A DNA stretch of 64,000 nt. Source: Thermoleophilum album (GTDB lineage Bacteria > Actinomycetota > Thermoleophilia > Solirubrobacterales > Thermoleophilaceae). A model generated the notes under the pieces. The model worked only from the letters and a program-made list of their open reading frames with translations. It did no database searches and was not told the origin of the DNA. Each line of letters starts with the position of its first letter. Positions within the stretch are counted from its first letter, which is position 1. This document shows, piece by piece, positions 1-64,000 of the stretch. The stretch covers positions 62,001 through 126,000 of the forward strand of contig NZ_FNWJ01000001.1 of NCBI RefSeq assembly GCF_900108055.1. The letters run 5' to 3'. The position numbers were made by a program, and so were the translations under genes.

Positions 1-212
1 AGGCTGCGCGAGTCGAAGATGAGGTGGATGACGTAGCCGATCGCCGTCAGCTGCAGGAACGAGCGGACCACCGCGACACCGATCTCGCGTTCCAGCGCTG
101 CGCGCTGCCAGAGCGACACCCCGGCTGCCAGAGCGACCAGCGCCAGTGCGGCCAGCACGCGCTCGAAGCCGATGTGCCCACCAACCACCGCTGTCGGCAG
201 CATCGTGCTCAC
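1..212 (-). CDS. fetB: FetB-like ABC transporter permease (UPF0014), 3' part beyond window
   Basis: Only the first ~70 codons are in the window; the gene runs off the left edge. The translated start, beginning at GTG 212 (or ATG 203 in frame), has one hydrophobic helix (FERVLAALALVALAAGVSLW) and then a second segment with RSFLQLTAIGYVIHLIF, which resembles the N-terminus of the FetB/YbbM permease family. The start lies 3 bases after the stop of the upstream ATPase gene, so the two form one operon and probably one transporter. The family is linked to iron homeostasis in Escherichia coli; the substrate here is unknown. No other long minus-strand frame covers this stretch. Confidence 0.7.
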   Translation of the reverse strand, partial: MSTMLPTAVVGGHIGFERVLAALALVALAAGVSLWQRAALEREIGVAVVRSFLQLTAIGYVIHLIFDSRS

Positions 213-215
213 CGG

Positions 216-1004
216 TCACCCGCCTACCCGGCCGAGGACCTCGGAGCAAGAGCCCGCCGCGACCAGCTTCCCGCGATCGAGTTCGACCACCCACTCGCAC
301 AGCCGCGCGACTTGCTGGCGGTCGTGACTGACCAGGACCAGTGCGATCCCGCGCTCGCGGCGCAGCCGCGTGAGCGTCTGCTCGACCTGCCGGCGCGAGT
401 CAGCGTCGAGCGCGGCGGTCGGCTCGTCGAGGAGCAGCACTTCGGGATCGAGCGCGAGCGCCCGCGCGATCATCACGCGCTGTTGCTCGCCGACCGAGAG
501 TCGCTCGGCTTGGCGCGCGAGGTATTCGGGGCCGAGCCCGACGCTTGCAAGGAGCTTGGCAAGTGCGTCTCGGTCGGCGCCAGCGGCGTCTGCCCCCGTT
601 GCGCCGACTTGGCGTCCCCAGCGCAACCAGCGCCCGACGGCGGCGAAGCGCTGGCCGAGTCGCAGGTTGTCGGCGACGGTCGCCGGTTCTAGGGCCGGTA
701 GCTGCGGCACGAGGGCGACGCGGCGGCGCAGTTCGAGCGGGTCGATTTCGCGCAGGTCGCGCCCCTCGTAGAGGACGGCGCCGCGGCTCGGTTCGAGCAG
801 GCGGTTGAGGAGGCGCAGGAGTGTCGACTTGCCGGCACCGGACGGCCCGAACACGGCGACGCTGCCGCCCGGCAACGTCGCGCTCACGTCGTCGAGCACG
901 AGCCGTCCGGCGCGCTCGACGGAGACTTCACGGAGCTCGAAACGGCGGGGGCGGGCCCGGCCGTCGGTGGCCCCGATCTGGCCGTTGCCCGCGTCGTGAA
1001 ACAA
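216..1004 (-). CDS. fetA: FetA-like ABC transporter ATP-binding protein
   Basis: ATPase subunit for the downstream FetB-like permease. Visible motifs are Walker A GPSGAGKST (about residues 53-61), signature LSVGEQQRV, Walker B VLLLDEPTAALD and the switch histidine in LVSHD. The reading frame opens at a TTG (1004) lying immediately beyond the 3' end of the tmRNA gene. No ATG or GTG start is available before the conserved domain, so the first ~20 residues are uncertain and translation may begin on a transcript processed from the tmRNA. The length (262 aa) fits a single ABC domain. Iron or other metal export is only inferred from family membership. Confidence 0.75.
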   Translation of the reverse strand: MFHDAGNGQIGATDGRARPRRFELREVSVERAGRLVLDDVSATLPGGSVAVFGPSGAGKSTLLRLLNRLLEPSRGAVLYEGRDLREIDPLELRRRVALVPQLPALEPATVADNLRLGQRFAAVGRWLRWGRQVGATGADAAGADRDALAKLLASVGLGPEYLARQAERLSVGEQQRVMIARALALDPEVLLLDEPTAALDADSRRQVEQTLTRLRRERGIALVLVSHDRQQVARLCEWVVELDRGKLVAAGSCSEVLGRVGG

Positions 1005-1005
1005 G

Positions 1006-1367
1006 TGGAGACGCCGGGAGTCGAACCCGGGTCCGCGGGCGCGTGACGGGACAGCGTCTACGAGCGTAGCCGGCGCTTCGTTCTCGTCCCCCGCTCGCCG
1101 CGCCGGCGGGCTCGCGGAGAACCAGCCCCCGTTTGGCGTCCCCGCTCCGCCGGAGGCGCCCGGAGCGGGCGAGCCCGTTAGCTGATGCCGATCCCGGCGC
1201 CACGGGCCGAGCGCCGGGCCGACACCTCACCGTCTAATTAAGCGGCGAGGGCGAACTCGTGGTTACGGTCCGCACTTGCTTTTTGTCCCGGTTGTTTTAC
1301 GAGGCCGACCGGGGACCTCGGCTCGCAACTGCCCCCACGGACGCCCACGTCGAAGCCAGCCGTCCCC
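1006..1367 (-). ncRNA. ssrA: Transfer-messenger RNA (tmRNA)
   Basis: Rescues stalled ribosomes by trans-translation together with SmpB, whose gene is ~1.7 kb upstream. The RNA 5' end GGGGACG (1367 downward) pairs with CGTCTCC near 1007-1013, including the G3:U70-type wobble pair that marks alanyl-tRNA-like acceptor stems. The T arm GGGTTCGACTCCC lies close to the 3' end. An internal reading frame around 1238-1262 (read on the minus strand) encodes NHEFALAA followed by TAA, a typical degradation tag ending in ALAA. The terminal CCA is not encoded in full: the discriminator A and one C are followed by TT. The length, ~362 nt, is normal. Confidence 0.95.
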
Positions 1368-1467
1368 AGAGGCACGGCCGATGGTAGCGGCGACTCACCG
1401 CTGTGGCGACAACGCTGTGCGTGCAGCGCACGATCCCGCGACGCTCGATCTCTCTTGCCGCAGCAGC

Positions 1468-2940
1468 TCAGAGAGCGGGCCCAGGTAGCGTCTCTCGCTC
1501 TAGCACCGCCAGCAGCGCGTCGACCACCCGCGGGTCGAACTGGCTGCCGGCGCAGCGCCGCATCTCGGCCTTCGCTTCGTCGGCCGATAGGGCCTTGCGG
1601 TATGGCCGGTCGGAGGTCATCGCGTGGAAGGCGTCACAGACGGCGATGACGCGCGCGCCGAGCGGGATGTCTTCGCCGGCGAGACCGTCGGGGTAGCCGC
1701 GGCCGTCCCAGCGCTCGTGCGCGGCTCGCACCAGCACCAGCACCGGTCCGAAGCCGGGGATCCGCTCCAGCATGCGGGCGCCGATCTCGGAGTGCTTTTT
1801 CATCTCCTCGAACTCCTCTTCGGTGAGGCGCCCGGGCTTGCGCAGGATCTCCTCGCGAATCCCGATCTTGCCGACGTCGTGCAGCAGCGCCGCGTAACGC
1901 AGCCAGCGCATCTCGTCGCCGCGGATACCCAGCTCCTCGCCCACCGCCTCAGCGAGGTCGGCGACGTCGCGCGCGTGCTCGGCGGTGTACGGGTCCTTCG
2001 CCTCGAGCGCGTCACAGAGCACGGCGATCGTGCTCGTTAGCGTGCGCTCGAAGCGCTCGAAGAGCTCCGCGTAGTGCAAGGCCGCGCCGACCTGCGACGC
2101 GACCGTCTCGGCGAGCAGCAGATCGACCCGCCCGAACGCGTGGGGCTCCGCCGCCTCGAGGTCGAGCACACCCCACACGCGCCCCTCCACACGGATCGGC
2201 ACGGCCACCGCGGAGCGGGCGCGCAGCGCGCTCGGCACGAAGATGAAGTCGGGGTCGTCGTCGGCGTCGCCCACCAGCGCGGCGCGACCAGTGCGCGCGA
2301 CCCGCCCGTTGACGCCCTCGCTCAGCGACTGCTCCCAGCGCACCGGCACACCGGCGCGCAAGCGCTCCTCCACGAGCTTGCCGGTCGCCGCGACCAACTG
2401 CAGCTTCTGGGCGTCCCGGTCGATGCGCAGGATCGCAGCGATCAACAGATCGAAGTCGTCGTACAGCTCGCTGACCGCGGCCTGCGCGATCTCCGCTTGA
2501 TCGTTCAGCGGCGCGACCCGTTCGCAAAGCCGCGAGGCGGTTTCGAGCATCGAATCGGCCGTGCGCACGAACGCGCCGACGCCGTTGCCGTGGCCGTTGC
2601 CATGGACTTGGCCGTTGCCATGGGCTTGGCCGTTGCCATGGGCTTGGCCGTTGCCATGGCCGGTGGAAAGACCGTGCCCGTTGCCGGCGTCGGCGGACGC
2701 ACCGGAGGCACCTTGGCCTTTGCCGGCGAAGCCGCCCGCGACACCGGACCCGTTCGGCCCCTGCGCCGACCGCAGCCGCTCGATGTTCCGGCGCGTCAGC
2801 GGCCCGGCCTCACCGTTCGAGCGCGCCGTCGCCGAGGCGTCGGGCCGCGCGTTGTGTGGAGTCTCTCGATTCAATTGTCCTCGTCGGGGGGCAACCGGGA
2901 ACCACCGGCCCGCGGCCCGCGAGGACGCTGTGCGCCGCAC
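1468..2940 (-). CDS. GAF domain / HD-GYP domain protein (probable cyclic-di-GMP phosphodiesterase)
   Basis: A 490-residue protein with three parts. The N-terminal ~120 residues are low-complexity and Gly/His/Asn/Gln-rich. A GAF-type sensor domain spans about 130-290. A C-terminal HD-GYP domain spans about 300-480 with HARDVADLAE, LLHDVGKIGI and the HERWDGRGYPDGLAGEDIP signature plus DAFHAMTSDRPYR. HD-GYP enzymes hydrolyse cyclic-di-GMP; all metal-binding motifs look intact. The chosen GTG (2940) gives the longest frame; the true start could be later because the N-terminal region is not conserved. The gene sits between smpB and ssrA in the same direction. It could act as a sensor of a small ligand through GAF, but the ligand is not evident. 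Confidence 0.85.
   Translation of the reverse strand: MRRTASSRAAGRWFPVAPRRGQLNRETPHNARPDASATARSNGEAGPLTRRNIERLRSAQGPNGSGVAGGFAGKGQGASGASADAGNGHGLSTGHGNGQAHGNGQAHGNGQVHGNGHGNGVGAFVRTADSMLETASRLCERVAPLNDQAEIAQAAVSELYDDFDLLIAAILRIDRDAQKLQLVAATGKLVEERLRAGVPVRWEQSLSEGVNGRVARTGRAALVGDADDDPDFIFVPSALRARSAVAVPIRVEGRVWGVLDLEAAEPHAFGRVDLLLAETVASQVGAALHYAELFERFERTLTSTIAVLCDALEAKDPYTAEHARDVADLAEAVGEELGIRGDEMRWLRYAALLHDVGKIGIREEILRKPGRLTEEEFEEMKKHSEIGARMLERIPGFGPVLVLVRAAHERWDGRGYPDGLAGEDIPLGARVIAVCDAFHAMTSDRPYRKALSADEAKAEMRRCAGSQFDPRVVDALLAVLERETLPGPAL
2592..2659. repeat. In-frame 18-bp tandem repeat, about 3.8 copies
   Basis: Units start at 2592, 2610, 2628 and 2646 and are nearly identical (one base differs between unit 1 and unit 2). 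They encode a hexapeptide AHGNGQ-type repeat in the N-terminal linker of the HD-GYP protein. The period is a multiple of three, so copy-number change would not break the frame. Confidence 0.9.
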
Positions 2941-3016
2941 GGCCGCCGGCTGGGCTCCATCCCTGCGTTCTCAGTATGCATTATCTCGGCGTGTATCGCG
3001 TCGGTTTGAGCGCAAA

Positions 3017-3030
3017 CGGACGACCGTCCG
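3017..3030 (-). terminator. Short hairpin downstream of smpB (weak terminator or operator candidate)
   Basis: CGGACG and CGTCCG form a perfect 6-bp inverted repeat with a 2-base spacer, read on the minus strand 20 bases after the smpB stop and followed by GTTTGC rather than a long T run. It lies between smpB and the HD-GYP gene, so it could equally be a protein-binding palindrome for the latter. Confidence 0.35.
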
Positions 3031-3049
3031 ATATCCCTGCAAACGCCCC

Positions 3050-3532
3050 TCAGCGGCCCCGCCAGCGCAGTGCCCGCTCGATCTCGCGGGCGGCGTCCCG
3101 CTCCTTGAGCTCGCGGCGACGGTCGCGCTGCTCCTTCCCACGCGCCAGCGCCAGCTCGACCTTGGCCCACGGGCCCTTGAAGTAGATACGGGTCGGGACG
3201 AGCGTCAGGCCCCGTTCGCTGGTGCGTCCGAGCAGCCGTTCGATCTCACGGCGGTGGAGGAGCAGCTTGCGGGGGCGGTCGGGCGGGGGGTTCTCGCGCG
3301 AAGCCGGCCCGTACGGCGAGATATGGACACCATGTAGCCAGGCCTCGCCGTCGCGGATTTCGGCCCAGCCGTCAGCGATCTGGACCTTCCCGGCACGCAG
3401 CGATTTGACCTCGGGGCCGGTGAGCTGAAGCCCCGCTTCGAAGCGCTCGAGCAGCTCGTAGCGGTGCGTCGCCTTGCGGTTGGTGGCGACATCGCCGGGA
3501 GCCGCCTTGCGCTTCTGCTTGCCCTTTGCCAT
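3050..3532 (-). CDS. smpB: SsrA-binding protein SmpB
   Basis: Partner of tmRNA in trans-translation; binds its tRNA-like domain and brings it to stalled ribosomes. The 160-residue protein has the expected family features: N-terminal ATNRKATHRYELLERFEAG, central LTGPEVKSLRAGKVQIADG with DGEAWLHGVHISPY, LHRREIERLLG, and a basic C-terminal tail (KEQRDRRRELKERD) that in the family sits in the mRNA channel. The start is ATG 3532, 18 bases after the exonuclease gene, so it belongs to the ftsE-ftsX-ctp-rnr-smpB run. Its own RNA partner gene ssrA lies downstream on the same strand. Confidence 0.97.
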   Translation of the reverse strand: MAKGKQKRKAAPGDVATNRKATHRYELLERFEAGLQLTGPEVKSLRAGKVQIADGWAEIRDGEAWLHGVHISPYGPASRENPPPDRPRKLLLHRREIERLLGRTSERGLTLVPTRIYFKGPWAKVELALARGKEQRDRRRELKERDAAREIERALRWRGR

Positions 3533-3550
3533 CGTCGACGGCTCCGAATA

Positions 3551-5386
3551 TCAAAGGTCCCAAGCGGGCAGCAAATCGACGTGTCCGCGCGGCGGGTCGA
3601 CCCGCTCCACGGCGACCTTAAGCGGGTCGCCGAGGCGGATCGCCCGCGCCCCCGCACCGCGACCGATCAGGACCGTGCCGAGCTCGTTCAGGTCGTACCA
3701 CCCCGGCAGCCGCCGCAGCGGCAAAAAGCCGTCGAATCCCTCCGGCCCAAAGCGCACGAAGGCACCGCGCTCGATCAGCCCCACCACCTCGCCCTCGAAG
3801 CAAGGCCCGCCGGCGTTGGCGTGGCCACCCTGCGACCAGCTCTCGGCAACGATGTCCTCGAGTCGGAAGGCCAGGCAGATGTCGTCGGCGTCGCGCTCGA
3901 TCTCCATCGCCTCCCGCTCACGGGCGGAGCAGTGGATCGCGAGCTCCGGCAGCTCGCTCGCCGGGTGGGCGGCGTCGTCGAGACCGAGCGCTTGCAGCAG
4001 CGCGCGGTGCACGACGATGTCGGGGTAGCGGCGGATCGGGGAGGTGAAGTGGCAGTAGCGGCTGCTTGCCAAACCCGAGTGCCCGACGTTGCGGGGCGAG
4101 TACACCGCCTGTTTGAGCGCCCGCAGAACGAGCCCCGGAAAGGCCTCGCGGCCGCGCCCCGAGCGGCGCGCGTAGGCCGCCACGCGGCGTGAGATGGCAC
4201 CCGCTGCACGCTCCGCCTGTTGCGGGCTGAGGCGGTCGGGAAGCGGCGGGGTCGGCACATCGATGCTGGCGAGCTGGTCGGCGAGGCGTTCGATCGCGTC
4301 GAGATCGGGGCGCTCGTGGATGCGGTAGATCGTCGGCACGCGATGGTCCTCGAGGTACCCCGCGACCTGCTCGTTGGCTAGGACCATCAACTCCTCGATC
4401 AGCCAGTGCGACTCGGTCTGGCGCTCGCGAGTCACTGCGCGCACGCGACCCTCGGCGTCGAACTCGAAACGCGGCTCCGCCGAGTCGATCTCTAGGCCAC
4501 CGCGTCGGCGCCGTCGATCGCGTAGGGCGCGGGCCACCCGGCGAGCGGCAGCGAGCGGCTCCGCCCACGGTTCCTGCGCACGCTCGCGGCCGGCGAAGAC
4601 ACGGTCCACCTGGTCGTAGGTGAGACGCGCGTCGGAGCGGATCAGGGTGCGCATGAAGCGCGCCTTGCGGACCCTTGCTTCGTCCATCTCCAGCTCCACG
4701 GTGACGGCGAGGCGGTCCTCGCCGGGCCGCAGACTGCACTCCCCCGACGAGAGGACGTGCGGCAGCATCGGCTCCACCGTGCCCGGCGCGTAAACGGAGG
4801 TGGCGCGCCGCCGCGCCTCCTCGTCGAGCGCGCCGCCCGGACGCACGAAAGCGGTGACGTCGGCCACGTGGACCCACACGCGCACACGACCGTCACCCTC
4901 CACGCGCGCCGAGATCGCGTCATCGAAATCCTTCGCCTCGGCAGGATCGATCGTGAAGGTCGGAAGCTCGCGCAGGTCGACGCGGGGCGCGCGGCCGTGG
5001 GGAGAGCGGGCGACGGCGCGGGCCTCGCGCTCGGCTGCGCGCGGGTAGCTGCGCGCATGGCCCCGCTCCACCAGCAGCGCCTCGACGACGTCGCGCGCGC
5101 TGTCGGGGCGGCCGATTCGGCGCCACGCCACGAAGCCCTTACGGCCGGGGCCGGCGGCGATCACGTCGCCTGGTTCGAAGCGCACCCTTCCGCCCGGCGT
5201 CAGCACCGCCGACAACCCCCGGTGAAAGAGCGGCTCGAGGGTGAGGAGCCTTCCCCGTCGCTTGACGACCCCCACCACCGGCCGGCGTTCGGGGCCCCGT
5301 GCGCGAGCCGGCACGGTCGCGCCCCGTGCACGCGGCGACGGCGAGGACCGTGCGCTCCGGCGCGAGCGGCGGCCCGGGCGGCTCAC
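3551..5386 (-). CDS. rnr: RNase II/RNase R family 3'-5' exoribonuclease
   Basis: Degrades RNA from the 3' end. The RNB catalytic domain carries the metal-binding aspartates in TIDPAEAKDFDDAIS, with further conserved elements (YCHFTSPIRRYPDIVVHR). A C-terminal S1-like RNA-binding domain follows (CFEGEVVGLIERGAFVRFG). At 611 residues it is shorter than typical RNase R because the N-terminal cold-shock region is reduced and Arg/Pro-rich. The GTG start (5386) overlaps the TGA stop of the upstream protease by 4 bases (GTGA), indicating translational coupling. Its place next to smpB fits the known role of RNase R in decay of non-stop mRNA during trans-translation. Confidence 0.9.
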   Translation of the reverse strand: MSRPGRRSRRSARSSPSPRARGATVPARARGPERRPVVGVVKRRGRLLTLEPLFHRGLSAVLTPGGRVRFEPGDVIAAGPGRKGFVAWRRIGRPDSARDVVEALLVERGHARSYPRAAEREARAVARSPHGRAPRVDLRELPTFTIDPAEAKDFDDAISARVEGDGRVRVWVHVADVTAFVRPGGALDEEARRRATSVYAPGTVEPMLPHVLSSGECSLRPGEDRLAVTVELEMDEARVRKARFMRTLIRSDARLTYDQVDRVFAGRERAQEPWAEPLAAARRVARALRDRRRRRGGLEIDSAEPRFEFDAEGRVRAVTRERQTESHWLIEELMVLANEQVAGYLEDHRVPTIYRIHERPDLDAIERLADQLASIDVPTPPLPDRLSPQQAERAAGAISRRVAAYARRSGRGREAFPGLVLRALKQAVYSPRNVGHSGLASSRYCHFTSPIRRYPDIVVHRALLQALGLDDAAHPASELPELAIHCSAREREAMEIERDADDICLAFRLEDIVAESWSQGGHANAGGPCFEGEVVGLIERGAFVRFGPEGFDGFLPLRRLPGWYDLNELGTVLIGRGAGARAIRLGDPLKVAVERVDPPRGHVDLLPAWDL

Positions 5387-6555
5387 CGTGAAGCGCGCGC
5401 GGCGGCGACGGCGAGCGCCCGGCGGAGCGCCTCGTCGGCGCGCGTGCGCGGGTCGTCACGGGCAGCAACGTCGGGGCGCAGTCCACCGCGCCCGATGCGG
5501 CGACCGTCCGGGAGCTCGTAGAAGGCGACGGTGATGTCGAGCACGCCGCCGTTCGAGAGTTGGAAGAGCTCCTGCACGACGCCCTTGCCGAAGGTCCGGG
5601 TTCCGACGAGCTCGGCTCGCCGGCGCGCGCGCAGAGCGCCCGCGACGATCTCCGAGGCGCTCGCGCTGGCGCGGTCGACGAGCACCACCAGCGGCGCCGT
5701 CGGCGCTACCGGATCGCCGGTCGCCCGACGCACCTGCGTGGGCTCGCCGCGCCCCTTCACGGCGACCACCTCGCCGCCACGGAGGAAGACGCTCGATACC
5801 AGCACTGCCTCCGACAACAGGCCACCACCGTTGCCGCGCAGGTCGAGAACGAAGGCGCGTGCCCCCCGCTTCTGCAGGTTCTTCACCGCCCGCGCGACTT
5901 GCCCGTGGGCGCCGTCGCTGAAACCCGCCAGGCGCACCACCCCGACCGGGATCGCGCGCACGCGGTCGAGCTGGGATTCGACCAGCGGCACCTTGATCTC
6001 GCGCCTGACCAGCGACAGCGTTCGTCGCCTACCGTCCGCCCGTTCGACGGTCAGCCGCACCCGCGTGCCGGCCGGCCCTTTGATGAGCGCCGTCGCCTGC
6101 TCCGCACTGAGCCCGGCGATGCTGCGGCCGTCGACGGCGACGATCAGGTCGCCCGCCCGGATACCTCCGCGCGCAGCCGGCGAACGCGGAAACACGCGCA
6201 TCACGCGCAACCCTCGGCGCGTACGGAACACGCTCATGCCAACGCCCTGAAAACGTCCCTCCACCGATTCCCGCAGGCGCCGCGCCTCGTCCGGCGAGAA
6301 GTAGTGCGAGTAGGGGTCGCGCAGGGTGTTGACGATCCCGTCCAGGGAACCACGCTCGAGCCGCGCGCGCGAGATCGGTCGGTAGTAGTGATCGAGGATC
6401 GTGTCGATGATCTCGGCGCGCAGCGCGCGGTCGTCGGCGACGAGCGCCCGGCGGACCGGTGACGGCAGGGTCTCGGGGTGCCCGCCCAGCCAGATGCCGG
6501 CTGCGAGTGCGACGAGGAGCGAAGCTAGTGCGGAGAGGAATCTCAAGGCGGTCAA
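5383..6555 (-). CDS. C-terminal processing peptidase (S41 family, PDZ domain)
   Basis: Cell-envelope serine protease. An N-terminal signal anchor (LRFLSALASLLVALAAGIWL) is followed by a conserved pre-domain with DPYSHYFSPDEARR, a PDZ domain (about residues 95-180, with GGIRAGDLIVAVDGRSI) and the S41 catalytic domain with FVLDLRGNGGG. The nucleophile region is SASASEIVAGAL and the general-base lysine is in TFGKGVVQELF. The frame opens at a TTG (6555); another TTG lies three codons later. The gene follows ftsX by ~150 bases and overlaps the exonuclease gene. A link to FtsEX-controlled peptidoglycan remodelling is plausible from the order but not shown. Confidence 0.92.
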   Translation of the reverse strand: MTALRFLSALASLLVALAAGIWLGGHPETLPSPVRRALVADDRALRAEIIDTILDHYYRPISRARLERGSLDGIVNTLRDPYSHYFSPDEARRLRESVEGRFQGVGMSVFRTRRGLRVMRVFPRSPAARGGIRAGDLIVAVDGRSIAGLSAEQATALIKGPAGTRVRLTVERADGRRRTLSLVRREIKVPLVESQLDRVRAIPVGVVRLAGFSDGAHGQVARAVKNLQKRGARAFVLDLRGNGGGLLSEAVLVSSVFLRGGEVVAVKGRGEPTQVRRATGDPVAPTAPLVVLVDRASASASEIVAGALRARRRAELVGTRTFGKGVVQELFQLSNGGVLDITVAFYELPDGRRIGRGGLRPDVAARDDPRTRADEALRRALAVAAARASR

Positions 6556-6709
6556 AGCGGGTGACTAAATCGTTGCCGGGAACTCGCGGTGCGTGACAGG
6601 GCTGACAACGCCGAGGACCGAAGCGTAGACGCCGCAAGGCGCGGGACGGCCAGGACGTTCCGTCCCTTGCCGCGGCCCAGCAGAACCGCCGCCCATGCCG
6701 CTCCCGGCA

Positions 6710-7615
6710 CTAAACGCGCAGGAAGCGTCGCAAGGTGAGGGCGCTGCCGGCCGCCGACACCGCCGCCGCTGCCAGCAACAGCACCGCCGCCAGCGCCGGG
6801 AACGGGATCGTTTGGGGAGCGGCGATTAGCGCGAAGCGCTCGGCGAGCGGATCGAGCACCGTCTGCTTCGTCACGTACAAAAGAGCGACCGCGCCGAGCG
6901 CCCCCACCAGCCCGACGATCACACCCTCAATGACGAAGGGCCAGCGGATCGACCAATTCGTCGCCCCAACCAGTCGCATCACCTCGACCTCGCGGCGCCG
7001 GGCGAAGATCGACAGCCGAATCGTGTTCGCGATCAGCGCAACCGCAGCGAACGCCAGCAGGGCGGCAAGCACGCCGGTCGCCGCCTTAACCACCGAGGTC
7101 GCCGTGAGGATGCGCTCGGTGTCGTCCTCCCGATTGCGGACTTCCTGAATTCCCGGCAGGTCGGGACGGCGCACGCCCCGCCGGTCGCGCGGCGCCAGGC
7201 GGTCGATGATCTCGCCAACTCGCCCAGGGTCGCGTGGAGTTATGCGAAACGAGGCGGGCAACGGGTTGCGGCCCAGCAGCTTCACGCCCTCGCGGAACGC
7301 TTGTGGGTTGCGGCGTTCGGCGATGCGCAGCGCCTCGTCCTTCGAGATGTAGGTCACCGACTTGACGTTTCCAGTGCGCTCGATCGCCCTGCGCACCTGC
7401 TCGCGATCAGCCGCCGATATGCCGTCCTCCAGGTAGACATCGACGACGATCCGCCCGCGCACCTCGTTCGCGGTACCGGTCGTGGCCTGCACTACCGGTA
7501 TGAACACGCCCAGTACCAGCGTCGTCAAGAGCACTGTCAGAGCAGCCGCGAGCGCCGGTGCGCGCGTGCGCGCGAGGCTGCGCAGCGCCTCCTGCAGGAA
7601 GAAGCCGAAACTCAT
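6710..7615 (-). CDS. ftsX: Cell-division ABC transporter permease FtsX
   Basis: Membrane partner of FtsE; the pair activates peptidoglycan hydrolases at the division site. The 301-residue protein has one N-terminal helix (APALAAALTVLLTTLVLGVFI), a long extracellular domain (about 45-175), then three helices including AATGVLAALLAFAAVALIANTIRL and an REVEVMRLVGATNWSIRWPF cytoplasmic loop, all typical of FtsX. The ATG at 7615 is 33 bases after the ftsE stop. The order ftsE-ftsX with smpB and ssrA downstream matches actinobacterial genomes, except that prfB is elsewhere in this window. Confidence 0.95.
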   Translation of the reverse strand: MSFGFFLQEALRSLARTRAPALAAALTVLLTTLVLGVFIPVVQATTGTANEVRGRIVVDVYLEDGISAADREQVRRAIERTGNVKSVTYISKDEALRIAERRNPQAFREGVKLLGRNPLPASFRITPRDPGRVGEIIDRLAPRDRRGVRRPDLPGIQEVRNREDDTERILTATSVVKAATGVLAALLAFAAVALIANTIRLSIFARRREVEVMRLVGATNWSIRWPFVIEGVIVGLVGALGAVALLYVTKQTVLDPLAERFALIAAPQTIPFPALAAVLLLAAAAVSAAGSALTLRRFLRV

Positions 7616-7648
7616 GCCCCGCCTCCGCCGCTCACTTGCGACCTCGAC

Positions 7649-8407
7649 TCACGCCGCACCTCCGCCGTCCGCGGGCACCGTCGGGTGCCGACTCGCCGGC
7701 TCGGGCCGATAACGCCCCGCGCGCTCATCGCGCACCACCCGCCCCTCGCTTAGCTCGATCACCCGCCGACGCATGCGGTCGACCATCTCGTGATCGTGAG
7801 TCGCAACGATCACCGTGGTGCCGGTGCGGTTGATGCGGTGGATCAGCTGCATGATTCCGAGCGACGTCTCGGGATCGAGGTTGCCGGTCGGCTCATCGGC
7901 CAAAAGCAGCGGCGGGTGGTTGACGAATGCCCGCGCGATCGAGACCCGCTGCTGCTCGCCGCCTGACAGCTCGTGCGGGTAGTTGTGAAGCTTCGTCGCG
8001 AGGCCAACCAGGCGCAGGATGTCGGGCACCTTGCGCCGGATCTCTGAGCGCGGCTCGCCGATCACGCGCAGCGCATAGGCGACGTTCTCGTAGACCGTGC
8101 GGTCGGGCAACAGCTTGAAGTCCTGGAAGACGCAGCCGATGTTGCGCCGCAGGTGCGGGATGCGGGCACGCGGTATCTCCGAGAGGCGACGACCGGCGAT
8201 CAGCACCTCCCCCTCGCTCGGCTCCAGCTCCTTGAGCAAGAGACGGATACAGGTCGACTTGCCGCACCCGGTCGGTCCGACCAGGAACACGAACTCGCCA
8301 CGAGCGATCTCGAAGGAGACGCGGTCGAGGGCTACGACACCGCGGTCGAAGACGCGCGTAACGCCGCGAAACTCGACCACCGCGTGCGCGGGCGTACGCG
8401 ATGCCAC
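7649..8407 (-). CDS. ftsE: Cell-division ATP-binding protein FtsE
   Basis: ABC-type ATPase that drives FtsX. It shows Walker [10 protein letters not shown], the Q-loop region [24 protein letters not shown] (seen as a near-canonical FtsE motif), signature [14 protein letters not shown], Walker [13 protein letters not shown] and the switch histidine in VATHDHEMV. The open frame extends to a TTG at 8527, which would add ~40 low-complexity residues. GTG 8407 or GTG 8380 (just before [10 protein letters not shown]) gives a protein closer to the usual ~230-residue length, so the start is uncertain. The C-terminus has an extra ~25-residue Arg/Pro-rich tail. Confidence 0.93.
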
Positions 8408-8661
8408 GCGTGCGAGCCTACGCCTCGCGTCGGTCGCTGCGACCGCGGGCGTGCGGGGCTTGGCGCTGGGAACTTGAGCGGGAGCAGCGAAGCGCCCGCG
8501 ACTCGGGATCGTGGCCACGGCCGCCAACAGTTAGCGCAAAACGCGGGGCACGGCGAGTCTTGCAACGGCGCTTGCGCACACTGCACGAGCGCTGCCGAGC
8601 TTGAGTTAGTTAGAGGAACGCGCTGCGTCGGCCCGGCGGCTGGCGATGCGGCTAGGATCGC

Positions 8662-9249
8662 GTGTCCGTGCGGATCCTGGCGTTCAGCGACCTTCACTGC
8701 GACGAACGGCGGGCGCGCGAGCTGGTGGAGCGCTCGCGAGCGGTGGACGTCGTCGTCGGTGCTGGGGACTTCGCGCGTGTGCACCGCGGCTTGGAGTCGA
8801 CGATCGACCTGCTAAAGGCGATCGACAAACCGACCGTGCTGGTCCCCGGCAACAACGAGACTGATCGCGCACTGCGCGAGGCATGCGCCGGATGGCCCAC
8901 CGCACACGTGCTGCACGGGGAGGCCGTCGAGATCGACGGTCGCACCTTCTTCGGGCTCGGCGGGGGCATCCCGGAGACGCCCTGGGATTGGAGCCACGAC
9001 CTCTCCGAACAGGAGGCCGAGGCACTGCTCGACGCGATGCCGGAGGGCGCCGTGCTGGTCGTGCACTCCCCGCCACACGGCCACTGCGACGACGGTCTCG
9101 GCAGCCGAGCGATCCTGCGCGCGATCGAGCGCAAGCGACCTCCCCTTTGCGTGTGTGGCCACGTGCACCAGTGCTGGGGACAGGAGTCGCGTGTCGACGG
9201 AACGCTCGTCGCGAACCTCGGTCCTGAAGGGCGGATCTTCGAACTTTGA
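8662..9249 (+). CDS. Small metallophosphoesterase
   Basis: Calcineurin-like phosphoesterase of 195 residues. All five metal-site motifs are present: DLHCDE near the N-terminus, GAGDFA, PGNNE, VVHSPPHGHCDDG and GHVHQCWG. The GTG start (8662) is followed two codons later by a second GTG. The gene is transcribed divergently from ftsE and converges with the RibD-like reductase gene, whose stop lies 10 bases away. The substrate cannot be inferred; relatives act on phosphodiesters or nucleotides. Confidence 0.85.
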   Translation: MSVRILAFSDLHCDERRARELVERSRAVDVVVGAGDFARVHRGLESTIDLLKAIDKPTVLVPGNNETDRALREACAGWPTAHVLHGEAVEIDGRTFFGLGGGIPETPWDWSHDLSEQEAEALLDAMPEGAVLVVHSPPHGHCDDGLGSRAILRAIERKRPPLCVCGHVHQCWGQESRVDGTLVANLGPEGRIFEL

Positions 9250-9258
9250 GCCGCTGAT

Positions 9259-10002
9259 CTAGCCGACCACACGCCAACGCGTAAGCAAGGCACCCTCGCT
9301 CGGCACCAGCGACACCGCGAGCGGCTCGAGCCGTGCCTCCTGCGCAAGCGGACGCCCAGCGACGATCGTCGGCCCCTCACCGGCCAGAACCAGCGGGCTG
9401 AGGGTCAGAAAGAGCTCGTCGACCAGCCGCGCCGCAAACAGGTGGGCGTTCAGCGTCGGACCGCCTTCGCAGAGCACCGCCCGGATCCCGTAGCGCTCGC
9501 GCAGAAGCGCGGCCAACACCGGCAGGTCGTCGCCCACCCGCAAGTACTCCACGTGCGCTCGCACACCGTCGAGCTCGCGCGGCGAGGCGGTCGCGATGAT
9601 CACCCGTTGGTCCTCCGCGGCGAGCAGCGGCAGATCGGCGGGCAGGTCGAGACGCGCGGAGACGATCACCGCCCAAGGGTCCGGAGCCAGGCCCTCGCGC
9701 TCACGCGCTGCGCGTAACTCCGCGCTCTTCACGAGCCGGCCGTAGCGCTCGGCGCGCAGCGTGCCCGCCCCGACCATCACAGCATCAACGCGCGTGCGCA
9801 AAAGGTGGAAGAGCTCGCGGTCGGCGTCACCGGATAGTCCCCCGGAGAGGCCGCCGAGCGTGGCCTTGCCGTCGAGGCTCGCCACCATGTTGAGGCCGAT
9901 CCAGGGACGACCCGCAGGTGGCGCCTCCCACGGTCGCACGGCGGCGACCAGGTCGGCGACCGTGGTCGCTCGGCGCGCCGGGTGGAGCTGCTCGATTTGC
10001 AT
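9259..10002 (-). CDS. RibD C-terminal domain reductase (pyrimidine reductase family)
   Basis: A 247-residue NADPH-dependent reductase-type protein similar to the reductase half of RibD, which acts in riboflavin synthesis. Features are RPWIGLNMVASLDGKATL near the start, FHLLRTRVDAVMVGAGTLRAERYG, the nucleotide-binding VLCEGGPTLNAHLF, and LTLSPLVLAGEGPTI. No deaminase domain is fused and no other rib gene is nearby, so it may be a stand-alone riboflavin-pathway reductase or a related dihydrofolate-reductase-fold enzyme. The ATG start is at 10002. Confidence 0.82.
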   Translation of the reverse strand: MQIEQLHPARRATTVADLVAAVRPWEAPPAGRPWIGLNMVASLDGKATLGGLSGGLSGDADRELFHLLRTRVDAVMVGAGTLRAERYGRLVKSAELRAAREREGLAPDPWAVIVSARLDLPADLPLLAAEDQRVIIATASPRELDGVRAHVEYLRVGDDLPVLAALLRERYGIRAVLCEGGPTLNAHLFAARLVDELFLTLSPLVLAGEGPTIVAGRPLAQEARLEPLAVSLVPSEGALLTRWRVVG

Positions 10003-10148
10003 CGCCTGGGCACGCTATCGAGCCCGTTCGAAGCAGCGGTCGCGGCGACTTGGCTGGTCGTACAGCAAGTACCGCCGGGAGACGGCAAAATCTACCTTGC
10101 GGGGAGAAGCTCCGGAGGGGCCGGAGCAAAGGAGGAGGTTTCGGGAAG

Positions 10149-11081
10149 ATGGCCAAGGAGACACGACCGATCATGGGGCGAGTGGTCGCGATCACCGGCG
10201 GCGCTCGCGGTATCGGCAAGGCAACGGCGCGGGCGCTCGTGCGCGAGGGTGCGCGGGTAGCGATCGGCGACATCGACGTCGACCTCGCGCGACAGACCGC
10301 CGAGGAGCTGGGATCGGGTACGCGCGCCTACTACCTCGACGTCACTGACCGCGCCTCGTTCGAGCGCTTCCTCGACGAGGTCGAGCGCGACTTCGGAACC
10401 ATCGACGTGCTGATCAACAACGCCGGGATCATGCACGTCAACCGCTTCGTCGAGGAGGACGATGCTGCCGCGGAGCGTCAGATCGACATCAACCTGAAGG
10501 GTGTGATCATCGGGTCGAAGCTGTTCATTCGTCGCGCGATCGAGCGCGGGCGCAGCGGCCACCTGGTGAACGTCGCCTCCCAGGCGGGCAAAGCTGGTTA
10601 CCCGGGTATCGCCACCTACTGCGCGACCAAACACGCCGTCGTCGGCCTCAGCCAGGCACTCGCGCTGGAGTACGAAGATCGCGGGATCGACGTCAGCTGC
10701 GTGATGCCGGTGGTCGTCGACACGGAACTCGGTCAAGGCATCCGGGACGCCCGCGGCTTCAAGAAGATCAAGCCCGACGACGTCGCGCGCGAGATCGTCG
10801 CGGCGCTGCGCCGCCCCCGCTTCAACGTGCACGTACCGAAGTCGGTGGGGCCAGTCGGCAAGATCATTCAGCTGCTTCCCGAGCGCGGACAGCGGCTCGC
10901 CGCCAAGCTCTTCGGGACCGACCGTCTGTTGCTCGACGCGATCGGACGTCGCGAAGAGTACGAGCGCCGCGCGGCCCGCTCCGAACCGTCGCGTTCCGGC
11001 CAGTCGGCGCTCCCAGCGGGCTCCGACGTGAGGCTGCCGGAGGGCGTCGCGGAGGAGCAGAAGAGCGAGGCGCGGCGTTGA
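10149..11081 (+). CDS. Short-chain dehydrogenase/reductase (SDR)
   Basis: Classical SDR of ~310 residues. The cofactor motif TGGARGIGKATA, the DVTDR acidic stretch, NNAGIMH, the catalytic serine in VNVASQAG and the YCATK tyrosine/lysine pair are all present. ATG 10149 was chosen because a GGAGGAGG ribosome site lies about 11 bases upstream at ~10130; the open frame itself extends further back without conserved sequence. The C-terminal ~60 residues are charged and not part of the Rossmann fold. The substrate is unknown; a lipid or alcohol/ketone substrate is typical of the family. Confidence 0.88.
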   Translation: MAKETRPIMGRVVAITGGARGIGKATARALVREGARVAIGDIDVDLARQTAEELGSGTRAYYLDVTDRASFERFLDEVERDFGTIDVLINNAGIMHVNRFVEEDDAAAERQIDINLKGVIIGSKLFIRRAIERGRSGHLVNVASQAGKAGYPGIATYCATKHAVVGLSQALALEYEDRGIDVSCVMPVVVDTELGQGIRDARGFKKIKPDDVAREIVAALRRPRFNVHVPKSVGPVGKIIQLLPERGQRLAAKLFGTDRLLLDAIGRREEYERRAARSEPSRSGQSALPAGSDVRLPEGVAEEQKSEARR

Positions 11082-11138
11082 CGCGGCGAGGGGCTCGGCG
11101 ATGACGCGGCGACAGCGGCGAGCGATCGCGCGCTTTCG

Positions 11139-11444
11139 ATGAGGCTCTACGTCTGCTGGGGCACCTGGCGTCCGGGCCCGAGACCCGGCGGTCACCCCTG
11201 TGGCCGCGCCTATCACGCCCTGAAGGAGGCTGGGTACGAGCCCGAGGTCATTAAGGCCTACGGGCTCGGCCCCCTGCCGCGGTTCCTCAACAACACGCGG
11301 GGACGCCGCGAGGTCCGGGAGCTGACCGGCCAGCAGTGGGTCCCGGTGTTGGTTACCGACGATGGGCAAACGATCGTCGGCTCGCGCGAGATCGAGAGCT
11401 GGGCACGCACCCACCCGCGAACGGCGAACGACCAAAGCGCCTAA
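11139..11444 (+). CDS. Glutaredoxin / GST N-terminal-fold small protein
   Basis: A 101-residue protein with a thioredoxin-like fold. It starts with a beta strand (MRLYVCWGTW) and has the active-site-like HPCGRAYHALKEAGYEPEVI, the cis-Pro region QQWVPVLVTDDGQTIVGSREIESWA, and an extra ~12-residue loop before the cysteine. Only one cysteine is in the motif (HPCGRA), so it resembles a monothiol or GST-like domain more than a dithiol glutaredoxin. It follows the SDR gene by 57 bases and may be co-transcribed. Confidence 0.7.
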   Translation: MRLYVCWGTWRPGPRPGGHPCGRAYHALKEAGYEPEVIKAYGLGPLPRFLNNTRGRREVRELTGQQWVPVLVTDDGQTIVGSREIESWARTHPRTANDQSA

Positions 11445-11528
11445 CGTCTCTCGCTAGCTCGCCCGCCTGATCGGCGTCGCCGGTCAAGAGCGAGCGGCGA
11501 GCGGCCGATATCAAGCGAGGAGGCAGGT

Positions 11529-12704
11529 GTGCGGGCGGGTACGAGTGAGCAAGGCGCGGGCGGGTGGCTCGCCGACGAGCGCGAGTTCGTGCTCAGCATC
11601 TGTCGCCGCGTTTGCGGACCGGAGCTGGCAGAAGATGCCTGCCAAGAAGCACTGGCTCGCGCCTGGCAAGCGCTCGAGCGCGGCGTGCGACCAAACCATC
11701 GTCGCGCCTGGCTGGCAACGATCGCGCGACGCGCAGCGCTCGACCTAGCGAGCGCGGAGCGCAGCGTCCGGATCTCCAGCGCCTCTGAAAGCCTCAACAA
11801 CGACAGCGCCGTCGCGGCAATTCAAAGCGCCGAACAAGAGGCCCTGCTCCGTGAACGCGTGCGCGCGATCGTCGCTGCGGCCGGCGAGCTGCCGCCGCGT
11901 CAGCGGCAAGCCCTGATGATGCGCGAGCTCGAGGGTGCCTCCTACGGCACGATCGTCACACGCCTCGGCGCCGAAGGCACCGCGGCGGTGCGCGAGCTCA
12001 TCAGGCGCGCGCGCATTCGTCTTCGCCAAGCAGCGCTTGGCATCGCCCAGCTGCCGTTGCCGACGGCGCTGCGCGAGACGCTCGCTCGGCTGTTGGCGAG
12101 CGGGAGCGAGCCGCTCTCAGCAGGCAGCTCGGGCGCGACGCTCGCGAAGTTGGCAGCGCTCGCCGCGGCCGGCTCGGTGGTCGTGGGAGCTCCGCTACTC
12201 GAGCACTCCAGCCAGCGCCCGCAGCGCTCGCTCCCGAGCGATGCAGCGGCACCAGCGGCCGTCGAGCGGGCGCCAAGGCCCGACCGGCTGGGAAGCGAGG
12301 CTCGCGCCCACGGCGACCGGTCCGCTCGCTCCCAGCGCGCCGTTGCGAGGAGCCGAGGGACCGCCGACGATGCTCGCCGACTGCGTGGAGAGGCCGCGCA
12401 GCGGGGATCCGCCGCAGTGCCGAGCTTTGCTGGCCGGGACCGCTCGCAAACGTCAGACGAGGGCGGCGATCACGGTGACCGCGAGCGCAGCGCGCGCGAT
12501 CACGGGGAAGCACTCGGGGCGCCGGCGGACAGCGCCCGCGAGGACGCACACGCCGCCGACGGGAGCGACACAGCCGACGCTGGTGCCAGCGCCGACGCCC
12601 CGGAAGCCGCCGAAGCCGCACCGAGCGATTCACAGAGTGGCAGCGATTCGACGCGGCTGCCGGAGAGCCAAGGCTCGGAAGACGAGCTCGGTGCGGGTCT
12701 TTGA
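11529..12704 (+). CDS. ECF-type RNA polymerase sigma factor with C-terminal membrane/charged extension
   Basis: The first ~165 residues form an ECF sigma factor. Region 2 includes LADEREFVLSICRRVCGPELAEDACQEALARAW and region 4 includes LPPRQRQALMMRELEGASYGTI followed by a helix-turn-helix. Beyond that, about residues 205-225 form a hydrophobic stretch (AKLAALAAAGSVVVGAPLL), then ~165 residues of Arg/Asp/Ser/Ala-rich, probably disordered sequence. This layout suggests a membrane-tethered sigma factor with a built-in extracytoplasmic tail that could replace a separate anti-sigma factor. The start is GTG 11529. The next gene on the same strand encodes a secreted calcium-binding-repeat protein, a possible target. 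Confidence 0.82.
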   Translation: MRAGTSEQGAGGWLADEREFVLSICRRVCGPELAEDACQEALARAWQALERGVRPNHRRAWLATIARRAALDLASAERSVRISSASESLNNDSAVAAIQSAEQEALLRERVRAIVAAAGELPPRQRQALMMRELEGASYGTIVTRLGAEGTAAVRELIRRARIRLRQAALGIAQLPLPTALRETLARLLASGSEPLSAGSSGATLAKLAALAAAGSVVVGAPLLEHSSQRPQRSLPSDAAAPAAVERAPRPDRLGSEARAHGDRSARSQRAVARSRGTADDARRLRGEAAQRGSAAVPSFAGRDRSQTSDEGGDHGDRERSARDHGEALGAPADSAREDAHAADGSDTADAGASADAPEAAEAAPSDSQSGSDSTRLPESQGSEDELGAGL

Positions 12705-12806
12705 GCGCAGCCGGGCGGGGCGACTTCGCAAAGAAGCGCGTGACTTTCGCCGGCTGCTCCCGTCTAGGAGGGATGAAAGCGGCCACGCGACTAGGCAAGG
12801 GGGTCA

Positions 12807-13664
12807 GTGATGACGGTTCGAGATCGAGTCAGGGATGACGGGCACGAGCTCGCGGCGCTGCCGGGCGGGCGCGTCAGCGCGAAGGCGCTCCAGGCGCCCA
12901 CGATCGAACGGGCTGTCGGCCGGCGTCTGCGCAACGCCGTGCTGGCGCTAGGCGCGACGTCGCTCGTGCTCGCCGCCTTCGGCGCGAGCAGCGCCTTGGC
13001 GAAGCCGCGGGATCGCGATCATGACGGCATGCCCGACCGCTGGGAGTTGAAGTACCACCTCAAGGTCAAGCGCAACGACGCCAACCGCGACGCCGACCAC
13101 GACGGTGTCGACAACCGCAACGAGTACCGCGAGCACACCAACCCACGCAAGCGGGACTCCGACGGCGACGGGATACCCGACGGGCGGGAGGACTACGACC
13201 ACGACGGGCTGAGCAACGCCGCCGAGGACCAGACCGGCAACGACCCGGCCGACCCGGACACCGACAACGACGGGGTCAAGGACGGGAAGGAGCTGACCGG
13301 TCGCATCGTCTCCTTCGACGGCAGCGTGCTGACCATTCGACTCGCCCGCGGCAAGACCGTCGAGGGTCTCGTCTCCGACGCTACGGAGATCTCCTGCGAG
13401 TCGGAGCAGGAAGCCGAGAACGAGAACGAGCTCGACGACCACTCCGACAAGGCCGAACACGTCAGCGGCTCCGCGGAAAACTCGGACGATGAGCACGGCG
13501 ACAACGACGAAGAGCGCGGTGACGCAAGTGCTGCGTCGGACGACGAGTCGAACGACCACTGCTCGGCCGACGCCTTGAAGCCGGGCACGGCGGTACAGGA
13601 GGCCGAAGGCGAGCTCGGTCCCGACGGTCTCCAGTTCACCAGCGTCAAGCTCGTAAACGGCTAG
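12807..13664 (+). CDS. Secreted protein with thrombospondin type-3-like Ca-binding repeats
   Basis: About 285 residues. A signal or anchor helix (AVLALGATSLVLAAFGASSALA) precedes at least five Asp-rich loops of the DxDxDGxxD type (DRDHDGMPD, DADHDGVDN, DSDGDGIPDG, DYDHDGLSN, DTDNDGVKDG), characteristic of calcium-binding thrombospondin type-3 repeats. The C-terminal half starts with GRIVSFDGSVLTIRLARGKTV, an OB-like beta domain interrupted by a highly acidic Glu/Asp/Ser-rich stretch. GTG 12807 and ATG 12810 are adjacent alternatives, with a G-rich ribosome site just upstream. The probable location is the cell surface. It sits ~100 bases after the sigma-factor gene. Confidence 0.8.
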   Translation: MMTVRDRVRDDGHELAALPGGRVSAKALQAPTIERAVGRRLRNAVLALGATSLVLAAFGASSALAKPRDRDHDGMPDRWELKYHLKVKRNDANRDADHDGVDNRNEYREHTNPRKRDSDGDGIPDGREDYDHDGLSNAAEDQTGNDPADPDTDNDGVKDGKELTGRIVSFDGSVLTIRLARGKTVEGLVSDATEISCESEQEAENENELDDHSDKAEHVSGSAENSDDEHGDNDEERGDASAASDDESNDHCSADALKPGTAVQEAEGELGPDGLQFTSVKLVNG

Positions 13665-13714
13665 CGCACTCGCAGCCAGCCGGGACGGACCAACCGAGAG
13701 GCGCACGAGGACAC

Positions 13715-13752
13715 GCGGTGGCGGCGGCCGGCGCCGAGGCGCCGGCCACCGC
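13715..13752. terminator. Strong bidirectional hairpin between convergent genes
   Basis: GGCCGGCGCC (13726-13735) and GGCGCCGGCC (13738-13747) are perfect inverted repeats with almost no loop. An outer GCGGT/ACCGC pair (13715-13719 with 13748-13752) sits across a 6-base bulge. It lies between the 3' ends of the calcium-binding-protein gene (+) and nadA (-), and a short CCGTTTCT follows on the plus side. Confidence 0.7.
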
Positions 13753-13787
13753 TCCGTTTCTGGAAATCTCGTACGCCAGGAACTTCG

Positions 13788-14804
13788 TCAGCGGCCGATC
13801 GCCACCATCCGCTCGATCGGCCGGCGCGCACGTTCCGCGATCTCTTCCGGCACCCGCACCTCGGGGCGCAGGTCGCGCAGCGCGTCGCGCAGTTTGGGCA
13901 GCGTGATGATCTTCATGTACGGACAGATCGCCCGCGGATTGGCGGCGTAGAAGCGCTTTTCGGGGTTCTCAAGCGCCAGCCGGTGCAGAAGTCCCGTTTC
14001 GGTCGCTACGACAAAGTCTTTCGCTTGGGAGGCTCGCGCGTGCCGCAGCATCTGTCCGGTCGAGAGCATGTAGGTGCGCTCGGGATCGACGTCGCCGCAA
14101 GCCGCGTACTCCATCACCTGCGTCGAGCAGCCGCACTCGGGATGAATCATGAAGTCGGCACCGGGATGCTCGGCCCGCACGCGCGCGATATCGCCCGGGC
14201 GGATGCCGGCGTGCACGTGACACTCGCCCGTCCAGACGTGCATGCGCTTGCCGGTCACCCGTTCGACGTAGGCGCCGAGCCACATATCGGGTCCGAACAG
14301 GATCTCGACGTCCTCCCCGTAGGTGTTCCGCACGTGCTCGACGACCTGGACGGCGTTCGACGACGTGCAGCAGTAGTCGCTCTCCGCCTTGACCTCGGCG
14401 CTCGTGTTGACGTACATCACCACGACCGCCTCGGGGTGTTCACGCTTCCAGGCGCGCAACTGGTCGGCCGTGATCGAGTCGGCCAGCGAGCAACCAGCCG
14501 CGAGGTCGGGAAGCAGGACGGTGCGATCGGGGCAGAGGATCGAAGCCGTCTCGGCCATGAAGTGGACGCCACAGAACGCGATCACCGCCGCCTGCGAGGA
14601 CTGGGCGCGCCGCGCTAGCTCCAGCGAGTCGCCGACGAAGTCGGCGACGTCCTGGACCTCGGGCAGCTGGTAGTTGTGGGCCAGGATCACCGCATCGCGT
14701 TCGCGCGCCAGCGCCCTGACCTCGCGCTGCAGTCGTTCGATCTCGCCGGGATCGAGAGGCTCGATCACCGGCTGAGGGTGAAGTGTCGGTAGCGGCGTCG
14801 CCAT
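13788..14804 (-). CDS. nadA: Quinolinate synthase NadA
   Basis: Condenses iminoaspartate with dihydroxyacetone phosphate to quinolinate, the NAD precursor, using a [4Fe-4S] cluster. The cluster cysteines are visible in IAFCGVHFMAETA, in DYCCTSSNA and in HPECGCSTQVMEY. Also present are ILAHNYQLPEVQD near the start and PYMKIITLPKL near the end. ATG 14804 gives 338 residues; the open frame further upstream crosses the divergent nrtR promoter and is rejected. The gene is divergent from nrtR with a palindromic operator between them, so repression by NrtR is likely. No nadB is in the window. Confidence 0.96.
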   Translation of the reverse strand: MATPLPTLHPQPVIEPLDPGEIERLQREVRALARERDAVILAHNYQLPEVQDVADFVGDSLELARRAQSSQAAVIAFCGVHFMAETASILCPDRTVLLPDLAAGCSLADSITADQLRAWKREHPEAVVVMYVNTSAEVKAESDYCCTSSNAVQVVEHVRNTYGEDVEILFGPDMWLGAYVERVTGKRMHVWTGECHVHAGIRPGDIARVRAEHPGADFMIHPECGCSTQVMEYAACGDVDPERTYMLSTGQMLRHARASQAKDFVVATETGLLHRLALENPEKRFYAANPRAICPYMKIITLPKLRDALRDLRPEVRVPEEIAERARRPIERMVAIGR

Positions 14805-14865
14805 CGCTAGCTCTCCCCGTCCTATCGCGCCGCCCAGCACCGCCGTGCCGAGCGCCGTCCCCCGG

Positions 14866-14888
14866 GTTTTCGACTTATGATCGAAAAC
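14866..14888. promoter_or_regulatory. Perfect palindromic operator, probable NrtR site
   Basis: GTTTTCGA and TCGAAAAC are an exact 8-bp inverted repeat separated by 7 bases (CTTATGA). It lies in the 85-base divergent nadA/nrtR intergenic space and ends one base before the nrtR GTG. NrtR regulators of other bacteria bind ~21-bp AT-rich palindromes near NAD-synthesis genes, so repression of nadA and autoregulation is the natural reading. The site is AT-rich against a GC-rich background. Confidence 0.8.
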
Positions 14889-14889
14889 T

Positions 14890-15654
14890 GTGCACGACAA
14901 GGCTACCAGACCCCTGCCGCCGATCGCCGAAGCCGCGCCCCTGCACGCCGTGCTGGCATGCGTCTTCCAGGTCCGCGAAGGAACCCTGCAGGTACTGCTC
15001 TGGCAGCGCGCACGCGATCCGCAACGCGGCCGCTGGGCACTGCCCGGCGGGCGCCTCGACCGCCGCGAACCGCTCGAGCAGACGATCCGCCGGCACCTCG
15101 CAACCAAGGTCGACGTGCGCGAGCTCTCCTGGCTCGAGCAGCTCGCAACGCTCGGCGACCCCGACCGCAACCCGCGTCATTGGGAACTCGCGACCGCCTA
15201 CCTCGGTTTGGTGCCGAGCAACGTCGATCCGCGTCTGCCCGCCGACACGCGTTGGCACCCGGTCGATGCGCTACCCCCCACCGCCTTCGATCACGGCACC
15301 GTGATCGACCTGGCGCGCGAGCGCCTGCGCGCCAAGCTCTCCTACACCAATCTCGGCTTCGCGCTCGCACCCGCCGAGTTCACGATCGCCGAGCTCGCCG
15401 CTCACTACTCGGCCGCCCTCGGCTACCGGGTCTCGCAAACGAACCTACGACGGGTTCTCGAGCGGCGAGGCGCAATCGTGCCCACCGGCGAGCTGCGGCG
15501 GCCGGGACGGGAAGGCGGGCGTCCGGCATCCGTCTGGCGGTTCGCGAGCCGCAAGCTCGCCGTGACCGATCCCTTCGCGGTCTTGCGACCGCCCCAGCGC
15601 CCCTCACGCCGCGCCAACGGCTACCGTCGTTCGAGCACGACCGTCGACCGCTGA
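14890..15654 (+). CDS. nrtR: NrtR-type Nudix transcriptional regulator of NAD synthesis
   Basis: 254 residues: an N-terminal Nudix-fold domain (about 15-145, beginning PLHAVLACVFQVREG) and a C-terminal winged-helix domain (about 150-235, with FTIAELAAHYSAALGYRVSQ and NLRRVLERRG). The Nudix box is degenerate: GGRLDRREPLEQTIRRHLATKVD lacks the RExxEE catalytic glutamates, as expected for NrtR proteins that sense ADP-ribose or related NAD metabolites rather than hydrolyse them. The GTG start directly abuts the palindrome, so the message may be leaderless or the start may lie slightly downstream. It is divergent from nadA, which supports the assignment. Confidence 0.87.
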   Translation: MHDKATRPLPPIAEAAPLHAVLACVFQVREGTLQVLLWQRARDPQRGRWALPGGRLDRREPLEQTIRRHLATKVDVRELSWLEQLATLGDPDRNPRHWELATAYLGLVPSNVDPRLPADTRWHPVDALPPTAFDHGTVIDLARERLRAKLSYTNLGFALAPAEFTIAELAAHYSAALGYRVSQTNLRRVLERRGAIVPTGELRRPGREGGRPASVWRFASRKLAVTDPFAVLRPPQRPSRRANGYRRSSTTVDR

Positions 15655-15666
15655 GGAGAGTGGAAC

Positions 15667-16167
15667 TTGCCTTCAGAGCGTTTCGTCGAAGCTCTCAACG
15701 AACAGATCGCGCGGGAGTTCGCCGCCGCGCAGCAGTACACCGCAATCGGCGCCTGGTACGACTCGCAAACGCTGCCGCGCCTCGCCGCGTTTTTCAACGA
15801 GCAAGCCGAGGAAGAGCGGGGCCACGCCCGCAAGATGATCCGCTACCTGCTCGACACGGGGGCGCCAGTGCGGATCGGCGCGGTGCCCGCGCCGCGCTGC
15901 GACTTCAGCGACCACGTCGAGCCGATCCGCACGGGTCTTGAGCAGGAGCGCCAAAACACGGTCGCGATCTCCAAGCTGTTCGAGATCGCGCGCGAGACAC
16001 GCGACCACGCGAGCGAAGTGTTCATGCATTGGTTCATCAGCGAGCAGGTCGAGGAGGAACGGGTGATGGGCGACCTGCTGCAAGTGGCCGAGCGCGTGCG
16101 CGACTTTCCGATGGCGCTCGAGGAGTTCCTCGCGCGCGAAGGCGAGAACTTGCGCGACGAGGAGTAA
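15667..16167 (+). CDS. ftn: Ferritin
   Basis: Iron-storage ferritin of 166 residues. Ferroxidase-type ligands are seen in AREFAAAQQYTAIGAWYD, in NEQAEEERGHARKMIRYLLDTG and in FMHWFISEQVEEERVMGDLL. The start is probably TTG 15667, preceded by GGAGAGTGG about 7 bases upstream. It lies 12 bases after nrtR on the same strand and may share its transcript; whether NAD status influences ferritin expression is unknown. No heme-binding methionine typical of bacterioferritin is obvious, so non-heme ferritin is preferred. Confidence 0.9.
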   Translation: MPSERFVEALNEQIAREFAAAQQYTAIGAWYDSQTLPRLAAFFNEQAEEERGHARKMIRYLLDTGAPVRIGAVPAPRCDFSDHVEPIRTGLEQERQNTVAISKLFEIARETRDHASEVFMHWFISEQVEEERVMGDLLQVAERVRDFPMALEEFLAREGENLRDEE

Positions 16168-16254
16168 GCGTCACGCGAAGTCGCGCAGCTGGCACCGCTC
16201 GCACAGACAAAGCGGGGATCGCCGAGCGAACCGCGCGCGCTGCGCCCGGCCGAA

Positions 16255-17105
16255 TTAGGTGCGGCCCGCGACGAGCAGGCTTACGTCGAGCGCCGGCGCC
16301 GAGTGCGTGAGCGCCCCCACGCTGATGTCGTCGACACCGGTCTCGGCGATCGCTCGCACGTTGGCCAGCGTCACGCCGCCGCTTGCCTCGAGACGGGCGC
16401 GCCCAGCGACTAACGCCACCGCTTCCCGCAGCTGCTCGAGATCCATGTTGTCCAGCAAGATCCGCTGAGCTCCCGCCGCCAGCGCCTCCTCGACCTCGCC
16501 GAGCGAACGGCACTCCACTTCGACCCAAACGTCGTCGGGCGCCGCCGCCAGCGCCCGCCGCACCGCCTCGCCGACACCACCGGCGAGCGCGACGTGGTTT
16601 TCCTTGATCAGGATCGCGTCGTCCAACGCGAAACGGTGGTTGTGGCCGCCACCGAGTCGTACCGCCTCGCGCTCGAGGCGACGGAGCCCCGGTGTTGTCT
16701 TGCGGGTGTCGAGGATGCGCACACCGGTGCCCTCGACCGCCCGCACGAAGCGGGCGGTCAGCGTCGCGATCCCGGACAATCGGCCGAGCAGATTCAAGGC
16801 CACGCGTTCGGCCGCAAGGATCGCGCGGGCGTCGCCGACGACCGTGGCTACCGGGCCGGGCTCGCGCCACTCGCCGGCACGTGCCAGCCGTTCGAAGCGC
16901 ACACCCGGGTCGAGGCGGGCGAACGCCTGGGCAGCGGCGTCTATACCGGCCAGCACACCGGGCTCGCGCTGCTCGATGCGGGCGCGCGCCGAAACTCCCT
17001 CCGGTATCACCGCGCGACCCGTGAGATCGCCCGCGCCGACGTCTTCGCGCAAGGCGATCTCCAATATCTCCTCGAGCTCGAGGCCGCGTCGCCGCGTGGC
17101 TGCGC

Positions 17106-17109
<4 letters not shown>
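16255..17109 (-). CDS. nadC: Nicotinate-nucleotide pyrophosphorylase (carboxylating) NadC
   Basis: Converts quinolinate and PRPP to nicotinate mononucleotide, the step after NadA. The 284-residue protein shows LREDVGAGDLTGRAVIP near the start, LNLLGRLSGIATLTARFV, RILDTRKTTPGLRRLEREAVRLGGGHNHR and LIKENHVALAGG, plus LLDNMDLEQL and EASGGVTLANVRAIAETGVDDISVGALTHS, all hallmark quinolinate phosphoribosyltransferase motifs. The GTG start (17109) overlaps the ftsH stop by 4 bases (GTGA), so it is translationally coupled to ftsH rather than to nadA. Confidence 0.97.
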
Positions 17110-19175
<2,066 letters not shown>

Positions 19176-19496
19176 CCCGCCGTAGCGTAGAGCGACCCGC
19201 CCGACCGGACGCACCCGATCGAGAACTCGCAACCGCCAACCCGCCTGCTAGCGACCGTCGACGGGAACTGCGCGCCGCTCCGACACGGCGTCGAGCGAAC
19301 ACCTCGAGCGAACCGACAAAACGTCTGTGAACACCTCGAGCGAACCGACAAAACGTCTGTGAGAGCACTGTCAGGAAGGCCGTAAGGTCGCCGACTCAAC
19401 ACGGCGACGCTGGTTTGGCGGCGGCCACGGCGAACAGTGACCGCCCTCCCCTGCCCCGGCCCTAGACACCTGACCCCTAGGAGGTTTCGGCGTTCG
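19176..19496. other. Divergent intergenic region ftsH / glycosyltransferase
   Basis: About 320 bases with no convincing gene between the divergent ftsH and polysaccharide genes. It holds the 32-bp tandem repeat described separately, and an AGGAGG ribosome-binding site at about 19481-19486 serving the plus-strand glycosyltransferase. Promoters for both directions must lie here, but no clear -10/-35 pair was recognised. Confidence 0.6.
19297..19360. repeat. Two exact 32-bp direct tandem repeats
   Basis: Positions 19297-19328 and 19329-19360 are identical. Each contains the CTCGAG palindrome and an ACAAAACGTCTGT segment. The element lies ~120 bases upstream of the ftsH start and ~135 bases upstream of the glycosyltransferase start, so it could be a paired regulator-binding site or a simple slippage duplication. 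Confidence 0.92.
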
Positions 19497-20603
19497 ATGC
19501 GACCCGCAGAGCTTTCGCGTCTCACAACCGCCGAGCTGGCAGCCGTGCGCTCGCCGCGAGTGAGCGGCCAGCCAACCTGCGCGGTTTCGCTGGTGGTGCC
19601 GGCACGCGACGAAGAGGCGACGGTCGCGGAGCTGGCGGCGCGAGCGGCGGCGGTCCTGGCCGACACCCTCGGCGACCAGCGGTTCGAGATCGTGCTGGTC
19701 GACGACGGCTCACGAGACCGCACATGGCAGGCCATCGAACAAGCCGTGCAAGCCGATCAGCGGGTGGTCGGGGTTCGTCACCCCACCGGTCTAGGGAAAG
19801 CGGCTGCACTCGCCACGGGCATTCAGCTGGCGCAGGGGCGCGCGATCTTGCTGATCGACGCTGACCTGCAAGACGACCCCGCCGAGCTGCCGCGGTTCGT
19901 TGCCGCCCTCGACCACTGGGACGTCGTCTGCGGGTGGAAGCGAGAGCGCCGGGATCCGCTCGGCAAGAGAGTCGCGTCGCGACTCTTCAACGCGGTCTGC
20001 CAGCGGGTCTTCGGTCTCCCTCTGCACGACATGAACTGCGGCTTGAAGGGGTTCACCAGGGAGGCGGCGCTCTATCTGCTCCCTTACCTGCGGGGCGACC
20101 TTCACCGCTACCTCCCGGCACTCGCACACGCCGCCGGTTTTGCGGTCGGGGAGCTCGCTGTGAGCCACCACCCGCGCCGCTACGGGCGCTCCAAGTACGG
20201 CATCGGCCGTTGGCTCGCGGGCGCCTGCGACCTCGTGACCGTGCTGCTGCTGACACGCTTCCGTGAGCGGCCCGCGCACGCCTTCGCGGGCGCCTCGCTG
20301 CTGGTCGTGGCGGTAACGCTGGTGTCGGGGGCCGCGCTTCTTTTGGTCGGCGGGCCGAGCTGGTTCGCCGCGCTGGTGCCCGTTGCGCTGGTCGCGCCGA
20401 CGGCGCTGCTCGCCGCCGGCTTCGTCGCCGAAATCAGCGTGCAGCAAGCTACAGCGCGCTTCGCTACGGCACCCACGCACGACGCTCGGCAGCCCGCTCG
20501 CCACCCCACCCCGTCGACATCCCCGCGCCTAGTAACGGCAGCCACTGGGCGGGCGGCGGCCGCTTCGACGCTCGATGAGCCCGGCATCGTCGCGCACGGC
20601 TGA
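19497..20603 (+). CDS. Family 2 glycosyltransferase with C-terminal membrane helices
   Basis: Resembles polyprenyl-phosphate mannosyl/glucosyltransferases. The GT-A domain has VSLVVPARDEEATVAELA, VLVDDGSRDRT and the DADLQDDP metal-binding/catalytic motif, followed by MNCGLKGFTREA and HHPRRYGRSKYG as in DPM1-like enzymes. Two C-terminal hydrophobic segments (AFAGASLLVVAVTLVSGAAL and a VPVALVAPTALLAAGF region) anchor it. The ATG at 19497 has AGGAGG about 11 bases upstream. It probably charges a lipid carrier with a sugar that the downstream membrane transferase uses; the next start is 7 bases away. Confidence 0.88.
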   Translation: MRPAELSRLTTAELAAVRSPRVSGQPTCAVSLVVPARDEEATVAELAARAAAVLADTLGDQRFEIVLVDDGSRDRTWQAIEQAVQADQRVVGVRHPTGLGKAAALATGIQLAQGRAILLIDADLQDDPAELPRFVAALDHWDVVCGWKRERRDPLGKRVASRLFNAVCQRVFGLPLHDMNCGLKGFTREAALYLLPYLRGDLHRYLPALAHAAGFAVGELAVSHHPRRYGRSKYGIGRWLAGACDLVTVLLLTRFRERPAHAFAGASLLVVAVTLVSGAALLLVGGPSWFAALVPVALVAPTALLAAGFVAEISVQQATARFATAPTHDARQPARHPTPSTSPRLVTAATGRAAAASTLDEPGIVAHG

Positions 20604-20609
20604 GCAGCG

Positions 20610-23129
20610 GTGAGCACCAGCGGCCTAATCCCAAGCCGCGTCTCCCGGGCGCGCAGTTTGGCGAAGCTTGCGGCTGCCGGCGCGCGCTCGGGGTTGCCGC
20701 CGTGGGCGCGCGCGGCGGTAAGTGCCGGGCTGCTCGCCGGGGCAGCATTGAAGCTGGATGCCGCCAGCGTGTTCGAGCGAATCGGTGGGGTGTCGCCCGC
20801 ACCGGCGCTCGCGGCGCTCGCGCTCGCCAGCGCTGGCCAGGCGCTGTGCGGCTTGCGCTGGCGCCGGCTGGTGATCGGGGCGGGCGCGCCGGCGCAGCGG
20901 TTGCCCAGCGACTTTGCCTTCGCGCGCTGCTACCTGCGGGCGGCGCTCTGGAACAACGTGCTGCCAAGCGGCTACGGCGGTGACGCCGTGAAGGTCAACT
21001 GGCTGCGTGCCCACGTCGACCTTCGCCGTGCGGCGGCGACGGTGCTTGGCGACCGCTTGCTGGGGTTCGCCTTACTCGCGCTCGCGGCAGCGGTGTCGCT
21101 GCCGTTCACCCGCTACTCGCTCGCTCGCCCGCTGGTCGTCGGAACCGCACTGCTGGCGGTCGGCATGATGATCGCGACGGTGATCGCTGGCCGTGCCCGG
21201 GCGCTGCGGGCGGCGCTCGCGCTCGGCGGCTTGTACGTCGCGCTGTGGTGCGCGTCGCTCTGGCTGTTGGCCCGCTCCTTAGCGCTGCACCTCGAGCCGG
21301 CGGCGACGGCACCGGTTCTGCTCGTCGCCGGTGTCGCTGCGGCGCTGCCGGTGGCACTCGGCGGTATCGGCACTCGCGAGGCCGGTTTCGTGGCAGCGCT
21401 TACGCCACTCGGCCAGTCGCCGACCGACGCCGTCGCCCTGGGACTGGCGTTCGGCGCCCTCTTGGCAGTAGCGGCCGCGCCCGGCGTCGTGGCACCTGAC
21501 GCTCTGCGCCGCGAGCGCCGCGCGGCCGCACGCTTCGCGCGCTGGCGCGCCCGCTGCAGCTCGGGGCGCGCCCGCTTCGCATCGCTCACCAAGGGCCACC
21601 TGAGCGTCCTTGGCCTGTTGCTGGCCGCGGGCCTCGCCCTGCGCCTCCTGTTAGCCGAGCGCAGCCTCTGGCTCGACGAGACGATCACCTTCGCCCAGGT
21701 CGCGCGACCGCTCGACGAGGTTGTCCGCCTGCAGCTATCGGGCGTGCACCCCCCGCTCTACCACTTGCAGGCGGCGTTGGCGGTCGACCTCCTGGGGCGC
21801 AGCGAGCTCGCGCTGCGGCTGCCGTCGATCGTCTGGTCGCTGGTCGCCGTGGTCGCCTGCTGGGCGTGGGCACGCCAAGCCTTTCCGCGTCTCAGCCCCT
21901 GGCCCGCGACGGCGCTCGCGGCGCTCGCGCCGTTCCCCGTCTGGTACGGCAGCGAAGCGCGGATGTACGCGCAGGTGTTCGCGCTGGTCGCGCTAGCTGG
22001 CGGACTCGCCTGGCGGTTCCTCGAGCGCGGCGGCTGGTACCGCGCCACGGCGCTTGCTCTGACCCTGTGCGCGCTCGCTTACACGCACTACTTCGGTGCA
22101 CTGTTCGGGGCCGCACTCGGCGTCGTCGCAGCGGTCTTGGCAGCGACCCGCGCTGACCTGCGCAAGCGGGCGCTCGCCGTGCTCGGCTGCCTGGCGATCG
22201 CCGCTTTGTCGCTCTTGCCGTGGCTGCTCGCGGCCTTCCTGGGTCGCGACGCGACCTCGCAGTTACCCCCTTACAAACGGCCCGATCCGTTCTCGGTGAT
22301 CATCGCTGTCGTCGAACTCGTCGCTGGCTTCCACGATTACCGAGCGATCGGACTGGCGGCTGCCACGTGGCCGCTCGCACTTCTCGCCCTGCTCCTGGCC
22401 GTTCCCCAACTCGCCCGGGTCCCGGTTTCGGTTGGCGCCCTGATAACGCTGACGTTGCTGCCGGTGGCTTCCCTCGTCGGTGCCTCATGGCTGGGCCCGC
22501 GTTCGGTCTTCGATCCCCGCTATCTGACGGTGATCGCGCCACCGCTGTTTTTGCTGGTCGGAGCGCTTGTGGCGCAGACCGGGCGCAGGCTCGCCGGCAA
22601 CCTTCGCTTGCTTGCGGCGTTCGCTGTTGCCGTACTTCTCGTCTCGCTAAGCGTGATCCAAGGCCAGGACCGCGGGAATCCGCGGCTCTTTCAACTGCGC
22701 GAGGCACTGCAGGCCGCGGCACAGGCCACCGCACCGGGCGATGCACTCGCTCTCGTCCCGCAGTTCCCGCTCACGAACCTGCATTACGACCCGGTGCTGG
22801 CGTACTATCGGCCGCCGCGCTCCCGGCGGGTAATCGACACGCTTAACGGTCCCGGACGGCGGCCGCGCGAAGCCTGGACAATGGCTGCGCGCTCGGGCAG
22901 CCGGCGGATCGCGCTCGTGACGACCTTCGAAGGCCAGGCGCTGTCGCAGGGGCTCGCTTCTCCTTCGCGCTTCGTCCAGGCTTTCCGGAGCTACGGACCG
23001 CTGCTCGAGAAGCGTTCGTTCGCCGGCGTACAGGTACGCGTGTACGCGCTGCCGCGCGCCGCCACACGCCCCGTACGAACAGCTGCGCGCGCTGGGCACG
23101 GCGCAATCGACCGCAAGGAGGCGCGTTGA
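20610..23129 (+). CDS. Fusion of LPG-synthase-like membrane domain and GT39-type glycosyltransferase
   Basis: 839 residues in two membrane modules. Residues ~1-310 match the lysylphosphatidylglycerol-synthase transmembrane (UPF0104/AglD-like) family, with NNVLPSGYGGDAVKVNWLRA, LGDRLLGFALL and ALGGIGTREAGFVAALTPLG. Residues ~325-839 look like a dolichyl-phosphate-mannose-type GT39/PMT-2 transferase: after LSVLGLLLAAGLALRLLL comes the acidic SLWLDETITF motif, then GVHPPLYHL and many helices. The second half would use lipid-linked sugars made by the preceding transferase. The GTG start is at 20610; the stop overlaps the next gene (TTGA). No flippase activity has been shown for the first module in such fusions to my knowledge. 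Confidence 0.85.
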   Translation: MSTSGLIPSRVSRARSLAKLAAAGARSGLPPWARAAVSAGLLAGAALKLDAASVFERIGGVSPAPALAALALASAGQALCGLRWRRLVIGAGAPAQRLPSDFAFARCYLRAALWNNVLPSGYGGDAVKVNWLRAHVDLRRAAATVLGDRLLGFALLALAAAVSLPFTRYSLARPLVVGTALLAVGMMIATVIAGRARALRAALALGGLYVALWCASLWLLARSLALHLEPAATAPVLLVAGVAAALPVALGGIGTREAGFVAALTPLGQSPTDAVALGLAFGALLAVAAAPGVVAPDALRRERRAAARFARWRARCSSGRARFASLTKGHLSVLGLLLAAGLALRLLLAERSLWLDETITFAQVARPLDEVVRLQLSGVHPPLYHLQAALAVDLLGRSELALRLPSIVWSLVAVVACWAWARQAFPRLSPWPATALAALAPFPVWYGSEARMYAQVFALVALAGGLAWRFLERGGWYRATALALTLCALAYTHYFGALFGAALGVVAAVLAATRADLRKRALAVLGCLAIAALSLLPWLLAAFLGRDATSQLPPYKRPDPFSVIIAVVELVAGFHDYRAIGLAAATWPLALLALLLAVPQLARVPVSVGALITLTLLPVASLVGASWLGPRSVFDPRYLTVIAPPLFLLVGALVAQTGRRLAGNLRLLAAFAVAVLLVSLSVIQGQDRGNPRLFQLREALQAAAQATAPGDALALVPQFPLTNLHYDPVLAYYRPPRSRRVIDTLNGPGRRPREAWTMAARSGSRRIALVTTFEGQALSQGLASPSRFVQAFRSYGPLLEKRSFAGVQVRVYALPRAATRPVRTAARAGHGAIDRKEAR

Positions 23130-24760
23130 CGCCGACGCACGTGCCAGCCGGGCCGCGCCCTGACGAGAGCGCTTCGAAGGTCTCGGTCCCTGCACTCACG
23201 CCTGCCGCGGCGGGGCCACCCGCCCCGGTCAACCGCTGGGTGACCGCTATCTGGGTCGTTTTCGGTGTCGCGTCGCTTGTCTACTACTTGCAGTGGTTGC
23301 TGCAACCCGAGCGCGTGGGTGTAGCTCCCCTCTACGCCCTGCTGGTCGCCGCCGACCTGTTCAACGCTTTCCACGCGCTTTCGTTTTGGGCGACGTGCGT
23401 TCGCGATCGGCGGCGCGAACGGAGCTGCGAGCCACTCCCGGGCAAGCCGCGCGTCGACGTCTTCGTGCCCACGGTCGACGAGCCGCTACCGATCCTCGAG
23501 CGCACGCTACGGGCGGCGCGCGCGATGCGCGGAGCGCAAGTGCGAGTGGTCGTGCTCGACGACGGCTCCCGTCCGGCGGTTCGGCAGCTGGCCGAGCGAC
23601 TCGGCATCGACTATCTCGCGCGCCGCGAGCGTTGGGGCGCGAAGGCAGGGAACTTGAACACGGCGCTGGCCGCCACCGCTGACGACGGGGCGCCGCTGTT
23701 CTGCGTCTTCGACTGCGATCACGCGCCGTTGCCGAACTTCTTGGAGCGAACGCTCCCGCAGTTCGACGATCCGACGGTGGCGATTGTGCAGACCCCCCAG
23801 GTGTACGGCAACCTACACAGCGGCCCCCTGACCGCCGCTGCCGCCGAGCAGCAGGCGCTCTTCTTCGGTCCGATCATGCGCGGTCGCGACGCCTACGGTG
23901 CGTCTTTCTGTTGCGGCACCAACTTCGTGGCACGGCGCGACGCGGTGATGGCGGTCGGCGGCTTCCCGGAGGACTCCCTCACCGAAGACATCGTCCTCTC
24001 GACCCGCCTGCAGGCGCGTGGGCTGCGCACCGTCTACGTCGACGAGCCGCTCGCCGTCGGCTTGGGGCCCGAGGACCTCGCCTCCTACTGCTCGCAGCAG
24101 CTGCGCTGGGCTACCGGCTGCCTCGAGCTCTTAGTCCGGAGACCGGGACTCTGGCGCTCGCTCCCCCGCCAAGTCCGTTGGCAACTGCTGATCGCCACCT
24201 CCTACTGGTTGACGGGCTGCACCGTTGCCGTGTACCTCACACTGCCGGTGCTGCGGCTGGCCTTCGGCTGGCAGGCGATCGGTGACGACGCGGCCGGCTT
24301 CTTCACGCACTTCGTGCCCTATTTCGTGACCTGCGTCGTGAACCTCGGTCGCCTCTCTGAAGGTATCTACACGTTCCGGGCACTCGCGCTCTCCTGGGCT
24401 ACCTGCTGGATCCATCCGCTGGCGCTCGCGCGCGCGCTCGTCGGCCGCCGGTTGCAGTTCCGAGTAACACCGAAGGAGGGTCATGCCGGGTTGCCGCTGC
24501 GACTAGTCGCACCGGTCGTGGTGTGGCCGACGGCTTTCCTCGCCGCCGCCGTCTACGCCTGCGCCGGGGGTGTGACTCCCGGCGAGCTCAACAACGTCGC
24601 GTTCGGTGCGGTCGGCTCGGCGCTGGTGCTGGCGGGTCTCGCCATCGCCTGGCGCCAGTCGCGCGCGCTCGCCAGGAGTCGGTCGCCAGAGCAAGCCGCG
24701 TCTCCTGCCACCGCAGTGCCCGCGGCGAGCGAGCTCGCAGCGACCGCTGCTGTCGACTAG
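23126..24760 (+). CDS. Cellulose-synthase-like family 2 glycosyltransferase
   Basis: Processive GT2 of 544 residues in the membrane. Two N-terminal helices (about 33-90) precede a GT-A domain with VFVPTVDEPLPILERTLRAA, VVLDDGSR and the FDCDHAP metal site. The acceptor region is SLTEDIVLSTRLQARG and the product-binding motif is QQLRWATG (QxxRW). At least four C-terminal helices follow. This is the D,D,D,QxxRW set of BcsA-like synthases, but no PilZ domain is seen. The TTG start overlaps the previous stop and is preceded by AAGGAGG. It converges with a GH6 cellulase gene, which supports a beta-glucan product. Confidence 0.88.
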   Translation: MTPTHVPAGPRPDESASKVSVPALTPAAAGPPAPVNRWVTAIWVVFGVASLVYYLQWLLQPERVGVAPLYALLVAADLFNAFHALSFWATCVRDRRRERSCEPLPGKPRVDVFVPTVDEPLPILERTLRAARAMRGAQVRVVVLDDGSRPAVRQLAERLGIDYLARRERWGAKAGNLNTALAATADDGAPLFCVFDCDHAPLPNFLERTLPQFDDPTVAIVQTPQVYGNLHSGPLTAAAAEQQALFFGPIMRGRDAYGASFCCGTNFVARRDAVMAVGGFPEDSLTEDIVLSTRLQARGLRTVYVDEPLAVGLGPEDLASYCSQQLRWATGCLELLVRRPGLWRSLPRQVRWQLLIATSYWLTGCTVAVYLTLPVLRLAFGWQAIGDDAAGFFTHFVPYFVTCVVNLGRLSEGIYTFRALALSWATCWIHPLALARALVGRRLQFRVTPKEGHAGLPLRLVAPVVVWPTAFLAAAVYACAGGVTPGELNNVAFGAVGSALVLAGLAIAWRQSRALARSRSPEQAASPATAVPAASELAATAAVD

Positions 24761-24799
24761 CTCCGCCGCGCGTTCACGCCAGCGCGCCGCTGCCTCGCG

Positions 24800-25951
24800 C
24801 TAGCCGGCCGCTCCGCGCTTAAACCAGGGGCTGTTGCGCACCAACTCGAGCGCGTACTCGACCCAGAAGACACCGCCCGGCGGTCCGCCGTTGCAGGATC
24901 CGTCGGAGGAGCCGGGACCTTTGATCCACAGCAACCCGTCGACCCCCGCCAGGGGCGGCAAAAGCCGTGGCGGCTCGCCCACTGCGACGCCCCGTGGGTT
25001 ACAGCTCTCGCCACGCGGTGTGCGCCCGCCGTTGCGGGAGGTGTCGACCAACAAACCGAAGCGCTTCTCGACAAAGCGCCGACACGCCGACGCTGCGGGA
25101 CGTCGACAGCTGCGTTCCCCCTGCAAGTGCGCCAACCGCGCGAGGATCGCTCGTCCATAGGCGACGACGCGGGCGGTGGGCTGGAAGTTGGCGACGTTCA
25201 GCGCGACTCCGCGCAGGCCTGGACTCCAGATGCGCGCAAGGCGCCGCGCCATTGCCGAGGCGGGTTGCCAACTGGGATGGCCAGCATCGAGGTAGACGCG
25301 GGCGGCCGGCAGCGCCGTCAAGCGCGCGACGGCGTAGCGCAACAAGGCGATGCGCTGGGCGCGCTGCGCGGGGGGCAAACAGCGCCACTCGGCAACCGCA
25401 TCCGGCTCCACCACGATCAGCGCCGGCCGCCGCCCCACGGCGTCGGCGAGGGCGCGCACGCGCGCGCGATAGGAGCGGGCGAGCTCCTGGTCGCGCGCCT
25501 CGAAATGGCAACTGCGGGCCGGTAGCGCGTAGAGCACGAGGGTCGCTAGCGCACGGCTGTCGGTGGCCGCGGCGACCGTCCGGCGGGCGTGCGCGGCCAG
25601 TCCGCTCGCCGACCCCAGCCATGGCCCGAGCCAGGTCGCCTGCGGCCGGCGCGCCAGCCACTCGAGAGCGGCCGCGTCGTCCGGACGGGTCGCCGCCAGC
25701 GCGCGAGCCGCACGTGCCGCCTGTGAATCGGGATCGACCCAGAGGGGCATCGCCGGTGGGGGGCCAGGCGGCGGCGCGGCGCTCCGCATCCCTGCGACTG
25801 CGACCGCGAGCGTCACGCCGCTGAGCGCCGCGCAGGCAGCGGCGATGGTTCGTAAGCGAACGACGCGAAGCAACTCGATGGCTCCTGTGCGGCGACGGCG
25901 TCCGCGGATCACACCAATGATCGCGTCGTTAGCGCGAAGCGTGGAGGACAA
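24800..25951 (-). CDS. Glycoside hydrolase family 6 (cellulase-type)
   Basis: 383 residues: a basic N-terminus and signal anchor (TIAAACAALSGVTLAVAVAGM), then a GH6 catalytic domain beginning PLWVDPDSQAARAA. Motifs are YALPARSCHFEA, the catalytic-acid segment LIVVEPDAVAEW, YLDAGHPSWQPA, LLVDTSRNG, and LLWIKGPGSSDGSC near the C-terminus. GH6 enzymes cleave beta-1,4-glucan. Its place beside a cellulose-synthase-like gene parallels the BcsZ cellulases of cellulose operons, although BcsZ is GH8. The TTG start (25951) leaves 30 bases to the divergent cadC-like gene. Export by the Sec route is likely. Confidence 0.88.
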   Translation of the reverse strand: MSSTLRANDAIIGVIRGRRRRTGAIELLRVVRLRTIAAACAALSGVTLAVAVAGMRSAAPPPGPPPAMPLWVDPDSQAARAARALAATRPDDAAALEWLARRPQATWLGPWLGSASGLAAHARRTVAAATDSRALATLVLYALPARSCHFEARDQELARSYRARVRALADAVGRRPALIVVEPDAVAEWRCLPPAQRAQRIALLRYAVARLTALPAARVYLDAGHPSWQPASAMARRLARIWSPGLRGVALNVANFQPTARVVAYGRAILARLAHLQGERSCRRPAASACRRFVEKRFGLLVDTSRNGGRTPRGESCNPRGVAVGEPPRLLPPLAGVDGLLWIKGPGSSDGSCNGGPPGGVFWVEYALELVRNSPWFKRGAAG

Positions 25952-25968
25952 GGGAGGCCTCTTTTATC

Positions 25969-25984
25969 CACATTTGCTCATGTG
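25969..25984. promoter_or_regulatory. Small inverted repeat at cadC start, candidate metal-sensor operator
   Basis: CACAT and ATGTG are a perfect 5-bp inverted repeat with a 6-base spacer, inside an AT-rich patch (about 25960-25985) that stands out from the surrounding GC-rich DNA. It overlaps the GTG start of the CadC-like repressor and lies in the 30-base divergent space to the GH6 gene. SmtB/ArsR family operators are imperfect AT-rich palindromes of this kind. Confidence 0.45.
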
Positions 25985-26398
25985 TCTGAACGCAGCCACG
26001 CTGCACCGCCTGCTGCGCCGTCCGCCCCGCGCCCTGCCACGCCCCGAGGAACCAGCGTTTGCGACGTCATCTGCCTCGATCTAGACACCGCAGAGCGACT
26101 GCGCCGCCAATTGCCGCCGCTGGCAACCAGAAGAAGAGCGGCGGCACGCGCGGGCGCGCTCGCCGACCCGACGCGCGTAGCGATCGCTTGGGCACTCGCG
26201 GAGGGCAGGGAATTGTGCGTCTGTGATCTCGCGTGGGTGCTCGAGCGTTCGCAGAGCGCCGTCTCTCACCATCTGCGCAGGATGCGCGACGCAGGTCTCG
26301 TCGACTACCGCCGCCGGGGCCGAACGGTTATGTACGCGCTGACCAAGGTCGGTGCGGCGCTTCTCGCGGCGGCGCGGACCAGCCCCACGGCGAGCTAG
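25982..26398 (+). CDS. cadC: CadC-like metal-responsive ArsR/SmtB repressor
   Basis: 138 residues with the full set of CadC-type ligands: an N-terminal CDVICLD (two cysteines) and ELCVCDLAWVL in helix alpha-3, which together form the Cd/Pb/Zn-sensing site in Staphylococcus CadC. The winged helix-turn-helix is SQSAVSHHLRRMRDAGLVDYRRRGRTVMYAL. It starts at GTG 25982 (ATG 25980 is out of frame). It lies 15 bases upstream of a broken metal-transport ATPase, its expected regulatory target. The regulator itself looks intact. Confidence 0.87.
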   Translation: MSERSHAAPPAAPSAPRPATPRGTSVCDVICLDLDTAERLRRQLPPLATRRRAAARAGALADPTRVAIAWALAEGRELCVCDLAWVLERSQSAVSHHLRRMRDAGLVDYRRRGRTVMYALTKVGAALLAAARTSPTAS

Positions 26399-26413
26399 CG
26401 ACCCTGCCCAGCG

Positions 26414-28286
26414 ATGCGAGCAGGTAGTCGTCGGCGCTCGGCCCCCGATCCTCCGCACTCGATCCCCGATCCTCGGCACTCGACGGCGGGTGCCGCCAGC
26501 GCCGCTTCCTGTTGCGCTGACGAGCGGTGCGGGGCGTTGGCCGAGGGGCGGCTAGGGGAAAGGCGTCGAGGCGAGGAGCGGTCGGCGTTGAGCAGCGCAC
26601 ACCGTGAAGGGGTGGGCGCACAGCTCACAAGCGGCGCCCGGACGCTCGCGGCGCCCCTGGCGAGCGGCGCCCTGCTCGCCGGCGGACAGCTGTCGGCGCA
26701 GCTCGCACCAGCGCAAACGCAGGCGCTCGCTGCCAGCCTGCTCGGGGCAGCGATCGTCGTCGGCGTCGCGACGTTCGCACCGCAAGCGATCAGACGGTCG
26801 CTTAGCGGCCGGCTCGGCGTCGACACGCTGATGACGCTGGCGGCGGTCGGGGCGGTAGCCCTCGGAGAGCTCGCCGAAGCGGCAGTGCTGGCTTTCCTGT
26901 TCTCGCTCGCCGAGGGACTCGAGAGCCTCGCCGCCGCCCGAGCCCACCGCGATCTGCGGGCCCTGCTCGCGCTCGCCCCGAAGCATGCGCTGGTGCGACG
27001 AGCGGGTCGCGAACTCGAGATCGACGCGAGCGAGCTACGAGTCGGCGACCGCCTGCTTTTGCGACCGGGGGAGCGGGCGGCCGCGGACGGCATCGTGCGG
27101 GCCGGCAGATCGGCCCTGGACGTCTCGCTGGTCACCGGCGAGTCGCTGCCCGTGGAGTGCGCTCCCGGTGACTTCGTCGCCGCCGGAGCACTCAACTCTA
27201 ACGGTCTACTTGAGATTGAGATAACCCGCGCAGGGTCGGATCACACCTTGGCCCGTCTAGTTCGCACGGTGGGTGAGGCGCTCGCGAACCGGGGACACGG
27301 AGAGCGTCTCGCGGAACGCATAGCACGGCCACTCGTGCCTGCCGTTCTCGCCCTCGCGGGGGCCACTTTCCTAGTGCGAACCGTGTCCGGAGAGCCGCTT
27401 CGCGACGCGCTCGAGCGGACGCTGGCGGTGCTCGTCGCTGCGGCTCCCTGTGCGTTCGCCGTGGGGGTGCCCGTAGTAGCGGTCGCGGCGGTGGGGGCTG
27501 CCGCCCGTCGTGGCGTCGTCGTCAAGGGCGGAGCGACGCTCGAGCGCCTGGCGGCGATCCGCGACTGCCGAACTGCCAGACCTGCGCGAGGTCCGTGAGT
27601 TGCCGGGGACCGGCGTCGTGGCACACGCCGCCGACGGCAGCGAGCTGCGGCTCGGCCGCAACACCCACCCGCACCTCGAGTCGGCACGAGCGCGCGGAGC
27701 GAGCCTGGTAGCGCTGGAGCGCGACGGTCGACCGCTCGCCCTGTTCGTGCTCCGCGACGGCGCCCGCGCTGACGCCCGCCAAGCAGTCGCGAGCCTGCAC
27801 GCTCTGGGCATCGCGACCTTCCTCGCGAGCGGCGACTCCCCACAGGCCGTGCGCACGGTTGCCGACGAAGTCGGCTTGCAAAACGTTTACGCACGACTGC
27901 GCCCGGAGCAGAAACTGCGACTGATCGAAGAGCTGCGCGCCCGCTTCGGGCCGGTCGCGATGGTCGGCGACGGCATCAACGACACGCCCGCCTTGGCCGG
28001 TGCCGATGTCGGCATCGCGCTCGCGGCACTCGCCGGTGACGCTGCCGTGGCGGTCGCCGACTGCGCGATCCTCGCCGACCGACTCGATCGGCTACCGCAA
28101 CTGGTCGCGCACGCTCGGCGCACCCGCCGGATCGTGCTCCAGAACCTGCTTGCGGCAACGGCGATCGTGGTCACGCTGACACCGCTCGCCGCGCTCGGCG
28201 CGATCGGGATCGCTGCGACCGTGACGATCCATGAACTGGCGGAGGTGCTGGTCGTGTTGAACGGCCTGCGCGCAGCCCGTTGGTGA
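26414..28286 (+). pseudogene. cadA: Broken heavy-metal P-type ATPase (CadA-like), phosphorylation segment deleted
   Basis: Two consecutive frames encode one P1B-type ATPase. The first (26414-27598) holds the membrane domain and the actuator motif LVTGESLPVE, the ion-site helix AAAPCAFAVGVPVV, and ends after GGATLERLAAIRD. The second, one frame over (coding from about 27560 to 28286), resumes at ELPDLREVRELPGTGVV and contains GDGINDTPALAGAD and the last helices. Missing between them is the segment of about 65-70 residues that should carry the DKTGT phosphorylation aspartate and the N-domain HP motif, and the frame shifts. No functional pump could be made. It follows cadC. A copy-number or assembly artefact at the junction (~27560-27585) cannot be excluded. 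Confidence 0.85.
26443..26484. repeat. Two 21-bp tandem repeats in the broken ATPase N-terminus
   Basis: Positions 26443-26463 and 26464-26484 differ at only two bases. In the plus-strand frame they read as PDPPHS-I / PDPRHS-type peptides in the unconserved N-terminal region of the ATPase frame. Confidence 0.85.
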
Positions 28287-28354
28287 GGACCGTCCGCGCG
28301 TTGTCTGCGTTAGCCGCCTGCGGAGCGCTGCGACTGCGAGACTGCTAACCGACG

Positions 28355-29002
28355 ATGGCCCTTTACGCCCGCTTGTTCGCGAGCGCCTACGACCGTGTCC
28401 TCGCGGGCTCGGAGCGCGCCGGCTTGGCGGCCCTGCGGCGTGAGCTGCTCAGCCATGCGCGCGGCCGCACGCTGGAGGTCGGTGCCGGAACGGGGCTCAA
28501 CTTGCCGCACTACCCAGCGACCCTCACCGAGCTGACACTCGTCGAGCCCGACCCCGAAATGACGAAACGGCTCGAGCGGCGTGTCGCCTCGCAGCGTCGG
28601 TCGGGCGGCGCGCAGCCGTTCCCGGTGCGGTGTGTGTCGGCCGCCGCCGAGCGGTTGCCGTTTCCGGACGACGCCTTCGACACGGTGGTTTGCACGCTCG
28701 TTCTCTGCACGGTCGAGGATCCGGTGCGCACGCTGCGCGAGCTTCGCCGCGTGCTGGCCCCTGGTGGACACCTCCTTTTCCTCGAGCACGTACGCTCTGG
28801 CGATCCCGCGCTGGCTCGTTGGCAGGACCGCCTCGAGCCCCTGTGGCGACGTCTAGGTCGCGGCTGCCGGTGTAACCGCTCGACCCTCGAGACGATCGAG
28901 GCAACCGGCTTCTCGGTGCTCAACGTCGAGCACCGCCGGATGCCGAAAGCGATCCCGATCGTCGCACCGCTGATCGTCGGCTGCGCCGTCGCCCGAGCCT
29001 GA
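28355..29002 (+). CDS. Class I SAM-dependent methyltransferase (UbiE/PmtA-like)
   Basis: 215 residues with a Rossmann methyltransferase fold: motif I TLEVGAGTGLNLPHYP, the acidic end of strand 2 in LVEPDPEM, AERLPFPDDAFDTVVCTLVLCTVEDP (motif II region) and LRRVLAPGGHLLFLEHV (motif III). The C-terminal region with GCRCNRSTLETIEATGF resembles UbiE-type and phosphatidylethanolamine N-methyltransferase-like proteins. ATG 28355. It stands alone between the broken ATPase and the convergent prfB, so its substrate (lipid, quinone or small molecule) cannot be inferred. Confidence 0.82.
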   Translation: MALYARLFASAYDRVLAGSERAGLAALRRELLSHARGRTLEVGAGTGLNLPHYPATLTELTLVEPDPEMTKRLERRVASQRRSGGAQPFPVRCVSAAAERLPFPDDAFDTVVCTLVLCTVEDPVRTLRELRRVLAPGGHLLFLEHVRSGDPALARWQDRLEPLWRRLGRGCRCNRSTLETIEATGFSVLNVEHRRMPKAIPIVAPLIVGCAVARA

Positions 29003-29042
29003 GCGTCGACCGCGGGCGACCGCTTGCATTCGACGGTGAGCG

Positions 29043-30151
29043 CTAGCCGCCGACCGTCGTCAGTCCGCGTTCCCCAGCTCGCCGTGCGAGCTCCGCGCGA
29101 ATCAGCTCGTCGAGGTCGCCGTCGAGCACACGCTCAACGTCGCCGATCTCGACACCGGTGCGGTGGTCCTTGACCATCCGGTATGGGTGCAGGACGTAGG
29201 AGCGGATTTGCGACCCGAAGTTGACGTCCTGGGCCTCGCCGCGCTCGCGCCGCAGCTCCTCCTGGCGCTTGCGTTCCTCGAGCTCCAACAGCCGCGCCTT
29301 GAGGATCTTGAGCGCTGTTTCCTTGTTCGCCGACTGTGAGCGCTCGTTCTGGCACTGCACGACGATTCCAGTCGGTTTGTGCGTGATGCGGACGGCGGAG
29401 TCGGTTTTGTTGACATGCTGCCCGCCCGCACCGGACGCCCGGTAAGTGTCGATCTGCAGGTCCTCGGGATCGATCTCGACGTCAGTTACTTCCTCGACCA
29501 GCGGCGCAACCTCGACCCCGGCGAAAGCGGTGTGACGGCGCTTCTGGGAGTCGAACGGCGAGATGCGCACGAGCCGGTGGACGCCGCGCTCGGCTGAGAT
29601 CAGCCCGTAAGCGTTGTCGCCGTGAACGATGAAGGTTGTCGACTTGATGCCAGCTTCCTCGCCCGGTGAGAGCTCCGTCAGCTCGACTCTGAAACCCCGC
29701 CGCTCGGCCCAACGCATGAGCATGCGCAGAACCATCTCAGCCCAGTCCTGCGCGTCGGTGCCGCCGGCTCCGGCGTTCACCGTTACGACCGCGTCGCCGC
29801 GGTCGTAGCGACCGGCGAACAGACGCTCCTCGGCGAGCGCCGCGAGCCGCGCGCCAATCTTGCGCCGCTGCTCCGCGAGTTCGCGGGCCAGTTGCGGATC
29901 GTCCGCCGCCAGCGGCTCCAACTCGGCGAGCTCCGCTAAGTCCTGCTCGAGCTGGTCGAGCTCGGCCAGCTTGTGCCGCAGACGCGCGTGCTCTGCCGAG
30001 ACCTTCGCCGCTCGCTCTTGGTCCGACCAGAATTCGGGATCCTGGATCTGCCGCTCGAGCTCGTCGAGACGGCGGCGCAGCGCTTCCCGGTCAAAGGGAA
30101 TCCGCGAGCAGCTTCAGCTGATCGCGGAGCTCTTGGATGGCAACCGTTTCG

Positions 30152-30159
<8 letters not shown>
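29043..30159 (-). CDS. prfB: Peptide chain release factor 2, made by programmed +1 frameshift
   Basis: Terminates translation at UGA and UAA. The first frame starts at ATG 30159 (MPDETVAIQEL), overlapping the secA stop by 8 bases, and ends at an in-frame TGA (30093-30091). Translation must shift +1 at CTT-T-GAC and continue as DREALRRRLDELERQ to the end at 29043. The main frame contains the stop-codon-reading SPF tripeptide (RISPFDSQKRRHTAF) and the GGQ catalytic motif (SGAGGQHVNKTDSAVR). The total product is ~371 residues, normal for RF2. It is the last gene of the hpf-secA-prfB run. Confidence 0.96.
30090..30096 (-). promoter_or_regulatory. RF2 programmed +1 frameshift site (CTTTGAC)
   Basis: Read on the minus strand, the sequence is TCC CTT TGA CCG: a slippery CTT codon followed by the TGA stop and C, identical in core to the autoregulatory site of other prfB genes. 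When RF2 is scarce, slow termination allows the +1 shift. The upstream Shine-Dalgarno-like enhancer of E. coli (AGGGGG) is not evident; only GCGGA is found at the equivalent place. Confidence 0.93.
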
Positions 30160-33001
<2,842 letters not shown>

Positions 33002-33064
33002 CGCAGCGGCGAGGGTAGCAGTGCCCTTCGTGCCGCCGCGAAGGCAGCGCCCCGATCAAACCGG

Positions 33065-33469
33065 CTACTCGCCGGCCTCCCAAGCGCCCTCGCCTTCGGC
33101 CGCCGGTGCTGTCAGCGACTGGGCAGCAGCGGCACGCCGCTCACGCGCTTTCTCGCGCTCCGCTTCGCGGCGACCGCGGACCTGTTCGCGCTGTCGCTTT
33201 ACCTGCCGGGCGATCTCCTCGGCTACGAGGTTGATGGCGTGCACCATGTCGAGCGCGCGCTCGCGAGCACGCAGCGTGGCGCCTTTAAGGTGCAGGGTCG
33301 CCTCCGCCACCTGCGATGCCCGGATCGCCGGGTTGCGCTCCTCGCTCAACTCGACCTCGAGCTCGGCAGATGGCTGAACCTGTCGCGAGACCTTTTCGAA
33401 CTTGCGACGCACGCGCTCGCGCAGTTCATCGGTCACCTCGACATTGCGGCCCTTCACCTCGATCCGCAT
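33065..33469 (-). CDS. hpf: Ribosome hibernation-promoting factor, short form
   Basis: 134-residue HPF/RaiA-fold protein beginning MRIEVKGRNVEVTDELRERVRRK and including LSEERNPAIRASQVAEATLHLKGATLRARE. It occupies the 30S subunit A/P region and halts translation in resting cells. The protein has only the N-terminal beta-alpha fold plus a basic, Ala-rich tail; the C-terminal dimerisation domain of long HPF, usual in Gram-positive bacteria and immediately upstream of secA, is absent. ATG 33469, with an AGGAGGTC-type ribosome site upstream (on the minus strand at ~33477). Confidence 0.88.
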   Translation of the reverse strand: MRIEVKGRNVEVTDELRERVRRKFEKVSRQVQPSAELEVELSEERNPAIRASQVAEATLHLKGATLRARERALDMVHAINLVAEEIARQVKRQREQVRGRREAEREKARERRAAAAQSLTAPAAEGEGAWEAGE

Positions 33470-33533
33470 TCCGGACCTCCTGTCTCGGAGTCGACGCCAG
33501 TCGGTTCTCGCGATGGTAGCCGGCCCGACGACT

Positions 33534-34496
33534 TCACGAAGGCGGCCCGGCGGCCGACGAATGCCGCCGGGCGACCGCTAAGACCAGCGCGCCGCGGGGC
33601 GCGATGCCGGCTCGGGCGAGCGCCTGCGCGGCAGCCGCGAGCGTCGCGCCGGTGGTGGCGACGTCGTCGACCAACACGATCGGTCGCTCGACCGCCGGCT
33701 CGCGACGGATCGACGAGGCGCTGACCCGCATCGCGCGATCGGGCGGCGAGACGAGGGCGAAGGCATCAGCGCCGAGCGCCAGTCGCTCGGCGCGTGAGCG
33801 ACCTACCTGGGCGCGTCCCGGACCGACTCGGCGCAGCAGCGGCAAAAGGCCCAGACCGAGCGAACGAGCAAGGGTGGCAGCAAGCAGCTGCGCGTGGTCG
33901 TAGCCACGCGCGCGGACCCGGCGGGGATGGGTAGGTATCGGGACCAGCAGCGGCGTCGCCGGGAAATCCCATCCGAGCAGCGATCGCGTCGACGCATCCG
34001 GGGGTGGAGGCGGCACACGCGACTGCGCGTCCGCCAGTCCCAAAACCGCTGCCATTTCCCCCGCCAGGGCGGGCGCCAGCGCCGCACCACTGCCGAATTT
34101 GAAGCGCCTCACCAGTTTCTTGGTGACCGGCCCGTAGCGGTAGGCGGCAGCTACCGGCAGCGCTTGCGCCCGCTGTCGAACGCCGTCCGCGCCGACGCCG
34201 CTCAGCGAACCGAGGGCGGACACGATCGGCCCCCGCTCGACGGCCAGGCGCGCGGCACAGGCCGCGCACAACGAGGACCGCAGTGGAGAGGGCCGCGAGG
34301 ACCGCACTTGGGAGGGGTTGGAGGACCGCTCTGGAGCGCGGTCCGAGGACAGCACCGGAGAGGGGTGCGCATGCCCCGCGCCGGTGGCGAACGCGCAATC
34401 GCGCTCGCTCCGCGCACGCACCGACCGCCCGCATGCCAGGCACCCCTCCGGCGCGATCAAGTCGAGTAACACGCGCGTTAAGCGATTGACAAGCAC
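33534..34496 (-). CDS. comF: ComF family phosphoribosyltransferase-like protein
   Basis: 320 residues. An N-terminal zinc-ribbon Cys pair (CLACGR) and a second pair (LCAACAARL) are separated by a ~60-residue insertion containing the tandem repeat noted separately. The C-terminal half has the PRTase fold with PVAAAYRYGPVTKKLVRRFKFG, RVRARGYDHAQLLA and the PRPP loop IVLVDDVATTGATLAAAAQAL. ComF proteins serve in DNA uptake during natural transformation; other members are of unknown role. The GTG start is at 34496, upstream of hpf on the same strand. Confidence 0.87.
   Translation of the reverse strand: MLVNRLTRVLLDLIAPEGCLACGRSVRARSERDCAFATGAGHAHPSPVLSSDRAPERSSNPSQVRSSRPSPLRSSLCAACAARLAVERGPIVSALGSLSGVGADGVRQRAQALPVAAAYRYGPVTKKLVRRFKFGSGAALAPALAGEMAAVLGLADAQSRVPPPPPDASTRSLLGWDFPATPLLVPIPTHPRRVRARGYDHAQLLAATLARSLGLGLLPLLRRVGPGRAQVGRSRAERLALGADAFALVSPPDRAMRVSASSIRREPAVERPIVLVDDVATTGATLAAAAQALARAGIAPRGALVLAVARRHSSAAGPPS
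34273..34368. repeat. Four imperfect 24-bp tandem repeats inside comF
   Basis: Units start at 34273, 34297, 34321 and 34345, each beginning GAGGACCGC or GAGGACAGC. On the minus strand they encode four copies of an 8-residue Ser/Pro/Arg repeat of the type SSxxPSxVR. The period keeps the frame. The insertion splits the ComF zinc-ribbon cysteine pairs. Confidence 0.88.
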
Positions 34497-34715
34497 CCCC
34501 GCAACCTGCCAGTGCCGACGTCACGGGCAGGCTTGACGTGCAACGTTTTTGCAACGGCGCGGCGCTCGACCGCCCGAGGCTCCGGCAGTCCTAACCGCCC
34601 GCGCCCGGTTCCCTCGATTGCCAGTGCGGCCGCACGCGAGCTGGCCTATCGTTCGTGGACGCTCGGCCGTCCGCTCCGGGTCGCGCAGACCGACCGCCGG
34701 GGCGGACTCGAACGG

Positions 34716-35564
34716 ATGGACCACCCGCGTATCCACTGGCTGTCCGATCCCACGGTGCTGGCGCCGCTCGCCGTGCTCGCGCTGGCCTGGGTGCTGCGCT
34801 TCCGTCGTGCGCGCGCCGAGGCCGGTCCGCGCGCGGCCGGCAGCGCCCAAGCCGCGGCGTTCGCGGGGGCCTTTTTCGCGCTGCTGTTAGCTCTCGCGTC
34901 GCCGCTCGACGGGCTTGGCGAGGATTACCTCTTCTCGGCCCACATGCTCCAGCACCTTTTGCTCGGCGATATCGCCCCCGCCCTGCTGTTGCTCTCGCTC
35001 TCTCGCGTGATGATGCGCCCGCTGACCCGCAGGCTGAGCGAGCTCGAGCGGCGGGCCGGTTGGGTGTTCCACCCCGTCAGCGCGCTCGCGATCTGGCTGG
35101 GCACGATGTACCTGTGGCACGTTCCGGCGCTGTACGACGCGGCGCTCGAGCAGCCGCTAGTGCATGCCCTCGAGCACGTCACGTTCTTCTGCGCCGGCGT
35201 CGCCGTCTGGTGGCCGCTGATCCAGCCGGTACCGATGCGCCATGGCTTGCGGGGCCTTTGGGTGGTCCCCTATCTCGGTGCGGCGAAAGCAGGGTTAGGG
35301 TTGCTCGGCGTCGCGCTGATCTGGTCGGACACCGTCTTCTACCGCTACTACGAGCAGGTCCCGAGGATCTGGTCGCTTTCAGCGCTCGAGGACCAAAACG
35401 TGGGCGGCGCGATCATGATGCTCGAACAGTCGATCGTCTTCGTGCTCGCGCTCGTCGTGCTGTTCCTGCGTGCATTGGCGCGTGTCGAGCGCGAGCAGGA
35501 GACGCGCGAACGACTGGAGCTGGCGGGCCGCTCGGAGTTCTCGGCCAAGCGACGTCCGGCCTGA
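34716..35564 (+). CDS. ctaG: Cytochrome c oxidase assembly factor CtaG (caa3 type)
   Basis: A polytopic membrane protein of 282 residues with about seven helices. The family pattern shows as FSAHMLQHLLLGDIAPALLLL, MYLWHVPALYDAAL, HALEHVTFFCAGVAVWWPLI and the final YYEQVPRIWSLSALEDQNVGGAIMMLEQS segment; the conserved histidines fit a copper or heme assembly role. ATG 34716 was chosen because the earlier part of the frame (from 34512) has no membrane or conserved sequence. No oxidase structural gene is in the window. Confidence 0.88.
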   Translation: MDHPRIHWLSDPTVLAPLAVLALAWVLRFRRARAEAGPRAAGSAQAAAFAGAFFALLLALASPLDGLGEDYLFSAHMLQHLLLGDIAPALLLLSLSRVMMRPLTRRLSELERRAGWVFHPVSALAIWLGTMYLWHVPALYDAALEQPLVHALEHVTFFCAGVAVWWPLIQPVPMRHGLRGLWVVPYLGAAKAGLGLLGVALIWSDTVFYRYYEQVPRIWSLSALEDQNVGGAIMMLEQSIVFVLALVVLFLRALARVEREQETRERLELAGRSEFSAKRRPA

Positions 35565-35592
35565 GGCCGCCGGTGTGCGGCGAAGGCACGCC

Positions 35593-36618
35593 TCAGTTGG
35601 TGCGCGCAGAACCGCTCGCAGAGAGCGCATCGAGCGAGGGCAGACGCTCGACGAAGCCGTCCGCCGCCACGATCGCGTCGATCAGGATCGAGTGCGGTTC
35701 GATGCGCGTACCGGGCAGCGCGATCGTCGACCGCAGCGAAGACCCGGCACCCACGAACGTGCCGTCGCCGAGCACGACTGGACCGATTAGGCGCACCCCC
35801 TCCCCGAGCTCGCAGCCGGCACCGATCCATATGGGGCCTGAGATCACCTCGACGCCGTCCAGCACCTCGGCGTCGCCGCAGACGAAGACGCCCTCGGCGA
35901 CCTCGTGACCGCGGCGCTCGACCTGCACTCGCCCCTCGAGCGCGTCCCACGTCCCTTGCTTGAGCTCCCCGAGCGAGCCGATGTCGTTCCAGTAGCTGTC
36001 GATCTCGTGGACGTAGAACGGCACATCGTTCTCGAGCAAAACTGGAAAGACGTCCTGCGCCCAGTCGACGAACTCACGCTCGGGGAAGTAGTCGAAGATC
36101 TCCGCGCTGAAGCAGTAGATCCCACAGCTCGCGAGATCCGAGAGCGCCTCCGCGGGGTCGGGTTTCTCTTGAAACCCGGTTATCCGGCCGTCGCGGTCGT
36201 GCAGCACGACGCCGTACTTGCTGGGGTCCGGTATGCGTTTGACGGTCAGCGTCGCGATGCCGCCGGTCTCACGATGGCGGGCCACCAGCTGCCGCAGATC
36301 GAGGTCGGTCAGCGCGTCGCCCGAGATCACGACGATCGGCTCCTCGCCGAAAAAGTCGCGGACCTTGCGCACACCGCCGGCAGTTCCCAGCAACTCGGGT
36401 TCGTAGCTCCACGTCAAGCGATCACCGAAGTACGCGCGGATCGCGTCGGCGTGCCAGTGCAGGTTCGCGACCAGCTCGTCGAACCCCTGCGACTCGAGCA
36501 GTCCGACGATGTGCGCCATCACCGGTCGGTCGAGGACCGGCACCATCGGTTTCGGCGCGTGGAAGGTAAGCGGTTTTAGGCGGGTTCCGAGTCCCGCCGC
36601 CAGGACCATCGCCTTCAT
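35593..36618 (-). CDS. Sugar nucleotidyltransferase with left-handed beta-helix (NDP-sugar synthase)
   Basis: 341 residues. The N-terminal nucleotidyltransferase domain starts AMVLAAGLGTRLKPLTFHAPKPMVPVLDRPV and has the metal-binding VISGDALTDLDL and TGFQEKPDPAEA. The C-terminal ~90 residues are hexapeptide-like (GAGCELGEGVRLIGPVVLGDGTFVG). The sequence best fits mannose-1-phosphate guanylyltransferase or glucose-1-phosphate thymidylyl/uridylyltransferase relatives; which sugar is not decided. ATG 36618. A paralogue lies at 39.3-40.4 kb. Confidence 0.87.
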   Translation of the reverse strand: MKAMVLAAGLGTRLKPLTFHAPKPMVPVLDRPVMAHIVGLLESQGFDELVANLHWHADAIRAYFGDRLTWSYEPELLGTAGGVRKVRDFFGEEPIVVISGDALTDLDLRQLVARHRETGGIATLTVKRIPDPSKYGVVLHDRDGRITGFQEKPDPAEALSDLASCGIYCFSAEIFDYFPEREFVDWAQDVFPVLLENDVPFYVHEIDSYWNDIGSLGELKQGTWDALEGRVQVERRGHEVAEGVFVCGDAEVLDGVEVISGPIWIGAGCELGEGVRLIGPVVLGDGTFVGAGSSLRSTIALPGTRIEPHSILIDAIVAADGFVERLPSLDALSASGSARTN

Positions 36619-36676
36619 CGCCGGGCGAACCTAGCCGAAAAGGGCGTTGCCGCGCCGAGCAGCCGTGAGCGCGCCG

Positions 36677-38137
36677 CTAGTAGCGGTAGTGCTCGGGCTT
36701 GTAGGGCCCGTCGACCGGCACCCCGATATAAGCGGCCTGCTCGGGCGTGAGCTTGGTGAGCTTCACCCCGAGGGCATCGAGGTGGAGCCGCGCCACCTTC
36801 TCGTCTAGCTGCTTGGGCAGGCGGTAGACCTTGCGCTCGTAGCGCTCGGTGTTGCCGTACAGCTCGATCTGGGCGATCACCTGGTTAGTGAACGAGTTCG
36901 ACATCACGAAGCTCGGGTGGCCGGTGGCGTTGCCCAAGTTCAGCAAGCGCCCCTCGGAGAGCACGATGATCGAGCGACCGTCGGGGAACACCCACTCGTC
37001 GACCTGAGGCTTGATGTTGACGCGCTTGATCCCCGGTACCGCCGCCAGCCCCGCCATGTCGATCTCGTGGTCGAAGTGGCCGATGTTGCCGACGATCGCC
37101 TTGTCCTTCATCCGCTGCATGTGCTCGACGCGGATGACGTCGCGACAGCCGGTGGCGGTGATGAAGATGTCGGCCTGCTCGACGACGTCCTCGAGGGTCG
37201 TCACCTGGTAGCCGTCCATCGCTGCCTGCAGCGCGCAGATCGGGTCGATCTCGGTAACGATCACCCGCGCACCCTGGCCACGCAGTGCCTGAGCACAACC
37301 CTTACCGACGTCGCCGTAGCCGCAGACGACGGCCGTCTTGCCGCCGATCAAGACGTCGGTCGCGCGGTTGAGGCCGTCGATCAGCGAGTGCCGGCAGCCG
37401 TAGATGTTGTCGAACTTCGACTTGGTGACGGAGTCGTTGACGTTGATTGCGGGGAACAACAGCTGCCCCGCATCGGCGAGCTGGTAGAGGCGGTGCACCC
37501 CGGTCGTCGTCTCTTCCGTGACACCTTTGATCTCCGCGGCGATCCGCTGCCACCGCTGGGGATCTTCGGCTAGCGACTGACGCAGCGTGCGCAGAAGCGC
37601 CGCGAAATCTTCGGAGTCGGCACCGTCGGGGTCGGGCACTGCCCCTGCGCGCTCGAACTCGACGCCCTTGTGGACCATCAGCGTCGCGTCGCCACCGTCG
37701 TCGAGGAGCATGTTCGGACCCTTCCCGTCGGGCCAGCGGAAGGTCTGGTCGATGCACCACCAGTACTCGTCGAGGGTCTCGCCCTTCCAGGCGAAGACCG
37801 GCACTCCGCGTGGCTCGTCGGGAGTGCCGTCGGGCCCAACCACCACCGCTGCAGCAGCGTGGTCTTGGGTCGAGAAGATGTTGCAGGAGGCCCAGCGAAC
37901 CTCGGCACCGAGAGCCACCAAGGTTTCGATCAGGACCGCTGTCTGCACGGTCATGTGCAGCGAGCCGGTGATCCGCGCGCCGGCCAAGGGTTTGCGGTCC
38001 GCGTACTCCTGACGCACCGCCATCAGTCCCGGCATCTCGTGCTCCGCCAGCCGGATCTCGTGGCGGCCGAGCTCGTAGAGAGAGAGGTCCGCGACCTTGA
38101 AATCACGCTGCGTGAGTACGGGGGTGGTGGTGCTCAT
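36677..38137 (-). CDS. ahcY: Adenosylhomocysteinase (S-adenosylhomocysteine hydrolase)
   Basis: Hydrolyses S-adenosylhomocysteine, the product of methyltransferases, to adenosine and homocysteine with tightly bound NAD. Features are [38 protein letters not shown], the [14 protein letters not shown] lysine region, Rossmann loop [16 protein letters not shown], and the C-terminal KPEHYRY used to complete the NAD site of the neighbouring subunit. ATG 38137 (MSTTTPV) gives 486 residues; an in-frame extension to 38185 is not conserved. Several methyltransferases in this window would depend on it. Confidence 0.97.
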
Positions 38138-38156
38138 CTCGTCCTTCGAACCTCGC

Positions 38157-38206
38157 TGTGGTCTCTGTGACAGGGCGGGGCGCAAGCGGGAGCCCCGCAG
38201 GCCACA
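38157..38206 (-). promoter_or_regulatory. Long hairpin in the ahcY leader
   Basis: The 105-base gap between the isomerase stop and ahcY holds an inner 7-bp stem (GCGGGGC 38175-38181 with GCCCCGC 38192-38198) and an outer 5-bp stem (38157-38161 with 38202-38206). It could be an attenuator or terminator for the upstream isomerase operon, or a structured leader. I could not match it to the known SAH or SAM riboswitch consensus. Confidence 0.4.
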
Positions 38207-38242
38207 CGTCGCGCAATGCTAAACGCCGGAGCGCCCAGCCGG

Positions 38243-39322
38243 TTAGCTGAGCTGCTCCTTCAATTCCTTGATCGCTGCGACCGGCCGCGGATCGCGCCCC
38301 GCGAGGACTGCGGCATAGACGCTTGCGAGGTCTCCGAGCAGCACGAGCGAAAGCACCTGCTCGGCCACGGTCTCGCCGCGACCGACGAAGGTGAGTGGCG
38401 CGAACCCCCGCTGCTCCAGTAGCACGCGGACGCGCTCCAGCCGCCGCCGCAACCGCTCTTCGACGCTGGGTGCGTCGAGCAGCACCGGCACCAGCGCCGC
38501 GGCCGCCGCCTCATCGCCCCAGCCGCAGATCTCGTTGTGGTTCTGCTCGGGAAGCTCACTCCAGAAGGCCGGTAGCTCGGGGTTCTCGTTCCACTGGGTC
38601 TTGAAGCGGCGGGCCGCAGCGGCGGTCGCACCGGCCCCGTGGAAGACGGGCACGCGCCGGTGCAGCATTCGAGCCAGCAGCTTCGGCTCAGCATCCATCG
38701 CGGCCTCTGGTCCCCAGCTAGCGGCGAGTTCTGTGAGCGTGCGCGCCGCGTCCTCCAGTTCGGCGCGTACCGACGGGGCGACTGCCGCTGCCTCCGCGCA
38801 GGCGAGCGCCGCGGTCGTCACGTAAGCGACCGCGCAGCGTGGTTCGAGTCCGGCGGGAATGCCGATTACCGGTGCCCCTGCGCGTCGCGCCCGCAGCGCG
38901 AGCTCACCGCCGGTGGTCGCAACCACGAGCCGGCAGCCGGCTGCCAGCGCCCGCTCAAAGCAGGCCAGTGTCTCCTCCGTCTGGCCCGAGTAGCTCGAGC
39001 ACAGAACGAGCGCGTCGGGCGCCAGCCAGGGTCCCGGGTCGTAGCTCCGCACGACCGTGAGCGGGCGCCTGAGCCGCTCGCCGAGGATCGCCGCGGCGAG
39101 GTCGCCGCCGATCGCCGATCCGCCCATGCCACACACGACCAGGCGACTCGCCGCGAGGTCTCCGAGCTTTGCAGCGTCCGCCCGCCAGAGAGCGTCCTCG
39201 AGTTGGTGGCCGAGCATCAGAACGTCGTCGATCAAGCGGGTGCGGTCCACTGCGCGCACCGTCTCCGCAGCGAGCGAGGCGCTAGCGCTGCCGTCGCACG
39301 GGGTTGCGCTCCGACCGTTCAC
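38243..39322 (-). CDS. Bifunctional phosphoglucose/phosphomannose isomerase-type SIS protein
   Basis: 359 residues made of two SIS (sugar isomerase) domains. The first has LVVCGMGGSAIGGDL and LVLCSSYSGQTEETLACFE; the second includes VFHGAGATAAAARRFKTQWNEN and AFWSELPEQNHNEICGW with the catalytic glutamate and histidine expected for PGI/PMI enzymes. It interconverts fructose-6-phosphate with glucose- or mannose-6-phosphate. The GTG start (39322) overlaps the stop of the preceding nucleotidyltransferase (GTGA), tying it to sugar-nucleotide supply. Confidence 0.88.
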   Translation of the reverse strand: MNGRSATPCDGSASASLAAETVRAVDRTRLIDDVLMLGHQLEDALWRADAAKLGDLAASRLVVCGMGGSAIGGDLAAAILGERLRRPLTVVRSYDPGPWLAPDALVLCSSYSGQTEETLACFERALAAGCRLVVATTGGELALRARRAGAPVIGIPAGLEPRCAVAYVTTAALACAEAAAVAPSVRAELEDAARTLTELAASWGPEAAMDAEPKLLARMLHRRVPVFHGAGATAAAARRFKTQWNENPELPAFWSELPEQNHNEICGWGDEAAAAALVPVLLDAPSVEERLRRRLERVRVLLEQRGFAPLTFVGRGETVAEQVLSLVLLGDLASVYAAVLAGRDPRPVAAIKELKEQLS

Positions 39323-40383
39323 CGCTCGCTTGCGCCGGTCGCCAGCGACGCCTCAGCGACGCGCGCTCCCGGTTCGATACGAGCCCCCGTGCCAACTACC
39401 GCTTTCGCGGCGACTTCGGCACCGGCACCGACGATCGCGCCGGGGCCGACGCGCGCCTCGCAACCGATCACTGCACTCTCGGCGACGACCGAGTCCAGCA
39501 CCTGCGCGCCGCGCTCGAGGCGCGCCCCGCCCAGGACGACCGAGCGCTCGACGCGAGCACCACTGGCGATCACACAGCCAGCCTCGACCACGGAGCCTGC
39601 GGTGACGACACCGGCCACCTCGGCGCCGCCGTCAATCAAGGGGTTCGCGAGCCCCCGGCCGCCGAGCGGCGGCGCAGGCTTACCGGCGAGGAGGTCCCGG
39701 TTCGCCTCCAGATAGCGCTCGAGCGTGCCGATGTCGAGCCAATAGCAGCTCGCCGGGTAACCGAACAGTCCTTGCCCGACGAGCGCAGGAAAGACCTCGC
39801 GTTCGAAGGAGACGCGCCGCCCCGCCGGCACCCGCTCGGCCACGACCCCACGCTCGAGCAGGTACACGCCGCCGTTTACGAGGTTCGTCGGGGGGTTCTC
39901 CATCTTCTCGAGGAAGGCCTGAACGCGCCCCTGCTCGTCGATCGGCACGCACCCGTAGCTGCGCGCATCGTCGACCTCGACAAGCGCGATCGTCGCTCGT
40001 GCCCGGCGCACGTCGTGATGTGAGGCGAGCGCAGCGAGATCGAGGTCGGTGAGGATGTCGCCGTTGAGCACGAAGAAGCGATCGGCGAGGAGGCCTTGGT
40101 CGAGGGCGAGTCGTAGCGGCCCCGCGGTGTCCAGCGGCTCCGGCTCGACGACGTACGTGAGCCGCATCCGCCCGTGGCGTTCCCCGATCCGCGTGCGCAC
40201 GCGCTCGGCCAGGAAGCCGCAGAGCAGCAGCACCTCTCGGACGCCGTGATACTCGAGCCAGTCGAGCATCCACGCGAGGTGCGGGCGCCCAGCGAGCGGG
40301 ACGACCGGTTTCGGGATCGTCCGGGTCAGCGGGCGCAGGCGTGTGCCCTCCCCGCCAGCGAGCACCAGTGCCTGTTCGATCAG
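39319..40383 (-). CDS. Sugar nucleotidyltransferase with beta-helix, CTG start
   Basis: Paralogue of the gene at 35.6 kb. The N-terminus ALVLAGGEGTRLRPLTRTIPKPVVPLAGRPHLAW, the VLNGDILTDLDL aspartate region and FLEKMENPPTNLVNGGVYLLE mark a mannose-1-phosphate guanylyltransferase-like enzyme; ~115 C-terminal residues form hexapeptide repeats. There is no usable ATG, GTG or TTG before the motif: the frame upstream overlaps the dehydrogenase gene. A CTG at 40383, with a GAGGGGG ribosome site 8 bases upstream and a CTGA overlap with the dehydrogenase stop, is the probable start. A product of ~354 residues is normal. Confidence 0.85.
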   Translation of the reverse strand: MIEQALVLAGGEGTRLRPLTRTIPKPVVPLAGRPHLAWMLDWLEYHGVREVLLLCGFLAERVRTRIGERHGRMRLTYVVEPEPLDTAGPLRLALDQGLLADRFFVLNGDILTDLDLAALASHHDVRRARATIALVEVDDARSYGCVPIDEQGRVQAFLEKMENPPTNLVNGGVYLLERGVVAERVPAGRRVSFEREVFPALVGQGLFGYPASCYWLDIGTLERYLEANRDLLAGKPAPPLGGRGLANPLIDGGAEVAGVVTAGSVVEAGCVIASGARVERSVVLGGARLERGAQVLDSVVAESAVIGCEARVGPGAIVGAGAEVAAKAVVGTGARIEPGARVAEASLATGASER

Positions 40384-41663
40384 CGCCCGACCCCCTCGTA
40401 CACGAAACCGGCTGCCTGGAGCGCTTCGCGGTCGAGGAAGTTGCGACCGTCGACGACGATCGGGCGACGCATCACGCGTTTCACCGCACCGGCCCAGTCG
40501 AGCTCGCGAAACTCCGGCCACTCGGTGACAAGGACGGCGGCGTCGGCACCGTCCAGGGCCTCCAGCGCCGAGGTGCACAGGCGGACGTTCGACAGCACCG
40601 CCCGCGCCCGCTCGAGCGCCACCGGATCGTAGGCGCGCACCTGCGCACCCTCGCTCTGTAGGCGTCCGGCGAGGACCAAACTCGTCGCTTCGCGAATGTC
40701 GTCGGTGTTCGGCTTGAACGCAACACCGAGCAGCGCGATCTCCTTGCCCACCAGCGACCCGAGGTGCTTCTGCAACTTGCCGACGAGCCGCCGCTTTTGG
40801 AGCTCGTTGACGTCGATTACCGCGGTCAGGAGCTGGAAGTGGTAGCCGCTGTTGCCTGCTAGCTGCTTGAGGGCTTGCACGTCCTTGGGGAAGCAGCTGC
40901 CTCCGTAGCCCGCACCGGCGCGCAGGAAGTGGGGGCCGATGCGCGCGTCGAGCCCCATTCCGCGCGCGACCTCGGCGACGTCGGCGCCGACTTCTTCACA
41001 GACGTTCGCGATCTCGTTGATGAACGAGATCTTGGTGGCGAGGAACGCATTCGAGGCGAGCTTGATCATCTCCGCGCTCGCGACGTCGGTGCGCACGATC
41101 GGCGCACCGAGAGGCTCGTAGAGCGCGGCCACCCGATCAGCGAAGTCGCTCGAGGCGGCGTCGTTGCCGATCACCACCCGATCGGGATGCATGAAGTCTT
41201 CGATCGCCGAGCCTTCCTTTAGGAACTCGGGATTGGAGACGTAGTGAAGCGCGGGCAGACGCCGCTTGATCGCGGCGCCGGTGCCGACCGGGACGGTGCT
41301 CTTCATCACTAGAGCATGGTCGTCGGGCTCGGCGAGCTCCGCGACGACCGCTTCGACCCGCGAGAGGTCGGCGTCCCCCGAGTAGGTCGGTGGCGTGTCG
41401 ACGCAGCAGAACAACAGCTGCGCGTGCTCGAGCACGGGCGCCATTTCGGTCGTGAAGTGCAGGCGGTCGCGGTTGCGGGCGACCAGTTCCGGCAAACCCG
41501 GCTCGTGGATCGGCACCTCGCCGCGCTCGAGCGCGGCGATCTTCGCGGCATCGATGTCGCGCGCCCAGACCTCGTGGCCGAGCTCGGCGAAGCAGGCCGC
41601 GGTGACCAGACCCACCCAGCCGACGCCTATCACACCGATCGGTTCCGCTTCTCTGGGGGCCAT
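40380..41663 (-). CDS. UDP-glucose 6-dehydrogenase family protein
   Basis: Oxidises UDP-glucose (or another UDP/GDP-sugar) to the uronate. It has NAD-binding IGVIGVGWVGLVTAACFAELGHEVWARDID, the STVPVGTGAAIKRR loop, NPEFLKEGSAIEDFMHPDRVVIG, catalytic cysteine region RAGAGYGGSCFPKDVQAL, and VLVTEWPEFRELDW near the end. 427 residues, ATG 41663. It is the first gene of a coupled operon with the nucleotidyltransferase and the isomerase. The product would give a uronic-acid-containing surface polysaccharide; specificity for glucose over mannose or N-acetyl-sugars is not decided. Confidence 0.93.
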   Translation of the reverse strand: MAPREAEPIGVIGVGWVGLVTAACFAELGHEVWARDIDAAKIAALERGEVPIHEPGLPELVARNRDRLHFTTEMAPVLEHAQLLFCCVDTPPTYSGDADLSRVEAVVAELAEPDDHALVMKSTVPVGTGAAIKRRLPALHYVSNPEFLKEGSAIEDFMHPDRVVIGNDAASSDFADRVAALYEPLGAPIVRTDVASAEMIKLASNAFLATKISFINEIANVCEEVGADVAEVARGMGLDARIGPHFLRAGAGYGGSCFPKDVQALKQLAGNSGYHFQLLTAVIDVNELQKRRLVGKLQKHLGSLVGKEIALLGVAFKPNTDDIREATSLVLAGRLQSEGAQVRAYDPVALERARAVLSNVRLCTSALEALDGADAAVLVTEWPEFRELDWAGAVKRVMRRPIVVDGRNFLDREALQAAGFVYEGVGR

Positions 41664-41723
41664 GGCGGGCGAGAGGCTATTCGAGCACGCGGCGGGCGCG
41701 CGTGCGCGCGCGACAGCGGCTGT

Positions 41724-43169
41724 TCACAGCAGGCGCGTAGAGCGCGCGATCGCCAGCATTTGGCGCTCGCTCAGGGTCAGGAGCAGGGTGTTCGAGATCC
41801 AGTAGACGGCGCGCGGGGTGCGCCACGCGACCAGACGCACTCGGTCGCCGTCGTAGTACAGCGCGAAGGTGCGGCGCCCGATGCGCCGCGTTACGTGGGG
41901 TCCGGACAGGATCGGCGGGTTCTTCCAGGTCAGGCCTTGGAGTCCGTAGTACTCGCCGACCAGGCCGCGCTTGATGACCATTCGGTAGGCGAGGTGGACG
42001 CGCCCGGCTGGGTCGCGGAGCCGATACACGCGCGGTGGCCCCGCGAACATCGCGCCCTTGGTGCGAACCGTCGGGTAGTAGACGGGAAGCGTGTTGCGGC
42101 CGGCACCCATCCGCACCGCCATGATTGCTTGTTCCTTGCCCGGCAAGTCGGCGCGCTCGAGCCCGGCGTCGGCATTCGCGGCGCCGCCCTTGCGGGGGCG
42201 AAGAGTGCCGCGCGGCCCCGGCGTCTCCTCGACACCGAGGAACTTCTGCACAAGCGACTGCACTTGAGCGTCGCTCGCCTCCACGAAGCTCGGACCGATC
42301 TTTCCCTCGAAGTGGATCTCCCGGATCGGCCGCCCGATGCTGAAAAGCACGAGCTTCAGCAGCCGCAGAACCTCGGCGCGCGAGTCGATGTCCGAGGTGG
42401 TGTAGCGGGCGAATATCTGCACCAGCCGATCGCGATCGTTGATCAGTTTCGAGACCGCGATCTGCTGCTTCGCCTGGCGGAGAAATTCCTGCTGGCGCGC
42501 CGAGCGCACGAGATCGTTGTCCTCGTGGCGGAAGCGCACGAACTGCAAAGCCTCGCGGCCGCACATCCGCTGGTAGCCGGGCTGGAGGTTGATGTATGAG
42601 TAGGCGGCGCTCGTGTTGTAGTAGCGCCGGTCGACCTCCGCGTAGACGCAGCCGACGGCGTTGACCGCCGCCCAGAAACCGCGGAAGTCGATGTTGATGA
42701 CGTGGTTGATCGGCAGGCCGGTGAGCTGCTTCACCGTCTCCAGCGTCAGCTTCGGCCCGCCGTACTCGTAAGCCGCGTTGATCTTGGCGATGCCGTGCCC
42801 GGGGATCCTTACCTTGAGGTCGCGCGGCAACGACATCAGCGCGATCGCCTGCTTCGAGGGGTCGAGACGAGCGAGCATGATCGTGTCGGAGCGCGCTCCC
42901 CCGCCGCCCTCGGCTGCCCCCTTCGGCCGCCGGTCGGAACCGAGGATCATGATCGTCTGGGGGGCACCGGGATCGGTGCGGGCGAGCTCCGTACCGAGCT
43001 TCAGCCGTGGGTGCTCCTGGAGTGCGCTGACCACACGATCGAGCTCACGGAAGGCGGCGACCGCGGTCGCCGCCGCGGAGGCGAAGACGATCGCCGCAGC
43101 TGCGGCGAGCGTGCGCGGCCAGAGGCGAGGTCTCGCGGTTGGCGGAGGTAGGTACACGCGCGTAAGCAT
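41724..43169 (-). CDS. LytR-CpsA-Psr (LCP) family cell-wall ligase
   Basis: Transfers lipid-linked polymers onto peptidoglycan. After a signal anchor (TLAAAAAIVFASAAATAVAAF) the LCP domain shows TIMILGSDRRPK, SDTIMLARLDPSKQAIALMSLPRDLKV, KINAAYEYGGPKLTLETVKQLTGLPINHVINIDF and the arginine-rich MCGREALQFVRFRHED: the Asp/Arg set that binds the pyrophosphate. A C-terminal extension of about 150-200 residues of unknown fold (VYRLRDPAGRVHLAYRMVIKRG) follows. ATG 43169 is preferred over the 43277 frame start. It points to covalent attachment of the polysaccharide made by this locus. Confidence 0.9.
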   Translation of the reverse strand: MLTRVYLPPPTARPRLWPRTLAAAAAIVFASAAATAVAAFRELDRVVSALQEHPRLKLGTELARTDPGAPQTIMILGSDRRPKGAAEGGGGARSDTIMLARLDPSKQAIALMSLPRDLKVRIPGHGIAKINAAYEYGGPKLTLETVKQLTGLPINHVINIDFRGFWAAVNAVGCVYAEVDRRYYNTSAAYSYINLQPGYQRMCGREALQFVRFRHEDNDLVRSARQQEFLRQAKQQIAVSKLINDRDRLVQIFARYTTSDIDSRAEVLRLLKLVLFSIGRPIREIHFEGKIGPSFVEASDAQVQSLVQKFLGVEETPGPRGTLRPRKGGAANADAGLERADLPGKEQAIMAVRMGAGRNTLPVYYPTVRTKGAMFAGPPRVYRLRDPAGRVHLAYRMVIKRGLVGEYYGLQGLTWKNPPILSGPHVTRRIGRRTFALYYDGDRVRLVAWRTPRAVYWISNTLLLTLSERQMLAIARSTRLL

Positions 43170-43349
43170 CAGCGCCCGGGGGTCGACCGGAACTCCGGCG
43201 GCCCGCACACCAGCGCATCGACCGACGATCACCGCCCAGGATAAATGGGACGGCCGCCACGACCGGCGAGAGGCCAAGTCCGTCGGGACCCAACGGCGTG
43301 GCGCCGCCGACGTTGCGACTGCCCTCTCCTAGCGCTTACGCTCGGCCAG

Positions 43350-44762
43350 GTGCCCGGACCAAGCCCCCGCCTCAAGTCTCCGGCTCGCCACCTTCTTGCG
43401 GCCGCCCCCGGCGGTAGCGGCGCGACGGCGGACCCGACCCGATCCGCGGGGGTCACCGTCATCACCGCGGCCAGCGCGCTACGAGCACTTCCGCTCGCAC
43501 TCGCGACGGCCGCGCAGAATGTTCTTGGCCTAGCGTTCACGATCGTCTTTGCGCGCTGGCTTGGTCCCACGGGCTACGGCTCTCTGGCTGTGCTCGTGTC
43601 GGCCTTCATCGTGTTGTCGGTTCCGGGTTCGGCGCTGCAAGTCGAGGTTGCGCGCAGACTTGGTGCAAGCGTGGCGCGAGCGCCCGGGGACCGGGAGGTG
43701 CGGGCGGTTGTCACCTCAGCGTGGCGATGGCTGCGCGGACTGGCGCTGCTCTTGGTAGCAACGAGCATCCTCGGGGCGCTGGCCCGCGAACCCCTCGCCA
43801 CCCTAATAGCGATCGACGAGCCCTGGGCCGCGGCGATACTGCCGGCCACCGCCTCGTCCTGGGCGCTTCTATGCGTCACGCGAGGCGTGTGGCAGGCACT
43901 CGGCCGCTACGGCACGGTGGCGACCAGCATCGTCGCCGATTCAACCCTGCGGATAGCTCTGGCAGCGCCGCTCGTGGCCGGGGGTTTCGGGGTTGCCGGC
44001 GCCTTTGGGGGAAGCGCTCTCGCGTTCGCGATCGTCACAGCGGTGTTGTGCCTTGCGCTGCGCCGGGAGGTCCCCCCGGTCCGCGGTCTTGCAGCAGGGG
44101 ACCACTCACAACCGGCTGCGAGTGGCCAGCTGCGCCTGCGAGACCTGATCGTCGAGACGCGCGTGCCGCTTGCTGCCCTCACGCTGCTGCTCGGTATGCA
44201 GGAAATCCACGTGATCGTCGCCAAGCACGTTGCTGCGACGCGCACGGCCGCTGGCTATGCGGCCGCTGCGGTCGCAGCCAAGTCGATCATCTGGGTGGCG
44301 ATGGGTCTCGCCATGTTTGTGGTGCCGGAGAGCGCCCGCCGAGTGGCCCGGCAGCGCGATCCGCGAGGGGCACTGGTCGCCGGATTAGCCGTGCTAGTGG
44401 TGCCGGTGCTGGTGATGACGACGATCTTCGCTTTAAGCGGTAAAGACCTGCTAGCCCTGGCCTTCGGCGCGAAACTTGCCACCGCAAGTAGCGCGCTACT
44501 ACCGCTTGGCCTGGCGATGTCAGCGCTGGCCGTGACCTACGTAGTCACCCAGTACCTATTGGCCCTTGAGCGCCGCCGTTTCGTGTTGACTTTGGCCGGC
44601 GGACTGACGGCCGAGGTGGCGGCTGCGGTCCCGCTCGCGGTCCGCCCGATCCAGCTCGCGCTAGGTCTTCTCGCGGTCTTCGCGTCGGTGGCGGCAGTGG
44701 TCCTCGCGGTGGCAGCAGTTTCGGGACCACGCGACCGCATCGGCACCCGGTCACCGCGTTAA
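43350..44762 (+). CDS. Wzx-like polysaccharide flippase (MOP superfamily)
   Basis: About 470 residues with 12 or more hydrophobic helices. The start of the fold, LALATAAQNVLGLAFTIVFARWLGPTGYGSLAVL, is typical of O-antigen flippases; helices continue to LAVFASVAAVVLAVAAVSG. It would move lipid-linked sugar repeats across the membrane. GTG 43350 is a plausible start; the open frame reaches 43245, and the divergent LCP gene begins 180 bases away. Its stop codon shares the palindrome GTTAAC with the stop of the convergent sulfatase-like gene. It stands alongside, not instead of, the Wzm/Wzt pair at 60.7-63 kb. Confidence 0.83.
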   Translation: MPGPSPRLKSPARHLLAAAPGGSGATADPTRSAGVTVITAASALRALPLALATAAQNVLGLAFTIVFARWLGPTGYGSLAVLVSAFIVLSVPGSALQVEVARRLGASVARAPGDREVRAVVTSAWRWLRGLALLLVATSILGALAREPLATLIAIDEPWAAAILPATASSWALLCVTRGVWQALGRYGTVATSIVADSTLRIALAAPLVAGGFGVAGAFGGSALAFAIVTAVLCLALRREVPPVRGLAAGDHSQPAASGQLRLRDLIVETRVPLAALTLLLGMQEIHVIVAKHVAATRTAAGYAAAAVAAKSIIWVAMGLAMFVVPESARRVARQRDPRGALVAGLAVLVVPVLVMTTIFALSGKDLLALAFGAKLATASSALLPLGLAMSALAVTYVVTQYLLALERRRFVLTLAGGLTAEVAAAVPLAVRPIQLALGLLAVFASVAAVVLAVAAVSGPRDRIGTRSPR

Positions 44763-46906
44763 CGGACTACGAAGCTCAAATTGCGCAACTGACGGGTGCT
44801 GACCGGGGCACCGAAAGACGTTATCGACGCGAAACGCCTACCTAACCACTCGTACACCGGGGCCGCACCAATCAAGCGGTTTCCCGCGACCACCCCGATC
44901 CACCGCAGGCGCGCGGGGCCATGTTCCACCTCCACGTTCAGAACTACGGCCGCGCCGGTTCTGCGCGCCGCTTGCGCGCGCCTCAGCTCGCGACGATCGG
45001 GCGGCGAAGGTGGAGTCCGGCCGATGCGTCGCCAGCGCAGCGAGAGGATCCGGAGTCCCAAGGCGTCTGCTCGGCGGGCCTGACCCGCCGCCGCGGCAGC
45101 CTTTAGCGCGGGCGGTGCGATCGCTGTTGAGACCCGTTCCCAGCCGCCGTTCGCGAAGCGGCGCCAAGCGTGTGCCAGGGCCGCCCGCTGGCGCATGAAG
45201 GTGGCGAAGCTAAGGCTCACCTTCTTTCCCTTCAACGGCGTGAGCGTCAGCCTCGTGCGGCGAGGAATGCCTCTTCGCAGATCGGAGCCGGCGAGGCCGT
45301 CAGCCTTTAGTCCCGCCACCGCGAGCACCGTAGGGGGGATATCGAGCGTCGACGCAGGGCCGTTTTCTACCCTGCCGCGCTTCTGACGCGGCCACTTGAC
45401 GAACAGCGGTACGCCGGCGATCTCGGCGAAGTTGTCGGAGGTGGGTGTGCGCCGCCCTCGACCCGGCGTAAACGCAGAGCCGTGGTCGGCGGTGACGACC
45501 ACGAGTGACCGATCCCACAGCCCAAGCGCGCGCAAGCGAGCGACGATCGCCCCGAGCCCCGCGTCGGCAGCACCGGTCTGAAATAGGAAGCGTGGGCGCT
45601 CCTGGTCGATCTGGCTCTGGTTGGTGCCCCAACGGTCACCGAGGATCCCGATCATGCCCAACGGCTCGGCCCGATAGCGCCCGAGATCGGGGAAGTACTG
45701 CCACGGTACGTGCGGCAGCTCGATGTGTAGGAAAGCGAAGAGTGGGCGCTCGCGCGCCACTCGCGGAAGCGCCTGCAGCGCAGCCCGGAAAGCGCTCACA
45801 GGGCGACCTAGTGCTTGCCCGCCCCGCCGATTCAGGACTTTCATTTGCAGGCGGCCCTCATCGTCCCGACCGGCTTCAGCCGCTGCCGCTTCGGAGCCGC
45901 CGGCGGTGTCGAGGAAGTCCTGGTAGGTCTGGTCGACCCGCGGCAACCGGTCGCGCAAGCCAGGGGGACTGATCAGGTTCGCGACAACGATCGCGCTGTC
46001 GATTAGGAGCTGCTGGAGTCCTCCCCTCGACTGCCCGGACCGCTCGCACTCCGGTAGCGCACACATCACCGTTTCCGGCTCCTCGGCGAAGAGCCGATAG
46101 CTGCCGCGCAAACGCGTGAATAGGCTCGACGGATACGACGCGGCGACAGGAGCGCGATCCGGGTCTGGCGGCAGGCCAGTGACGAGCGCGGGAACTGCAA
46201 CGTAGGTGTCGCTCCCGGGCGAGCTCGCGAAGCGGTACCAGGTGGCGACGCGGGCTAGCCCGTGGAACGCAGGGAAACGACTGCGGTCGATGCCCCCGCG
46301 GCCGTCCTCGAGCGCGTGCACTGGCAGCTCATCGAATACCACCAGCACGACCGTTGGCGGTGAGCGACCGGGCGTGGCGGGCGGTTTCTCGCTTACTGCT
46401 CCGACCTGCCGAGTCGTGTCGCCGCCGGACCTGGCGGACAGTAGTTCGCGTGCAGGTGAGAACGCCAGGAACTGCAACAGCGCGAGCGGAGCGACAGCCG
46501 CGCAGAGCGCGAGCGTGCGCCGCGCAACAGCGCTGCCGACGAGGATCGCGAACGCCCCAGCGGAGGTGAGAACCGCGACGATCGCGGCGCCGAGCGGAGA
46601 GCCAAGCGGGCCACGCGCGACCAAAGGCAACGCGATCAGCGCGATCAAGCCGGCAAGAGTCGCTGTCAGCGCTCGTCCAGCAACCACTTGGCCGAGCAGC
46701 CGTCGCAGCAAGAGGTAGGCGCAAAAAGCCACGAGCGGTGGTAGCAACGTGGCGACCACTACGAAGACGACGAGACGCATGCCGGTCGCACCGTGCGCGA
46801 TGTAAAACGGTGTCTCCCGACCAGTGGCGTGGAGGAAGGGAAACACGACCGCCAGCGTCCAAGCGCCAACCAACTGGAGAAATGCCAGGGGTCCGCTCCG
46901 TTCCAC
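44759..46906 (-). CDS. Membrane sulfatase-like hydrolase/transferase
   Basis: 715 residues. About five N-terminal helices (within ~1-165) are followed by an alkaline-phosphatase-fold catalytic domain: VVLVVFDELPVHAL metal-site aspartate, SDTYVAVPALVTGLPPDP with a threonine in the nucleophile position, LHIELPHVPWQYFPD, and VVTADHGSAFTPGRG. The formylglycine Cys/Ser-x-Pro-x-Arg sulfatase signature is not seen, so it resembles LTA-synthase or phosphoethanolamine/phosphoglycerol-transferase enzymes more than true sulfatases. The C-terminal ~165 residues are a further beta-rich domain. GTG 46906. Possible role: modification of the surface polymer. Confidence 0.78.
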   Translation of the reverse strand: MERSGPLAFLQLVGAWTLAVVFPFLHATGRETPFYIAHGATGMRLVVFVVVATLLPPLVAFCAYLLLRRLLGQVVAGRALTATLAGLIALIALPLVARGPLGSPLGAAIVAVLTSAGAFAILVGSAVARRTLALCAAVAPLALLQFLAFSPARELLSARSGGDTTRQVGAVSEKPPATPGRSPPTVVLVVFDELPVHALEDGRGGIDRSRFPAFHGLARVATWYRFASSPGSDTYVAVPALVTGLPPDPDRAPVAASYPSSLFTRLRGSYRLFAEEPETVMCALPECERSGQSRGGLQQLLIDSAIVVANLISPPGLRDRLPRVDQTYQDFLDTAGGSEAAAAEAGRDDEGRLQMKVLNRRGGQALGRPVSAFRAALQALPRVARERPLFAFLHIELPHVPWQYFPDLGRYRAEPLGMIGILGDRWGTNQSQIDQERPRFLFQTGAADAGLGAIVARLRALGLWDRSLVVVTADHGSAFTPGRGRRTPTSDNFAEIAGVPLFVKWPRQKRGRVENGPASTLDIPPTVLAVAGLKADGLAGSDLRRGIPRRTRLTLTPLKGKKVSLSFATFMRQRAALAHAWRRFANGGWERVSTAIAPPALKAAAAAGQARRADALGLRILSLRWRRIGRTPPSPPDRRELRRAQAARRTGAAVVLNVEVEHGPARLRWIGVVAGNRLIGAAPVYEWLGRRFASITSFGAPVSTRQLRNLSFVVR

Positions 46907-47197
46907 GTATGAGACCCCTCACACCCCGCTCGGGCGTCCGCCCATGAAGCGATCGTAACCAGTCTCCGCGCATCCGTTCGGCGGGGCCAGAGCGCCCCTT
47001 ACGGGGGCAGGGCACGCCTCGGACATGTTGCATGGCCGCGCGCCCAGCCTTAGCCTCGAGCCTTATGTCGGTGCCCCCACACGAGCTCCCCGCCGTGCGT
47101 TGGCGACTGCCGCGAAGGAACGCGCGACCGCGACTGGTTCGCCTGAGCGTGCGGCTACGCGGGCCTACCCATGGGGTGAAGTCCACCGCGGCGATGC
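46907..47197. other. Divergent intergenic region with no recognised gene
   Basis: About 290 bases between the divergent sulfatase-like and acyltransferase genes. Short open frames here lack recognisable motifs. Promoters for both genes are expected, but no confident -10/-35 pair, repeat or hairpin was identified. Confidence 0.5.
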
Positions 47198-48481
47198 GTG
47201 GGGCTATCCGTCGATAGCGGGCGCTTCGCCTTGCTCCAAAGGTCGCGTCACAGTGGAAACTCGGAGGCGCTCGCGCCACCGCCCGGGCACCCTCGCTTCC
47301 CATCCGCTGACGGAGTCCGAGCGATCGCGATCGCCTGCGTGCTCGCCGTTCACTCGTGGGCGGCGACCAGAGTGCTGGCACCTCAATCGGCGCCTGACGG
47401 TATCGGCGATCGCCTCCTCGCGCACCTGAACGTCGGCGTTGCGATCTTCTTCGCGCTTTCCGGTTTTCTGCTTTACCGACCCTTCATCGCCGGCGACCTC
47501 GCGCTTGGGCCACGTCCGTCCGCTGCAGCGTACCTCTGGAGACGCGGGCTGCGGATCCTGCCGGCCTACTGGCTGGCGCTCGGAGCGCTAGCGCTCGTTC
47601 CCGGCGACACGGCGCGTGCCGGCGACGGCGTGTGGGCTGTCCTGCCTTTGCAGGGGCTTGCGCCCGCCGGTGAGCGATCGTGCGTGGAGTTGATCGCCAC
47701 CTGTCGTTTCGCGCCAGTTTGGAGCCTGACGGTGGAGCTCACGTTCTACGCGCTGTTACCGGCCTACGCGACCCTGATGAGCAGAGTGCCGAGACGGCAG
47801 CGTCTGCCCTGCGAGCTGCTGGTCCTGGGCACGCTTGCTGCTGTCTCGACTGCTGTGGGCGTCGCCGACGCCACCGCTCGTTTGACGCTTGTGAGCGGGA
47901 CGGTCGCCGGCCACTTCCCTCCGTTCGCTGCCGGAATGCTGGCCGCCGTACTCTCGGCGAGACGGGAAGAGCGACTCCGTACCCCCTCACCGACCCTCAA
48001 AAGGCTGCTAGCGACGGCCGCGGCACTCCTGGTCTACAGCGCCGCGGCGATGGCGCTCCCTCCTTCACCGTTCCTGTTTACGGCCCGCGACCGCTTGATC
48101 GCGCATCTTGCGTTTGCGGTGATCGCCACCTGCGCACTAGTCCCACTCCTGGTCGAGACGCCTGGGCGCCCAGCTCGCTCACTGCTCGCGTCACGCCCAC
48201 TGCGAGCGCTGGGACTTGTGTCCTACGGGATTTTTCTCTGGCACTACACGTTCGCGCTGGCGGCCGTAGACCTTCGAATCGCGTCATGGCCGCTCTCTCT
48301 CGTCTTCGTCTCGGCTTGCTCGCTTGTCCCCGCGACGGCCAGCTATCTGCTCGTCGAGCGACCTGCGCTGCGCCTTAAGAACGCGCTATGGGGTCGCTTC
48401 CCTACCACCCGCGAAGCGCCTCGGCCGCCCGCCGCGCCATCCGCCAGCCATCAGCCGTCGCTCGCTTTGCGCGACGACTGA
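47198..48481 (+). CDS. Acyltransferase family 3 (OafA-like) membrane protein
   Basis: 427 residues and about ten helices. The family signature is present: ADGVRAIAIACVLAVHSW, NVGVAIFFALSGFLLYRPFIAG, RGLRILPAYWLALGALAL, CRFAPVWSLTVELTFYALLPAY and LVSYGIFLWHYTFALAAVD. These enzymes acetylate or acylate cell-surface sugars from the inner face of the membrane. The GTG at 47198 gives a ~35-residue tail before the first helix; a later start is possible. It is followed 24 bases later by a hexapeptide acetyltransferase gene, probably in one operon. Confidence 0.88.
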   Translation: MGLSVDSGRFALLQRSRHSGNSEALAPPPGHPRFPSADGVRAIAIACVLAVHSWAATRVLAPQSAPDGIGDRLLAHLNVGVAIFFALSGFLLYRPFIAGDLALGPRPSAAAYLWRRGLRILPAYWLALGALALVPGDTARAGDGVWAVLPLQGLAPAGERSCVELIATCRFAPVWSLTVELTFYALLPAYATLMSRVPRRQRLPCELLVLGTLAAVSTAVGVADATARLTLVSGTVAGHFPPFAAGMLAAVLSARREERLRTPSPTLKRLLATAAALLVYSAAAMALPPSPFLFTARDRLIAHLAFAVIATCALVPLLVETPGRPARSLLASRPLRALGLVSYGIFLWHYTFALAAVDLRIASWPLSLVFVSACSLVPATASYLLVERPALRLKNALWGRFPTTREAPRPPAAPSASHQPSLALRDD

Positions 48482-48505
48482 CCGCGCGGTAGTCTCGAAC
48501 CGCGA

Positions 48506-49189
48506 ATGCCCCCCACCTCCAGCGCATCGACCGCAGATCGCAGGGCGCGCCGCGAGTTCTGGCGCGAACTGCGCAGGCGCCACCCACGTCTGCGCGATGC
48601 GATCCCGGCCGACGCCCGCTTGACAGCCCTCTATCGCGGCGAGCGCGCGGAATTTAGGTCGCGCCTCGATCTGATCATTCAGGTCTTGCGGCTCGCCTGG
48701 GTCAGCGACGCCTTCCTAGCGCAGGTCCTGTACCGCGTGAAGGCGCGCGCTCAGGCCCTGGGCATCCCTGTCGTCCCGAGGCTCGCACACCGCCTGGCGA
48801 TGATGCTTTCGCAAGTGTCGATCGGGGATCCAGTGGTGATCGAACCGGGCGTGTACATAGTCCATGGACAGGTCGTGATCGACGGTCTCGTGGAGATCGG
48901 CTCCGGCACACAGCTGTTTCCCTGGATCACGATCGGACTCAAATCAGGCGAGCCGCGTGGGGCGCGCATCGGTCGCAACGTCAGCATTGGGACCGGGGCG
49001 AAGATCATCGGACCGGTGACGATTGGCGACGGCGCGCGCATCGGGGCAAACGCAGTGGTAGTGAAGGACGTGCCACCCGGCGCGACGGTGGTGGGCGTCC
49101 CAGCAGAACCGCTTTCGCCGTCGCCGAGTGAACACAGAAATGCGCACTCGGGACCACGAGCAACGGTATCGGCGAGACAAGAGGAGTGA
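48506..49189 (+). CDS. Hexapeptide-repeat acetyltransferase (serine-acetyltransferase-like)
   Basis: 227 residues. An N-terminal helical region (~1-95) is followed by left-handed beta-helix coils: IGDPVVIEPGVYIVHGQVVIDG, IGSGTQLFPWITIGLKSG, IGRNVSIGTGAKIIGPVTIGDGARIGANAVVVKDVPPGATVVGVPAEPL. The last stretch is the CysE/Wb-type acetyltransferase ending. The histidine in VYIVHGQV could be the catalytic base. In this setting, O- or N-acetylation of a sugar precursor is more likely than cysteine synthesis. ATG 48506; 4 bases separate its stop from the next start. Confidence 0.85.
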   Translation: MPPTSSASTADRRARREFWRELRRRHPRLRDAIPADARLTALYRGERAEFRSRLDLIIQVLRLAWVSDAFLAQVLYRVKARAQALGIPVVPRLAHRLAMMLSQVSIGDPVVIEPGVYIVHGQVVIDGLVEIGSGTQLFPWITIGLKSGEPRGARIGRNVSIGTGAKIIGPVTIGDGARIGANAVVVKDVPPGATVVGVPAEPLSPSPSEHRNAHSGPRATVSARQEE

Positions 49190-49193
49190 GAGG

Positions 49194-50231
49194 ATGATGA
49201 GGCTGTTCAGGCGTAATCGCGGAGCGGAACAGACGACGGCGCTCGCTGAGCGACCCTCGAACCCGGAACAGTTGTTGTCGCGGATCGCGGAGCTGCGAGA
49301 GCAGAACCGTCGGTCGCGAGAACTCGATACCGAGCGCGAGCTTCTGCGACTGCGCCACCTCGCAGCCAACGCGATCATCGAGCGCACCGCCTCTGAACCA
49401 CCCTTCCCAGAACCCGACTTCTCGTTGCTCCCGGACAACGAGGTCTTGCCGGAGTTCCGACCGGAGCAACTCTCGCCCCGTCTGATCCGTGCTGGCCTGC
49501 TTACGCAAGGGTGCGTGCTGGTGCGCGGACTGTTCGACCGCGCCGCGGCCGAGGAGATGGCTCGAGAGATCGCGCGCGCGTTTGCCGAGCGCGAGCGGAT
49601 CATGGCCGGCGACGGCGGTGATCCCGCTTACTACGAGCCTTTCGAACCACCGAGCGAACACGATGTGAACGTCGGTACGCGCGCGTGGGTGCGCGAAGGA
49701 GGCGGACTCCTTGCCGCTGACTCACCGAAACTCGCCGCGGCGATGTTCGAGATGTTCGACCAGGCGGGCATCCAAGAGATCGTCGGTGGGTACCTGGGCG
49801 AGCATCCACTGATCTCGATCGAGAAGACCACCCTCCGGGAGGCCGACCCTCACGTGCCTGGAGCCTGGCACCAGGATGGCCGCTTCATGGGGCCGGTGCG
49901 AGCGCTGAACATGTGGGTCTCGCTCTCCCGCTGCGGTGACGTCGCGCCTGGACTCGACATCGTGCCTCGCCGACTCGAGCACTACGTCGCCACCCAGACC
50001 GACGAAGCCCTGCTCGACTACCAGATATCCCAGAAGATGGCTGAAGAAGCCGCCGGCGATGTGCCGATCGTCAGACCGATTTTCGAGCCTGGCGACGTCC
50101 TTTTCTTCGACGAGCTATGTCTGCACCAGACGGGCTCCGACCCGACGATGCCTAACCCGCGTTACGCGATTGAGTGCTGGTTCTTCGGCGGGTCGAAGTT
50201 CCCAAAGGAATACGGGGCTCTGGCCGTCTAG
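49194..50231 (+). CDS. Phytanoyl-CoA dioxygenase (PhyH) family protein
   Basis: About 345 residues of the Fe(II)/2-oxoglutarate oxygenase type. The iron facial triad is visible as HQDG (in PGAWHQDGRFMG) and the distal histidine in CLHQTGSDP; the ~100 residues between them are of normal length. The N-terminal ~75 residues are charged and probably helical. ATG 49194 was preferred over the 49128 frame start because GAGAGG lies 6 bases upstream and the latter overlaps the acetyltransferase. It is the third gene after the acyltransferase, so oxidation of a sugar or lipid moiety of the surface polymer is possible but unproven. Confidence 0.82.
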   Translation: MMRLFRRNRGAEQTTALAERPSNPEQLLSRIAELREQNRRSRELDTERELLRLRHLAANAIIERTASEPPFPEPDFSLLPDNEVLPEFRPEQLSPRLIRAGLLTQGCVLVRGLFDRAAAEEMAREIARAFAERERIMAGDGGDPAYYEPFEPPSEHDVNVGTRAWVREGGGLLAADSPKLAAAMFEMFDQAGIQEIVGGYLGEHPLISIEKTTLREADPHVPGAWHQDGRFMGPVRALNMWVSLSRCGDVAPGLDIVPRRLEHYVATQTDEALLDYQISQKMAEEAAGDVPIVRPIFEPGDVLFFDELCLHQTGSDPTMPNPRYAIECWFFGGSKFPKEYGALAV

Positions 50232-50263
50232 CCGGACTGCCCGTCGGGCGGCCGCAGGCTCGC

Positions 50264-52768
50264 TCAAAACCACGCGCGAGGCCCCGAGGAGACGGGCCGG
50301 CGGACCCCTTGGGATGCCGCGTTTCGCCCGGCAGCGGCAGCGCTGTGCCCCACCCCTGTTCGCCTCGTCGCGCCCGCATCATCGGACAGAACAAGAACGT
50401 GCCAGCCGCCCGCGGAGGCTACGCGGTGCCAGCCGAAGCGCGTGCCGATCGAGCGAAGGGCGAGGGCGCGCAGCGTGTCGGGGCGCAGGGCGCGCACGAT
50501 CGCGGACGTCGAGCGGGAGCGGTGATGCCGCGCGGCGGTAAGGAGTGACAGCCCGCGCTCGTCGACCATCAGACGATCGCCGGCACGCAGGTCAGCGAGG
50601 TAACGCTGCAAGAGACGCTCAATCTCCGAACCGGGGCGCTGCGCTACGTAACTGTCGCTGATACTGAAGGAGAGCGGCAGTCGGTTGCGCTTCCCGGCTC
50701 GAAGTAGTGTCTCGACTGTGCGTACCGGTTCGCCGAGCACAAGCGCTTGCTCGGTTTCGGGAAAGAATCGCCGCAGAAGTACTGCTCCGATACCTGCCGA
50801 GGGGTCGACCGGCGGGAAGTCGCGGATGAGCCGTACATCGCGGCCGAGATCTCCCGCACCGAGCAGCCGTCCGCCGAGGCTTCTCGGTGCGGAGTCGACG
50901 ACGCGCGGCCAAGCCGCCGCCACCGCCAGCGAACTGACCACGCAAACCGCGATGGTTGTGACCAGACGGAGGTCCCGGCGCGCTTGCCAAACGGAAGTTC
51001 GAGCGGCCAGTTCGAGCCAAATCGCCGCGGAGAGCACGAACGGGTGAGCGACGTACACGATTACGTGCTCGAGCGACCGATCGACCATGTAGTAGAAGGT
51101 GCCTAGGCCGTAGGTAGAGAGCGCGAACAGGGCTCGATACGGCGAAGGGTCTCGAGCCAGTGCGTGGCGTGCGTCGCGCGCTACTACCGCCAGCACCGTG
51201 GCCTGCGCGACATAGGCGGCGCCAAGGGCAACACCGGGAGACCACTTCGCAAAGTCGTAGGTGAGCTCGCTCAAATCGCCTGCGAGGAAGGCACGCAGGA
51301 ACGCCAGGTACAAGGACCAGCGCGGCAGCTCCCCGGCGCTGATGATCGTGTAGGCGACGAGCGCGAGATGCCCCAGTGCGACACACGCCGCCCACAGCCT
51401 GAGCGCGTTGAACGCGTATCGCAGTGCAGCGCTACGGCACTCCCCGGCCGCAAGCTCGAACAGCGCAAAGGCGAACCAGGAGATGGTCGTGAGCGCAAAA
51501 GTCTCGAGCGACCAAACGGCGCTCACTGCAAGCGTGACCACTAGCGTCGTCCGCGTTGCCCATCGCGGCGCGTATCCAGCCCGGTCCAGGACAACCGCGC
51601 AGATCAGGACCAAGGGAAGACCGAAGCGATAGAAGCCGTCTTGCACGATCGTGCCGACCGGGAAGGTTCTCCCCCAGGCGAGCACGACGACGAAGAACGA
51701 GAGTGCGGCAAGACGAAAGCCGAGCCGCACCCCAGCCGCCCACAGGAGCAGCCAGCCCGCCACTAGCGCCAAAGACGTGAGGACGCCGTCGAAGATCGCG
51801 AGCGAGTCGATCGAGCCGCCGACCGCGCGGAACCAGGCAGCCAGCGCGATCACACCGGCGACACCGTATTGGGAGACAGTGTCGACGAGCATCCTGCCTC
51901 CGTGGACGAGCTGGTTGGCCGGGCCAACGAGGTAGGACGCGTGGAGCGCCACGACCGAGCCGTACACCGCAGGCGACAGCCCGGCCCCGGCCTCGCCAGG
52001 CACGAACGCGTGGAGATTGATGCCGGCCAGCACGAAGGCGGCGGCCGTGATCGCAGCGAATCGGCGCGAGCGGCGTGCGCTCGCGGGTACCGCCGCGGCC
52101 TTAGTACACGCCGCGCTTGTCAGCAGCCCGGCAACGGTGAGACCGCAAACCAGCATCGGCAACCAGCGAAAGGCCGAGGATCTGGCGAACGCAAGAACCA
52201 GGCCGAGAGCCGCAACCTCAAGGGCGACGAGCGCCCGCGTGGAGACATCCGCCGGCTCCGCATCGCGGCCGGTAGACGAGGTGCGCGCCCCAGAGCCCGA
52301 CTTCGTCGTCGGTCCGCCCCTCTGCAGGTAGACGAGTCGAACGCCAAGCGCCGAGGCCCACGCGGCGAGACCGAGCAGCGGGAGTCCGTCAGCGCGCGCC
52401 CAGCCGGCGATCGCGAGTACCCGGTAGCCGCAGATCGGCGCCGCCGCCGCCAATCCCCAGAGCGCGATCTCGTCGAAAGCGCCACGACGCCCGCGCGCGG
52501 CGACGAGCACCCGCGCCCAACGCTCGCCGGCAACTACCGCGAGCGGCGCGAGCACCACGAGCGTCGCTACGTAGAGGAGCGATTCGGCAGTCTGGCGTTG
52601 CCGTAAGCCGCCGGCACCGAGGATGCCGGGGAGTGGCTTCGGCTCGACGAGCCCCGACATCGCAATCGTCGAGGCAGCTCCCGTGACCAGCAGCAGAACG
52701 AGCGCGGCGAGCCCGGTCAGCGCCGCCGCGCGCGTCGACCCGTGAATACCTTGCGGCGGTCGCGTCAT
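50264..52768 (-). CDS. Large polytopic membrane protein of unknown function
   Basis: 834 residues with roughly 16-18 hydrophobic segments, beginning AAALTGLAALVLLLVTGAAS, plus a C-terminal ~200-residue domain that is less hydrophobic (VDPSAGIGAVLLRRFFPETEQALVL) and ends in a serine/alanine/glycine-rich tail. Architecture and length resemble glycan-polymerase or membrane glycosyltransferase proteins of capsule loci, but no diagnostic motif was recognised. ATG 52768. Convergent with the PhyH gene and divergent from a GT2 gene; its place inside the polysaccharide locus is the only functional clue. Confidence 0.75.
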   Translation of the reverse strand: MTRPPQGIHGSTRAAALTGLAALVLLLVTGAASTIAMSGLVEPKPLPGILGAGGLRQRQTAESLLYVATLVVLAPLAVVAGERWARVLVAARGRRGAFDEIALWGLAAAAPICGYRVLAIAGWARADGLPLLGLAAWASALGVRLVYLQRGGPTTKSGSGARTSSTGRDAEPADVSTRALVALEVAALGLVLAFARSSAFRWLPMLVCGLTVAGLLTSAACTKAAAVPASARRSRRFAAITAAAFVLAGINLHAFVPGEAGAGLSPAVYGSVVALHASYLVGPANQLVHGGRMLVDTVSQYGVAGVIALAAWFRAVGGSIDSLAIFDGVLTSLALVAGWLLLWAAGVRLGFRLAALSFFVVVLAWGRTFPVGTIVQDGFYRFGLPLVLICAVVLDRAGYAPRWATRTTLVVTLAVSAVWSLETFALTTISWFAFALFELAAGECRSAALRYAFNALRLWAACVALGHLALVAYTIISAGELPRWSLYLAFLRAFLAGDLSELTYDFAKWSPGVALGAAYVAQATVLAVVARDARHALARDPSPYRALFALSTYGLGTFYYMVDRSLEHVIVYVAHPFVLSAAIWLELAARTSVWQARRDLRLVTTIAVCVVSSLAVAAAWPRVVDSAPRSLGGRLLGAGDLGRDVRLIRDFPPVDPSAGIGAVLLRRFFPETEQALVLGEPVRTVETLLRAGKRNRLPLSFSISDSYVAQRPGSEIERLLQRYLADLRAGDRLMVDERGLSLLTAARHHRSRSTSAIVRALRPDTLRALALRSIGTRFGWHRVASAGGWHVLVLSDDAGATRRTGVGHSAAAAGRNAASQGVRRPVSSGPRAWF

Positions 52769-52954
52769 GTGGGATCGAAAGAGGGGTCCGTTCCGCCCTG
52801 GCCCGGCAGCAGATGGCCGTACTGAGCTCCGAGGCGATCATCGTAAACCCACCTTGGCGACAAGCACACCTTGCCGAGCGTCCCGTCTCATGGCAACATC
52901 GACACCGAGTCGCTGGTGATCACACCACCGGCTAGGCCCCCGCATCAAGCACCC

Positions 52955-53803
52955 ATGAGACGCCCCCGCAGCCATCTTGCGCCGGCTCGAAACGCGGTTG
53001 CCCGGCTTGGACCACACGGGCCGAGCGGCGAGGCGCGTCGGCTGCTTCCGGGCAAGGTTGTTTGCGTGTTGCCGGCTCGCAACGCAGCGCGTACCCTCGC
53101 CGACACGGTCGCGCAGATCCCCCGCGAGTGGGTCGACGAAGTTGTGCTTGTCGACGACGGTTCTAGCGACCGCACGATCGAAATTGCCCGCTCGATACCA
53201 CATCTTCGCGTTGTGCACCATCCCCATAACGCCGGATACGGCGCCAATCAGAAGACTTGTTACTTGGAGGCGCTGAAGTTAAACGCGGATGCGGTGGTGA
53301 TGTTACATCCCGACGGCCAGTACGAGCCCACGCTGATAGGTGCGATGGTTGCGCCCATACTTGCTGGTCAGGCAGATCTCGTTCTCGGGTCCCGACTCGC
53401 ACGACCAGGGATGGCAAAAGCCAACGGTATGCCCTTGTGGAAAATCGTTGCGAACAGGATCTTGACAGCGATTCAGAACACAATCATGGGAACCACCTTG
53501 ACCGACGCGCACACTGGATATCGTGCTTACTCCAGACGACTCCTGACGACTGTGCCCTGGCTTCGTAATTCGCTCGACTTCAGCTTCGATTCCGAGCTGC
53601 TCTATCAGGCTGCGCACTTCGGCATGCGCATTTGTGAGGTTCCGGCTCGTGGGCGTTACTTCGATGATGCCTCTTCGGTTGGTTTCAAGACGGGCGTCAT
53701 CTATGGGTTGAAAACACTTTGGACGGGCTTTCGCCTGTTGCTACACCGTCGCGGATTTGTGCCTTCGAAGAAGTTCACCCTCGATCCGGTCGCGCAATCG
53801 TGA
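52955..53803 (+). CDS. Family 2 glycosyltransferase (DPM1-like), lower GC than its neighbours
   Basis: About 282 residues. The GT-A domain has VVCVLPARNAARTLADTV, VVLVDDGSSDRTIEIA, VMLHPDGQYEPTLIG (acidic metal-site region) and the acceptor-side motifs NRILTAIQNTIMGTTLTDAHTGYRAYS and FDSELLYQAAHFG. No membrane helices, so it is probably a cytoplasmic or membrane-associated sugar transferase. ATG 52955 is preferred; the frame extends to 52871. The 60 bases from 53221 are only ~53% G+C and the rest of the gene reads similarly, in contrast to neighbouring genes, suggesting recent acquisition. The stop overlaps the next start (GTGA). Confidence 0.85.
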   Translation: MRRPRSHLAPARNAVARLGPHGPSGEARRLLPGKVVCVLPARNAARTLADTVAQIPREWVDEVVLVDDGSSDRTIEIARSIPHLRVVHHPHNAGYGANQKTCYLEALKLNADAVVMLHPDGQYEPTLIGAMVAPILAGQADLVLGSRLARPGMAKANGMPLWKIVANRILTAIQNTIMGTTLTDAHTGYRAYSRRLLTTVPWLRNSLDFSFDSELLYQAAHFGMRICEVPARGRYFDDASSVGFKTGVIYGLKTLWTGFRLLLHRRGFVPSKKFTLDPVAQS

Positions 53804-54570
53804 TCACCAAGGAACGTCCAATCATCACGGGCGAGCGCGCTGTCACAGCCGAGGGAGGTTTCAACCCCTCTTGGCAGCGCCACAACGTGGAGTACAAACT
53901 CGCTGCCCGCTTCTTGCCCGACGGCGAGATCGTCGACATCGGTTGCGGGGTCGGTCACGGCTGCGAGCACCTGGCCCCCCGGCCATCGGTGGGTGTCGAC
54001 ATCGTCCCAGACGTGCTCGCAGGGCAGCCACGTCCGACCGTGGTCGCAGACATGCGTGCCCTACCGTTCCCATCCGGGCGCTTCGCGGGCGCGATTTCGG
54101 TGCACGCGATCGAACACGTCCCCGACCCGGAGCGCGCGGCAGCCGAGATGCACCGAGTGCTCGCGCCCGGCGGCGTCGCTGCGGTTTGGACGCCGAACCG
54201 ATTGACGTTCGGGATCCCTGACGAGATCATCGATCCCTATCACTACGTCGAGTTCGCACCCGACGAGCTGCAGCAACTCCTGGCCGAAATCTTCGATCGG
54301 GTCGAGCTCTATGGGCTATTCGCGTCGGAGCGGTACATGCGGATACACATCCGCGAAAGGAGGCGGTTGCGGCGTCTGCTGGCACTCGATCCGTTGGCAC
54401 TGCGCCGGGCGATACCTCGTACCCTGCGCCAGCGTCTCTACGACTGGCAGCTCAGCCGCGCGCGGGCTCAGCCCGATCCAGACGCCGCCGCAATCCGCGA
54501 GCACGATTTCTTCCTAGCCTCAGAGCGACTTCACGAGTGTCTCGACGTGCTTGCGGTCTGTCACAAATGA
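53800..54570 (+). CDS. SAM-dependent methyltransferase (type 11-like)
   Basis: About 256 residues. Motif I is VDIGCGVGHGCEHLAP, followed by VGVDIVPDVL, DMRALPFPSGRFAGAISVHAIEHVPDP and MHRVLAPGGVAAVWTPNR. The GTG at 53800 overlaps the stop of the preceding glycosyltransferase by 4 bases, so the pair is translationally coupled. Probable role: methylation of a sugar or lipid-linked intermediate. The substrate is unknown. Spacing to the next methyltransferase gene is 34 bases. Confidence 0.83.
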   Translation: MITKERPIITGERAVTAEGGFNPSWQRHNVEYKLAARFLPDGEIVDIGCGVGHGCEHLAPRPSVGVDIVPDVLAGQPRPTVVADMRALPFPSGRFAGAISVHAIEHVPDPERAAAEMHRVLAPGGVAAVWTPNRLTFGIPDEIIDPYHYVEFAPDELQQLLAEIFDRVELYGLFASERYMRIHIRERRRLRRLLALDPLALRRAIPRTLRQRLYDWQLSRARAQPDPDAAAIREHDFFLASERLHECLDVLAVCHK

Positions 54571-54604
54571 CCGACCTCACGCAAGAGAGGAGCCTGAGCG
54601 ACCA

Positions 54605-55657
54605 GTGACGAGCCCCGGCGAAACAGCCACGCGACCAGCAACCGACATCACGCTCTACGACCTCGACCCGTACGCGCACGACCCGACGCGGTGGGCCACT
54701 TCGATGGCTCATCACGCGGAGCTTTTGATTCCCTGCCTCGAGCTCGTCAGGCCGACTCGTATCGCTGAGATTGGTGCCTTTGCTGGTGACTTGACACGGC
54801 TCTTGATCCGCTGGGCGGAGGAAGCCGGCGCGAAGGTGGAAGCGATCGACCCAGCACCACAGCCGTCGCTGGTCGAGCTCGCGGACTCGAGCGAGCGGTT
54901 GGAACTCGTCAGGAAGACCAGTCTCGAAGCGCTCCGTGAGCGTGAGCTGGCCGACGCAATCGTGATCGACGGCGACCACAACTACTACACGGTCTCGCGC
55001 GAGCTGGCGCTGATCGCCGAGCGCGGCGGGCAGAGTGCGCTGCCGCTACTTTTCTTTCACGACCTCTGCTGGCCGCACGGACGCCGGGACGACTACTTTG
55101 ACCCAGAGTCGATACCGCCGGAGTATCGCCATCCCTTGGTCGGTGAAGGTCGCGGGATCTTTCCGGGCGATCCAGCCACTCGGATCAACGGCCTGCCCTA
55201 CCCCAAGTCAGCGGCCCACGAGGGCGGTGAACGCAATGGGGTGCTTACCGCGGTCGAAGACTTCGCGGCTGCACAGTCGCACGTGCGGCTCGCCGTGGTG
55301 CCGATCTTCTTTGGCTTCGGCGTTATGTGGGACGTGCGGCAGCCATGGGCTGAGGAGCTTGAGCGGCTGCTCGCGCCGTTCGACCGCAACGCCATGCTCG
55401 CACGTCTCGAACGGAACCGCGTGTTGCAGCTCGCCCGGCAGCACGCCTACCAGGTCGAAATCTGGCGGCTGACCGAGCTCCTGCAGCGGCGGGAACGAGT
55501 GCTCAGACGTCTTCTGGAATCGCGTGCCTTCGCAGTCGCGGAGAAACTCTCCCGCCTGCGCGCCCGGCTGGGAATCTCGCGGGAAGTATCCGTCGTCTCA
55601 CGCGAGGAGGTGCGCCACGCGCTGGCGGGCGAACCACGCCCCACTCCCGAGCGATGA
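54605..55657 (+). CDS. Class I methyltransferase with helical C-terminal tail
   Basis: About 350 residues. The N-terminal ~240 form a methyltransferase-type domain: RIAEIGAFAGDLTRLLIRW (motif I), VEAIDPAPQPSL and DAIVIDGDHNYYTVSRELALIAERGG, a pattern of the Methyltransf_24 / sugar O-methyltransferase type. The last ~75 residues are strongly helical and basic (RLTELLQRRERVLRRLLESR and beyond), a tail also seen on other enzymes of this locus. The GTG at 54605 has GAGAGGAG ~15 bases upstream; an in-frame ATG at 54551 would overlap the previous gene. Convergent with the next gene. Confidence 0.78.
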   Translation: MTSPGETATRPATDITLYDLDPYAHDPTRWATSMAHHAELLIPCLELVRPTRIAEIGAFAGDLTRLLIRWAEEAGAKVEAIDPAPQPSLVELADSSERLELVRKTSLEALRERELADAIVIDGDHNYYTVSRELALIAERGGQSALPLLFFHDLCWPHGRRDDYFDPESIPPEYRHPLVGEGRGIFPGDPATRINGLPYPKSAAHEGGERNGVLTAVEDFAAAQSHVRLAVVPIFFGFGVMWDVRQPWAEELERLLAPFDRNAMLARLERNRVLQLARQHAYQVEIWRLTELLQRRERVLRRLLESRAFAVAEKLSRLRARLGISREVSVVSREEVRHALAGEPRPTPER

Positions 55658-55684
55658 CGCTTTGGTGCACCCGCGGAACGACTT

Positions 55685-56635
55685 CTAGCCGGCCTTCCCG
55701 CGTGACGCGCCGCGGAGAGGCGGGCGCCGCTTGGCCTGGCGCTCGCGCCGTTGTCGGCGGCGTGTGTTGAGGCGGCGCAGCGGCTCGGTGAGCCGCCAGG
55801 AAAGACTTCCGTAGATTCGGTCGCGCTCCTGCTCGAGCGGTCTAGCGGCCGCGTTGACGTGCAGCAGTCGGGTGTGAGCGGCGGACCGCGCTGCCTCCCG
55901 CTCGGCCTCCGCAAGCCAGGCACGCTCGCGCCAGTCGGCCGGCTCCGTGCGACCGAAGCCAAGCTGACCCTCCCATTTCTCGGCCAGTTGGATGTGGGCC
56001 CTGATCCAAGCTGGGTCGCCCTCCTCCACAAATTTGAGACCGCCGTAGAAAGCGACGGAGGTCTTCACGACCACCACCCGTTTGCCCTGGGCTCGTGCCT
56101 GCAGGCAGAGATCGAGTTCGCAGCCAACGCTGTTCTCCAAGCCCTCGTCGAAGCGCAGGTTGTTCACCGCCCAAGGCGAAAGGAACACCGCGCAAGGGTC
56201 GATGGCCTCGACCTCCGCGGGAGCCGAACGCGGGTTGAAGACCTCCCACCGCTGCACCTCGCCGCCCCCGTGCTCCTGGTAGCGCAGGCGCACGTCGGCG
56301 CTCACGACGGCGCCGTCCCACCAGGCCAGGCTACGGACCCCGCAAGCTCCGGCACAGCCCGCAATCGCTATGGAACCGTCGGCGAAGGCCTCACGCAGCT
56401 TCGCGAGGAGTCCCTCGTCGAGCAGCTCGCAGTGCGGGTGCACGAGGACTAGGCCTTCCAGTTGATCGCCGGCCCGCGCGGCAAGGTCGAGGAGAAGGTT
56501 CCAACTGCGGGCGCGGTTGCGCATTGCTCCGACTAGGTGGAGCTCTGAATCGGGCTCGCGGGCGCGTTCGATGCCGTTCGCCGCGTACCGCTCGAAAGCC
56601 TCGACGTCCTCAATCGCGCAGCCGAATGCGATCAC
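55685..56635 (-). CDS. Glycosyltransferase-like protein, paralogue A (altered HQD motif)
   Basis: 316 residues. Begins MIAFGCAIEDVEAFERYAANGIER and shares its whole plan with the next gene: LEGLVLVHPHCELLDEGLL, GCAGACGVRSLAWWDGAVVSADVR, VEAIDPCAVFLSPWAVNNLRFDEGLENSVGCELDLCLQARAQGKRV, a GT-A-like fold. At the expected metal-site motif (HQDTE in paralogue B) this copy has HPHCE, losing the aspartate. The C-terminus carries SLSWRLTEPLRRL and a strongly basic tail. ATG 56635 lies ~20 bases after the stop of paralogue B, so the two are a tandem pair. It may be a non-catalytic partner. Confidence 0.78.
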   Translation of the reverse strand: MIAFGCAIEDVEAFERYAANGIERAREPDSELHLVGAMRNRARSWNLLLDLAARAGDQLEGLVLVHPHCELLDEGLLAKLREAFADGSIAIAGCAGACGVRSLAWWDGAVVSADVRLRYQEHGGGEVQRWEVFNPRSAPAEVEAIDPCAVFLSPWAVNNLRFDEGLENSVGCELDLCLQARAQGKRVVVVKTSVAFYGGLKFVEEGDPAWIRAHIQLAEKWEGQLGFGRTEPADWRERAWLAEAEREAARSAAHTRLLHVNAAARPLEQERDRIYGSLSWRLTEPLRRLNTRRRQRRERQAKRRPPLRGASRGKAG

Positions 56636-56657
56636 CGGGACACCTTGTAATCCTCGT

Positions 56658-57767
56658 TCAAAACCGCCCAGCCCATTCGCTCATCGAAGTTTTGTCGCGG
56701 TCCGCACGCGCCCCCGCCCAGCCGTTTTCGGCAAACCCCTCGGCACCCGCGGCGAGGTCACCCCTCGCGACCCCTGAGCTGGCAGTCTGTTCAGTCGCCG
56801 ACGAGGGGGCTACAGAGTGCTCGCGGATACCGGACGTGCCTCGGTGAACGGTACGTCTCCATGCGCGCGAAAGCCGCCGCAGGAGGAAGCGGGGTAACCG
56901 CAACGGTGCAGTCAGCCGCCAGCCAATGCTCTCACGCGCGCTTTTGATCGCCCGCTCCAGGTCGTGAAGCATCGCTCGACCTTCCAGGACGTTCGCGTAC
57001 CCGACCGCCCGCGCTAGGTCACGCTCAGCCTCGGCGCGGCGCGCGCGTTCCTTCCAGGTACCGGGCCCCGTCCCGACACGTGGCATCCGGCCGTACCACT
57101 TGCGAACGACCTTGACGTTGGCCTCGATCCATCCCTCGAGGTCACTGACGAGGTCGAGCGAATGGTGGTGGATCGCCCGGAACCCCACGGCCAAGACCTT
57201 CTTTCCGGAGGCGCGAACCTGTAGACAGAAATCGAAGTCGTATCCGTGAAAGCTGCCGAGCGAAGGGTCGAAGCGAATGTTGCGCACGACCCACGGCGAC
57301 AGGCAAAGCAGAAAGCCGTCGACGCTCTCGACTTCCCCGTCACACGAATACGGAGACTCATCGCCGCGTTCCCAGGAAAAGCCCGCAACCGTGCCCCCGC
57401 CGTACTCCGGGTATTGGTGCAGGAAAGCCGCGAGACGGACCGACCCCTCCCACCACGCGATGGTGCGCACGTCAAGCGCCCCCACACAGCCCACTACACC
57501 GACCGCCGGATCGGCCTCGAGCACCCGGCGCAGTCGCTGGCAGAAGTCGGCGTCGACGATCTCCGTGTCTTGGTGCAGCAGGACCAGCGCTTCGAGCCCT
57601 TCAAGAGCAGCAGCCTCGTCGAGCAGCGCGTTGTAGCTCTCGAAGATCGTGCCCGCACTCGGTCGCGCGAGGACCACCGAGTCTTTTTCGGCCGCGCGCT
57701 GGATCCCGGGCAGCGCGCAACGCTCGTAGACCTCTCGGTCGGTAATCGATACTCCAAAGGCGATCAT
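56658..57767 (-). CDS. Glycosyltransferase-like protein, paralogue B
   Basis: About 369 residues starting MIAFGVSITDREVYERCALPG. GT-A-like motifs are LVLLHQDTEIVDADFCQRLRRVL, GCVGALDVRTIAWWEGSVR, VESVDGFLLCLSPWVVRNIRFDPSLGSFHGYDFDFCLQVRASGKKV and the HHHSLD stretch, consistent with the family 2 branch that uses a HQD motif. The C-terminus has SIGWRLTAPLRLPRFLLRRL and a basic, Ser/Ala-rich tail. ATG 57767 is preferred; the frame continues to 57917 without conserved sequence. Upstream of paralogue A in the same operon. Confidence 0.82.
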   Translation of the reverse strand: MIAFGVSITDREVYERCALPGIQRAAEKDSVVLARPSAGTIFESYNALLDEAAALEGLEALVLLHQDTEIVDADFCQRLRRVLEADPAVGVVGCVGALDVRTIAWWEGSVRLAAFLHQYPEYGGGTVAGFSWERGDESPYSCDGEVESVDGFLLCLSPWVVRNIRFDPSLGSFHGYDFDFCLQVRASGKKVLAVGFRAIHHHSLDLVSDLEGWIEANVKVVRKWYGRMPRVGTGPGTWKERARRAEAERDLARAVGYANVLEGRAMLHDLERAIKSARESIGWRLTAPLRLPRFLLRRLSRAWRRTVHRGTSGIREHSVAPSSATEQTASSGVARGDLAAGAEGFAENGWAGARADRDKTSMSEWAGRF

Positions 57768-57988
57768 CGGGAAGGCTCGCGGCCACCCCCGTCGACGGGA
57801 CAGAGGGGCGGGGTGAATCGATAGGGGCAGAGCGACGATAGACGGTGCCAGCGCTCGCGCGCAAGCCAGCGGCGCGCTAGGCTCGAGGCCCGTTGCGCGA
57901 AGCGGCCCTCGGGCCATAAGCTTTCGCGCAGAGAAAACCGCTTCGTCACGCGCCGACTTTCTTTCCTAGCCCCCTCGAGGCGCACCTC

Positions 57989-58798
57989 ATGTGGAACGGT
58001 CAAACAGTCTCGGTGGTTTTGCCCACCTACGCCGAGCGCCTTTCGATTCGGAGGGTCATCGAAGCCTTCTTCGAGACCGGCGTGGTCGATGAAGTCGTCG
58101 TAATCGACAACAACGCGGAGCCGGGCACTCGGGAGGAGGTAGCGGCGACGCGGGCACGGCTGGTCGTCGAACCGCGGCAAGGCTACGGGCACGCGATCCG
58201 GCGCGGGTTGCTCGAGGCAGACGGCGAGCTGGTCGTCGTGACCGAGCCCGACGGCACCTTCCTGCCGCAGGACATATCCAAGCTCCTGGTCTACAGCGAC
58301 GAGTGCGATGCGGTGTTCGGCACGCGCACGACGCGCAACTTCATCTGGCGAGGTGCGAACATGCCGCCGCTTCTGCGCTGGGGAAACTGGGGCGTGGCGA
58401 AGCTCGTTGAGGCCCTTTTCAACACCAACCACCTGAGTGACGTCGGCTGCACGTACAAGCTCTTCCACCGGGACCTTGCACGCCACATAGCGCAGCATAT
58501 GGCGATTGGCGCGAACCACGCCGCGATCGAGATCATGCTGATCACGATCACGAGCAGAGCGTCGTTCATCGAGCTGCCGGTGAACTATCTGCCGCGAGTA
58601 GGTCGCTCGTCAGTCACCGGGAATCACCTGGTAGCAATCGGTCTCGGCCTACGGATGGTTCGTGAGGTCCTGCGGTACCGCCTCAGGGGAGGCGCACCCC
58701 CGTATCGTTCGGAACGACGACCGCCGCTAGCCCCCTTGGTGGAGCTGCCGCGCGCGAGCGAGACTCACAAGCGCGCGGTTGAGCAGACAACCAACTAA
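57989..58798 (+). CDS. Family 2 glycosyltransferase (polyprenyl-phosphate sugar transferase-like)
   Basis: 269 residues: VSVVLPTYAERLSIRRVIEAFFE, VVVIDNNAEPGTREEV, VVEPRQGYGHAIRRGL, the VVTEPDGTFLP acidic motif and FGTRTTRNFIWRGANMPPLLRWGNWGVAKLVEALF, then LSDVGCTYKLFHRDL as in DPM1-type enzymes. No membrane helices. ATG 57989. The C-terminus is Pro/Arg-rich. Transcribed alone between two minus-strand blocks; it could charge the lipid carrier used by the GT39-type protein at 58.9-60.7 kb. Confidence 0.87.
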   Translation: MWNGQTVSVVLPTYAERLSIRRVIEAFFETGVVDEVVVIDNNAEPGTREEVAATRARLVVEPRQGYGHAIRRGLLEADGELVVVTEPDGTFLPQDISKLLVYSDECDAVFGTRTTRNFIWRGANMPPLLRWGNWGVAKLVEALFNTNHLSDVGCTYKLFHRDLARHIAQHMAIGANHAAIEIMLITITSRASFIELPVNYLPRVGRSSVTGNHLVAIGLGLRMVREVLRYRLRGGAPPYRSERRPPLAPLVELPRASETHKRAVEQTTN

Positions 58799-58858
58799 GC
58801 CGCTAACGGGCGACTGCCCGCGCGCTGCGCTGTCGCTCTCGCACAACGGCGCGACCTT

Positions 58859-60694
58859 CTAGCTCCCGGCCTTTCGCCCACCAGCCAGCGTATGCCCTGC
58901 TTTGGCATTCGTTCTGCGCAGTACTACGAGCACCGGTCGCGCAAATCCACGCTCGGCGCGATCGACGAAGACCGCGCGCAGGCCCAGTGAACGCCATTGG
59001 CGAGAGGGATCAGCAACCCTGCGCACGCGCGCCCTAAAGGGCCCTGATGCGCTCTTCGGAAGCGACTGCATAAAGAGGAACACGCGCCCCCGTCGCGATG
59101 TATGGATGAGCGCTCGCGCCAACGCATCCCGCAAGCTGGGGCGGTGATCGAACAACCCGAAGGGGCGGTCGCGGACCTCCGGAGCGCCAGCGCGGAAGGT
59201 CGGCAGCGACGGGTGCGGCAGGGTATCGAGAACACTCGGCGGCCCCGGGCTCAGGATGGCCGTGCCATCGACGATGGCATCGCCGACGCGCGCTTCCCTC
59301 CTCAGATGTTCTGCGAGCGGGCGCACCTCCGGCCTACCCTGCTCCCCGAGCGCAGTCAGCGCGCCGCTAAGCACGAAACACCCGCAGATACCCGCTGCCC
59401 CGATCGCGCGGGTGAACCCGCGCAGCAGAAACGGGACCGAACCGAGCAGCACAACGAGCGCGGGATAGGACGCTGCCAGGTTGCGAGGTCCGTACACGTG
59501 TGTACCGACAAGGGATACCGCGAGCGCGAGGACCGGGTTGGCGAGCGCGAGCATCACCGTCAGCGCCACCAGACGCTGTCGCTCCCTGCTTAGGGAAAGC
59601 AGGTGCCGCCGGACTACGAGACCGAAGAGGGCGACCGCAACACCCACCACGAGCAACGCGACCCCCACCGCCCCGGGTATCGCGGATACCGGCACGACCG
59701 CGTAGGGATAAGCGAACGACCAGTGCAGCCAATAACGGGTCAGGTTCTCCAGATCGAGCGGTGTGAGGGCGTTGAGCAGCGGTGTAGTCCACGAGTTTTG
59801 ATCGGCGATCACCCCCGGTATCCAGGGCGCAAACAGCACTGCCGCCCCGAAATTCGCGATCAGGGCAGTCCGCAACTGCGACCGTTGGAAGGCAGCCAGC
59901 CAAACTAACTGCGCGAAGAGGGCAAAGGCGGCCGTGTAGTGGCTGTACATGGCGGCGGCCGACGCCAATGCGTACCCGGCCCAGTAGACGCGCCGCCGCC
60001 GGCGGACCGCCTGAACTAGGCAGACCGTGCTAGCGGTCACGCACAGCATCATTAGGGCATAGGCGCGCGCCTCCGCCGAGTAGTAGATGAGGAAGGGACT
60101 TGCAGCCGCAAGCACGCCCGTGGCGAAAGCGGCACCCCTTCCGGCTAGAAGACGCGCCCACCAAACGACGAGCGGCAACAGCAGCATTCCCGCGACAAGC
60201 GACGGCAAGCGGAAGAAGAGCGGCTCCTTGCCAAGCCAAGTCGACACACGCGCGAGAACGAAGAACAGAGGGGGCGTGATCTCCGCGTCCGTCTTGACGA
60301 GGCGGACGACGTCGAGCACCGACGAAGGGGTCGTGACGTCCCAGTACGTCGCGAGTTCGTCGCCGAAGAGATCGTCGCCGGCGACCCTCAATCGCCACCA
60401 GCCAGCGACGACGAAAACAAGCCCGATCGCACCCCAAAAGAGGACCGGGCGCGCTTGCCGCAAGCTGGTGCCAATGCCCGTGGTTGGTGAGCCGTCGCGT
60501 ACCGCGCTCGGCCTGTCTGGGGCGACCTCGGCTAGCTGGCCGTGTAACTCCACCGACGCGATGCTAAAGGCGCTCGGTGGCCGAGGGAAGGCTGTTTGGC
60601 AAGCCCCCCGGACGGCGGGCCGGCCGCTGGCGGGCAGAGCGGTGCGTTGCGAGCAGCACCGCGGCCCTCTAGGTTCATCGGCGAGCATGCCCAC
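58859..60694 (-). CDS. GT39/PMT-2 type membrane glycosyltransferase
   Basis: 611 residues with ~10-12 helices. After a soluble N-terminal region (~1-80) and first helix (VLFWGAIGLVFVVAGWWRL) comes the acidic loop DDLFGDELATYWDV, typical of the catalytic aspartate site in ArnT/PMT-like enzymes, then TPPLFFVLARVSTWLGKEPLFFRLPSLVAGMLLL. It would transfer a sugar from a lipid phosphate donor to an extracytoplasmic acceptor. GTG 60694 and ATG 60688 are both possible starts. The C-terminal ~130 residues form a soluble domain. Confidence 0.83.
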   Translation of the reverse strand: MGMLADEPRGPRCCSQRTALPASGRPAVRGACQTAFPRPPSAFSIASVELHGQLAEVAPDRPSAVRDGSPTTGIGTSLRQARPVLFWGAIGLVFVVAGWWRLRVAGDDLFGDELATYWDVTTPSSVLDVVRLVKTDAEITPPLFFVLARVSTWLGKEPLFFRLPSLVAGMLLLPLVVWWARLLAGRGAAFATGVLAAASPFLIYYSAEARAYALMMLCVTASTVCLVQAVRRRRRVYWAGYALASAAAMYSHYTAAFALFAQLVWLAAFQRSQLRTALIANFGAAVLFAPWIPGVIADQNSWTTPLLNALTPLDLENLTRYWLHWSFAYPYAVVPVSAIPGAVGVALLVVGVAVALFGLVVRRHLLSLSRERQRLVALTVMLALANPVLALAVSLVGTHVYGPRNLAASYPALVVLLGSVPFLLRGFTRAIGAAGICGCFVLSGALTALGEQGRPEVRPLAEHLRREARVGDAIVDGTAILSPGPPSVLDTLPHPSLPTFRAGAPEVRDRPFGLFDHRPSLRDALARALIHTSRRGRVFLFMQSLPKSASGPFRARVRRVADPSRQWRSLGLRAVFVDRAERGFARPVLVVLRRTNAKAGHTLAGGRKAGS

Positions 60695-60724
60695 TAGCCC
60701 CCGCTGTCGACTTCAGCTGCCGCG

Positions 60725-62068
60725 ATGAACACGCCCGTCGTGATCGAGGTTCGCGACGTCGCGAAGACGTTCTTGGTCCCGGAGCACCGCGTGGACACTC
60801 TGAAGGAGCGCGTAGTGCGCCCCTTCCGCCGCATCTCATACCGGCGATTCGAGGCGCTTAAGGGCGTCTCGTTCGACGTTTACGACGGTGAGTTCTTCGG
60901 GATCGTGGGGCAGAACGGCTCGGGCAAAAGCACGCTCCTAAAAATCCTCGCCAACATCTACAAGGCCGACCGCGGTCGTGTGCGCGTAGCCGGCCGGGTG
61001 GCACCCTTCATTGAGCTCGGCGTGGGCTTCAACCCCGAGTTCACGGCAAGCGAGAACATCGAAATCAACGGCGTCTTGATGGGGCTCACCCGTCGCGAGG
61101 CGCGACGGCGCGCGGATCGCATCCTGGACTTCGCAGAGCTCCAGGAGTTCCGCGAACTCAAGCTCAAGAACTACTCGTCCGGGATGATGGTGCGCCTCGC
61201 CTTCTCGATCATGGTCGAGGCGGACGCCGACATCATGCTGATCGACGAGGTGCTGGCGGTCGGCGACGCTGGTTTCGCGCAGAAGTGCATGGACGTTTTC
61301 CGCGCTCGCAAGCGCGCGGGCAAGACGATCGTGCTGGTGACGCACGACATGGCGACCGTCCAGTCGATGTGCGATCGCGCGCTGCTGATCGACGTCGGCG
61401 AGGTCCGCTACGTGGGCGATCCGGAGGAAGCCGCTCGTCGTTACCTACGTATCAACTTTCAGCGCGGGAGCAATCGCAGCGCAGCGGGCGAACCGAGCGA
61501 CCCAGCCACCGGCGGGGAGCGCATGCGGGTGGCGGTCCCCCAAACCAACGTCCGTCTCGCGTCGGCACGCCTGCTCGTCAACGGCGAAGAAGCGCGAAAC
61601 GTCGAGGAAGGCGCGAGCTTTCTGATCGACGCACGCCTGCGCGCTGAACGGGAGCTGAAGGACCCGTTGTTCGGGCTCCAGGTCTTCAACGACGAAGGGA
61701 TCTTGATCGCCCGACCACCGCGCTGGAGGCTGCCGGAGCAGCAACGAGCGAGGAAAATTGCAGTCGACGAAGAGCTAGCCGTGCAGATCGAACTCGAGAA
61801 CCCGTTCGTCCCTGGCCGCTACTCCGTCGATCTGTGGGTCGCAGAGGAGCGCGGTCGCGACGAGATCGCCGTGCAGCCGCTGCGCCTGATCTCGTTCGTC
61901 GTTTACGGCACCGGTGAGCGCGAGGGAATCGTGCGTCTGCGCAGCCGTTGCTCGACCGAGTTGGGGCAACCGCCGACCGGATCGCACGAGATCGGGCCGA
62001 CCATGACATCGGCTTCGCCTGCCATGCCCACCGCCTCGCCGACGGACGTCGAAGACGGGGTGCTATGA
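60725..62068 (+). CDS. wzt: Polysaccharide ABC transporter ATP-binding protein (Wzt-like) with C-terminal domain
   Basis: 447 residues. ABC domain (~1-240) with Walker A GQNGSGKST, the FIELGVGFNPEFTASENIEINGVLMGL region typical of the O-antigen/teichoic-acid subfamily, signature YSSGMMVRLAFS, Walker B IMLIDEVLAVGD and the switch in VTHDMATVQ. The C-terminal ~130 residues (about 275-400) form a beta-rich module like the Wzt domain that recognises the end of the exported glycan. ATG 60725. The stop overlaps the permease start (ATGA). Confidence 0.92.
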   Translation: MNTPVVIEVRDVAKTFLVPEHRVDTLKERVVRPFRRISYRRFEALKGVSFDVYDGEFFGIVGQNGSGKSTLLKILANIYKADRGRVRVAGRVAPFIELGVGFNPEFTASENIEINGVLMGLTRREARRRADRILDFAELQEFRELKLKNYSSGMMVRLAFSIMVEADADIMLIDEVLAVGDAGFAQKCMDVFRARKRAGKTIVLVTHDMATVQSMCDRALLIDVGEVRYVGDPEEAARRYLRINFQRGSNRSAAGEPSDPATGGERMRVAVPQTNVRLASARLLVNGEEARNVEEGASFLIDARLRAERELKDPLFGLQVFNDEGILIARPPRWRLPEQQRARKIAVDEELAVQIELENPFVPGRYSVDLWVAEERGRDEIAVQPLRLISFVVYGTGEREGIVRLRSRCSTELGQPPTGSHEIGPTMTSASPAMPTASPTDVEDGVL

Positions 62069-63006
62069 GCGAACTCAGCGACACACCCTTGACGGAGACA
62101 AAGGAAGCGGTAGTCCGCACCGACTGCTCGCAAAACGGCGAGCGCAGTGCTCGCGATGGCCACGCAGCGCGTCCTCCACTAGCACTGCGTGACGTCAACG
62201 GCCCCTCAGCACTGAGCGGCGGCTGGCGTCGTGCTCTTCAGCTTCTGTGGTTGCTGTCGGTGCACGACTTCAAGAAGGCCTACTTCGGCACGGTTCTCGG
62301 CTACGTCTGGTCGGTGATGCGGCCGCTGCTTCTCTTCTCCGTTCTGGTGGCCGTCTTCACGCAGGTGTTCAGGGCCGGTTCGGGCGTTCCCCACTATCCG
62401 GTGATCCTGCTCCTGAACATCGTGTTGTTCACGTTCTTCTCGGAGGCCACGACCGCGGCCGTCGGCTCGATCGTCGCTCAGGAGTCTGTCGTTCGGAAAA
62501 CTGAGTTTCCGCGTGCGGTGATCCCGATCGCCGTGGTCCTGACGAGCCTTTTCAACCTCGGTCTGAACCTCATCGTGGTGTTCATCTTCATGCTCGCCTG
62601 GGGACTCGAACCGCGCCTCCAGTGGCTCGGCCTGATCCCGATCGTGATCGCCCTGTTCTGGCTTACCGCGGCGGTGGCGATGATCCTCGCCTCGCTCTAC
62701 CCGCGCTTCCGCGATACGGCGATCATCTGGTCGGTGCTGAGCACCGTGCTTTTCTACGGCAGCCCGGTCCTGTATCCGGCCGAGATCGTGCCCAGGCCAC
62801 TATCGCACTTCGTTCAGGCGAACCCGTTCGCGCCCTTGCTCGAGTACGCGCGCGTGTGGCTGATCGACCCCAGCGCACCGACCCCGCCCGAACTGGCCGG
62901 CGGCACCGCCTGGCTCGTAATCCCGTTCGCCTGTTTCCTGGGCATCGGGGCACTCGCGATCTGGATCATGAACCGCGAAGCGCCCCGAATCGCCGAGCGC
63001 CTCTAG
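62065..63006 (+). CDS. wzm: Polysaccharide ABC transporter permease (Wzm-like)
   Basis: 313 residues. A ~60-residue soluble N-terminus is followed by six helices: LLWLLSVHDFKKAYFGTVLGYVWSVMRPLLLFSVLVAVF, NIVLFTFFSEATTAAVGSIVAQESVVRKTEFPRAVIPIAVVL, and FYGSPVLYPAEIVP near the last helices, the hallmark ABC2-type polysaccharide permease pattern. ATG 62065 overlaps wzt by 4 bases. With wzt it exports a finished polysaccharide chain, so the locus has both a Wzx and a Wzm/Wzt route. Confidence 0.92.
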   Translation: MSELSDTPLTETKEAVVRTDCSQNGERSARDGHAARPPLALRDVNGPSALSGGWRRALQLLWLLSVHDFKKAYFGTVLGYVWSVMRPLLLFSVLVAVFTQVFRAGSGVPHYPVILLLNIVLFTFFSEATTAAVGSIVAQESVVRKTEFPRAVIPIAVVLTSLFNLGLNLIVVFIFMLAWGLEPRLQWLGLIPIVIALFWLTAAVAMILASLYPRFRDTAIIWSVLSTVLFYGSPVLYPAEIVPRPLSHFVQANPFAPLLEYARVWLIDPSAPTPPELAGGTAWLVIPFACFLGIGALAIWIMNREAPRIAERL

Positions 63007-63034
63007 AGGCTGCGTCGGCACGCAACACTGGAGC

Positions 63035-64000
63035 TCAACGTACGTGTCGGAGCACCAGACTCGCGGCCCGGCGCAGCCGCCGGGTGATTCTCCGGCCCAG
63101 CGCGCCTTCGTATTTCTGGCAACGCTGCTCGAGCTCGCCCAGCCGCTCGCGCAGACCAGTCAACTCAGCGTTCAGGGCGTGAGTTCGCTCGCGCATCCCC
63201 GCGAGCTCGGCCTGCGCACTCTCGAGACTCAAGGTCAGCTCCGCTTCACGCGCCGTCGGTATCCGCGGGGTGGGGGCCAGCTCGAGGCCGTAGCGTGGGT
63301 TCACCACGCCCTGGAGCTCACCGAGCTGCTCCACCGCGTCCTCGAGAGGCAGGTCCGGCGGGCGCACCGGCTCCCGCCCGGGGCCGCTCCCTTTGCGCCA
63401 ACGAACGCAAGTCCAGTCGACCCACTCGATGCGATCCTCGATCCCCCGCGCGGCTCGGAACTCCTCGACCGCGGCGCGGCACTCCTCGACCCAGCCGTAG
63501 TCGTCGATGATCACGAAGCCTCCCTCCACCAAGTCGTCGTAGAGGGCTTCTAGTCCCGTGCGCGTCGCCGTGTAAGTGTCACCGTCGAGGCGTATAAGCG
63601 CCCAGCGGCGCGAGCCCTTTAGCCGCGGAAGTGTCTCTTCGAAGAAACCCTCGATGAACTCGAAGCCTTCCGTGTAGCCGAAGCGAGCGAAGTTCTCGCG
63701 CACTTCCGCTGCGGAGACCGCGAGGTATTCGATCTCGCGGAGCATTCCTTCGAGCCCAGCGCTGCGACCAGCGGATGGTTCGCCCTTATCCCGCCTGAAC
63801 CCCTTGAACGAATCGGCGACCACGACCACTCGATCACCCTCGATGCCATGGGCAGCAAGCGCCGCACGCATGAACAACGCCGCACCGCCTCGCCACACCC
63901 CGGCTTCGATGAGATCTCCGGGCACTCGTTCATTCGCGATCGTCTCGATGCACCGGTCGAGATCGTCGAGACGCATCAGCCCTCCCATCGAGATCCCGTT
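63035..64000 (-). CDS. TylF/MycF-type sugar O-methyltransferase, 5' end beyond window
   Basis: The frame stays open to the right edge; the last codons seen (NGISMGGLMRLDDLDRCIE) match the internal TMIG-LRLDNL part of TylF-family proteins, so the real start is outside and ATG 63988 is probably not it. The domain has VPGDLIEAGVWRGGAALFMRAAL (motif I), VVVADSFKGF, and the metal-ligand region LIRLDGDTYTATRTGLEALYDDLVEGGFVIIDDYGW. TylF-like enzymes O-methylate sugars with Mg2+. The last ~100 residues form a coiled, basic tail ending RITRRLRRAASLVLRHVR. Convergent with wzm. Confidence 0.85.
   Translation of the reverse strand, partial: NGISMGGLMRLDDLDRCIETIANERVPGDLIEAGVWRGGAALFMRAALAAHGIEGDRVVVVADSFKGFRRDKGEPSAGRSAGLEGMLREIEYLAVSAAEVRENFARFGYTEGFEFIEGFFEETLPRLKGSRRWALIRLDGDTYTATRTGLEALYDDLVEGGFVIIDDYGWVEECRAAVEEFRAARGIEDRIEWVDWTCVRWRKGSGPGREPVRPPDLPLEDAVEQLGELQGVVNPRYGLELAPTPRIPTAREAELTLSLESAQAELAGMRERTHALNAELTGLRERLGELEQRCQKYEGALGRRITRRLRRAASLVLRHVR

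Follow-up and report, generated by a model that had tools for sequence, protein, structure and literature searches.

A split metal-pump gene, probably a pseudogene, beside an intact CadC-type repressor in Thermoleophilum album

We identified a cadC-cadA metal-resistance unit in the genome of Thermoleophilum album in which the gene for the P-type ATPase is divided between two reading frames and lacks the segment that holds the phosphorylated aspartate. The pump gene is likely a pseudogene, and decay is the best reading of the locus. This reading is favored because the catalytic segment was lost out of frame, because sites that are invariant in relatives have changed in excess after the break, and because the genome encodes other pumps with the DKTGT motif. 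Metal pumps are often redundant and prone to decay. Read as decay, the locus is an ordinary decaying pump gene beside an orphaned sensor, one more pseudogene.

Organization and genomic setting of the locus

The window, i.e., the whole stretch of 64,000 nucleotides analyzed here, contains on its plus strand, in this order, cadC, the first and second halves of the pump and a methyltransferase gene (Table 1). A GH6 gene lies on the other side of cadC and diverges from it. The preliminary description placed GH6 30 bases from cadC. The best start of GH6 is, however, the TTG at 25873, which has AGGAG 8 nt upstream, and this corrects the divergent gap to ~108 bp. In the region 23126-25951, a gene for a cellulose-synthase-like glycosyltransferase adjoins the divergent-strand GH6 glycoside hydrolase, and this pairing is kept in the sister genome G001.

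Table 1. Features of the cadC-pump locus, in positions of the window.
Feature	Position	Strand	Description
GH6	ORF 24800-25951	divergent from cadC	likelier start TTG 25873
Degenerate operator-like motif	25966..25987	+	score 7.2; overlaps cadC GTG start
cadC	25982..26398	+	CadC-type ArsR/SmtB-family repressor; basis: Pfam HTH_5, NCBIfam and PDB matches
Putative pump pseudogene, first half	26414..27565	+	membrane helices, actuator domain with TGES, APC metal-site motif
Pump break (junction)	27563..27575	+	~158 nt including DKTGT and HP motif gone; frame shift
Putative pump pseudogene, second half	27567..28286	+	rest of N/P domain with GDGIND; last helices with HELAEVLV
Methyltransferase (MTase)	28355-29002	+	3' of pump second half

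In G001, the corresponding flanking genes (GT, GH6, methyltransferase, prfB and secA) surround an alpha/beta hydrolase gene with no cadC-cadA. An intact cadC-cadA copy at the same place in this sister genome is ruled out, as the hydrolase is found there instead (L066:10523-11668, minus strand, between GH6 and the methyltransferase). This hydrolase has no clear counterpart in G000, the genome of the window, where the nearest matches are 32-40% identical over parts only. A third genome, G002, is uninformative at this place, as the contig breaks off within the MTase. At this locus, the cadC-cadA unit is thus found in one of the two informative genomes of the genus. Class I methyltransferases weakly similar to that of the window adjoin metal-export genes at three other loci (L067:4257-5021, L074:5265-5945 and L068 ~6153-6512, all on the minus strand). 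Judged by title and the start of the abstract, none of the papers listed by searches of the open-licence PMC literature was recognizable as describing the cadC-pump locus.

Loss of the catalytic segment of the pump

The open reading frame at 26414-27598 matches the Pfam family E1-E2_ATPase (E = 4.7e-45) and that at 27510-28286 the family Hydrolase (E = 8.2e-20). The NCBIfam model TIGR01525 is covered from position 1 to 248 by the first half and from 310 to 559 by the second, with ~61 model positions absent. The best structure match for either half is the solved pump 7qbz, annotated 'Cadmium translocating P-type ATPase' (sCoaT). It is unbroken and enzymatically complete and has SPC in the alignment, whereas the window pump has APC. 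This membrane metal-site motif is APC in the window pump and in 30 of 34 scored relatives, and SPC in the remaining four.

As the preliminary description had it, TGES and GDGIND remain in the two halves, the C-terminal half lies in another frame, and the segment with the phosphorylated aspartate and the HP motif is missing. The frame of the first half is open until the stop at 27598, and no single open frame leads from the membrane helices to the P domain. None of the window's six frames encodes DKTGT, a motif kept in all 39 aligned relatives (53 loci minus 7 duplicates and minus 7 incomplete or remote loci: L083, L094, L100, L121, L122, L124 and L125). The HP motif of the nucleotide-binding domain falls inside the missing segment and is likewise absent from the window pump. 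The observation of a pump split with a missing catalytic segment is therefore confirmed.

The size of the loss was measured by tblastn of both pump halves on the 53 relative loci, in 49 of which both halves aligned. The missing length seen most often is 158 nt (19/49 rows, some of which are the same gene fetched twice), made up of 150 nt and the 8-nt overlap of the two queries. The relative pump is in one frame in 48 of the 49 rows, and because the missing length is 2 modulo 3 in all 48, the frame is lost. The exception is the pump of L111, from a Microthrixaceae metagenome-assembled genome, which changes frame between the halves although DKTGT is present. We also considered a moved or detached DKTGT segment. 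A search of the organism's own genome with the matching piece of L082 hit the four other pumps and, weakly (E = 0.28), a place on contig C2, and revealed no lone copy.

Since the stretch with the energy-coupling site is lost, the pump is predicted to be non-functional, and we infer that transport by it has almost certainly ceased.

Erosion of the pump gene and the case for decay

Where reads are lacking, the degree of erosion on either side of a frame break helps to distinguish a genuine pseudogene from an artifact of assembly. Each of 34 relatives was scored against the others at their invariant sites, and showed at most five changes in either half. (This comparison and the comparison of halves below also leave out L111, L115 and L120, which are incomplete or have a broken frame, as well as L070 and L071, which belong to a different pump subgroup with CPC and show 22 and 20 differences at 98 sites.) The first half of the window pump is changed at 5 of 58 such sites, equal to the highest relative, whereas the second half, outside the gap, is changed at 14 of 57, against that maximum of five. 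A Fisher test of half against half gives a modest p = 0.025.

The difference in conservation, second minus first half, is -6.3 points for the window pump, compared with a mean of +2.7 and a lowest value of -1.5 among 31 close relatives. Among the pumps compared, that of the window alone has a second half of clearly lower conservation than its first. Distance alone does not explain this deficit: in L067-L069, which are more remote paralogues (42-50% identity), the difference is +7.5 to +7.9. The gene carries a disabling change relative to unbroken homologues, and also shows signs of relaxed constraint, clearly in its second half only.

It is unlikely that the break is an assembly error in which ~158 nt were dropped from an unbroken gene. 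Such an error would fit two open halves with a single break and normal codon-position GC, and the L111 pump, from a metagenome-assembled genome, likewise changes frame. Both flanks should then look functional, however, and the second half does not, given its many changed invariant sites and a conservation far below that of any of the 31 close relatives. The operator-like site upstream of cadC is degenerate too. Far less probable still is that the first half continues to be made as a non-catalytic membrane protein, e.g., a metal-binding or partner protein. Although erosion is weaker in this half than in the second, and APC and TGES are kept, the final membrane helices and the P domain are absent from it, its number of changed sites already equals that of the most changed relative, and its architecture occurs in none of the 39 aligned relatives, all of which have DKTGT.

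We prefer decay, and some limits can be placed on its timing. Neither half contains further stops or frameshifts (neutral evolution would be expected to create 23-33 stops for each substitution per site) and the codon-position GC of the pump resembles that of neighboring genes. A long neutral past is therefore unlikely; the drift would have to be limited, or some of it would have to predate the break. The preliminary description considered the pump to have decayed recently. Decay is supported by the out-of-frame loss, the eroded second half and the presence of other DKTGT pumps; as to the date, the absence of further stops fits a recent event, and the number of changed sites speaks against a very recent one. 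In phylogenetic trees the end branches are long for both the pump (1.68 against a median of 0.28; tree without L111, L115 and L120) and CadC (1.21 against 0.29), which points to some acceleration, or simply to a lack of close relatives, affecting the unit as a whole. Some changes may predate the break or be common to the cadC-pump unit.

Under decay, the ancestral pump would have been a P1B metal ATPase with the APC metal-site motif, similar to the cadmium pump CtpG, which in mycobacteria is under the control of CmtR. An out-of-frame loss of ~158 nt would have removed the loop with the phosphorylated aspartate together with the HP motif. Ribosomes on the first half would halt at 27598, and the phosphorylation cycle would be impossible for either half. 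The second half, out of frame after the break, may have drifted since, and the repressor would have been left with a degenerate operator-like site and without a working exporter beside it. We infer this order of events, the break and then the drift.

The CadC repressor and its operator-like motif

The repressor next to the pump was previously noted as intact with both cysteine pairs, and our analyses agree. CadC contains an ArsR winged-helix domain (Pfam HTH_5, E = 1.1e-16) and scores above the cut-off of NCBIfam HTH_metalloreg, and its best PDB matches include the CadC structures 1u2w and 3f72 and Lmo1102 9t6r. Numbered from the GTG at 25982, the cysteines are Cys27/Cys31 (CDVIC, CX3C) and Cys79/Cys81 (LCVC, CXC), and both motifs line up with those of 23 relatives and of 9t6r. 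(L008 and L092 were dropped from this alignment, as the motif search missed their first cysteine.) Changes were found at 4 of 39 invariant sites, compared with 0-4 in the 23 relatives; thus, CadC is not clearly eroded. Its frame is intact and probably still yields a protein able to bind metal. The close relatives of CadC, at seven loci of the same bacterial family, are 55-61% identical over the aligned part. If the GTG at 25982 is the start, 26 residues, rich in Ala and Pro, precede the first cysteine, compared with ~4-8 in most aligned relatives. This may reflect an in-frame insertion of ~66 nt after MSER.

A motif scan of these 23 relatives revealed CAAC-N4-GTTAG running into GATGT upstream of cadC in 22 of them, beginning 36-52 nt ahead of the first cysteine codon. 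Left-one-out scores in these 22 are 14.3-27.4, the exception being L115 (-5.9). Twelve of 125 loci contain the exact core CAACNNNNGTTRG, which is directly upstream of cadC in 11 of these loci (8 distinct places). At loci L047-L056, L081-L087, L091, L094, L096, L099 and L110, the motif overlaps a -10-like box. Its position and symmetry make it a candidate CadC operator. This simple motif is common to related cadC genes whether a P-type ATPase or a CDF exporter lies behind them, and represents a testable prediction for a little-studied bacterial class.

At the window locus the best match to the motif is the degenerate one listed in Table 1, and a second weak match lies on the GH6 side (25907-25928, minus strand, score 6.1). 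Random 120-bp stretches of the window (n = 2000) have a 99th percentile of 6.2 and reach 12.5. A search for the canonical CadC operator elsewhere in the genome, with CAACNNNNGTTRGNNTG, gave 1 match versus 1 and 1 for the reversed control, i.e., chance level. With one mismatch allowed, the looser pattern has 12 matches in the window against 6.7 expected, none of them upstream of cadC. At 25700-28400, a sigma-70 scan detected nothing resembling a promoter. A palindrome spotted by eye near 25969-25984 (CACAT-N6-ATGTG, 5-bp arms) was judged not significant.

Alternatively, CadC may have been reassigned to metal-responsive control of the divergent GH6 gene, as raised in the preliminary description, or of the downstream methyltransferase. 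The repressor, freed from the pump, would then have been co-opted, with the Ala/Pro-rich stretch and the changed operator putting these genes under cadmium, lead or zinc control and the truncated pump remaining as a relic. The retained frame, HTH and cysteines of CadC are consistent with this, as are a start region and an operator-like site unlike those of relatives and the weak match on the GH6 side. However, both motif scores are far below the 14-27 of the relatives and below what chance matches in the window reach. Among 14 extended loci GH6 occurs in only one (L066), where cadC is absent, and it adjoins cadC in the window locus only; in G001, GH6 and the methyltransferase stand side by side without cadC. 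The pairing with GH6 being unique and the motif between the genes degenerate, we consider both the reassignment and the co-option that it would entail very improbable.

Relation to known systems and to other metal exporters

According to PMC13043812, the P-type metal ATPase CtpG of Mycobacterium tuberculosis carries an APC motif, its operon begins with the gene for the ArsR-family, cadmium-responsive CmtR, and changing APC to AAA abolishes the cadmium tolerance that CtpG gives. The window locus is similar, with APC in the pump and an ArsR-family repressor in front of it. Unlike CtpG, the window pump has no DKTGT and its frame is broken. Because the phosphorylation motif was looked for and is absent, the pump is not classed as a working member of the CtpG kind. 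The repressor beside it resembles CadC structures more than it does CmtR 2jsc.

The combination of a paired-cysteine repressor with a cadmium-type pump gene also resembles CadC-CadA of Staphylococcus aureus pI258, the system of the CadC structures 1u2w and 3f72. According to PMC6975044, S. aureus CadC has Cys7/Cys11 and Cys58/Cys60, and CadA has Cys-Pro-Cys, unlike the window pump, which has APC and is broken.

The genome encodes four other, intact P1B-type pumps with DKTGT (C1:553910, C1:328277-330103, C1:170527 and C3:8572). The pump at C1:553910 has its own CadC-like gene and is present in G001 too. Given these four pumps, the loss of the window pump need not end metal export.

In several genomes from within and outside the same order, a P-type ATPase gene is directly preceded by one for a CadC relative. 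The exporter behind cadC is Cation_efflux (CDF) in all three same-family loci tested. At these loci (L073, L078 and L079), the closest CadC relatives precede a short CDF exporter and not a P-type ATPase, indicating partner exchange; as in the window, a close CadC stands before a metal exporter, but the exporter is of the CDF type instead.

We also identified, in the same genome as the window, a second damaged P1B pump at L067:8191-9078 (minus strand; G000:C1 ~330190-331080). It consists of a C-terminal half only, with GDGVND and no DKTGT, and lies directly upstream of a DKTGT pump and a CDF gene, with an ArdC-like gene nearby.

What the first reader, a model, noticed from the sequence alone, without database searches (positions are those of the whole stretch)
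54605..64000. Shared helical/basic C-terminal tails on unrelated enzymes of the polysaccharide locus
Both tandem glycosyltransferases end with a WRLT-x-PLR motif followed by basic residues (SLSWRLTEPLRRL, SIGWRLTAPLRLP). Two methyltransferases (54.6 kb and the TylF-like protein at 63 kb) end with helical, Arg-rich stretches of similar length after their catalytic domains. A common tail on different fold types suggests a docking or membrane-targeting module that gathers the modifying enzymes into one complex. Similar tails occur in some O-antigen enzymes from my memory, with no established role.
Basis: inference. Interest (0 to 1): 0.65.

Follow-up and report, generated by a model that had tools for sequence, protein, structure and literature searches.

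The report
WbdD-type membrane foot on sugar-polymer enzymes
Two sugar-transferring enzymes and one methyl-transferring enzyme in this cell-surface polymer locus end in the same short tail (a coiled coil, a conserved elbow and a positively charged helix), a portable piece with no entry in the family libraries that also sits where the E. coli enzyme WbdD meets the membrane, so it probably holds unrelated enzymes at the membrane where the polymer is built.

Summary
Both tandem glycosyltransferases end in coiled coil + S-x-[SG]-W-R-L-T-x-P-L-R + basic helix (profile scores 46 and 40 bits; best of about 2000 shuffles 12). The TylF-like methyltransferase carries a worn copy: its sister-species ortholog reads SLSWRLTRPLR. 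The 54.6-kb methyltransferase does not: its tail is conserved but found only in its own family, with weak resemblance. The module is widespread and has no Pfam or NCBIfam model: glycosyltransferases, several methyltransferase families, and apparently a sulfotransferase and an ATP-grasp protein, in many bacterial phyla. In the window's order (Solirubrobacterales, inferred) 96 carriers lie in 58 of 121 genomes; 17 of 24 multi-carrier genomes have two within 40 kb (1.4 expected). E. coli WbdD (O8: SRSWRITQPLR; O9: SRSWRMTKGYR at residue 592) has the motif at the boundary between its coiled coil and the C-terminal domain reported to bind membrane and polymerase. Best explanation: a WbdD-type membrane foot holding cytoplasmic polysaccharide enzymes at the membrane; one multi-enzyme complex remains unproven.

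The parts
56898..56930 (-). Elbow motif SIGWRLTAPLR of GT 56658-57917 (Glyco_tranf_2_5 family)
56931..57020 (-). Predicted helical/coiled-coil stretch before the motif in the same GT (approximate)
   Evidence: heptad-like hydrophobic spacing in the aligned carriers; sequence
56841..56897 (-). Basic amphipathic helix after the motif (LPRFLLRRLSRAWRRTVHR); D factor 2.90 for PLRLPRFLLRRLSRAWRR
55775..55807 (-). Elbow motif SLSWRLTEPLR of GT 55685-56635 (paralog with degenerate catalytic motifs)
55688..55774 (-). Highly basic C-terminus after the motif (RLNTRRRQRRERQAKRR...), net +10 in 18 residues, little amphipathicity
55808..55870 (-). Short predicted helix/coil before the motif in GT 55685-56635 (approximate)
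   Evidence: sequence
63071..63103 (-). Worn copy of the motif (ALGRRITRRLR) at the end of the TylF-like methyltransferase; the gene continues beyond the window end
63104..63256 (-). Predicted coiled coil before the worn motif in the TylF-like methyltransferase (approximate)
   Evidence: sequence
55475..55576 (+). Family-specific conserved tail (SRAFAVAEKLSRLRARLG) of the Methyltransf_24 protein 54551-55657; not shown to be the same module

Best explanation
The WRLT tail is a portable membrane foot of the kind found in E. coli WbdD. An upstream coiled coil lets the enzyme self-associate and may set a distance. S-x-S-W-R-[LIV]-T-x-P-L-R is the elbow where the coil ends and a new helix begins. 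The basic amphipathic helix after it lies on the anionic inner face of the membrane. It keeps otherwise cytoplasmic glycosyltransferases and methyltransferases next to the lipid-linked growing polysaccharide and its Wzm/Wzt exporter (gene 60725-62068 encodes a Wzt with a Wzt_C domain). Shown here: the shared sequence module, its family spread, its clustering, its charge and amphipathicity, and its position in WbdD. Inferred: membrane binding, oligomerisation and the elbow geometry in the window proteins.
For: 71 of 80 independent pattern hits are in frame in carrier-like proteins, with hydrophobics at -20, -17, -13, -10, -6 and -3 before the motif and a basic amphipathic stretch after it: mean D 1.78, 83% above 1.34, muH 1.5 SD above shuffles, against 17.5% above 1.34 for 320 background C-termini of the same loci. 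Carriers include GT2, GT4, Methyltransf_24, Methyltransf_11/25, PIG-L, WbsX, TylF and FkbM domains. In-order carriers cluster: 17 of 24 genomes against 1.4 expected. W and R are invariant and T and P nearly so in GT homologs otherwise variable there. WbdD of an O8 and an O9 locus has the motif at the end of its coil; papers place membrane and WbdA association in the region beyond that coil (PMC11231755; PMC5082667; PMC3482155; PMC6286764).
Against: WbdD has about 117 residues from the motif to its end, while the first GT has 40 and the TylF-like protein 22, so the recruitment part may be missing. The stretch after the motif in GT 55685-56635 is very basic but its best window is not amphipathic (muH 0.06). 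A lipid-binding helix alone would not need so exact a motif. Some GT homologs in the order lack the motif. In 8 carriers the motif is near the N-terminus and in 20 internal, so it is not always a terminal foot.
Confidence: 0.6

Rival explanations
1. The motif is a specific protein-docking tag: the enzymes of a locus, or mixed coiled coils, recognise each other or a shared hub through it, forming one complex.
For: Exact conservation of S-x-S-W-R-x-T-x-P across phyla and folds; several carriers per locus; four of five tandem GT paralogs that have lost the catalytic-looking H-x-D and H-H-H residues still keep the tail; WbdD's C-terminal region recruits WbdA (PMC3482155).
Against: The window genome has only two full carriers, both from one GT family; no common partner is apparent across such diverse loci; a charged amphipathic helix fits lipid binding as well; the O8 and O9 WbdA proteins show no such tail.
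Confidence: 0.2
2. The elbow directly binds the phosphate region of the polyprenyl carrier, or lipid head groups, presenting the lipid-linked substrate to the enzyme.
For: Trp and Arg at conserved spacing; the carriers are mostly enzymes expected to act on lipid-linked glycans; inference only.
Against: Not tested; also found on a protein without an evident lipid-linked substrate (ATP-grasp L053).
Confidence: 0.1
3. The tail is only a coiled-coil oligomerisation and folding element, with the basic end a by-product.
For: Heptad pattern before the motif; part of the WbdD coil is reported to matter for trimerisation and kinase function (PMC3482155, PMC11231755).
Against: The most conserved residues lie after the coil, and the basic helix far exceeds background C-termini.
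Confidence: 0.08
4. Composition or chance: GC-rich, Arg-rich C-termini that look alike.
For: May apply to the 54.6-kb methyltransferase.
Against: GT tails exceed every shuffle by about 30 bits; strict DNA pattern 39 matches against 5 in the reversed control over 396 genomes.
Confidence: 0.02

Closest known systems
E. coli WbdD (O9/O9a and O8 chain-terminating enzyme), coil-to-C-terminal-domain junction
   Same: Catalytic domain, then coiled coil, then SRSWRMTKGYR (residue 592, O9) or SRSWRITQPLR (residue 308, O8), then basic helices; encoded beside wzm/wzt
   Different: WbdD has about 117 residues from the motif to its end and, in O9a, a coil of about 200 angstrom; the window GTs have short coils, and are transferases rather than known terminators
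Basic amphipathic membrane-association helices of GT-B glycosyltransferases (e.g. PimA, LpxB; PMC6286764)
   Same: Basic amphipathic surface used for membrane association
   Different: Those are built into the catalytic fold; this is a separable tail with its own motif on several folds
Pfam Glyco_tranf_2_5 (PF13712) and TylF (PF05711)
   Same: Catalytic domains of the carriers in the window
   Different: Neither model covers the tail; TylF homologs outside the genus lack the motif

Membership tests
SxSWRxTxPLR tail module (GT 55685-56635 and GT 56658-57917) | Motif S-x-S-W-R-[LIV]-T-x-P-L-R or close variant | tested here: met
   (the second GT has G for the second S)
SxSWRxTxPLR tail module (GT 55685-56635 and GT 56658-57917) | Coil-like heptad hydrophobics before and basic stretch after the motif | tested here: met
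   alignments; amphipathicity itself is lacking in the best window of GT 55685-56635
SxSWRxTxPLR tail module (TylF-like methyltransferase) | Motif, by homology | tested here: met
   worn copy; ortholog L151 intact
SxSWRxTxPLR tail module (Methyltransf_24 protein, 54.6 kb) | Motif or significant profile similarity | tested here: inconclusive
   marginal scores, tail confined to its own family; not filed as a member
WbdD-type chain terminator | Motif at the coil end next to basic helices | tested here: met
WbdD-type chain terminator | Extended C-terminal region after the motif (about 117 residues from the motif on) with polymerase recruitment | tested here: not met
   shorter in the window: 40 residues in the first GT, about 90 in the second (not basic-helical throughout), 22 in the TylF-like protein; recruitment itself not testable
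WbdD-type chain terminator | Adds a terminal residue that ends the chain | not testable with these tools
   The Wzt_C domain suggests recognition of a modified chain end; the TylF-like methyltransferase is a candidate by inference

The most novel reading that the evidence does not exclude
S-x-S-W-R-x-T-x-P-L-R is a general, portable assembly tag by which bacteria gather unrelated polysaccharide enzymes, including catalytically dead glycosyltransferase paralogs kept as scaffolds, into mixed coiled-coil complexes standing on the membrane, with WbdD as the one studied example.
Probability: 0.25. Interest if true: 0.8.

Novelty: new variant of a known kind. Interest (0 to 1): 0.55.

Why it matters
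How cytoplasmic polysaccharide enzymes are held at the membrane is mostly unknown outside a few O-antigen systems. A short module with no Pfam or NCBIfam entry, shared by many such enzymes and by WbdD, gives one small, testable peptide and links a well-studied E. coli protein to a large set of uncharacterised loci, including in an order not expected to make LPS.

Tried and rejected
Loose pattern WRxTxPxR over the phylum was too noisy to use. A first own-genome pattern was mis-spaced and void. No solved structure carries the module: only chance-level matches. Literal motif strings are in no relevant paper of the held library; three key WbdD papers tried by DOI are not held. The idea that the 54.6-kb methyltransferase tail is a diverged copy was tested three ways and left unproven; Methyltransf_24 proteins elsewhere do carry the module but are too distant to count as orthologs, and the match of their WRLT to the WRLT at 55463 in that alignment is chance.

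Full report
Observation. Two adjacent Glyco_tranf_2_5 glycosyltransferases on the minus strand (55685-56635 and 56658-57917, the first below Pfam's cut-off) carry SLSWRLTEPLRRL and SIGWRLTAPLRLP near their C-termini. An exact WRxTxPxR DNA pattern occurs only at these two places in the 2.2-Mb genome, with none in the reversed control. Profile A3, which includes these tails, finds only the same two convincingly. The independent 71-tail profile ranks them first and second in the window at E 6.5e-11 and 1.8e-4. Shuffles never approach their scores.

Is it a module? I judged 71 to be in-frame carriers and set 9 aside as chance or too short. They come from records labelled Proteobacteria, Actinomycetota, Clostridia/Bacilli, Bacteroidota, Chloroflexota, Acidobacteria and Patescibacteria, among others. 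Before the motif, hydrophobic residues recur at -20, -17, -13, -10, -6 and -3. After it the sequence is basic and amphipathic: mean D 1.78 against 0.56 for 320 other C-termini of the same loci. The hydrophobicity scale and D formula were written from memory. The motif lies within 60 residues of the C-terminus in 40 carriers, near the N-terminus in 8 and internal in 20; 3 run off the stored DNA. The fixed motif columns are fixed by the search pattern; the flanks are not.

Which proteins? Domains among 70 of the matched proteins include GT2, GT4, Methyltransf_24, Methyltransf_11, PIG-L, WbsX, TylF and FkbM. Of 20 C-terminal carriers examined one by one, 8 are methyltransferases, 7 glycosyltransferases or glycosyltransferase-like, 1 matches a sulfotransferase below cut-off, 1 is an ATP-grasp protein and 3 match nothing. 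No Pfam or NCBIfam model covers the tail and no solved structure matches above chance.

In the window's order, profile A3 finds 96 carriers in 58 of 121 genomes. Of the 24 genomes with at least two, 17 have a pair within 40 kb, against 1.4 expected for random placement. Of 33 carriers examined there, 17 are Glyco_tranf_2_5 and at least 7 carry methyltransferase domains. Two carriers in these genomes share their tails with records titled Solirubrobacteraceae (L092 and L070; L227 and L230), so the order is probably Solirubrobacterales; this is an inference. A stricter DNA pattern over 396 phylum genomes gives 39 matches against 5 in the reversed control, though several of those 39 outside the order look like chance on inspection.

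The methyltransferases. The TylF-like protein (63035-63988, running off the window; full ORF L150) ends KYEGALGRRITRRLRRAASLV. Its 59%-identical ortholog in the same genus has SYENSLSWRLTRPLRKAASIV, so the window copy is a worn version. More distant TylF homologs lack it, as expected if the tail was gained or is easily lost. The 54.6-kb Methyltransf_24 protein has a different conserved tail, S-x-A-F-x-x-A-E-x-L-S. Profile comparison puts the two tails in register, but with only marginal support, and a search of 121 genomes with its own profile finds that family alone. One GT homolog (L239/L281) reads SKAWRLANRYRAVRDRL, a possible intermediate. I leave this tail outside the module. The gene itself is a conserved partner: in 20 of 23 genomes its tail lies within about 1 kb of a WRLT tail, on the opposite strand in most listed cases.

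Link to WbdD. In E. coli IAI1 (O8 locus) the methyltransferase beside wzt contains LHNSRSWRITQPLRWLSLQRQLLRQ, scoring 33 bits; no other protein tested in the locus has it. In an O9-family locus the 708-residue WbdD has KIHRSRSWRMTKGYRYLGLQIHLLRQ with the motif starting at residue 592, 21 bits against a shuffle maximum of 6.6. [quoted passage not shown] PMC5082667; PMC3482155). The motif therefore falls at the junction between coil and that region. The studied O9a protein is 708 residues (PMC3482155); I identified the sequence here by length and gene context.

Mechanism. Most likely the tail is a foot: coil, elbow, basic helix on the membrane. T-x-P is a common start of a helix (general knowledge), which fits an elbow. 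Shown: sequence, spread, clustering, charge. Inferred: membrane binding, oligomerisation, geometry. The window feet are shorter than WbdD's, so polymerase recruitment should not be assumed.

A further hint of a structural role: in five genomes the second GT of the tandem has lost the H-[QE]-D motif (HPHC, HPHA, NEYT or EDHT instead) and part or all of the H-H-H motif, yet four of the five keep the tail. That these residues are catalytic is from general knowledge of GT-A enzymes, not tested.

Limits. Key papers on WbdD's C-terminal region are not in the library, so an earlier description of the motif cannot be excluded. The chance expectation for clustering ignores contig breaks and shared ancestry of tandem GTs, so part of the clustering reflects gene duplication.

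Noticed in passing
55685-56635 (-): The second GT of the tandem lacks the H-[QE]-D and H-H-H residues of its paralog, and counterparts in four other genomes are degenerate at the same places; probably a pseudo-glycosyltransferase.
   Followed up: partly
60725-63006 (+): ABC exporter genes: Wzt with a Wzt_C domain, followed by a Wzm-like permease ORF. This suggests a terminally modified polysaccharide, with the neighbouring TylF-like methyltransferase as a candidate chain terminator.
   Followed up: no
54551-57917: Methyltransf_24 gene convergent with the tail-bearing GTs is a conserved cassette: in 20 of 23 genomes of the order with that methyltransferase tail, a WRLT tail lies within about 1 kb.
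   Followed up: yes
L053:1835-3181 and L062:6801-8000: The module also occurs on a YheC/D-like ATP-grasp protein and on a protein weakly matching sulfotransferases.
   Followed up: no
63988-64000: The TylF-like gene is cut by the window end; its full ORF continues upstream (L150).
   Followed up: yes
about 55463 (+): A third WRLT, inside the helical region of the Methyltransf_24 protein, is not conserved in orthologs and looks like chance.
   Followed up: yes
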